Assembly: GCA_023475565.1 (NCBI GenBank)
Contig: JAMCVT010000065.1
Span: 1-33,659, forward strand
Length of the DNA stretch: 33,659 nt
Direction: 5' to 3'
Origin: Actinomycetota bacterium
GTDB taxonomy: Bacteria > Bacillota > Desulfotomaculia > Desulfotomaculales > Desulfocucumaceae
Shown here in pieces: positions 1 to 33,659 of this stretch (position 1 is the first letter of the stretch; each line of letters begins with the position of its first letter). Made by a program: the position numbers and the translations under genes. The notes beneath the pieces were generated by a model. It was given only the letters and a program-made list of their open reading frames with translations, had not been told where the DNA came from and ran no database searches.

Positions 1-246
1 TTCTTTTAACGAAGCCTCGTCTTTTCTTCCTTTTAATTTAATTTCCTCCTGAAATAAAGCATCGTGCATAATATCATTATATGTATCAATTAATTTTAGT
101 TTCATCCATTCCAAATATCCCTTTGCATAATCCTCATCTTTGTCCAAAAGTATATTAATAATATCATTCATTAATTCCTTTACGTCTTTTAATTTTTGTT
201 CATTTTCTCGCAAAAGCAATACTATCTCTCTCCTTCCATCTACCAT
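1..246 (-). CDS. Hypothetical protein, partial (3' end beyond left edge)
   Basis: An open frame on the minus strand from an ATG at 246-244 to the window edge, 82 codons without a stop. The visible N-terminal part is charged and helical (for example RENEQKLKDVKELMND near residue 13), rich in Lys, Glu, Asp and Ile, with no signal peptide or membrane segment. A second possible start is a TTG at 219-217, which sits behind a better ribosome site (AAGGAGAG) than the ATG does, so the protein may begin nine codons later. It is distinctly more AT-rich than the pab genes to its right and is read divergently from them, which suggests acquired DNA. I do not recognise the family and the C-terminal part is not visible. 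Confidence 0.5.
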   Translation of the reverse strand, partial: MVDGRREIVLLLRENEQKLKDVKELMNDIINILLDKDEDYAKGYLEWMKLKLIDTYNDIMHDALFQEEIKLKGRKDEASLKE

Positions 247-331
247 AATTAGACAGAAAGGTGAGGAATCCTGCAAAAAATATACAAAACAACTCCGAGC
301 GCAATTTATTTTTAAAATTTAACCCCGGTGG

Positions 332-360
332 TTGAGCTGATTAATTTATGATGTTATACT
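332..360 (+). promoter_or_regulatory. Sigma-A-type promoter of the pab operon
   Basis: TTGAGC at 332-337 and TATACT at 355-360 are separated by 17 bases, close to the vegetative consensus. Transcription would start near 367, leaving a leader of about 170 nt before pabA. Confidence 0.65.
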
Positions 361-379
361 TTACATGAAAATAAAAGCT

Positions 380-468
380 TAGATGAGTTAGATGAGTTGA
401 GATGGTTGAGTTTCAGACGACTCGGAGCTGCGGGGTGAGGACCGGTGTATTTGTGCTGGTCTTTTTTT
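380..468 (+). promoter_or_regulatory. Attenuator-like leader of pabABC: GAG/UAG triplets followed by a terminator hairpin
   Basis: At 380-410 the leader has six closely spaced GAG or UAG triplets (spacers 2, 1, 2, 2 and 6 nt); two more GAGs lie at about 425 and 437. A hairpin follows at 440-461 (GACCGG paired with CTGGTC, 10-nt loop) and then seven Ts (462-468). A factor-independent terminator about 70 nt upstream of the first gene of an operon points to transcription attenuation. Closely spaced (G/U)AG triplets are the known binding signature of the tryptophan-sensing TRAP protein, but the spacing here is tighter than classic TRAP sites and no clear antiterminator was found. The triplets may just be a degenerate short tandem repeat. 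Confidence 0.45.
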
Positions 469-475
469 ATTTGCC

Positions 476-522
476 CTAAAGCTTAAGGCTGAATGCTGAC
501 AGCTGATGGCTGACAGCTTTAG
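476..522 (+). repeat. Degenerate GCTGA(C/T) tandem repeat inside an 8-bp inverted repeat before pabA
   Basis: CTAAAGCT at 476-483 and AGCTTTAG at 515-522 are exact inverted repeats. Between them lies a short degenerate tandem array built on GCTGACAGCTGATG. The right arm runs directly into the AGAGGAGAG ribosome site of pabA, so a hairpin here could affect translation; equally it may be neutral low-complexity sequence. Confidence 0.45.
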
Positions 523-536
523 AGGAGAGTGATTGC

Positions 537-1130
537 ATGATACTGATGCTAGACAACTATGACTCCTTTGTGTACAATCTTGTGCAGTACCTGAAGGAAA
601 TGGGCAGTGAGGTGGCGGTTTACCGCAATGACAGTATAGATGTAAGCGCCATTGAAAGAATGAAGCCTGGGCACATCATAATATCACCGGGGCCCTGCAC
701 ACCGGATGAGGCCGGGATCTCCCTGGAGGTGGTCAGGCGCTTTGCCGGAAAGATTCCCATATTGGGGGTCTGCCTGGGGCACCAGGCCATAGGGCAGGCC
801 TTCGGGGGCCGGGTGGTCAGGGCGGACAGGCCCATGCACGGCAAGACCTCGGCCATCAGGCACCACGAACGGGGTCTTTTCCGGGGGCTGCCGCAGCCTC
901 TGGTGGTGGGCAGGTACCACTCCCTGGTGGTAAGCCCCCAGGGTCTGCCGGACTGCCTGGAGGTCACCGCCTTCACTGACTCCGGGGAGATTATGGGCAT
1001 AAGGCACCGGGAATATTATGTCGAGGGTGTTCAGTTTCACCCGGAATCCATACTGACCTGCCATGGAAAGACAATGCTGAAAAACTTTCTGCAGTCCCCG
1101 GAGGTAAAAAGTGCGCTCATTTCTGCTTAA
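537..1130 (+). CDS. pabA: Para-aminobenzoate/anthranilate synthase glutamine amidotransferase subunit
   Basis: This subunit releases ammonia from glutamine and channels it to the chorismate-aminating PabB partner for 4-amino-4-deoxychorismate (folate) synthesis; in many bacteria the same protein also serves anthranilate synthase. The 197-residue length is standard for a class I glutamine amidotransferase. The nucleophile is Cys79 in [10 protein letters not shown] and the His-Glu pair is in HPES (His168, Glu170). The N-terminal [15 protein letters not shown] is typical of PabA/TrpG. AGAGGAGAG precedes the ATG. pabB overlaps its 3' end by 20 bases, indicating translational coupling. The neighbouring PabC-type lyase argues for the folate rather than the tryptophan role. 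The upstream leader suggests attenuation control. Confidence 0.93.
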
Positions 1131-2565
1131 GAAACTTGATTTAACAACAGACAGTGATACCCTTTTCAACCGGCTTAAGGACTTGCCCGGCAGTATACTG
1201 CTGGACAGCGGAATGCTGGTGGGCGGGCTGTCCAGGTACTCCTTCATGGCGGCCGACCCGTTCCTGGTGGTGACATCCCGTGGCAATGAGGTTAAAGTGG
1301 AAAAAAGGGCAGGCCCCGGATCCGGTGCAACGGAAATAGTGGCGGGCAACCCTCTGGACGTGCTGGGCGGGCTGATGAAGCTGTACAGAATGGAAGGGGT
1401 CAGCGGGCCGGCGCCTTTTTTCGGGGGTGCGGCGGGTTTTTTTTCCTACGACCTGGGGAGGCTGCTGGAAAAGGTGCCCGACCTGGCCTCTTACGATGTA
1501 TGTACTCCTGACTGCTGGCTGGGCTTTTATGATGTGGTGGCCGCCGTTGACCATGTGGAGGGCGGCGTTTATATAACTTCCACCGGCCTCCCTGAGGAGG
1601 ATGCTGAAAAATCAACTCTGAGAGCCCGGGAAAGGCTGGAGTGGCTGGAAGAAACCATATTAAACGGCTGCGGAGAAAAACCGGTGGCCGGTGGGGAAGA
1701 GCCCGGAGAAGACTGGGACGGAGAGGGTGCGGCGGGAATGTTCTCCGACTTTGACCGGGACAGCTACTGCCGGGTGGTGGAAAGGGCCAGGGAGTACATA
1801 GCCGCCGGAGACATTTTTCAGGTCAACCTGTCCCAGCGTTTTAGACTGCCCAGGAGGGGAGACCCCTGGGAGATATTCAGGCGCGTTAAAAGGATCAACC
1901 CGGCTCCCATGGCCGCCTATATAAACTGCGGCGATCTCAGGGTGGTGAGCGCCTCTCCCGAAAGATTTTTAAAGGTCACCTCCGGAATGGTTGAAACAAG
2001 GCCCATAAAGGGCACCCGCCCCAGGGGGAAGTGCCCGGAGGAAGACAGGCGCATGCGCGAGGCCCTCTGGAACAGTGAAAAGGACAGGGCCGAGCTGGTA
2101 ATGATAGTTGACCTGGAAAGAAACGACCTGGGCAGGGTGTGCGTCCCCGGATCGGTAACCGTCCCGGAGCTATACAGAATAGAGGAGTACCCCACGGTGT
2201 TTCACCTGGTTTCTACTGTGACCGGCAGGCTGGAAGAGGGCAAGGGAGTGGTGGACCTGCTGAAGGCCTCCTTCCCCGGGGGCTCCATCACCGGAGCCCC
2301 CAAAATAAGGGCCATGGAAATTATAGAGGAGCTGGAGCCGGTAAGGCGCGGCATATACTGCGGGTCCATAGGCTATCTTTGCTTCAACGGCGACGCTGAC
2401 CTTAATATAGTGATCAGAACGCTGGTATTTACCGGTGAAAATATACACCTGCAGGTGGGTGGGGGCATAACCATAGACTCAGACCCCCATGCGGAATATG
2501 TTGAAACCCTGGACAAGGCCGGGGCGCTGGTTAGAGCGCTGAGGCTGGAAGGAGTTTTGGACTGA
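1111..2565 (+). CDS. pabB: Aminodeoxychorismate synthase component I
   Basis: It aminates chorismate to 4-amino-4-deoxychorismate using ammonia from PabA. The 484-residue chain has an N-terminal anthranilate synthase I-like domain (about 1-180) and the C-terminal chorismate-binding domain (about 215-480). Family motifs are visible: [51 protein letters not shown] and [17 protein letters not shown]. The start is a GTG inside the end of pabA, preceded by CCGGAGG. The stop overlaps the pabC start in TGATG, so all three genes are translationally coupled. TrpE is the alternative; the PIKGTRPR segment, where a Lys is diagnostic of many PabB enzymes, and the downstream pabC support PabB. Confidence 0.92.
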
Positions 2566-3392
2566 TGGATACCATAAATATTGTCTGCTTAAACGGTGAG
2601 TACCTGGCTGCCGGGGAGGCTGCGGTGCCGGTCGGTGACGAGGGGCTCCTTTACGGAATGGGTCTGTTTGAGACCATCAGGCTATACGGTGGAAGCCCCC
2701 GGCTGGCGGATTTGCATCTTTCCAGGCTGGCAGATTCCGCCGGTCGGCTGGGGCTGGGAATACCCTTCAAACTTCCTGAAATAGAGGAAATGCTGTACCG
2801 TACCGCCGAGAAAAACGGTATTGAGGAGGGTGGACTGCGCCTGACCCTGACCGCCGGCAGCGCCCAGTGCCGCCCCAGCCTTTTGGTGCAGGCCAGGGTA
2901 CAGGCCTACGGGGAGGAAATGTACCGGGACGGCATAAGGGTGGGGTTTGCCCCCTTCAGCCGAAATGAAAAATCTCCCCTGGTGAGACATAAGACCCTAA
3001 ATTATTTTGAAAACATTATGGCCAGGCGGCTGGCGTCTGCTTCCGGCTGGGGAGAGGCGCTTTTTCTGAACAGCGCAGGAAAACTGGCCGAAGGGTCGGT
3101 CAGCAACATTTTCCTGGTAAACCGGGGCCGGGTGATTGCCCCGGATGGCGACTCCGGCCTCCTGCCCGGCATAACCCGCCGGAGGGTGATAAATGTGTGC
3201 GTCACCCTGGAAATACCGCTGGAAGAAAGGGTGGTGGACCCGGAGGAACTATACCGGGCCGACGAATGTTTCGTCACCAACTCTCTAATGGGTGTCATGC
3301 CGGTTATCGCCCTGGAAAGCAGTGCTGTGGGGGACGGTAAGCCAGGGAAGGTAACCCGCCTGTTGTCTTCTGAAATGGAAAAAGAAGTATGA
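2565..3392 (+). CDS. pabC: Aminodeoxychorismate lyase (PLP fold type IV)
   Basis: It splits 4-amino-4-deoxychorismate into p-aminobenzoate and pyruvate, the last step of PABA synthesis. The protein has 275 residues, the usual length for the class IV aminotransferase/lyase family. GLLYGMGLFETIRLYGG near residue 28 is the typical N-terminal motif, and the Schiff-base lysine is Lys143 in VRHKTLNYFEN. LAEGSVSNIFLV and the GLLPGITRRRVI cofactor-phosphate region follow in order. Branched-chain or D-amino-acid aminotransferases share this fold, but the position as last gene of pabAB makes the lyase role much more likely. An inverted repeat just downstream ends the operon. Confidence 0.9.
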   Translation: MDTINIVCLNGEYLAAGEAAVPVGDEGLLYGMGLFETIRLYGGSPRLADLHLSRLADSAGRLGLGIPFKLPEIEEMLYRTAEKNGIEEGGLRLTLTAGSAQCRPSLLVQARVQAYGEEMYRDGIRVGFAPFSRNEKSPLVRHKTLNYFENIMARRLASASGWGEALFLNSAGKLAEGSVSNIFLVNRGRVIAPDGDSGLLPGITRRRVINVCVTLEIPLEERVVDPEELYRADECFVTNSLMGVMPVIALESSAVGDGKPGKVTRLLSSEMEKEV

Positions 3393-3400
3393 AAAACTGA

Positions 3401-3424
3401 GGGAGCGGCCAATAGGCCGCTCCC
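3401..3424. terminator. Hairpin between convergent pabC and the small gene at 3436
   Basis: GGGAGCGGCC at 3401-3410 pairs perfectly with GGCCGCTCCC at 3415-3424 across an AATA loop. It lies between two convergent stops, so it can serve both strands. The T tract on the plus side is poor, so termination there may be partial. Confidence 0.6.
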
Positions 3425-3435
3425 TTGAAAACTCT

Positions 3436-3606
3436 CTAATACCGGAAATCGTGGTTGTGCTCCACGAGGTCTATGGCGCCGAGCAATAAGTGAGCCAGGC
3501 CGAAGCCGGCTATTCCCCAGCCCAGTGTGGGGTTGCTGTCCCTCATCGCCAGCCCGGTGGCGGTTACTGCGGTACCGAGGACTGTGGGTATTAAGCCTTC
3601 GCGCAC
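3436..3606 (-). CDS. Small hypothetical protein (56 aa) with glycine/alanine-rich hydrophobic core
   Basis: The frame starts at a GTG (3606-3604) preceded by a run of six Gs about 9 bases away and ends at TAG (3438-3436). It reads MREGLIPTVLG...RDSNPTLGWGIAGFGLAH...GAIDLVEHNHDFRY. Two hydrophobic Gly/Ala-rich stretches (residues 5-20 and 29-48) could form a short membrane hairpin, and the tail is His-rich and charged. The frame has no rare-codon signature and ends just before the shared hairpin with pabC, which supports a real gene. Similar short proteins occur as uncharacterised families in Peptococcaceae as far as I recall; no function is known to me. Confidence 0.6.
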   Translation of the reverse strand: MREGLIPTVLGTAVTATGLAMRDSNPTLGWGIAGFGLAHLLLGAIDLVEHNHDFRY

Positions 3607-3985
3607 CTATACATTCCCCCCTTTTTTTAGAGAGTCAGATATATTCTTTGCCCGGAAATGCTTTTTGTACCGTGATATATTCTGGAGAGTATGACACATA
3701 TTGGGGCGATTAGCTTAACGGCACTGCTTTATGGTCAGGAGACAGGAGTTGCCGAGGCATTCCTTATTGCTGACTAAAGCGTTTAGCTTTTACTTCATAA
3801 ACTAGTAGTTGCAATTCGTAACCCGGCTTTCGGAAGTTTTGTGCCGGTAAGCTCTTAAAAGCATGGCAGGCAAACTCCTGTCTCCCGACCCTTTAATTCC
3901 GGCCCCCTTGGTAGTATATAATCATTTTTTTTGGTAAAAATCATAGCAAAAATAACATATGTTCATTTGTGAAAGGAGCGGGTGT
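3607..3985. other. Intergenic region holding a structured element
   Basis: This stretch of about 380 bases lies upstream of both the minus-strand small gene and the BON gene. It has a direct repeat of GATATATTCT (near 3640 and 3675) and the 158-bp inverted-repeat element listed separately. No convincing tRNA or additional gene is seen. Confidence 0.5.
3733..3890 (+). repeat. 158-bp element with 18-bp terminal inverted repeats (structured RNA or MITE-like)
   Basis: The ends, 3733-3750 and 3873-3890, are inverted repeats matching at 17 of 18 positions, with core GGAGACAGGAGTT. The interior holds at least two further hairpins: GTTTA/TAAAC (3781-3802) and CCGGC/GCCGG (3823-3847). A closing stem with internal hairpins is what a structured leader or small RNA looks like; terminal inverted repeats around a short non-coding core are also what a MITE looks like. 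It ends 95 bases before the BON-protein start, so it could be part of that gene's leader. No riboswitch class was recognised. Confidence 0.5.
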
Positions 3986-4516
3986 ATGTCCAGGAAAAAT
4001 GACCTTGAGGGGCTGGCCCAGTCCCTGCTGGACTCAGATGCCGGAACAAGGAATTACGAGCTTAAGGTCAGGGTGAATGGCGGTGTGGCACAGGTGACCG
4101 GGATAGTTGACACACTGTCGGAAAAGGAGCAGGTGGACCAGATACTGTCTGGAGTCGGGGGGCTGAGGGGAATCGAAAATAGTGTTGCCATCAGTACCGA
4201 CGGATCGATAATAGACGAGGATGTTGTCGGGGAGGTTATCGAGGAGCTCAAAGCCGATCCGGCTGTGGACCTGCACGGTGTCGGGGCTAAAAGCGTGAGG
4301 GGAAATGTATATCTGGTGGGGACGGTAGACGGCCCGGAAGAGGAAAAGGCGGCCATCAGGGCGGCCTCCAGGGCCAGGGGGGTAAAGTCGGTGGTGAGCC
4401 GGCTTAAAATAAGCAGAAATGATTACGATACCGGCGATTTAAGGCAGATATTCCACCACCAGGTCAATAACGACCGGGAAGTGGGCGAAGAAGTGGACAG
4501 AATGGACTTTTATTAA
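3986..4516 (+). CDS. Protein with two BON domains
   Basis: The start chosen is the ATG at 3986, which has GAAAGGAGC at good spacing; an in-frame ATG nine codons upstream has no such site. The 176-residue product has two tandem BON-like alpha/beta repeats (about 5-70 and 75-150), each with the pattern of a helix, a V-x-V-x-G-x-V-x-L strand pair and a conserved glycine (VNGGVAQVTGIVDT; VRGNVYLVGTVDG). The tail (about 150-176) is charged. BON domains bind phospholipid or other proteins in osmotic-shock, secretin and mechanosensitive-channel proteins. There is no signal peptide, so this one is probably cytoplasmic; its precise function is unknown. A strong hairpin follows the gene. Confidence 0.7.
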   Translation: MSRKNDLEGLAQSLLDSDAGTRNYELKVRVNGGVAQVTGIVDTLSEKEQVDQILSGVGGLRGIENSVAISTDGSIIDEDVVGEVIEELKADPAVDLHGVGAKSVRGNVYLVGTVDGPEEEKAAIRAASRARGVKSVVSRLKISRNDYDTGDLRQIFHHQVNNDREVGEEVDRMDFY

Positions 4517-4529
4517 TAGCCGTTATGAC

Positions 4530-4560
4530 AAAAGAGTGCTTTTCGGTAAAGCACTCTTTT
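4530..4560 (+). terminator. Terminator after the BON gene
   Basis: A 13-bp perfect stem (AAAAGAGTGCTTT with its complement) around a TCGGT loop. The 3' arm ends in TTTT and the sequence stays AT-rich, a good intrinsic terminator. Confidence 0.75.
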
Positions 4561-4562
4561 AA

Positions 4563-4815
4563 AATTTCGCTGCATTCCACGGCTGCTGTAAAACAGCCTT
4601 ATAAAATTTTGCTGAATTGTACAGTACCGGCGGAAGGAAAAAACAGGTGAAAATAAAATTAGAAGATATAGGAGGTTATCTTAAATATGACGGAAAAGTT
4701 TTAAAATATTATGTCATATTTCAAATTTGCAATCAAATAGTCCTCCACAAGAGCATAATATGTTACAATATAACTATCCGGACTCATTACAATTTTTTGC
4801 TGGGAGTGTGAACTT
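4563..4815 (+). other. AT-rich spacer upstream of glpX, with a doubtful 54-codon frame
   Basis: It includes a small hairpin (GGCTG...CAGCC near 4580-4600). A frame opens with a GTG at 4647 behind AAGGAAA and runs to 4811 (54 aa, KIKLEDIGGYLKYDGK...). It is AT-rich, unlike the genes around it, matches nothing I know and ends just before glpX. I would not call it a gene without homologues. Confidence 0.25.
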
Positions 4816-5799
4816 ATGGACCGGGAGCTTACCCTGGAACTGGTCAGAGTCACCGAGGTGGCGGCGCTGGCGTCTTCGCAGTGGATGGGACGCGGGAAGA
4901 AAAACGAGGCGGACGGCGCTGCTGTCAACGCCATGAGGGCCATGTTCGATACCGTTGCGATAAAGGGCACAGTGGTTATAGGAGAGGGCGAGATGGACGA
5001 GGCGCCCATGCTGTACATAGGAGAAAAGGTGGGCTGTGCCGAGTCCCCCGAGGTGGATGTGGCGGTGGACCCCCTGGAGGGCACCAACATTCTGGCCAAG
5101 GGACTCCCCAATGCCTTGTCGGTGGTGGCCATGGCCGACAAGGGAAATCTTCTGCACGCTCCGGACATGTACATGCAGAAGATAGCGGTGGGACCCAGGG
5201 CGGCCGGTAAAATACACATTGACGACCCGGTGGAAAGAACCCTGGAAATAGTGGCCAGGGTTCAAAATAAGAGGATATCCGACTGTACTGTAATGATTCT
5301 TGACCGGCCCCGCCACAAGAAAATAATAGAGGCGGTCAGGAATGCAGGCGGCAGGGTCAGGCTTATTGGCGACGGCGATGTGGGATCGGCCATTTACACC
5401 GCCATACCCGATACCGGAATCGACCTGTGCGTGGGCATAGGCGGAGCCCCCGAGGGAGTCATAGCGGCGGCCGCCCTTAAGTGTCTGGGTGGAGAGATGC
5501 AGGCCAGGCTGTGGCCGGAGGACGATGCTGAAAGGTCCCGGTGCGCACAGATGGGCATTGCAGACACCAGCAGGATACTTTACATGGATGATATGGTAAA
5601 GGGAGACGCCATATTCGCGGCCACGGGGGTAACCGACGGCGAACTGCTGAAGGGGGTGCGCATGCTGGGCAATGACCTGGCCGAGACCCACTCACTGGTG
5701 ATGCGTTACAAAAATAAAACCGTCAGGTACATAAAGGCCATACACAACCTGGCCTACAAAGCCAACATGGTATTCGGAAGCCCCATTTATTTTGATTGA
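4816..5799 (+). CDS. glpX: Fructose-1,6-bisphosphatase class II
   Basis: It hydrolyses fructose 1,6-bisphosphate to fructose 6-phosphate, the committed step of gluconeogenesis, in the cytoplasm. The 327 residues match the class II (GlpX) family. Metal and phosphate-binding motifs are intact: GEGEMDEAP at 56-64 and [11 protein letters not shown] at 81-91; [20 protein letters not shown] and [20 protein letters not shown] follow. It starts with ATG behind GGGAGTG. A gluconeogenic enzyme fits an anaerobe growing on organic acids or aromatics via acetyl-CoA. A small membrane-protein gene follows behind its own promoter. Confidence 0.93.
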
Positions 5800-5807
5800 C
5801 TGACTGA

Positions 5808-5836
5808 TTGTGATCTGGGGAATATTAAGTTATAAT
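5808..5836 (+). promoter_or_regulatory. Promoter for the small membrane protein
   Basis: TTGTGA (5808-5813), a 17-base spacer and a perfect TATAAT (5831-5836). The start would be near 5843, giving a very short leader before the GGGGTGA ribosome site of the gene at 5856. Confidence 0.55.
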
Positions 5837-5855
5837 CACTTTTGGGGTGATATTA

Positions 5856-6017
5856 TTGGTATTCGATCCCAGGCTTATTCTGGTGGCTGGGGTAACAGTA
5901 TTCGGCAATGCCTATATCCAGTACCTGGCCTATGGCGATATTAACTGGGCCAGCGCCCTGGTCATCGGCCTGTTGCTTACCGCCCTGCTGCCTCTGGTGA
6001 TGAAAAAGAAAAAATAA
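5856..6017 (+). CDS. Small membrane protein (53 aa)
   Basis: The frame starts at TTG (5856-5858) with TTGGGGTGA six bases upstream and ends at TAA (6015-6017). A GTG in frame at 5847 is possible but would use up the ribosome site. The product begins MVFDPRLILVAGVTVFG, then has a polar turn (YGDINWASA), a second hydrophobic stretch (LVIGLLLTALLPLVM) and a KKKK tail: two membrane helices with a basic cytoplasmic end. A consensus promoter precedes it and a strong terminator follows, so it is a complete transcription unit. No function is known to me. Confidence 0.72.
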   Translation: MVFDPRLILVAGVTVFGNAYIQYLAYGDINWASALVIGLLLTALLPLVMKKKK

Positions 6018-6030
6018 ATAGCGGCTGTTC

Positions 6031-6061
6031 AGTTAGCGCCCTACCGGCGCTAACTTTTTTG
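6031..6061 (+). terminator. Intrinsic terminator
   Basis: GTTAGCGCC pairs perfectly with GGCGCTAAC (6032-6054, loop CTACC), extended by an A-T pair and followed by a T6 run. Textbook terminator between the small membrane gene and addB. Confidence 0.9.
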
Positions 6062-6190
6062 TTCTTCAGAAAAGGCTTTTTTAGCGGTTTTTAGGAAAGG
6101 GCGGGTGGAAATGGAGGAAGGGGAGCCCGGTGGTAGAATTAACAAATTATATAAATAAAGGCCGGCAGGTGTGCCGGAGGATGTGATTTA

Positions 6191-9100
6191 TTGAGCCTGA
6201 GGCTGATTATAGGCAGGGCCGGAAGCGGTAAGACCCGATACTGTCTGAATGAGATTAAAGCGAGAATCACCAGCGGTGTCACACACCCCCTGGTGTTGCT
6301 CGTCCCGGAGCAGTTCACCTTTCAGGCGGAAAGGGATCTGATCACCGTACTGGAGACGGGAGGCATCCTTAAAACCGAAGTCTTGAGCTTTCGGCGCATG
6401 GCCTTCAGGATATTCAACGATGTGGGGGGTATCACCTATCCCCACATCCATTCTGCCGGCAAATCCATGATTATTTACAGAATCCTGGACAAAATGAGGG
6501 ACAGCTTCAAGGTGTTTTCCAAATCAGCGGACCGGCAGGGGTTTGTAAACACGTTAGTTGCTTTGATTACCGAGTTCAAGCGGTACAATATAACTCCTGA
6601 AGCCCTGGAGACGGCAAGCAAAGGCTTTGAGGAAGACAGCCCGTTAAAGGACAAGCTGATGGAACTGAATTCTATCTATGCTGCTTTTGAGAAGACTATT
6701 GCAGAGAGGTACAGGGATTCGGACGATGACCTGACCCTGGCTTCGGAAAAGCTCAGCTCCTCTACACTGTATGATGGTGCGGAGATTTGGATTGACGGTT
6801 TTGCGGGTTTTACCCCGCAGGAATACAGAGTGATCGCAAAGCTGCTGCAAAAGGCGGAACGGGTCAATATCAGCCTGTGCACCGACAGCCTGGAGGGAGA
6901 AGGGATCTCTGAGGGAACCGATGTATTTTCTGCGGTGAAGGGGGCCTCCAGGAAGTTTGTAAAAATTGCCGGAGAATTTGGCATAAAGGTTGAAAATGAG
7001 GTCGTTTTGGCTAAAGAGCCCTTGTTCCGGTTTAAAGCCAGCCCGGAGCTTGCTCACCTTGAGCGGAATATAAATGCCTATCCCTATAAAACCTACCGGG
7101 AAAAGACCCGGGATATTTCTTTGTTTTCCTCAGTCAATATCTTCTCAGAAATTGAAGCTGCCGCGCGGGATATTGTCCGGCTGTGCAGGGACAGGGGCCT
7201 GCGCTATCGTGACATTGCCGTGGTGGTGAGAAATCTGGCGGCCTATGAGCGGCCTATTGAAGTCATCTTTGCAGAGTACGAAATCCCCTGTTTTATTGAC
7301 AGAAAAATAGACATCACAAATCATCCGCTGGTACGGCTGATTCTGTCCATGCTGGACATTTTTAATGAGAACTGGTCCTATGAAGCAGTATTCCGCTACC
7401 TGAAAACAGGTCTGACAGGCGTTGACAGGAGCAGTATCGATACTCTGGAAAACTATGTTCTTGCCTGCGGCATCAGGGGCAGCCGCTGGACCGGCGGGCA
7501 GGACTGGAATATGAGCCCCGGCCTGCTTCCCGATGAAAGAGACTGCGGAGATCAAGACAGAGCGCTCAGGGAAATTAATAAGGTCAGATATGATATTTGC
7601 AGGCCGCTGCTGGAATTTCGAAAGAAAACCAAGGGCAGAAAAAAAGCCTCTGAAACATGCGGCGCACTGTACGATTTTCTCCTGGCCATCGGAGTGCCCG
7701 GGAGAATTGAATCGAGTATCGGCCAATTCAGAAAAAGCGGAAAGCTGAGTCTTGCCGATGAATACTCTCAGGTATGGAATATTGTAATGGAAGTCTTTGA
7801 CCAGACGGTTGAGGTTATGGGCGATGAAACCTTCGGCCTGGAAAGGTTTTCAAATATTCTCAAGATAGGTCTTGGTGAATACAGGGTGGGATTGATCCCT
7901 GCTTCCCTTGACCAGGTGCTGGTGGGAAGCGTGGAGCGTTCCAAAAGCCATGAGGTCAAAGCGCTATTTATTCTTGGGGCCAATGACGGTGTGTTTCCTT
8001 CTGCGGCAGCGGAAGAAGGTATCCTTTCAGACCTGGACAGGGCAGCTCTGAACAATGCCGGTATTGAGCTGGCCAGTGATACAAGGACAAAAGCCTTTGA
8101 CGAACAATATCTGGTATACAGGGCGCTGACCACCGCGGGAAGCTGTCTCAGGCTGAGCTGGCCTATCGCAGACCATGAGGGGCGGACCATGCGGCCGTCA
8201 ATTATTATATCCAGGCTCCGGAAGCTGTTTCCGGCCATCACCGAGGCCAGCAATATATTAAAGCCTGAATCGGCCAAGGATGAAACCGAACTGGTGACCG
8301 GAAAGACCCCGGCCTTTAAGCATATGGTGTCTGCCCTGCGGCAGAAAGCGGATGGAAAGGACATACCACCCTTGTGGCAGGGAGTGTATCGCTGGTTTGC
8401 CGCACAGGAGGACTGGCAGCCAAAATTGCAGTCCGCCCGCTCCGCCTTCCGGATTAAAAACCTTGCCCATCCAATCGGCAGGGACAAAGTCCCCTTGCTT
8501 TACGGCGACCCTGCTTATTCCAGCGTATCCAGGCTGGAAAAATATACGGCCTGTCCTTTTGCCTATTATGTTCAGTATGGATTGGGCGCCGGGGAGCGGA
8601 AAATATACCGGTTGAGTCCGCCCGACACAGGCACCTTTATGCATGCCGTTATTGAAAGGTTCTCCAGGCAGGTTGCCGGACAAAACATTGACTGGCGGGA
8701 AATTGACAGGGAATGGTGTATGGAAAAGGTTTCCGGAATTGTGGATGAAATGCTGGAAAAGATGCAGGGTGCAGGTCTGTCCGGCTCAAAAAGATATACT
8801 GTCCTCACTTTGAGGCTGAAAAGGGTAATTTCAAGAGCTGTCTGGCTTATCGCCGGGCATATCAGGCGCGGCAGCTTCAATCCCATCGGCTTTGAGATAG
8901 ACTTCCCCCCTATGGCCATCGAACTGGAATCAGGGGAAAAGATATACCTTACCGGAAGGATTGACCGGGTGGATGCCCTGAAAACCGGGGAAGGCACTTA
9001 CCTCCGGATTGTAGACTATAAATCGGGCAGCAAGGCTTTCAAGCTGTCGGATGTATTTTACGGACTTCAAATTCAATTAATCACCTATCTGGATGCCCTC

Positions 9101-9613
9101 CGGGAAAGCAGCGGGATGGATATCACACCGCCTGTTCTTCCGGGAGGTGTGTTGTACTTTAGGATTGATGACCCTATGGTAAAAGGAAATGGTAAAATTA
9201 CCGAAGAAGAAATCGAGCAGGACATCATGAGGCAGCTTAAAATGAAGGGACTGCTGCTGGCCGACGTGAAGCTCCTCAGGGAAATGGATAATACCATGGA
9301 AGGGGCTTCACTGATTATCCCGGCCAGAATAAATAAAGGAGATGTACTGGGCAAATCCTCGGCAGCTTCCCTGGAGCAGTTCAGGCTGCTCCGGAAATAT
9401 GTGAGAAAGCTTCTGAAGGGCCTGTGTGAGGAGATCCTGAAAGGAAATGTTTCTATAAAGCCGTACAAGAAAAAAGGGATCACCTCCTGCAAATATTGCG
9501 GCTTTTCCGCAGTGTGCCAGTTTGACACCGCCAGGGAAGAGAATACCTTCAGGCTGCTTTATGACCGGGAAGATGAAGAGGTCTGGAGACTCCTGGGTGA
9601 AGATGGTAAATAA
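6191..9613 (+). CDS. addB: ATP-dependent helicase/nuclease subunit B (AddB)
   Basis: With AddA it forms the Gram-positive equivalent of RecBCD, resecting double-strand breaks to a recombination hotspot and loading RecA. The 1140 residues fit AddB. A Walker A sequence, GRAGSGKT, is at residues 8-15. The C-terminal RecB-type nuclease shows the GRIDRVD and IVDYKSGS catalytic motifs. Cysteines for the structural 4Fe-4S staple are present: one in KYTACPFAYY before the nuclease and three in CKYCGFSAVC near the C-terminus. The start is TTG; the ATG ten bases upstream is followed immediately by a stop, and GCCGGAGGA gives the spacing. addA begins two bases after the stop, so they are co-transcribed. 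Confidence 0.95.
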   Translation: MSLRLIIGRAGSGKTRYCLNEIKARITSGVTHPLVLLVPEQFTFQAERDLITVLETGGILKTEVLSFRRMAFRIFNDVGGITYPHIHSAGKSMIIYRILDKMRDSFKVFSKSADRQGFVNTLVALITEFKRYNITPEALETASKGFEEDSPLKDKLMELNSIYAAFEKTIAERYRDSDDDLTLASEKLSSSTLYDGAEIWIDGFAGFTPQEYRVIAKLLQKAERVNISLCTDSLEGEGISEGTDVFSAVKGASRKFVKIAGEFGIKVENEVVLAKEPLFRFKASPELAHLERNINAYPYKTYREKTRDISLFSSVNIFSEIEAAARDIVRLCRDRGLRYRDIAVVVRNLAAYERPIEVIFAEYEIPCFIDRKIDITNHPLVRLILSMLDIFNENWSYEAVFRYLKTGLTGVDRSSIDTLENYVLACGIRGSRWTGGQDWNMSPGLLPDERDCGDQDRALREINKVRYDICRPLLEFRKKTKGRKKASETCGALYDFLLAIGVPGRIESSIGQFRKSGKLSLADEYSQVWNIVMEVFDQTVEVMGDETFGLERFSNILKIGLGEYRVGLIPASLDQVLVGSVERSKSHEVKALFILGANDGVFPSAAAEEGILSDLDRAALNNAGIELASDTRTKAFDEQYLVYRALTTAGSCLRLSWPIADHEGRTMRPSIIISRLRKLFPAITEASNILKPESAKDETELVTGKTPAFKHMVSALRQKADGKDIPPLWQGVYRWFAAQEDWQPKLQSARSAFRIKNLAHPIGRDKVPLLYGDPAYSSVSRLEKYTACPFAYYVQYGLGAGERKIYRLSPPDTGTFMHAVIERFSRQVAGQNIDWREIDREWCMEKVSGIVDEMLEKMQGAGLSGSKRYTVLTLRLKRVISRAVWLIAGHIRRGSFNPIGFEIDFPPMAIELESGEKIYLTGRIDRVDALKTGEGTYLRIVDYKSGSKAFKLSDVFYGLQIQLITYLDALRESSGMDITPPVLPGGVLYFRIDDPMVKGNGKITEEEIEQDIMRQLKMKGLLLADVKLLREMDNTMEGASLIIPARINKGDVLGKSSAASLEQFRLLRKYVRKLLKGLCEEILKGNVSIKPYKKKGITSCKYCGFSAVCQFDTAREENTFRLLYDREDEEVWRLLGEDGK

Positions 9614-9615
9614 TT

Positions 9616-12600
9616 ATGCCCGATAGGACAAAGGTGGAAAGTGTGATGAGGGGAAATACCGGCTGGACGGGTGAACAATGGGAAGCCATCACTGAAAGAG
9701 GCTGCAACCTTCTGGTGGCCGCGGCCGCAGGCGCAGGTAAAACTGCCGTGCTGGTGGAGAGAATCATCCGTCAGATAACAGACCCCGATAATCCCGTAGA
9801 TATTGACAGGCTGCTTATAGTGACCTTTACCAATGCGGCTGCGGCTGAAATGAGGGAGAGGATTGCGGAAGCCATAGCGGCGGTTTTAGAGAAAAATCCC
9901 GGTTCAAAAAATATACAAAGGCAGCTGACCTTGTTAAATAAAGCAAGTATCACCACCATCCACTCCTTTTGTTTAGAGGTGATCCGCAGCAATTTTCAGA
10001 GTATCAATATCGACCCGGATTTTCGGATTGCCGATGAAACCGAAGCCTCCTTGATGAAGCTGGAGGTTTTGCAGGAGCTGTTCGAAGAGCAGTATGAAAA
10101 AGAAGAAAACCAGTATTTTTTTGAGCTGCTGGAGTGCTATGGCGGGAATAGGGATGACCAGGCGCTGCAGGAAATGGTGCTGAACCTGTACAGCTTTATC
10201 CAGAGCAGTCCGTGGCCGGAAAAATGGCTTGCCGGGATGACCGAAAGCTTTAATGCGCCTGAGGGGCTGGATTTTGGAAAAACCCCCTGGGGGCGGGTGC
10301 TGCTCAATTCCGCCATGCTTGAGCTTCGCGGTATGAAAGAAATGCTGACCCGCGCGGTAGATATTTTGAGGTATGCATTGGGCCTTGAAAAATATCTGAA
10401 CGTTTATCAGGAGGACCTGTCCGGCCTGGATGCGCTGTTGAAGGTCTGCGCAGAGGAAAGCGGCACAAAATGGGACGCGGTATATGGAGCGCTCCAGGGC
10501 CTGGGATTCAGCCGCCTGCCTTCTGCAGGCAAGGATGCCGACAGGGAAAAGCAGGAGTATGTTAAAAAAGTCCGGGATGACGTTAAGGCCGGGATCAGGA
10601 AAATAAAAGAAAAAACATTTCCTGCCGGTTCCGCTGAAATATTAAACGACCTGAAAGCAATGTACCCGGTGATGCAGTGCCTCGCAGGGCTGGTGTCGGA
10701 TTTCAGCGAAAGATACGCCGCCAGGAAAAGCAAAAAATCGGTGGTTGATTTTAATGACCTGGAACACTTCTGTCTTGAAATACTGTCCGCACAGGATGAG
10801 CATGGAGACATCAGGCCCTCCGGGGCAGCCTTGGGCTACCGGGAGCGTTATGCTGAAATTCTTGTGGACGAGTATCAGGACAGCAACCTGATACAGGAAA
10901 TAATGATAAGTATGGTTTCGCGGGCCGACACCGGCAAGCCCAACGTGTTCATGGTAGGAGACGTTAAGCAGAGCATATACAGGTTCAGGCAGGCAAAGCC
11001 GGAACTGTTCCTTGATAAATATAACAGCTATTCCGCGGAGAAAGGGAATCCCTATAGAAAAATACTGCTGTACAGGAATTTCAGAAGCCGCCAAGAGGTA
11101 GTGGAGGCCGTCAATTTTATTTTCCGGCAGATCATGTCGGCCAGCGTGGGAGAACTGGATTATAACCAAATTGAAGCCCTGCATCCGGGGGCGGCTTTCG
11201 CAGAGAATGACAGGGAAGCGGCAGTGGCCGGGGGAGAGGCGGAGCTTCATCTGATTCAGACCGGAGGCGGGGACATTATTCCTGAAGAAGAGCCAGCTGC
11301 TGAAGAACAGGAATCCGGAGAGGAACAGCCGGAGGACGGGGAGATGCCGGACAGCATTCAGTGTGAAGCGCGGCTTGCGGCCAAACGCATCCGGGAGCTT
11401 ATGCAGCCGGATGAAAAGGGCCGAGAGTTCTGCGTATTTGATAAAGTCAGAAAAGAATACCGGAAGGCAGACTACCGGGATATAGTCATCCTTTTGCGCA
11501 CCATGAGGAATTGGTCCGGTGTTTTTATGGAAGAATTGGCCCTACAGGGAATTCCGGCCTTTGCGGATACAGGCGCCGGCTTTTTCAAAACCTCCGAAGT
11601 TCAGGTGATTCTGTCGCTGCTGCAAATCATTGACAACCCGCTGCAGGATATTCCGCTGTTGTCGGTGCTCAGGTCTCCCATAGTTTTCTTTACCACTGAT
11701 GAGCTGGCGGAGCTGCGCCTGGCCGACAGGAAAGCATCACTCTATAATGCTTTAGAGACATTGGCGGAAGGCACTGAAAGCCCGGCGTCAAAAAAGGCGG
11801 CCTCATTTTTGCATGACCTGCAAAGGTGGAGGGACATGTCGCTGTACCTGGCCACCGACCAGCTGCTGTGGCAGCTTTACAGTGAAACAGGCTATTTCGG
11901 AGTGGTGGGGGCTATGCCGGCAGGAGAGCAGCGGCAGGCCAACCTGCGCATTTTGTTTGAGAGGGCCAGGCAGTTTGAAGAAACCAGCTACAAAGGGCTG
12001 TTCAATTTTATTAACTTTGTTGACAAATTAAAGGGCAGCAAGGGGGACCTGGGAAGCGCCAAAATACTGGGCGAGAATGACAATGTGGTGCGTATCATGA
12101 GCATCCACAAAAGCAAGGGCCTGGAATTCCCGGTGGTGATACTCTCCGGCTGCGGGAAGAAATTCAACCTGCAGGACATGAATAAAAGCATTTTACTCCA
12201 CCAGGAGCTTGGCCTCGGCCCTGATGTGGTTGACCACAGGCTAAGGCTTTCCTATCCATCCGCCCCCAAGCAGGCTATCCGGGAGAAGATAAAAGCAGAA
12301 ACCCTTTCCGAGGAAATGAGGATACTCTACGTCGCCCTGACCAGGGCCCGGGAAAAGCTGATTATCACCGGAGCGGTCAGTGATGTCCCCAAAGCTGCGG
12401 CAAAATGGGCCAAGTGTGCCGGTGTCCGGGAGGAAAAGCTGCCCGCCTATGAAATGCTGAAAGGAGGCAGATATCTTGACTGGATTGGGCCTGCCCTGCT
12501 AAGACACAAAGACTGCGGGGCGTTAAGGGAAAGCGCCGGCATGGACAGCCGGTTCCGTGAACTTCTGCTGGAAGACCCCTCTGCATGGGGCGTCCGGATA

Positions 12601-13410
12601 TGGAATAAAAGCGATGTATTGAGCGGCCCATCCGCCAAGGGGCATGACGAAAGCCAGTTTATCCAATGGCTGGACGGGCTGGAGACCGCCGGGGAAACCA
12701 ATGAATACACTGAAGAAATCGCCGGAAGGCTCGGCTGGAAATATCAGTACGAAAAAATATCGAAGGTGCCTGCCAAGGTTTCGGTAACCGAGCTGAAAAG
12801 GCGTTTTGATGCCGAGCTTTTGGAGGGAACCGGCGCCTTTTCAGAGAATTTGCCGGCGCTGGTTAAAAAACCCTTGTTCCTTGAAGAAAAGAAGGGCTTA
12901 AGCGCCGCAGAGGCCGGAACTGCCCTGCACTTTGTCATGCAGCGCCTGAATTATAAACAGGCTGATATCAAAGCGCAGATAGATGAAATGGTTGCCAGGG
13001 CGCTGATCACAGAGCAGCAAGCCCAAAGCGTGGACCCGGACAAAATAAGGCGTTTCCTTGAATCACCCCTGGGGGTAAGACTCCTTGCCTCCAAGAGTGT
13101 CTACCGGGAAGTGCCCTTCAATATGGAAATACCCTGCCGGGAGCTGTACCGGGATATGCAGGACGAGGCCTGCCAGAGAGAGACTCTGCTGCTGCAGGGA
13201 GTTATCGACTGCTATTTTGAGGAGCCGGGTGGAATTGTATTATTGGACTACAAGACCGACTATGCTCCTGCCGGCAGAGTGGAAGCCATCAGGGAAAGGT
13301 ACAGGCCGCAGATTAGCTATTATACCAGGGCTTTGGAGCTGCTGACCGGAAAGAAGGTCAAAGAAAAGTATATTTATCTTTTCTGGAATGGGGAAGTGCT
13401 GGAGTATTAG
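9616..13410 (+). CDS. addA: ATP-dependent helicase/nuclease subunit A (AddA)
   Basis: This UvrD-family 3'-5' helicase with a C-terminal nuclease is the partner of AddB. In its 1264 residues the superfamily I motifs appear in order: WTGEQWEAI Q-like motif, AAAGAGKT Walker A (36-43), ILVDEYQDSN Walker B, VGDVKQSIYRFRQAKP, IMSIHKSKGLEFPVVILSG and MRILYVALTRAREKL. The nuclease has GTALHFVMQRL, LQGVIDCYFE and LLDYKTDY with catalytic Asp and Lys. Another ATG at 9646 (MRGNTGWTG) is nearer to where most AddA proteins begin and also possible as start. A low-complexity acidic stretch (EEEPAAEEQESGEEQPEDGE) near residue 560 is an insertion between helicase motifs. Confidence 0.95.
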   Translation: MPDRTKVESVMRGNTGWTGEQWEAITERGCNLLVAAAAGAGKTAVLVERIIRQITDPDNPVDIDRLLIVTFTNAAAAEMRERIAEAIAAVLEKNPGSKNIQRQLTLLNKASITTIHSFCLEVIRSNFQSINIDPDFRIADETEASLMKLEVLQELFEEQYEKEENQYFFELLECYGGNRDDQALQEMVLNLYSFIQSSPWPEKWLAGMTESFNAPEGLDFGKTPWGRVLLNSAMLELRGMKEMLTRAVDILRYALGLEKYLNVYQEDLSGLDALLKVCAEESGTKWDAVYGALQGLGFSRLPSAGKDADREKQEYVKKVRDDVKAGIRKIKEKTFPAGSAEILNDLKAMYPVMQCLAGLVSDFSERYAARKSKKSVVDFNDLEHFCLEILSAQDEHGDIRPSGAALGYRERYAEILVDEYQDSNLIQEIMISMVSRADTGKPNVFMVGDVKQSIYRFRQAKPELFLDKYNSYSAEKGNPYRKILLYRNFRSRQEVVEAVNFIFRQIMSASVGELDYNQIEALHPGAAFAENDREAAVAGGEAELHLIQTGGGDIIPEEEPAAEEQESGEEQPEDGEMPDSIQCEARLAAKRIRELMQPDEKGREFCVFDKVRKEYRKADYRDIVILLRTMRNWSGVFMEELALQGIPAFADTGAGFFKTSEVQVILSLLQIIDNPLQDIPLLSVLRSPIVFFTTDELAELRLADRKASLYNALETLAEGTESPASKKAASFLHDLQRWRDMSLYLATDQLLWQLYSETGYFGVVGAMPAGEQRQANLRILFERARQFEETSYKGLFNFINFVDKLKGSKGDLGSAKILGENDNVVRIMSIHKSKGLEFPVVILSGCGKKFNLQDMNKSILLHQELGLGPDVVDHRLRLSYPSAPKQAIREKIKAETLSEEMRILYVALTRAREKLIITGAVSDVPKAAAKWAKCAGVREEKLPAYEMLKGGRYLDWIGPALLRHKDCGALRESAGMDSRFRELLLEDPSAWGVRIWNKSDVLSGPSAKGHDESQFIQWLDGLETAGETNEYTEEIAGRLGWKYQYEKISKVPAKVSVTELKRRFDAELLEGTGAFSENLPALVKKPLFLEEKKGLSAAEAGTALHFVMQRLNYKQADIKAQIDEMVARALITEQQAQSVDPDKIRRFLESPLGVRLLASKSVYREVPFNMEIPCRELYRDMQDEACQRETLLLQGVIDCYFEEPGGIVLLDYKTDYAPAGRVEAIRERYRPQISYYTRALELLTGKKVKEKYIYLFWNGEVLEY

Positions 13411-13428
13411 CTTATAGGTAATGCTCTC

Positions 13429-13564
13429 CGGTCGGAAGTCAGAATTCAGAATCCAGAATCCAGTTGTAGTTAGTCCGTCTGATTAGTAAAAGACACAGAG
13501 GCTTTTAGCCTTGCTTGCATGTAACAATTCTGAATTCTGGCTCCTGACTTCTGGATTCCGACCG
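13429..13564. repeat. 136-bp inverted-repeat element between addA and hisG
   Basis: The 35-base ends (13429-13463 and 13530-13564) are imperfect inverted repeats matching at 29 of 35 positions, starting CGGTCGGAA on both sides and continuing with degenerate CAGAATTCAGAATCC units. The 66-base core has no gene. This has the layout of a non-autonomous mobile or extragenic palindromic repeat, and transcribed it would fold as a long hairpin that could stop addBA transcription. Confidence 0.6.
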
Positions 13565-13591
13565 TAAAGTAAATCCCTTAAGAAAAAATAA

Positions 13592-13620
13592 TTGACACCC
13601 CCGGTGCCCGGGTTTATACT
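13592..13620 (+). promoter_or_regulatory. Consensus sigma-A promoter of hisG
   Basis: TTGACA (13592-13597), exactly 17 bases, TATACT (13615-13620). This gives hisG its own transcription start near 13627. Confidence 0.8.
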
Positions 13621-13631
13621 ATTTTTACAAC

Positions 13632-13673
13632 ACTTTAGCGCGATAAAACGATAACGTTTTAATAAACTAAAGA
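13632..13673 (+). promoter_or_regulatory. Nested hairpin in the hisG leader
   Basis: TAAAACG (13644-13650) pairs with CGTTTTA (13655-13661) around an ATAA loop, and CTTTAG (13633-13638) pairs with CTAAAG (13667-13672) outside it. The structure ends just before the AGGAGGAG ribosome site and could be an operator (dyad) or a translation-control hairpin. Confidence 0.4.
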
Positions 13674-13691
13674 GATTCAGGAGGAGCACAT

Positions 13692-14564
13692 ATGAGCAAG
13701 CTGAGACTGGGACTGCCGAAGGGAAGCCTGCAGGAGGCCACCTTCCTGCTTTTTAAAAGGGCCGGGTTCAATATATCCGTGAACAGCCGGTCTTATTTTC
13801 CGGCCATCGACGACCCGGAGCTGGAGGTGGTGCTTATGCGCGCCCAGGAGATACCCAGGTATGTAAATGAGGGAGTGCTGGACGCGGGCCTGAGCGGGCT
13901 GGACTGGATACTGGAAAACGATGCCGATGTGGTGGAAGTGGCCGACCTGGTTTACTCCAAGCAGACCAACAATCCCATCCGGCTGGTGCTGGCCGTGGCC
14001 AACGACAGCGGCATAAAGACCGTCAAGGACCTCCAGGGCAAGAGGATAGCCACCGAGCTGGTCAGAGTCACCAGGAAATACCTGGAGGAAAACGATGTGG
14101 GCGCCATGGTTGAATTTTCCTACGGGGCCACCGAGGTCAAGGTGCCCGACCTGGTGGACGCCATTGCCGATCTCACCGAAACCGGCAGCTCTCTAAAGGC
14201 CAACAACCTGAGAATTATCGCCACCATACTGACCTCAAACACCAAGCTGCACGCCAACAAAAAGTCCTGGGCCGACCCCTGGAAGAGAGAAAAGCTGGAA
14301 AACCTCTCAGTTCTCCTGCAGGGAGCGCTGCGGGCCGACTCCCAGGTGGGACTGAAAATGAATGTCCCCGGCGACAAAATAAAAGACGTCCTCTCCGTCC
14401 TCCCCGCCATGAAGCACCCCACCGTCTCCCAGCTCTTCAACAGCGACTGGGTGGCCATCGAGACCGTACTGGACGAAAGGACCGCCCGGGACCTTATCCC
14501 TTCCCTAAGGAAAAAGGGGGCCCAGGATATTATTGAGTTCCCGCTGAATAAGGTGATTCCGTAA
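13692..14564 (+). CDS. hisG: ATP phosphoribosyltransferase, long form
   Basis: It catalyses the first step of histidine synthesis, joining ATP and PRPP to N1-phosphoribosyl-ATP. Its 290 residues include the periplasmic-binding-protein-like catalytic half (about 1-210; [41 protein letters not shown]) and a C-terminal regulatory domain (about 211-290) typical of the hexameric, histidine-inhibited long form that does not need HisZ. AGGAGGAG precedes the ATG. It is a single gene with its own consensus promoter and a terminator hairpin, with no other his gene in view, so the his pathway is at least partly dispersed. Confidence 0.93.
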
Positions 14565-14583
14565 AGACCGGAATTCAAACAGG

Positions 14584-14617
14584 CAAAAGTCTTTCCAAAT
14601 TTTTGGGAGGACTTTTG
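14584..14617 (+). terminator. Terminator-like hairpin after hisG
   Basis: CAAAAGTC pairs with GACTTTTG, extended by five more pairs (including G-T) to a 13-bp stem around AAATTTTT. Its downstream T tract is short, so efficiency is uncertain. It also lies downstream of the convergent sensor gene. Confidence 0.6.
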
Positions 14618-14715
14618 TATTCCAGGAAGAAAACTGATTCAGGCAGAAAACTATTGGCGAATGTGGAAAGGGCCATATTCTTTATCAGGGAGAATATCCA
14701 TGTACATTATAAAAG

Positions 14716-17571
14716 TTACCCAAGGACACTATTTGTCTCCAACACCCGTAAAAACATGGATACAAGAAGAGGGTCAAACTGTGTTCCGGAGCAGCGCAAC
14801 AGTTCTTTAACGGCATCCTGATGGGTCATGGCCATCCGGTAGGGACGATTGTTGGTCATGGCGTCGTAAGCATCGGCAATTGCCAGTATCCGGCATTCCA
14901 GAGGAATTGCTTCCCCCTTCAGCTCCAGGGGATAGCCCTTTCCATTCCACCATTCGTGGTGTTTCAGTATCCAGTCGGCGATATGGGCCAGGTCCGGAGC
15001 CGATTGGGCTATACGGTGGCCAATCTCACTGTGCCGTAGCATTTCACTTTTTTCTTCAGAAGAAAGAGGGCCTGGTTTAAATAAAATCCTGTCCGGTATG
15101 CCCACTTTTCCAATATCGTGAAACTTTGCCAGTAGACGCAGGTCGGTGATGTTGCGTTCCGACAGGCCTGTGGTCTTTGCCAGGCCGGATACCAGATCCT
15201 GAAGCCGGTCGGCATGGCCTTCCGTGATGAAGTCCCTGGCCTCCATGGCTTTCATCAGTGTCTGAACAATGGAGCTGCGGGTGCTTTGGCTGCGCAGCAG
15301 TTTTTCCCTGTACATATTATTATCGGCTTCCTTAAAAAGGTCACTCATTTTTTTGGATGCTGTACTCCCGGTGACATAACCTTTGGATATGCTAATGAGA
15401 ATGTCGGGATTGGTGGAATTGTAATCGGTGATAGCGTCACGGACCCTTTCAGCCGCGCTTAGTACAGCTTTTTTGTCAGTGTCGGGGAGAAGAACCGCAA
15501 ACTCGTCGCCCCCTATCCTGGCCACCATGTCACTTTCGCGGAAGGCATTCTTTATTATCCTGGCGGCGGTTACCAGGAGAGTGTCTCCCACATCGTGACC
15601 CATGGTGTCGTTTACCAGTTTCAGCCCATCCACATCACAGAGTAATACACTCACCGGATCCCAGCGGCCTCCCTGCAGGCGCTTCATTTCCTGCTCGAAA
15701 TAGGCCCGGTTGTGCAGCCCTGTGAGGGGATCGTGCATACTCAAATATTTAAGCTGCTCCTCTGTCTTTTTTCGCTCGGTTATATCGCTGTATATAACGT
15801 ACATGCCGGTCCGGTCGTTGGCCAGCAGTATGGAATAAGCCACCACTAAAACATTTACCTGACTTCCGTCTTTTCTCATTCTGATGGTTTCGGCCTGAAT
15901 AATCTGCCCCCCGTATACCGCCTGAGAAAATGCTGAGGCCTCCTCCAAAAAGCTTTCCGGAACAATTACGTCATTCACCCTTTTGTCTTTGATCTCTTCT
16001 GCAGTATACTGAAAAAGCTTTTCAAATCCTTTGTTGGCAGTAATGAAAACATCATTCTCATCCAGCATGGCAATGCCTTCAGGGGAATTGTCAAAAAGCT
16101 GCTGGAAGTATGCCTTTTGTAAAGTTAGTTCTTCCTCCACCCGCTTTCGCTCGGTGATATCCCTTAGGGTTCCAAATATACCTTTATAGTTTCCCTGATC
16201 ATCATACAGAATGGAGGCGTTCAGTTCGGCCAGAATTACCTTCCCATTCCTATCCAACAGCCTTATGCTTAATCCCTTATTGATTTTTATACCGGCAGAA
16301 ACCAGTTTTATTAGTGTTTTTTTGACCGTGACTCTGTCATCGGGATGAATAAAATCAGAGCAGTGCTTTCCCAATAACTCAACGGCCGAATTAAAATCCA
16401 GGTGTTCCCAGCCCCATTGGTTGACGTAGGTAAACTCCCCTTTGCGGTTGAGGGAAAAAATAAGGTCTGGTGAATTTTCCACCAGGTTGCGGTATCTTAC
16501 CTCGCTGGCGACCAGTTCTTTCCGTGAAAGGTCCAAGGCCTCCAGCATACCGTTAACGGCTTCTCCCAGGCTGCAGAGCTCGTCCCTTCCGGTAACTTCC
16601 ACTCTGGCGGTATGGTCGTTCATTGATCCGATGGTGCTGACACTGGCGCTGAGACGTTTCAGCCTTGACAGAACCGTTTTTTCCAGAAGCAACAGGTTAA
16701 TCAGACCGAATATAACACCGGCGGCAAGGATAGAGAAAATGAAGTATAAAATGCTGGCCCGGCCCTGTTTGTAAATAGACCTGGGCAGCTCCAACTTCAA
16801 TAAGAGGCCGGGTTTTCCGTATATATCGTTTATCAGGGTGTAACCCGCCACTATTTCCTGACTTACCGGTAAAACATTAATTGTTGGTTCCATGGACAGG
16901 GAGGAAGGGGTGTTTTTAAGGCCGGGTGGTATATTTGAATCATTGGCCGGCTGCACTGCCAGACTAAGCTCGGTTGTTTCTCCCAGCCGTTTGATTTCCG
17001 CGCTGTTGAGGTAACGGCCCATGATAAGGGTGCCTCGGATGGGGCCTTCCCTTTTACTGGTCAAAATAGGTCTGGAAGCCAACATAAGTGGATTCCCGGG
17101 AAGAGCCAGCAGCCCGCTGACGCTGCTGGCGGTGGTGGTGTGGGTAGCCAGCAGGCTATTCTCAGACAGGTGTCCGGCTATGCCTTCCGGCAGAGGGGTT
17201 TCTTTTTTACTTTCAAGGTCATATCCTTTACCATAAATAATTTTACCCGTATTGTCTGTAATAATAAATATGTTAATCTTCAGAACAGACATGGTTTCAT
17301 CAGAAAGGTTCTTTTTCACATAGTCGCCGTTACTTCCTTCCACAAAGCTACAGGTATCGTCACATGCCGCCCAGTCGGCGGCCTCGCTGTTTAACGTGGC
17401 AATATTGCTTTGTATGGCATTAATTGCCCTCCCGACATTCTTGGTGGTATCCAGGGTTTCAAGCTTGGAAAAGCCCCCCATAATAATGGTTTTTGAAACT
17501 GCATACAGTATGACAATCAGGCATGTCAGCGCTATGGTTATAATAACCACTGTTTTATTTCTTAATGTCAT
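14716..17571 (-). CDS. Membrane sensor with CHASE4-like, HAMP, PAS-PAS, GGDEF and HD-GYP domains
   Basis: A c-di-GMP turnover protein of 951 residues from the ATG at 17571-17569. That start has AAGAAAGAG eight bases away; an in-frame GTG three codons earlier does not. Order: membrane helix (about 6-30), extracellular CHASE4-like sensor (to about 270), second helix (about 272-297), HAMP-like linker, PAS plus PAC (about 358-477), second PAS (to 603), GGDEF (about 610-760), HD-GYP (about 775-940). The cyclase signature GGDEF is intact, with an RxxD inhibitory I-site (RESD) five residues before it. HDIGK and GKGYP are intact in the phosphodiesterase. Both activities are therefore possible; which dominates cannot be told from sequence. 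A structured leader precedes it. Confidence 0.9.
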   Translation of the reverse strand: MTLRNKTVVIITIALTCLIVILYAVSKTIIMGGFSKLETLDTTKNVGRAINAIQSNIATLNSEAADWAACDDTCSFVEGSNGDYVKKNLSDETMSVLKINIFIITDNTGKIIYGKGYDLESKKETPLPEGIAGHLSENSLLATHTTTASSVSGLLALPGNPLMLASRPILTSKREGPIRGTLIMGRYLNSAEIKRLGETTELSLAVQPANDSNIPPGLKNTPSSLSMEPTINVLPVSQEIVAGYTLINDIYGKPGLLLKLELPRSIYKQGRASILYFIFSILAAGVIFGLINLLLLEKTVLSRLKRLSASVSTIGSMNDHTARVEVTGRDELCSLGEAVNGMLEALDLSRKELVASEVRYRNLVENSPDLIFSLNRKGEFTYVNQWGWEHLDFNSAVELLGKHCSDFIHPDDRVTVKKTLIKLVSAGIKINKGLSIRLLDRNGKVILAELNASILYDDQGNYKGIFGTLRDITERKRVEEELTLQKAYFQQLFDNSPEGIAMLDENDVFITANKGFEKLFQYTAEEIKDKRVNDVIVPESFLEEASAFSQAVYGGQIIQAETIRMRKDGSQVNVLVVAYSILLANDRTGMYVIYSDITERKKTEEQLKYLSMHDPLTGLHNRAYFEQEMKRLQGGRWDPVSVLLCDVDGLKLVNDTMGHDVGDTLLVTAARIIKNAFRESDMVARIGGDEFAVLLPDTDKKAVLSAAERVRDAITDYNSTNPDILISISKGYVTGSTASKKMSDLFKEADNNMYREKLLRSQSTRSSIVQTLMKAMEARDFITEGHADRLQDLVSGLAKTTGLSERNITDLRLLAKFHDIGKVGIPDRILFKPGPLSSEEKSEMLRHSEIGHRIAQSAPDLAHIADWILKHHEWWNGKGYPLELKGEAIPLECRILAIADAYDAMTNNRPYRMAMTHQDAVKELLRCSGTQFDPLLVSMFLRVLETNSVLG

Positions 17572-17609
17572 CGAATGCACTCTTTCTTAAATGATTTGAT
17601 AAAGGGTTC

Positions 17610-17661
17610 CGACAGGTCTATGACGGTGGCGCCGTTCCAACAAGGCCAGGTTTACCTGTCG
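17610..17661 (-). promoter_or_regulatory. Structured leader of the GGDEF/HD-GYP gene
   Basis: CGACAGGT (17610-17617) and ACCTGTCG (17654-17661) form a perfect 8-bp closing stem, with an inner hairpin ACGG/CCGT (about 17622-17634). Read on the minus strand the element starts with GACAGGTAAACC and lies 38-90 bases upstream of the start codon. The GGTAAACC and GCCACCG segments resemble parts of the class I c-di-GMP riboswitch, but the diagnostic GACGCAAAGCC is not intact. It could also be a plain dyad operator or short mobile repeat. Confidence 0.35.
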
Positions 17662-17789
17662 ATGCGCAATGATATCAAAAGTTGATCTTATCTATTTAAG
17701 TTGTGATTATGATATTATGCATGTTTTCGCTCCAAAGCCTATTATTTCCTTTATAAATAAATACTTTTACCAGGTTTACATATTATTTT

Positions 17790-18115
17790 TTAGAAATTCG
17801 TAAGAAGTATGGCGACGATACTGTTAACAAGTCTAATAAAAAGCTGAAGAACATGACACAAGAAGAGCATAAAGAGGTAACTCGACTGGCGAATGAAGTG
17901 ACCGCCACTCTAGCCGAAGCTTTCAAAACTGGAGACCCTGCCAGCGATATTGCTCAAAAAGCGGTGGATTTGCATAAGCAGTGGTTAACTTATTTCTGGA
18001 GCGAGTACAGTAAAGAAGCGCATGCGGCCTTGCTCAAATGTATGGGGATGACGAACGGTTTAAGGCGTACTATGATCAAAAGCAGCCGGGACGGCAGAAT
18101 TTCTGAGAGACGCTA
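17790..18115 (+). pseudogene. Frameshifted TipAS (drug-binding) domain remnant of a MerR-type regulator
   Basis: The frame reads EIRKKYGDDTVNKSNKK, then from 17853 MTQEEHKEVTRLANEV...HKQWLTYFWSEYSKEAHAALLK. This is the C-terminal TipAS ligand-binding domain of TipA/Mta-like MerR regulators. After KEAHAALLK the sequence shifts frame: MYGDDERFKAYYD is read in another frame, and the closing F-LRDA needs one more shift. The MerR DNA-binding half is missing upstream. Two frameshifts and loss of the N-terminus make this a decayed gene, not a short protein. Confidence 0.75.
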
Positions 18116-18116
18116 G

Positions 18117-18505
18117 CCATATATACAGGTTTTTAAAAAATAAGGTTGTTGCAAAACTGTGCCTTATGCTTCCAGGGACAACATCTGCGGATATTTCAAA
18201 ACATCAGAAAGCTCAACAGGGCAGAAATCAAATCCGTAATATGTTTAAAATGTCCTTCTTTGACCCGGAGTTTTCCACGTCCAAAGCGGCCCAAGGCAAT
18301 CCCCTGTCCGATATGGGCATTTTTAACGGCCTTTTTGTGCCGCTGGATATGCTTAAATCCCCGGGTGGGACTGCTGTCACTGAAAAGAAGGAAAGGCATT
18401 TGAGGCTGGTCGAAAACAAAGGCGCAGACAGTGAGAAAAACCAAAAGGAAACCATATACTATAAAAGTTACCCTGAGATACTGCAGGCCCAGGAAAAGGT
18501 AACCC
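18117..18505 (+). other. Decayed region between two pseudogenes
   Basis: An open frame from 18166 to 18564 (132 codons) covers most of this stretch but resembles no protein I know. Its 3' end runs out of frame across the recognisable pRiA4b-type sequence at 18506-18676, so it is at least partly artefactual. I see no RNA gene or terminator here. Confidence 0.3.
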
Positions 18506-18676
18506 CCCAGTGCCGGCCCGCCGGAGGACTGCGGCGGGCCGTGGGGCTACGGAGAAATACTTGAGGCTATAGATGACCCTGATCAGGGGGAAGATGATGA
18601 GGCGTTGGCATGGGTCGGGGAGGCCTTTGATTTGGATCAAGTAAACAGAGCTGAGAAGGTTGAGGTGTTAGGTTAG
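18506..18676 (+). pseudogene. C-terminal fragment of a pRiA4b ORF-3-like protein
   Basis: The frame ending at TAG 18674-18676 reads PPEDCGGPWGYGEILEAI followed by DDPDQGEDDEALAWVGEAFD. PPEDxGGxWGY...FDPD is the hallmark C-terminus of the pRiA4b ORF-3-like family (unknown function, often plasmid or mobile-element linked). The N-terminal part of the family is absent in this frame; EKVTP just upstream is in another frame, suggesting a frameshift. Confidence 0.7.
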
Positions 18677-18917
18677 ACCCAGGCTGTCACTGCCATCATT
18701 GTTATTAGCAACAACCAGGTGGCTCTTATAGGCTTTTGGTCAAGATAGTGATTGTCCATTATCGCATATCCGTAGAAAGTGCCCGAATTCCTAATAACTT
18801 AATAACTTAATAACTTAGTTAACCGGTACCGATTGGCCCCCAGCTTCCATCTCCCGCATACTCAAACGTTTATGTGTTCATGAGATTATCAAGAGGGTAT
18901 CCGTAAACCTATTTTCC
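18677..18917. other. Non-coding spacer with a TAATAACT triplicate
   Basis: Three tandem copies of TAATAACT at 18792-18815, followed by an AT-rich segment. Otherwise nothing recognisable downstream of the CoA ligase. Confidence 0.5.
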
Positions 18918-20561
18918 TTATGCTTTTTTTGCGATATGCCAGCGTTCGCGTGAATCATCGGCCGTAGCTAATTCTTGAATTGAACCGTTTCCAAACTTCT
19001 TGTACTTAATGCCACCGGCCAGGCGTGGAAAGTTTTCGAAAATAGAAAGCTCGTCAGGTAATTTGTACTTGGCAATTTTCCCTTCTAGATATTCCCTTAA
19101 TTCTTTCAAGGAAGGTTTATTCTCCATATCCATGGGAACCACACAGACACAAATGCTTTCTCCAAGGACCGGATTTTTTGTGCTGATAACGCAAATTTCC
19201 TTCACCTTGGGATGCGTGATCAGAATGTCCTCGACTTCTTTGGGAGTAATTTTCAAGCCGCCGCGATTAATCTGTTCTTTGGTCCTGCCTTCCATGTAAA
19301 TGTAGCCATTATCATCCATACTCACCAAATCACCTGTATGAAGCCAACCCTCTTCATCAAAGGCTTTACGCGTCTCTTCCGGGTTGTTCCAGTAACCCTG
19401 CATGATCGGCCCTCGGAACACCAGTTCACCAACCTCACCACGCGGCACTTCCTTACCGGTCCCGGGTTCTACAACTCTTGCTTCCCCTTCTTGAGGCTTT
19501 CCAATAGACGTATTGCGCAAATCCTCCCCTTCAGCTGAAGTACGACTCAGGCCTGTGCCGCCTATCTCTGACATTCCCCAAGCGCTTACTAGGTCCAGTC
19601 CCAGCTTTGTCTTGGCCCGCATAAATACCTCCGGAGGCCAAGTAAATCCTGCAGCCAAACCTGTACGCAAACTTGAAACGCCATGCTTATGGACATTCGG
19701 CGACTTGGCTTGAAGGATAACATGGGTAGGAGCACAGTGCTCAATAGTAACTTTGTACTTATTTATTATTTCCATGGCCTTGTCGGCGTTATATTCTCGC
19801 ATTATAGCTACGGCACCCATAGTTGCGATCGGAAAGATTATACCCATTGCACAACCAAAAGTATGGAACATGGGCATATTGCCCAACGTTACATCGTCCG
19901 AAGTAGCATTCAACACAGGAATCATCACTGTAGCTCGCATCACCGCAGTATAATGGGTATGCATGGCAGCCTTGGGCACACCTGTTGTTCCTCCTGTGTT
20001 GTAAAACAACACTAGGTCCTTACGAGGATCGATATCAGCCTTCTGAAATTCTTTACCCCGATACTCTTCAATTAATTGGCGCAAGGAACGGTGTTCCCTG
20101 ATTTCCTCGCCTACAATCAACACTTCTTTCAATTCCGGAATCTGTGGCCTGACCTTTTCTAATAAATCGAGATAATTGGAGCCCTTGTGTTTGTCGAGCA
20201 TGATTAATGCCTTAGCTCCCGAATTCTTGAGGCTAAAGCTAAACTCTTCCACTCCATATCCAGGATTGATCCAAGCTGCTATCGCTCCAAGCTTTGCCAG
20301 AGCAAAAAACGAAATCACTATTTCAGGGTCATTCAACAGGTCAATTCCAACGCGATCACCTTTTTGAATGCCCAGAGATTGCAGGGCAGCAGCCAAAGCA
20401 TCCGTTTCTTCGTTAAGCTGTCCGTAAGTAACAGTTTCTCCCTCTTCCGTGATTAAAGCTACCTTTTCCCCGCGAAGAGCAGCGCTTCTCTCTAAAACTT
20501 GACCAATACTGAGACTTTCAACTTCTTCTCGAAGGGTTACAATGGTCTCGTAAATAGTCAT
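18918..20561 (-). CDS. AMP-forming acyl/aryl-CoA ligase
   Basis: An ANL-superfamily ligase that activates a carboxylic acid to an acyl-AMP and then a CoA thioester. The 547 residues show YNTGGTTGVPKAAMHTH (A3, about 187-203), WGMSEIGGTG (A5), GWLHTGDL (A7) and GRTKEQINRGGLKITPKEVE (A8). Near the C-terminus the expected G-K-(V/I)-x-K loop reads GGIKYKK (516-522), so the catalytic A10 lysine is displaced or absent. The start is ATG behind AGGGGGGG. The gene follows bamI on the same strand after 517 bases, so an aromatic or alicyclic acid is the likely substrate (benzoate, a substituted benzoate or cyclohexenecarboxylate). It does not look like a close BadA/BamY benzoate-CoA ligase, so I give no symbol. 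Confidence 0.82.
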   Translation of the reverse strand: MTIYETIVTLREEVESLSIGQVLERSAALRGEKVALITEEGETVTYGQLNEETDALAAALQSLGIQKGDRVGIDLLNDPEIVISFFALAKLGAIAAWINPGYGVEEFSFSLKNSGAKALIMLDKHKGSNYLDLLEKVRPQIPELKEVLIVGEEIREHRSLRQLIEEYRGKEFQKADIDPRKDLVLFYNTGGTTGVPKAAMHTHYTAVMRATVMIPVLNATSDDVTLGNMPMFHTFGCAMGIIFPIATMGAVAIMREYNADKAMEIINKYKVTIEHCAPTHVILQAKSPNVHKHGVSSLRTGLAAGFTWPPEVFMRAKTKLGLDLVSAWGMSEIGGTGLSRTSAEGEDLRNTSIGKPQEGEARVVEPGTGKEVPRGEVGELVFRGPIMQGYWNNPEETRKAFDEEGWLHTGDLVSMDDNGYIYMEGRTKEQINRGGLKITPKEVEDILITHPKVKEICVISTKNPVLGESICVCVVPMDMENKPSLKELREYLEGKIAKYKLPDELSIFENFPRLAGGIKYKKFGNGSIQELATADDSRERWHIAKKA

Positions 20562-20615
20562 CTCGTTCCCCCCCTAAACTTAATATAGACTCTCTGCATT
20601 CTCCGAAATGTTTAG

Positions 20616-20723
20616 TTAGTTACCGCTTTTTGTAATAGCTTTGACGATGTTAGCAAAGCCCGCACATCGGCAGATGTTTCCAGTCTTGCTATTCTCCCCT
20701 CTCCTGAAAGTGTTAACAACCTT
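20616..20723 (-). pseudogene. C-terminal scrap of a 2Fe-2S subunit of a molybdenum hydroxylase
   Basis: The minus frame ending at TAA (20618-20616) reads KVVNTFRRGENSK then TGNICRCAGFANIVKAI and TKSGN. GN(I/L)CRC(T/A)GxxxIVxAI is the second 2Fe-2S motif of the small subunit of xanthine dehydrogenase-family enzymes, including 4-hydroxybenzoyl-CoA reductase gamma (HcrC/HbaB). Only this end remains: upstream in frame a stop appears within a few codons and no N-terminal 2Fe-2S domain is seen. The fragment is too short to decide which hydroxylase it came from. Confidence 0.55.
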
Positions 20724-20974
20724 GGCCAAGATAGCTTAATGACTTTATGAGCAAGATCCATGCCAATTTCTTTTTGGCTATCTTCTCCTCATATTACCTG
20801 TGTTGACGAGCGAATAACCAAGTTACACCCTCTCATATTTTCAATTATGAAATGTAATATTATTACAGATGTGAAGGGTCAACATTCCGAAACCAATCAG
20901 TTCGGTTTTTAGTAGGCCCCATTCCACCATTTTCGGCTTAATGGGTTGTTTTGTTCTTTGGCGCCGGATATTAA

Positions 20975-21056
20975 ATGGCCGCAATCCGATGCAACGGACC
21001 ACGGCCATTATCATAAACTACTGACGGAACAGGCGAACCAGTATTTTAATTCCGTC
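20975..21056 (-). terminator. Two tandem hairpins downstream of bamI
   Basis: GACGGAA/TTCCGTC (21023-21029 with 21050-21056) and ATGGCCG/CGGCCAT (20975-20981 with 21002-21008). Read in the bam direction the second is followed by TTTAATAT. They may end or attenuate bam transcription, but neither has a long U tract. Confidence 0.4.
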
Positions 21057-21078
21057 CCGCAAGAGTATTAATTGTTAC

Positions 21079-21693
21079 CTATTCCGCCGGCGCAGGCTCC
21101 AAAGAAGGCGAGGGAAACGCGAACGCTTTAGTTAAAACGAAAGCCGCTTGCAGTGCCTCTGTAGGGCAAAGCGGAAAACACTCTTTGCAGTTCCAGCATT
21201 CATTGGAGGCTATCTCCGGAATGAAGCTTATCTCCCGCTTTGTTCCCCTGTCAACAAATCCAATAGCGTACTTCTTTTTGACCTCAGCACAGTATCTTAC
21301 ACATAACCCACAATGAAGGCAAAATGAGGGCTCTTTTTCAAAACGGTCTTTATCTGCTCCATACTCTTGAGCCAAATCCTGCAACTCAAAGGCATCCGGA
21401 GCATGAGCCAGCAATAGCTCCAAGATCATTTTGCGAATTCTATCTACTTTCTCGGACCTGGTTCTTACGACCAAATTTTTTTCCACCGGGTAAAGGCAGG
21501 AAGCAACGAGTTGTGTCCGGCCGCGAATTTCTGCTTCTACTGTGCAAAGGCGGCAACCCCCATAAGGTTCTAATTTCTCGTGGTGACAAAGTGTCGGAAT
21601 CGATATTCCCGCCTTTTGTGCCGCCTCTAAAACGGTCATCCCTTCCCTTGCTGCGACTTCTCTTCCGTCAATCTTTAAAATAATTTCACTCAT
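21079..21693 (-). CDS. bamI: Benzoyl-CoA reductase complex subunit BamI (NuoG N-terminal-like iron-sulfur protein)
   Basis: A 204-residue electron-transfer subunit resembling only the N-terminal part of NuoG/HydA. The N-terminal plant-type 2Fe-2S site uses Cys36, 47, 50 and 66. Two 4Fe-4S motifs follow: C125-x2-C-x2-C-x3-C135 and C166-x2-C-x2-C-x3-C176. The His-Cys cluster normally between them in NuoG is not evident: around His97 the sequence reads AHAPDAFELQDLAQEYG with no cysteines. Its ATG overlaps the bamH stop (ATGA), so the two are translationally coupled. With BamG and BamH it would form the NAD(H)-reacting module. NuoG-like subunits of NADP-hydrogenases look alike; the bam context decides. 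Confidence 0.85.
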   Translation of the reverse strand: MSEIILKIDGREVAAREGMTVLEAAQKAGISIPTLCHHEKLEPYGGCRLCTVEAEIRGRTQLVASCLYPVEKNLVVRTRSEKVDRIRKMILELLLAHAPDAFELQDLAQEYGADKDRFEKEPSFCLHCGLCVRYCAEVKKKYAIGFVDRGTKREISFIPEIASNECWNCKECFPLCPTEALQAAFVLTKAFAFPSPSLEPAPAE

Positions 21694-23618
21694 TTTTCTT
21701 TGCTCCCTCTGACTATAGTTCTCGCTTCTTCAGGGATAGGAGTTGGAACAGGCTCGCCGGAAATCTTCCTTACCGCACGAAAACGGGGGGGACAAACTTC
21801 GAAGCAAGTTCCGCACTTTGTGCATTTCTCCTGGTCAATTACATGGATCCGGTTCTTACTACCCACAATCGCCTCTGAAGGGCATTTCCTGGCGCAACTC
21901 ATACAGCCCTGGCACTTATCCGGGTCAATATAGAACGCGATCAGCTCCTTGCAGGAAAGAGCCGGGCACCTCTTTTCCTTGATGTGCGCCTCATACTCAT
22001 CTCTAAAGTATTTTAACGTGCTTAGAAATGGGTTGGGGGCACTCTTGCCTAAAGCACAAAGCGCGGCATCACGGGCTACCTCGGCTATCTCCTCCAAAAG
22101 CTCGATGTCGCCCTCTCTTCCCTTTCCTTGGGTGATATTAGTGAGAATCTTAAGCATCTGCCTGATGCCTTCACGGCATGGCACACATTTGCCGCACGAT
22201 TCATCAGTTAGGAAGTTAAGGAAGTACCTGGCGACATCAACCATACAGGTATCTTCATCCAATACAATCATCCCACCTGACCCCATCATTGAACCGGCCT
22301 TGGTGAGTTCATCATAACCAACTTCCAAATCTAACAGTTCTTCAGGGAGACATCCGCCGGACGGTCCCCCGGTCTGCACTGCCTTGAACTTCTTGCCGCC
22401 GGGGATTCCACCGCCGATTTTGTAGATAATGTCTCTCAGGGTTATGCCCATGGGCACTTCCACAAGGCCGGTATTGTTTATCTTACCGACCAGGGAGAAA
22501 ATCTTCGTGCCCTTGCTTTTTTCAGTCCCTAACTGAGTAAACCAGTCAGCGCCATTGTTGATGATAAGCGGCACATTAGACCATGTCTCAACATTATTCA
22601 ACACGGAGGGTCTCTCCCAAAGGCCCTTGATGTTGGAGCGGATATACTTCGGTCTGGGCTCTCCTGCCCTGCCTTCCAATGCCGTCATCAGAGCAGTCGA
22701 TTCACCGCAGACGAAAGCGCCGGCGCCCTGGTGCACTTTAACAATGAAATCATAGCCTGAGCCAAGGATGTTTCTCCCAAGAAGGCCATACTCTAGAGCC
22801 TGTTTGATAGCGATGGTCACATTCTGTACCGCCAGGGGATATTCCTGTCGTACGTAAATATAACCCTCGTGGGATCCGATGGCATAGGCTCCGATAAACA
22901 ACCCCTCAAGAATTGAGTGAGGATTTCCTTCAAGCAGCGCTCTATCCATAAATGCCCCCGGGTCACCCTCATCGGCGTTGACGATCACATATTTTATTGG
23001 GTCAGGTGCATTGCGGGATCCTTCCCACTTACTCCCTGTGGGAAAGCCGGCGCCTCCCCTTCCTCTCAGGTTGGATTTCTTGACTTCCTCCAATACTTGC
23101 TCGGGGGTCATCTGGAAAAGAGCTTTGGCTAATGCGGAATAACCGCCGATCGCCAGATAGTCATCAATGCTCTTGGGATCAATCTTAATATTATTGCAGA
23201 TGTTTATTCGTTTTTGATGCTTATAGAAAGGAATATCGGATTCTCGAGTTGCTTTTTCGCCTGTGGATGGTTCAACATAAAGCAGACGATTTACAACCTT
23301 CTTCTCCTTTAAGGTCTCTGAGACAATCTCGGGAACGTCTTCAGGCTTTACCTGGAGATAGCATATCTCCTCAGGATAAATAACCACAACGGGCCCTCTC
23401 TCGCAAAATCCGGGGCACCCTGTTCCTTTGGTATCCACATCAGTCTTTAAGCCTTGTTTTTCAAGCTCTGCTTTAAAGGCGGCTATGACTTCACCCGCAC
23501 CAGAGGCAAGGCAACCAGCGCCGGCACATACTGAAATGCAGGGCTTTTTGGGGTCTCTCGACGACAGGATGCGCTTTCGGAGTTCTTCCAATTCAGCTGC
23601 TGAATTTATACGCGCCAT
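21690..23618 (-). CDS. bamH: Benzoyl-CoA reductase complex subunit BamH (NuoF-like NADH-binding flavoprotein)
   Basis: A 642-residue NuoF/HndC-type protein. It starts with a thioredoxin-like 2Fe-2S domain (Cys31, 36, 68, 72), followed by the FMN/NADH domain with GRGGAGFPTGSKWEG (186-200), NADEGDPGAFMDR and GAFVCGESTALMTALEG. A C-terminal NuoF 4Fe-4S motif (SCGKCVPCREG) and two ferredoxin-type clusters close the chain (CQGCMSCARKCP, CTKCGTCFEVCP). It is the probable NAD(H)-reacting subunit of the complex. The start is the ATG at 23618 with only a weak TAGGG ribosome site 14 bases after bamG, so coupling to bamG is likely. In isolation it could pass for an NADP-reducing or bifurcating hydrogenase subunit; the flanking bam genes argue otherwise. 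Confidence 0.88.
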   Translation of the reverse strand: MARINSAAELEELRKRILSSRDPKKPCISVCAGAGCLASGAGEVIAAFKAELEKQGLKTDVDTKGTGCPGFCERGPVVVIYPEEICYLQVKPEDVPEIVSETLKEKKVVNRLLYVEPSTGEKATRESDIPFYKHQKRINICNNIKIDPKSIDDYLAIGGYSALAKALFQMTPEQVLEEVKKSNLRGRGGAGFPTGSKWEGSRNAPDPIKYVIVNADEGDPGAFMDRALLEGNPHSILEGLFIGAYAIGSHEGYIYVRQEYPLAVQNVTIAIKQALEYGLLGRNILGSGYDFIVKVHQGAGAFVCGESTALMTALEGRAGEPRPKYIRSNIKGLWERPSVLNNVETWSNVPLIINNGADWFTQLGTEKSKGTKIFSLVGKINNTGLVEVPMGITLRDIIYKIGGGIPGGKKFKAVQTGGPSGGCLPEELLDLEVGYDELTKAGSMMGSGGMIVLDEDTCMVDVARYFLNFLTDESCGKCVPCREGIRQMLKILTNITQGKGREGDIELLEEIAEVARDAALCALGKSAPNPFLSTLKYFRDEYEAHIKEKRCPALSCKELIAFYIDPDKCQGCMSCARKCPSEAIVGSKNRIHVIDQEKCTKCGTCFEVCPPRFRAVRKISGEPVPTPIPEEARTIVRGSKEK

Positions 23619-23632
23619 ACTTTTACCCTACC

Positions 23633-24085
23633 CTATTCATAATTTTTTAAAACTTTTGCCATCTCGGCCGGCGCCATCTTACCGTGAGTCTTCCCGTCGA
23701 TTTCCGCCACCGGTCCTAAAGAACAACAACCGAGGCAGTTAACCGTCTCCAGGCTAAACTTCAAATCCAAATCGGTTTCGCCAGGTTTAATTCCAGTCAG
23801 GTCTTGCACCGTGTCGAGGACACGCTGAGCACCACGGACATGACAGGCAGTGCCCATACAGACATGAACTTTATGACGTCCCTTAGGAACTAAACTAAAG
23901 GCCTTATAGAAGGTAGCTATATGCTGGATCCGGGTTAAAGGAACTTGCAATCTTTCGGCTACCCTCTCTAATGCTTCCTTGGGAAGCCAGTGATTCTCGC
24001 TCTGAATATCCAGTAATACCTGAATTAGCGAACTGGCCTCGCACTCATGTTTATCAATAATCTGATCGACTCTAGCCTTATCCAT
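23633..24085 (-). CDS. bamG: Benzoyl-CoA reductase complex subunit BamG (NuoE-like 2Fe-2S protein)
   Basis: A 150-residue thioredoxin-fold 2Fe-2S protein of the NuoE/HndA family, with all four ligands in place: Cys76 and Cys81 (VCMGTACHVRGA) and Cys117 and Cys121 (NCLGCCSLGPV). The helical N-terminal segment includes the typical HNWLP-like ENHWLPKEALERVAE. It passes electrons between the NuoF-like subunit BamH and the rest of the complex. The gene lies 35 bases after bamF and 14 before bamH on the same strand. Confidence 0.88.
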   Translation of the reverse strand: MDKARVDQIIDKHECEASSLIQVLLDIQSENHWLPKEALERVAERLQVPLTRIQHIATFYKAFSLVPKGRHKVHVCMGTACHVRGAQRVLDTVQDLTGIKPGETDLDLKFSLETVNCLGCCSLGPVAEIDGKTHGKMAPAEMAKVLKNYE

Positions 24086-24120
24086 AACTTTTGTCCTAAT
24101 CTCCTTCCTGCTCTTTCACC

Positions 24121-24888
24121 TTACGCGAGAGCATAGCGCTTCCGGTCTACATCGTACCTGACGAATCTTTGCCTTGACAAACTATTAAGGTGCCTTGATA
24201 CTTCAGACGGGGTCAGGTCTAAAGCCTTAGCGATATCTCCGGTTGTAAGGGGTCCTTCCCGCAAGAGCGAGATAATCTGGCCTATTGCCAATTTCTCTGC
24301 AATTGTTTCATCAAACAACCTGTTGAACTCTTCACTGGTGAAAAATTTATGATACTCTTCCTCTGATTTTAAAGGTATTCTCAGTCTCTCCCTTTCCACC
24401 AGCCTAATGTAGGGAACCAGGTTTGTAACTGCTTCAAGTTTGGACTTTAATGCATTTTCGTCTATTCCTTCGCCTTTGCCAAGAGGTCCTAACTCCATCA
24501 CCTTCTTGTCAAAGTCATTCATAACTTCAGCAAAACGGATTCCTTCACCGGCTCCTACCGATTCAAACCTTAACCTTTTGGGGTTCACCCCTATGTGCTC
24601 CATTATTTTTTTACATAATAGGGTCATGCTTAATGCACCAGAATTTCCATTAGTAATGTAATGGCATTCGCCAAGATGACAACCGCCTATAAACACCCCG
24701 TCTGTTCCATTTGAGAAAGCCCGGAGCACAAATGACAGGTCGACTCTGCCGGTGCACATCACCCGTATAAGCTTAGTATTGGTCGCATATTGTTGTCTGG
24801 ACACGCCAGCCAAATCTGCTGCGCCGTACGCTCACCAGTTGCACACAAAACCTAAGATCTTTGGTTTGAATTTAAGCACTGTACTCAT
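24121..24888 (-). CDS. bamF: Benzoyl-CoA reductase complex subunit BamF: MvhD-like selenoprotein with C-terminal winged helix
   Basis: The true start is the ATG at 24888-24886 behind AAAGGAGGTG. Codon 19 is TGA (24834-24832) and must be read as selenocysteine: the N-terminus is MSTVLKFKPKILGFVCNW, then Sec, then AYGAADLAGV. C-N-W-(C/U)-x-Y-x-x-A-D is the conserved MvhD motif, and BamF is known as a selenoprotein in Geobacter. Other ligand cysteines are Cys45, 70 and 75 (GGCHLGEC). The 255-residue protein links the HdrA-like BamE to the NADH module. Residues from about 195 (IISLLREGPLTTGDIAKAL, then DLTPSEVSRHLNSLS) form an ArsR-like winged helix-turn-helix not needed for electron transfer. 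Gene callers that stop at TGA would start it wrongly at TTG 24813. Confidence 0.9.
24803..24834 (-). promoter_or_regulatory. Candidate selenocysteine insertion element (bacterial SECIS) in bamF
   Basis: Starting eight bases after the UGA, GCGCAGC (24824-24818) pairs with GCUG-(G)-CGU (24810-24803) with one bulged G, giving seven pairs around an AGAUUUG loop. A hairpin right downstream of UGA is what bacterial SelB recognises. Pairing was worked out by hand and bacterial SECIS sequence is poorly conserved. Confidence 0.55.
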
Positions 24889-24913
24889 TCTTATTACACC
24901 TCCTTTGTTAATT

Positions 24914-24965
24914 GGGGACATTCCTGTCCACAAAGGAATACCTGGTCTTCAGCAGGTGTGTCCCC
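24914..24965. repeat. Palindromic repeat copy 1 (bamE-bamF gap)
   Basis: 52 bp bounded by GGGGACA and TGTCCCC, with an inner CCTG/CAGG pair separated from the outer stem by a TT/TG mismatch. Same subtype as copy 5 (shared CTGTCCACA and TTCAGCAGG). It fills most of the gap between bamE and bamF. Confidence 0.85.
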
Positions 24966-24971
24966 ATACCT

Positions 24972-27900
24972 TTAAAAAGCGGCGTCAATCTGGCTATAGA
25001 GCTCTTCGTTGTTGTAGTGCTTTAGTGAAATAGCCCCTGTCGGACACTTTGCGTTGCAAAGACCATCTCCTTTACAGAGTACGGGATTAACTACAGCTTT
25101 ATCATGAAACTCTATGGCGCCATACGCACAAACTGTGAGACATGCCCTGCACGAAATACACTTACTCTCATCAACCTCACAAACAGAGCCGGAGGCTACG
25201 ACTGTATCATGTGAGAGAAGCGTTAAGGCCCGGCCGGCAGCCCCATAAGCCTGGCTAACTGTTTCTGATATAAGCTTGGGATAGTGGGCTATCCCACACA
25301 GGTAAACGCCTTCCGCGCCAAAGTCAACGGGTCTTAACTTGACATGGGCTTCCTGGAAGAATTCATCCGGGCTCAAGGATACCTTGAATAATCCGGCTAT
25401 TTCTTTTCTGTCCGCGGAGGGAATAACGGCGGCGGCTAAAACGAGTGCGTCGGCATCTATTTCAAGCTTGCTCCCTAGAATATAATCGGTCACGGTAACC
25501 TTTAAGACGGGCCGGCCTTCATCGGACTCACCGGGTTCCACCTCGGGTTTAGCATCGGGCTCGTAGCGGATGAACCTGATATCTTTACTTGCTGCTTTCC
25601 GGTAATAATCTTCTTTGAACCCATAGGTTCTGATATCCCGGAAGAGAATATAGATGTCCATGTCGGGGTTTATTTCTTTTAGTTTCAAGGCGTTCTTTAT
25701 GGACTCGCTGCAACAGATCCGGCTGCAGTAGTTTCTGTCTTCATTTCTGCAGCCTACGCATTGGATTATCACCAGGCTCTGGGAGTTAATGAGCTTTTCT
25801 TCTCCTTTGGCGATTTGCTCCTCCAACTCCAGGTGGGTCATTACGCGATCGTCTTCTCCATAAAGGTATTCGGTGGGTTTATATACTTCAGCGCCGGTAG
25901 CGATGACGGCGGCTCCGTGTTTTATTTCTGTGATTCCTCGCTCAGACTTCACTTTGGTTACGAAGTTACCAACATAGCCGCCGGCCTCTATGAAGGTGGC
26001 ATTGGTATATACATGGATTAAGGGATGCTGATAGACCTTGCGTGTAAGATCACGCAGATATGCCTGAACATCCAGCCCTTCCAGGGTGTAATGGATTTTT
26101 CGGGCGATTCCACCCAGGTCGGTATCCTTTTCCACCAGGTGAACTTCATGTCCCTGCTCGGCTATGGAGAGTGCGCTGGTCATGCCGGCCACGCCTCCTC
26201 CGACCACCAGCGCGGCCTTGCTGACGGGCAGGTCAAATTCCTGCAAGGGTTCTAAACGGCGAGCACGGGCAACGGCCATCCGGATTATTTCTTTTGTTTT
26301 TTGGGTGGCCTCTTCCTTTTCTTTGGAGTGGACCCAGGAGCAGTGTTCTCTAATATTAGCAAAGTCGAAATAATATTGGTTGATTCCTGCTTCCCGAAGG
26401 GTATCGCGGAATAGCGGTTCGTGTGTTCTGGGGGTGCAGGCGGCGACAACCACGCGATTGAGCCCCTTTTCCTGGATCGAGTTTGATATATGCTTTGCAG
26501 CGTCGGTAGAACATATGAAAAGGTTGTCTTCAGCGTGAACAACATTGGGTAAGGTCTTGGCATATTCAACTGCGGAAGGAACATTTACCACTCTTCCGAT
26601 ATTAGCTCCACAATGACACACATAGACACCCACCCTGGGCTCCTCTTGCGAGACATCTTTTTCAGTCGGAAATATTCTTTCTTTGGCCAGCTTCCCACGC
26701 CGGAAGTCAAGGAGTTGACCACATTGGGAGCTGGCCCCGCTGGCGGTCACAACCGACTCGGGGATATCCAGGGGACCCTGGAAGGCTCCGCTTATAAAGA
26801 TTCCCGGACGGGAGGTCTCCATGGGATTAACGGGATTGGTTTTACAGAATCCGTGGGAATTGAGCTCGATGCCGAACTTGTTAGCCAGGCCATTAAAGTC
26901 AGCAGGAGGGTTCAATCCGACGGATAGTACTACCATATCGAATTCTTCCTCTTTTACTCCATCGTCGGGGGTAGAATACCGTATGGTTACATTTTTGCTT
27001 TCCGGGATCTCTTTTCCTATTGATGTGTAGCTTCTTATAAATCGAACCCCGGGAAGTTTCTCTGTTCTTTGGTAGAATCGCTCGAAATCCTTGCCATAGG
27101 AACGAATATCGTTATGGAATATGGTACACTCGGCCTCGGCGTCATGGTCTTTGGTCAAAATCACCTGTTTCTGGGCATACGTGCAGCATACGGCTGAACA
27201 ATAGCTGTTGCCGCCGGGGATAACCTGTCTGGAACCGACGCACTGAATCCAGGCTACTTTATGTGGATGCTTCTTGTCGGTAGCGCGCAGTATCTCACCT
27301 TCGTATGGCCCGGTGGAGCATAATAGCCGTTCGTAGTCAAGACTGGTTACCACGTTCTCAAACTTTCCGTAGCCATAGTCCTCCCTCAACTTGGGATCAA
27401 AGGGCTCAAAGCCGGGAGAAAGAACTATCGCCCCTACTTTTACTTCTACCTTCTCTGCCTTTTGGTTGAAATCTATGGCGTCAGTCTTGCAGACTCCCTG
27501 GCAAATGGTGCATGTCTTATCTTTGAGGTAACGGCAACTTTCATCTATATAAGTGACAAGGGGAGTCGCTTGAGAAAAGTAAATATGGATGGCTTTATTA
27601 TCCGATATCTCTTGATTAAATTTATCAGGGTACTTGACCGGGCAGTATTCTACACAGACTGTACAGCCCGTGCATTTGCTCTCATCAATATATCTGGGCT
27701 TTTTAATCAGGGTTACCTTAAAGTCTCCTGTTTCCCCTTCTATACTGTCAACTTCTGTATAGGTCATGATCTCTATGTTGGGATGCCTGTTGCATTCGGT
27801 AAACTTTGGCGATTCAATGCACATGGAGCAGTCATTGGTGGGAAAGGTCTTGTCAAGCTGAGCCATGTGGCCGCCAATACTCGGCGCTTTTTCAACCAGG

Positions 27901-28043
27901 TAAACTTTAAATCCCGCGGTGGCAAGATCAAGGGCGGCTTGTATACCGCTGATCCCTCCGCCGACAACCATTACGTCTCCAAAATTACTGCCTGCAAGAC
28001 TTTTAACAAGCTGTCCTTCAATTCTTTCCAGTTCTTTTTCCAT
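24972..28043 (-). CDS. bamE: Benzoyl-CoA reductase complex subunit BamE (double HdrA-like flavoprotein)
   Basis: At 1023 residues it is about twice a simple FAD module. The first half has VVGGGISGIQAALDLATAG (27-45), the HdrA-type cysteines of NDCSMCIESPKFTEC (72, 75, 84) and a ferredoxin motif (CTGCTVCVEYCP). A second FAD domain near residue 620 has VVGGGVAGMTSALSIAEQG and is followed by another HdrA-like cysteine region (CVGCRNEDRNYCSRICC). The C-terminus carries a two-cluster ferredoxin (CISCRACLTVCAYG, CKGDGLCNAKCP). HdrA carries the bifurcating FAD in heterodisulfide reductases; by analogy BamE is the proposed site of flavin-based bifurcation that drives endergonic ring reduction. Related HdrA-like proteins occur in sulfate reducers, but size and neighbours fit BamE. 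Confidence 0.88.
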   Translation of the reverse strand: MEKELERIEGQLVKSLAGSNFGDVMVVGGGISGIQAALDLATAGFKVYLVEKAPSIGGHMAQLDKTFPTNDCSMCIESPKFTECNRHPNIEIMTYTEVDSIEGETGDFKVTLIKKPRYIDESKCTGCTVCVEYCPVKYPDKFNQEISDNKAIHIYFSQATPLVTYIDESCRYLKDKTCTICQGVCKTDAIDFNQKAEKVEVKVGAIVLSPGFEPFDPKLREDYGYGKFENVVTSLDYERLLCSTGPYEGEILRATDKKHPHKVAWIQCVGSRQVIPGGNSYCSAVCCTYAQKQVILTKDHDAEAECTIFHNDIRSYGKDFERFYQRTEKLPGVRFIRSYTSIGKEIPESKNVTIRYSTPDDGVKEEEFDMVVLSVGLNPPADFNGLANKFGIELNSHGFCKTNPVNPMETSRPGIFISGAFQGPLDIPESVVTASGASSQCGQLLDFRRGKLAKERIFPTEKDVSQEEPRVGVYVCHCGANIGRVVNVPSAVEYAKTLPNVVHAEDNLFICSTDAAKHISNSIQEKGLNRVVVAACTPRTHEPLFRDTLREAGINQYYFDFANIREHCSWVHSKEKEEATQKTKEIIRMAVARARRLEPLQEFDLPVSKAALVVGGGVAGMTSALSIAEQGHEVHLVEKDTDLGGIARKIHYTLEGLDVQAYLRDLTRKVYQHPLIHVYTNATFIEAGGYVGNFVTKVKSERGITEIKHGAAVIATGAEVYKPTEYLYGEDDRVMTHLELEEQIAKGEEKLINSQSLVIIQCVGCRNEDRNYCSRICCSESIKNALKLKEINPDMDIYILFRDIRTYGFKEDYYRKAASKDIRFIRYEPDAKPEVEPGESDEGRPVLKVTVTDYILGSKLEIDADALVLAAAVIPSADRKEIAGLFKVSLSPDEFFQEAHVKLRPVDFGAEGVYLCGIAHYPKLISETVSQAYGAAGRALTLLSHDTVVASGSVCEVDESKCISCRACLTVCAYGAIEFHDKAVVNPVLCKGDGLCNAKCPTGAISLKHYNNEELYSQIDAAF

Positions 28044-28067
28044 TTCTCTCCACCCTCATCAGTAATT

Positions 28068-28123
28068 GGGGACATTCCTCCGACTACCCCAGACTTGTAC
28101 TCAAGAAGAGGAGGTGTGTCCCC
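28068..28123. repeat. Palindromic repeat copy 2 (fdhD-bamE gap)
   Basis: 56 bp, ends GGGGACA/TGTCCCC, inner arm CCTCC pairing with GGAGG. The core CGACTACCCCAGACTT is shared with copy 4. Confidence 0.85.
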
Positions 28124-28170
28124 CTTCATCTTTTGCCCGCACTGTCCTGGTTCGGCCGGGTCAGCCGCAC

Positions 28171-28968
28171 TTAATTTGTTGAGCAGCCAAGTCGCTCCGG
28201 GTGGGAATACACCAGCAGCCGGCCTCCTCGCGCATGGCCGACCAGGGTAATGCCCAGATCACGGGCAAGCAAAACTGCGCTCCCTGTCGGCGAGTGCCGC
28301 GAAACAACAACCTGGACCTGCATCTTTGCCGCCTTGAGCAACATCTCCGACGAAACGCGACCGGTAGTCAGCAGCAGTCGATCTCTGGTTGCTAGTCCCC
28401 TCAACAGACATTCGCCCTGGATCTTGTCCAAAGTGTTATGCCGTCCGATATCCTCAGCCACTACCAGCAGGTTCCCGGTATCGGACAGAGCTGAAGTGTG
28501 CACGCCGCCACTAAAACGGTACAGATCCATCTTCTCTTGAAGCTGCTTCAGCAGTGACAGCACTTCCGCCGGTGCGGCAACCAGACCCGAATCAACCGTT
28601 CGTCCCTGCGTTTTGAAAGTCGCGCCGCCGCCGCACCCGGAGGTGAGTGTCCGTTTTGTCGGCAATTTATACTCGGGGTTTTTGAGCCTCACATCGGCCA
28701 GCGATTCGTCCTCACACATCCGCATCATCACCACGTCGCCGGTGTCTGAGATGATTCCCTCTGAGTACAGGAATCCGAGAACAAGGAAATTCAGCTTGGT
28801 TGCAGTGCACAGGATGGTGACCAGTTCTTGCTGATTCACATAGATTGTAAGCTCCATCTCGTCAGGCACGTGAACCGAGGTCCTGACCCATCCCTCGTCG
28901 GAAAAGCGATCGCATACTATCTCCGCTGCCGCACTTTTCATATCCGATACTCCAATCGCTTCTCGCAT
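28171..28968 (-). CDS. fdhD: FdhD-type sulfurtransferase for molybdenum/tungsten cofactor
   Basis: FdhD carries sulfur from a cysteine desulfurase to the Mo/W-bis-pyranopterin cofactor and is known as essential for active formate dehydrogenase. The 265-residue chain has the family pattern: VPDEMELTIYVNQQELVTILCT, LVLGFLYSEGII, then the sulfur-carrier loop TSGCGGGATF with a single Cys112 (as in many non-enteric homologues), FSGGVHTSAL, AEDIGRHNTLDKI, TTGRVSSEML and SRHSPTGSAVLLA. AAAGGAGC precedes the ATG. No formate dehydrogenase is in the window. The gene sits inside the bam operon, between bamD and bamE, so it may sulfurate the tungsten cofactor of BamB; this is inference from position only. 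Confidence 0.93.
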   Translation of the reverse strand: MREAIGVSDMKSAAAEIVCDRFSDEGWVRTSVHVPDEMELTIYVNQQELVTILCTATKLNFLVLGFLYSEGIISDTGDVVMMRMCEDESLADVRLKNPEYKLPTKRTLTSGCGGGATFKTQGRTVDSGLVAAPAEVLSLLKQLQEKMDLYRFSGGVHTSALSDTGNLLVVAEDIGRHNTLDKIQGECLLRGLATRDRLLLTTGRVSSEMLLKAAKMQVQVVVSRHSPTGSAVLLARDLGITLVGHARGGRLLVYSHPERLGCSTN

Positions 28969-28998
28969 GTTTAGCTCCTTTGTCCCCTATCATACGTT

Positions 28999-29049
28999 GG
29001 GGACATTCCTCCGACCCCAAAGGAAGGCCCCAAATAGAGGTGTGTCCCC
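28999..29049. repeat. Palindromic repeat copy 3 (bamD-fdhD gap)
   Basis: 51 bp with GGGGACA/TGTCCCC ends and CCTCC near AGAGG inside. Just outside its left end, GTCCCC (28982-28986 region) can also pair with GGGGAC, perhaps a fragment of a further copy. Its core differs from the other four. Confidence 0.8.
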
Positions 29050-29059
29050 ATTCCCGATC

Positions 29060-29115
29060 GGGGACATTCCTTCGACTACCCCAGACTTATACCCAAGAAG
29101 AGAAGGTGTGTCCCC
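29060..29115. repeat. Palindromic repeat copy 4 (bamD-fdhD gap)
   Basis: 56 bp, ends GGGGACA/TGTCCCC, inner arm CCTTC pairing with GAAGG: both sides changed relative to copy 2. It lies 10 bases from copy 3, making a tandem pair. Confidence 0.85.
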
Positions 29116-29120
29116 ATTCC

Positions 29121-30272
29121 TTAGAGCACTTCCTGGAGGATCTCCGTGATGTCCTTAACCTGTATGACGTCATCATAATTCAGTACTACCTTGCTATCCT
29201 CAAAATTAATGATGCAATAGGGGCAGGCAGTAACCAGTTCTTCAGCCCCAAGCCCAACAGCCTCTTTCAGCCTGAGGTTGGAGAATCTTTCGGACTTTGG
29301 AGTTTCAGCCCAAATCCTGCCTCCCCCCATTCCACAACAGAGACTTTCTTCCCGCGACTCGGCCAGCTCAATTAGTTCCAAGCCGGGTATCTTTTTCAGG
29401 ACTTCTCGCGGTTCGTCATATATACCATTATGCCGGCCCAGGTAACATGGGTCATGATACACAACTTTCTTCCCATACTCCTTGCTGATCTGAAGCCTTC
29501 CCTCATTAATCAACTGGAATAAATACTGGGTGATATGGACTATCTCAAAGTTCACCATGAATTCAGGATACTCGTTCTTGAAGGTGTGGTAACAATGAGG
29601 GGATGAAACAAGGATTTTCTTTACCCCGTTTTCGATAAAAGCTTTGATGTTTTCCCTGGCCAGTTGCTTGAATAATTCCTCATTGCCTGTCTTGCGGATG
29701 CTTTCTCCACAGCAATTCTCCTCGGCGCCCAGGATCCCGAAATCTACTCCTGTCTTATTGAGGATCTTGGCCGTGGCGGCGGCTACCTTCTTTAATCTTG
29801 GGTCATAGCTTAAGTAACAGCCGGGGAAATATAAAATTTCCATCCCTTCTTCGAAGGTTTTTACAGAGAGTCCCTTTGCCCAATCCGCCCTCTTTGCCCG
29901 TTCTTCACCGAAGGGGTTGCCATCTCCGGCAAGGCCTGCGCTTGCGGTGCGGACAGGCTTGACAGCGGCTGGGAAAACACCATATCCCGTGGCCATCCTG
30001 CGCAGGGCTATCATGTTTGTTATCTGCTTTACATCCCTTGGGCATCTCTGGGCACACTTTCCGCAGGTGGTACAGCGCCAGATCTCTTCATTTTCTATCT
30101 CAGTCAAGCCAAATGCAGCCTGCCGGATCAGTTTGCGCATACTGAAAGTCCTAACTTTGTTCCAGGGGCATACAGTATCGCATTTCCCGCATTGATAGCA
30201 GAATTTGACTGCCTCTCCACCGCTCTCTTTTATTTCCTCTATTACCTCTTTGATGGGGGCTTCAATCTCCAT
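29121..30272 (-). CDS. bamD: Benzoyl-CoA reductase complex subunit BamD (HdrD-like)
   Basis: A 383-residue protein with an N-terminal two-cluster ferredoxin (C25-x2-C-x2-C-x3-C35 and C67-x2-C-x2-C-x3-C77) and two C-terminal CCG domains. The first has FPGCYLSYDPR and EENCCGESIRKTG, the second HDPCYLGRHNGIYDEPRE and SLCCGMGGGRIW. CCG domains bind the unusual noncubane 4Fe-4S centres in heterodisulfide reductase HdrB/D. Here the protein is expected to carry electrons between BamE and the BamBC active-site unit. GlcF/LarA-type Fe-S oxidoreductases have the same layout, so the assignment leans on its place directly after bamC. Confidence 0.88.
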   Translation of the reverse strand: MEIEAPIKEVIEEIKESGGEAVKFCYQCGKCDTVCPWNKVRTFSMRKLIRQAAFGLTEIENEEIWRCTTCGKCAQRCPRDVKQITNMIALRRMATGYGVFPAAVKPVRTASAGLAGDGNPFGEERAKRADWAKGLSVKTFEEGMEILYFPGCYLSYDPRLKKVAAATAKILNKTGVDFGILGAEENCCGESIRKTGNEELFKQLARENIKAFIENGVKKILVSSPHCYHTFKNEYPEFMVNFEIVHITQYLFQLINEGRLQISKEYGKKVVYHDPCYLGRHNGIYDEPREVLKKIPGLELIELAESREESLCCGMGGGRIWAETPKSERFSNLRLKEAVGLGAEELVTACPYCIINFEDSKVVLNYDDVIQVKDITEILQEVL

Positions 30273-30300
30273 GATTTTTCCTCTTCTTTCACATTAAATT

Positions 30301-30352
30301 GGGGACATGCCTGTCCACAGAGGAATGCACAAGCTTCAGCAGGTGTGTCCCC
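30301..30352. repeat. Palindromic repeat copy 5 (bamC-bamD gap)
   Basis: 52 bp with GGGGACA/TGTCCCC ends and inner CCTG/CAGG; closely related to copy 1 across the core (CTGTCCACAGAGGAAT). Confidence 0.85.
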
Positions 30353-30355
30353 TTA

Positions 30356-30982
30356 TTAGCCCCTCTTTGACATGCGGGCAACTGCATCCACCAGCTTCTG
30401 TAGGCCATATTTGTCTACCAATGATTTCAAGCCTATCTTCATATCGCCCAGCTTCGCTTCTTCTTCGACTTCTTCTTCGCTTTCTTCGCAAGTCAGGGCA
30501 TTAACCATGCACCATTGAACGCACAAGGGCTCTTCTTGGTCTTCGCACATATCGCATTTGAGCGGAAGACCGGAATCGGGTTCTTTGAAAATATCTCTGG
30601 ATGGGCAGGACACGCCACAAAAAGTACATTCCCCATATTTAGTATCACTCTGTTCATATGCACCTTTCTTAGCGGCTGCATCCCACTTCTCATATGCATT
30701 TTTATCAGCGACTGCCTCCCACTGACTTTCATTCAAGCCTCCAGCACTATTCTTTGCATATACATTCCTACCAGCACATTCGGCGTTGGTATAACCACTG
30801 GATATAACTGGAACGAAGATATTATCCAACTCACGTCTAACTACCCGGATTCGAGACCTTGCTGGATTGATAACGCTATATTTCGGACTGGAGTGAGATG
30901 CGGAACAGATCATCTCACATCTCCGACAACCATTACACTTGTCAATATTAATCTTTATTACTTTCTTTTTTTTCTTTACCAT
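30356..30982 (-). CDS. bamC: Benzoyl-CoA reductase subunit BamC (polyferredoxin)
   Basis: A 208-residue iron-sulfur protein that binds BamB and feeds electrons to the tungsten site. Cysteine groups at 16-26 (CNGCRRCEMIC), 119-126 (CTFCGVSC) and 143-165 (CDMCEDQEEPLCVQWC plus a later Cys) fit three 4Fe-4S clusters. The N-terminus is lysine-rich (MVKKKKKVIK). Between the first and second groups it has two adjacent 12-residue repeats, QWEAVADKNAYE and KWDAAAKKGAYE (87-110), encoded by a 36-bp tandem duplication. An acidic stretch (EESEEEVEEEA) precedes the helical C-terminus. It follows bamB by 59 bases with GAGAGGAGTG before the ATG. Confidence 0.88.
   Translation of the reverse strand: MVKKKKKVIKINIDKCNGCRRCEMICSASHSSPKYSVINPARSRIRVVRRELDNIFVPVISSGYTNAECAGRNVYAKNSAGGLNESQWEAVADKNAYEKWDAAAKKGAYEQSDTKYGECTFCGVSCPSRDIFKEPDSGLPLKCDMCEDQEEPLCVQWCMVNALTCEESEEEVEEEAKLGDMKIGLKSLVDKYGLQKLVDAVARMSKRG
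30653..30724 (-). repeat. 36-bp tandem duplication inside bamC
   Basis: Two adjacent 36-base units, related but diverged, each beginning TCATATGCA on the plus strand; they encode the two 12-residue repeats of BamC and keep the frame. Confidence 0.75.
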
Positions 30983-31041
30983 AGCTTATCACTCCTCTCA
31001 TCAGCCTGCTTCTTATACCAAATTACATGCACTATTTGGGT

Positions 31042-33012
31042 TCATTCTTCTTTTAGAATTCCCCTCTTGACAAAGTCCTCATATACGTAATCCAAGCCCA
31101 GTTCATATAAAGACGCTTTCGTAGGAATACCCTGCTTGTCCCAACCCTTATATTCGAAATACCCTTCTAGGAGCTGGGCTTCATACTCGGGAAACCTTTT
31201 CTTCCAATGGTCTTCCGGGGGACGTTCGTCCTCTATAGTTAATCCTCTTCTAATATTGAAAGCCCTGACTAAATTTCGTACTCTCTTGGCTATCAGCCAT
31301 AATCCATCTTCATCGACATCCATTCCGGTCGCATATGAGATGAAAAGAGGGAAATTGTGTATGTGATAGGGAGGTTTATAATGAAAGCCGGACACACCAC
31401 TGCAGATTCCGGTGGTATTGTCAATGTAGCGGATCATCTCCGACCAATCACAAAGTTCACTAGCTAGATCAATAGGTGGCCAGTAGGGCGCCTTAGCATG
31501 TGGTTCTCCCCCCTCAAGAACAAATTGCTTGAACCTTTCTTCCTTTCCAGTGGGAATCTGAATCCAATCCTTTATAAACTCTTCCTGATGTTCCTTATTA
31601 AAAATAGGCGCCTGGGGCACTTGCCCTTCAATTTGAGGGATACAGGTCTTCTCGTCGGTACTGAACCATAAGAAGTAAATTGGGTCCACCTTCCCTAACT
31701 TAATACCTATCTGCAAATGCTTTCTTATGGTGTTATGCTCATAGGCCTCTGCCCCGTTACCAATTTGTCGGGCCGCACTGTAGATACCGTTGGCCAGAAT
31801 ATCACCGATCCCTTCGCGTCTTACGATCCTATCAAGCAGCCAGGAAAACCTCTCTTTTGCATCTGAGGGCATACCTTCCAAGTCCTTATCTGTTAGAATG
31901 CCCGCCTCATAAAGTTCGATAGCAAAGGCTATGGTTTGCGGCATTCCGTATGCATCCACCCCGTATTCCAAAGCACGGCCCGCTATGTCAAGATTCCAGT
32001 CAATATCTTCTATCATGGCTCCCCATGTCCAAATCATTTTCATTGAACATTTCATTGGGATGGTCCGGGATCCTGGCATCTCAACTAGCGCCCCACACTC
32101 AAGCGGGCAATTATAACAACTGGACATACGCTTAATTCGCCTCGTCAAAGTTAGTATAAAGTGTGCTGCGTATTCTTTCGTCCAGAAGCCTTTTCGTCGA
32201 TGACGGGCATTTCCCCAGGCGAAATTGTTAAAATGCCAACTTTCATCTGGCCAGTTCATCGGCCATGGTCCTAACAGCCCAAACCAGGGCGGCTCTATAC
32301 CCTTGATTGGATTTCTCATCCGATGTTCTACATACTTGTTAACTTCATCGCACAGGCCTAAAAATTCAGCCGGTCGGTCAATATAGATGTCCTTTGTACC
32401 CCGCACAGCTATTGCCTTCAACTTTTTGTCTCCCATGATGGCGCCCAAACCCAACCGGGCGGCACTTCCCCTACCAGCCTCGATGGAAGCCATATAGACC
32501 CTGTTTTCACCGGCCAGACCGATACAAGCCACCTCGGCTTTCGGTTCCTTCAACTCCTCTTGAATAAGTTCCATAGTTTCATAGGTGCTTTTACCCAGTA
32601 AATGAGACGCATCGCGTATTTCTACTTTGCCATTGTTTATCCACAAATAAACCCACTCAGATGATTTCCCGCGAATGATTATCCTGTCATAGCCGGCGTG
32701 CTTTAATTCTGTTGCCCAAAAACCACCCATCATTGAAAATCCCATTAAATCGGTCTCAGGAGAAATTGCGGCAATAACGGCGCGCGTGGCGGTAGGGGCT
32801 GGTGTGCCGACTAAGAGACCGGTGTCAAATATCAACAGATTATCGGGAGAAAAAGGTTCAACTTCAGGAGGAACTCTATCCCATAGTATCTTCGCGGCAG
32901 TACCAAGACCTCCCAGATAAAGTTCCGTTAATTTCGGGTCAGATTCTACCCTCTCAACGTTTCCTCGGGATAAATCAATTTCTAAATTATACCCTGCCTC
33001 TGAGCACCTCAT
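31042..33012 (-). CDS. bamB: Class II benzoyl-CoA reductase catalytic subunit BamB (tungstopterin, AOR family)
   Basis: The subunit that reduces benzoyl-CoA (or an analogue) to a cyclic dienoyl-CoA at a W-bis-pyranopterin without ATP. Its 656 residues match BamB length and pattern: NLEIDLSRGNVERV, ELYLGGLGTAAKILWDRVPP, GFSMMGGFW, AGENRVYMASIEAGRGSAAR and GAIMGDKKLKAIAVRGTKD. The 4Fe-4S ligands are C299-x2-C302-x3-C306 (SCYNCPLECG) and Cys in TTGICSG. PDESWH (Glu257, His260) matches the region that lines the BamB pocket. The region FNNFAWGNARHRR departs from the Geobacter sequence as I remember it, so substrate may differ. Ribosome site TAGGAGG, ATG at 33012. Other AOR-family oxidases are less likely given bamC-I downstream. 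Confidence 0.9.
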   Translation of the reverse strand: MRCSEAGYNLEIDLSRGNVERVESDPKLTELYLGGLGTAAKILWDRVPPEVEPFSPDNLLIFDTGLLVGTPAPTATRAVIAAISPETDLMGFSMMGGFWATELKHAGYDRIIIRGKSSEWVYLWINNGKVEIRDASHLLGKSTYETMELIQEELKEPKAEVACIGLAGENRVYMASIEAGRGSAARLGLGAIMGDKKLKAIAVRGTKDIYIDRPAEFLGLCDEVNKYVEHRMRNPIKGIEPPWFGLLGPWPMNWPDESWHFNNFAWGNARHRRKGFWTKEYAAHFILTLTRRIKRMSSCYNCPLECGALVEMPGSRTIPMKCSMKMIWTWGAMIEDIDWNLDIAGRALEYGVDAYGMPQTIAFAIELYEAGILTDKDLEGMPSDAKERFSWLLDRIVRREGIGDILANGIYSAARQIGNGAEAYEHNTIRKHLQIGIKLGKVDPIYFLWFSTDEKTCIPQIEGQVPQAPIFNKEHQEEFIKDWIQIPTGKEERFKQFVLEGGEPHAKAPYWPPIDLASELCDWSEMIRYIDNTTGICSGVSGFHYKPPYHIHNFPLFISYATGMDVDEDGLWLIAKRVRNLVRAFNIRRGLTIEDERPPEDHWKKRFPEYEAQLLEGYFEYKGWDKQGIPTKASLYELGLDYVYEDFVKRGILKEE

Positions 33013-33025
33013 TTTTCGATGCCTC

Positions 33026-33127
33026 CTATGTTCGCGTTTCTATTATTCGAGTTTCTTCTTTATTATCAGCTAAAGTAATTTCAGGATCACCTGTTGCAGT
33101 TTCAATAAATGCACAGGCCTTTTCCCC
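33026..33127 (-). pseudogene. Possible C-terminal remnant of a gene upstream of bamB
   Basis: A 33-codon frame between two stops, reading EKACAFIETATGDPEITLAD and ending KEETRIIETRT just before bamB; its TAG stop overlaps the bamB ribosome site. It has protein-like composition but no ATG, GTG or TTG in frame. It could be the tail of a truncated gene once read into bamB. No family recognised. Confidence 0.3.
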
Positions 33128-33130
33128 CTA

Positions 33131-33304
33131 GCAGCAGTTTACGAAATAAATATTTTTGACCCTATTTTTCATTAAAATAAAAAACCTGCAACCAGCAAGA
33201 ATTGTGGATTCTTAAAAATGAAAACGTAGTGCATAAAAATATAAAACAGAACTATCCATAGCTACGACGAATCACAAAGAGGATATAGTACCTAAAGAAG
33301 AATC
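33131..33304. other. AT-rich non-coding stretch upstream of bamB
   Basis: No gene or clear hairpin. A bam promoter is expected here on the minus strand but I see no convincing sigma-A or sigma-54 match. Confidence 0.4.
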
Positions 33305-33445
33305 GGCAGCATAACTGGCCGCCGCACAATCACAGTTAACGAACACAAGCGACAAGAGCGTACCAAAAGACTGATGAGTTCTACTCTTGCCGCTATAAGG
33401 TTGAACGCAAACAAGCAAAAATGGTACGACATGGGATGAATTTTC
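33305..33445 (+). pseudogene. IS1182-type transposase C-terminal remnant
   Basis: Two overlapping frames each hold part of one protein end: GRRTITVNEHKRQERTKR (from about 33317), then, one frame over from 33367, TDEFYSCRYKVERKQAK followed by MVRHGMNF. VERK-x-A-x-x-VRHG(M/L) is the typical C-terminus of IS1182-group DDE transposases. The frameshift and missing N-terminal domains show a dead copy. Confidence 0.7.
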
Positions 33446-33545
33446 AAATTTTATTGGAGTATATGCCGGGGATATTACCCATCAACTGCATAACTCCTGT
33501 TTCTTTATATTCTTTATAAAAATATTTTTAAGTTGTTTTTGTCAA

Positions 33546-33585
33546 CCGAAAAGTTTACCACTGTGATCACGAAAAAGTTTACCAC
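33546..33585 (+). mobile_element. Candidate end of an IS21-type insertion sequence
   Basis: CGAAAAGTTTACCAC (33547-33561) is followed 23 bases on by CGAAAAAGTTTACCAC (33570-33585), separated by TGTGATCA. Paired GAAAA-N-TTACCA-like repeats are characteristic of IS21-family ends, where the transposase binds several copies. No transposase is in the window, so the element, if real, extends to the right. Confidence 0.45.
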
Positions 33586-33659
33586 CTTGGGGTAAAAGAT
33601 TTGTCCATCGGACAAGAGCATCTTGATAAAATTTTATGTTTTTCCTCAAAGAGCTACAA
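33586..33659. other. Right window edge, no gene seen
   Basis: AT-rich sequence right of the paired repeats; could be the leader of an insertion-sequence gene beyond the edge. Confidence 0.3.

Follow-up and report, generated by a model that had tools for sequence, protein, structure and literature searches.

A selenocysteine form of BamF in a class II benzoyl-CoA reductase gene cluster, with a candidate SECIS core conserved downstream of its UGA codon

Results

The bam cluster and its neighbourhood

The window (the whole stretch of 33,659 nt that was analysed) carries an intact bamBCD-fdhD-EFGHI cluster on the minus strand, and bamF (24121..24888) lies within it. The product of bamB (31042..33012) matches Geobacter BamB over its whole length (4z3w_A, residues 1-654, E 2.5e-253), and that of bamC (30356..30982), an electron-transfer subunit, matches Geobacter BamC (4z3w_E, E 5.5e-54). 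These are followed by bamD (29121..30272), encoding an HdrC/HdrD-like iron-sulfur protein with CCG domains, by fdhD (28171..28968), encoding a sulfurtransferase for the maturation of Mo/W enzymes (TIGR00129, 168.9 bits, over the cut-off), and by bamE (24972..28043), whose HdrA-like product of 1023 aa scores 955 bits against the HdrA2 model and which is directly upstream of bamF. Beyond bamF come bamG (23633..24085; NuoE-like, [2Fe-2S]), bamH (21690..23618; NuoF-like, NADH/FMN) and bamI (21079..21693; like the NuoG N-terminus, Fer2/Fer4). With the bamB-I cluster and the BamB and BamC orthologues in place, the gene is the BamF of a class II benzoyl-CoA reductase system, and a BamE homologue also stands just 5' of bamF in every selenocysteine (Sec)-type bamF locus long enough to tell.

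Two features of the neighbouring genes may be recorded here. The gene fdhD is likewise found between bamD and bamE in Desulfosporosinus (L020, L022, L024) and in a Desulfobacterales bacterium (L028), and just before bamE in Chloroflexota (L041, L045), a position that suggests a role in sulfuration of the BamB cofactor. Relative to Geobacter BamC (4z3w_E), BamC has about 35 extra residues inserted where its two ferredoxin halves meet (residues 76-114).

The bamF gene and its in-frame TGA

The bamF frame starts at an ATG (24888-24886), ends with a TAA at 24121 and is interrupted at codon 19 by an in-frame TGA (24832..24834). Read with TGA as U, it yields a protein of 255 aa, MSTVLKFKPKILGFVCNW-U-AYGAADLAGVSR..., with the motif C16-N-W-U19-A-Y-G-A-A-D, and our minus-strand translation thus reproduces the MvhD motif that an initial annotation of this DNA had restored across the TGA. 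The strong ribosome-binding site that it had placed at this ATG is borne out by a Shine-Dalgarno sequence, AAAGGAGGTG (24897..24906, minus strand), 8 nt before the start, with a duplex energy of -16.0 kcal/mol. A mechanical ORF call opens instead at TTG 24813 and gives 230 rather than 255 aa, the loss of 25 residues that had been foreseen.

The protein comprises an FlpD/MvhD domain (residues 11-134; PF02662, 157.5 bits against a cut-off of 22.3) and a C-terminal ArsR-type winged helix (about 204-245; HTH_5, 47.5 bits), and the predicted model (pLDDT 87.5) has the MvhD fold, matching 5odh_D and 8rvu_F. The TGA sits at the second Cys of a CxxC motif and is Cys in homologues, which places the protein in the CxxU family. 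Cys or Sec is invariant at five positions (16, 19, 45, 70 and 75), two of which, C16 and U19, are missing from the truncated call, so that, judged from sequence, the loss of a cluster ligand is plausible. As a [2Fe-2S] cluster takes four ligands, one of the five is surplus, and Sec19 could therefore either bind the cluster or act as a redox residue beside it.

A second type of Sec bamF, found at L118, L119, L120, L032-L037 and L039-L045, has no winged helix, and its downstream part matches the C-terminal ferredoxin region of BamH.

Alternation of selenocysteine and cysteine

When homologues are aligned at residue 19, taking the best match per locus, codon 19 in 105 homologous loci is TGA in 48, TGC in 34 and TGT in 23, with no other codon. 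Such a restriction in 105 of 105 loci is the product of neither sequencing error nor chance. Across the whole family, two invariant Cys columns account for almost all in-frame TGAs, with 78 at codon 19 and 29 at codon 70, and every Sec of the BamF clade occupies position 19. A search of a plasmid collection returned a single distant match.

The wider family shows further variation. Most Sec-containing MvhD relatives (L062-L064, L066-L078 and others) carry Sec in column 70 (GG-U-HLG), not 19; the C19/U70 pattern occurs in 26 matches, and selenium thus switches, within the family, from one invariant cysteine column to another. Two small MvhD-type proteins, at L068 near 11888 and L083 near 6039, appear to have in-frame TGAs in place of Cys19 as well as Cys70, which would give each of them two selenocysteines. 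Residue 20 of BamF is Ala, Val or Gly in 68 of 68 Sec19 matches and Cys in 26 of 26 Cys19 matches (U-A versus C-C), a split that may stem partly from phylogeny. At L102 near 1300 and L114 near 2783 (reverse strand), decayed-looking fragments of Sec-type bamF with the TGA lie near intact Cys-type bamF genes, as if the Cys copy had taken over from the Sec copy.

A conserved hairpin 22 nt past the UGA

What RNA element accompanies the UGA? A 13-nt apical hairpin, CUGG(CGUGU)CCAG, with G-U in its loop, spans UGA+22 to UGA+34 (24797..24809, minus strand). All 60 distinct Sec-bamF sequences, a minority of which were retrieved with a search pattern that prescribed part of the stretch, its final AG excepted, read CUGG(AGUUU)CCAG or CUGG(CGUGU)CCAG at this place; as 13-mers there are just two forms, CTGGAGTTTCCAG (n=49) and CTGGCGTGTCCAG (n=11, window copy included), versus 18 variants of the same stretch in 29 Cys BamF-like sequences. 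Among the first 41 Sec sequences, which were collected without any pattern selection, the four CUGG/CCAG pairs are kept in 41 of 41, compared with 2 of 14 Cys BamF-like sequences and 7 of 61 of all Cys sequences (Fisher 1e-21 for 41/41 versus 7/61, on this set that predates the pattern search and with phylogeny ignored). The Arg31 codon is AGR in 60/60 Sec but in 5/29 Cys sequences.

Within 13 genomes that hold both kinds of gene, the stem is kept in 20 of 20 Sec copies and in none of 19 Cys copies. Two synonymous substitutions, A to C and T to G, separate the loop forms and preserve a pairing, A-U or C-G, around the G-U; neither of the intermediate loops, A-GU-G and C-GU-U, occurs among the 60 distinct Sec sequences, and the protein tree needs about 8 changes of form, at least 3 of them forced by well-supported branches. 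A synonymous switch made this often and without intermediates shows that selection acts on the RNA itself, apart from the protein. The phylogenetic weakness of the Fisher test is only partly remedied by comparing copies within genomes and by counting loop switches, because the Cys-BamF forms arose from few events.

The hairpin satisfies the bacterial SECIS model (PMC13188914 Fig. 2), which calls for an apical loop of 3-9 nt on a stem of at least 4 bp, with a G in loop positions 1-2 and the loop 16-37 nt after the UGA: here the stem has 4 bp and the loop 5 nt, with G second and 26 nt past the UGA. Energetically it is weak on its own, at -2.3 to -4.4 kcal/mol, and the 42 nt that follow the UGA in the window have another fold as their energy minimum; an energy test on these 42 nt gave no SECIS signal, the window's fold not being unusual, and raw folding energies are alike in Sec and Cys sequences. 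RNAalifold on 45 nt recovers the 4-bp core only. A lower-stem extension (UUG/CAA) can be drawn in the window but is not kept across the set, and we therefore make no claim for it.

The initial annotation had taken a different element as the signal, a 7-bp hairpin beginning about 8 nt after the UGA (UGA+7 to UGA+28; 24803..24824, minus strand). In favour of this as the SECIS of a genuine Sec19 codon, in place of the hairpin at UGA+22, a similar fold has the lowest energy for the first 36 nt after the UGA in the window. Of 41 Sec homologues, however, just 1 retains all seven pairs of this hairpin; it can be drawn, with six pairs, one bulge and a G.U, but its -9.5 kcal/mol gives it no stability beyond that of synonymous recodings of the peptide (mean -12.0 kcal/mol, 79% of them as low). 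The two hairpins overlap and are mutually exclusive. We rejected it as a SECIS on these grounds, and regard this variant of selenocysteine decoding as very improbable.

Other readings of the TGA

If the TGA were a true stop, bamF would be a pseudogene or would encode only the 230-aa protein starting at TTG 24813, where the mechanical ORF indeed begins. That form is without the invariant C16 and position 19, whereas the upstream ATG at 24888 has its strong Shine-Dalgarno sequence and codons 1-18 are conserved as protein. Differences in the bases 5' of the TGA number 2.98, 2.28 and 6.64 per pair at codon positions 1, 2 and 3; this concentration in third positions indicates that the upstream part is translated, and termination at codon 19 seems a shade less probable still than the displaced hairpin.

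A sequencing or assembly error that turned TGC or TGT into TGA in an ordinary Cys bamF is scarcely credible, even in a draft of 175 contigs: it is refuted by the TGA that homologues share at the same codon, in dozens of independent genomes from several phyla, and the window copy carries both the hairpin and the AGR codon of Sec genes. Reassignment of TGA in this organism (for example to Trp, code 4) can be dismissed, since TGA is an ordinary stop in the window, ending the genes at 1111-2565, 2565-3392 and 4816-5799 as well as bamH and bamB, and homologues have Cys, not Trp, codons at position 19.

Selenocysteine machinery in the genome

The window is part of contig C96 in a 2.72 Mb draft genome (99.2% complete), in which selA, selB, selC and selD were all found and which thus has the genes for Sec decoding. 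The tRNA-Sec scores 69.3 bits and is called tRNA-SeC with anticodon tca by ARAGORN; selA (614 bits) adjoins selB on contig C148, and selD (397 bits) also contains an in-frame TGA. Across the class, selA scores above the cut-off in 107 of 113 genomes. The selD gene, which lies outside the window at G000:C37:3290-4210, has a single such TGA, which makes it a second candidate selenoprotein, likewise of a type already known.

Discussion

The decoding machinery, the alternation of Sec and Cys, the coding-like substitutions upstream and an RNA element confined to TGA genes agree with the initial proposal that bamF encodes a selenoprotein. Sequence comparison supports bamF as a Sec gene, and from this we infer that Sec is actually inserted in this organism. 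We hold with high confidence that bamF encodes the selenocysteine form of an MvhD-like electron-transfer subunit of a class II benzoyl-CoA reductase, with UGA19 decoded by way of a SECIS at UGA+22.

How might such a protein work? SelB and Sec-tRNA would decode UGA codon 19, aided by a SECIS with the 13-nt CUGG(CGUGU)CCAG, 22 nt past the UGA, as its conserved core, to which SelB would presumably bind. Sec19 would replace the second cysteine of the family's CxxC, in a domain whose MvhD counterpart holds a [2Fe-2S] cluster. MvhD binds such a cluster and supplies HdrA's bifurcating flavin with electrons (PMC12350162, PMC6019823); by homology, BamF would pass electrons to BamE, the HdrA counterpart, and Sec19 may take part in that transfer. 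The benzoyl-CoA reductase that it serves is predicted from the genes to be a tungsten enzyme of class II (ATP-independent).

On balance we also favour the view that the bamF clade has a SECIS core of its own, a nearly invariant 13 nt distinct from the core of Sec MvhD genes, in which the A..U or C..G flanks of the G-U switch together across lineages. If so, the loop would be closed by a base pair, as an N-G-U-N' tetraloop, and the Gly-Val-Ser-Arg codons would be fixed by SelB recognition. A TGA with CTGG-N-GT-N-TCCAG 22 nt downstream provides a simple, checkable signature of Sec-type bamF, which makes a metagenome search for selenium-dependent aromatic-ring reduction straightforward. BamF is also a case in which automatic gene calls drop a genuine part of a selenoprotein, here 25 residues that include the CxxU motif.

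Class II benzoyl-CoA reductases were reportedly described as W/Se-containing by Loeffler in 2011 and Huwiler in 2019. The Sec-containing FlpD/FrhD/MvhD/VhuD family (PF02662, motif CxxU) is established (PMC1794560 Tables 1 and 3, PMC13188914 Table 1), and Sec FrhD has been known since at least 2006, with 19 bacterial selenoproteins, one of them in Geobacter metallireducens (PMC1794560). The window's BamF shares with these the domain and the Sec at the second CxxC position, but adds a C-terminal winged helix and stands in a bam cluster instead of among hydrogenase or Hdr neighbours. The BamF of G. metallireducens, Gmet_2083, is tabulated as 'hydrogenase, delta subunit; HTH' (PMC1924859), and this architecture and the bamB-I order are common to both organisms, whereas the window has fdhD between bamD and bamE. 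Judged by its relatives, the bacterium that carries the window, presumably an anaerobic degrader of aromatics, is probably a Firmicute of the Desulfotomaculum type. Sec MvhD genes with SECIS have been predicted in Desulfococcus multivorans and Desulfobacterium autotrophicum (PMC5109826, PMC2702500); in D. multivorans, too, a bam subunit contains Sec, but it is named BamE there, whereas in the window it is bamF that carries the Sec codon, and bamE is free of in-frame TGAs. The MvhD chains of the Hdr-Mvh, Elp-Hdr and Fdh-Hdr complexes (5odc, 8rvu, 7bkb) have the same FlpD fold with one [2Fe-2S] cluster and 47-49% identity in the domain, but the aligned chains have Cys at the Sec position and no HTH domain. 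Selenocysteine in the FlpD/MvhD/FrhD family is therefore already published, G. metallireducens and sulfate reducers included, and the new information on Sec bamF is the precise SECIS core and the covariation of its loop.
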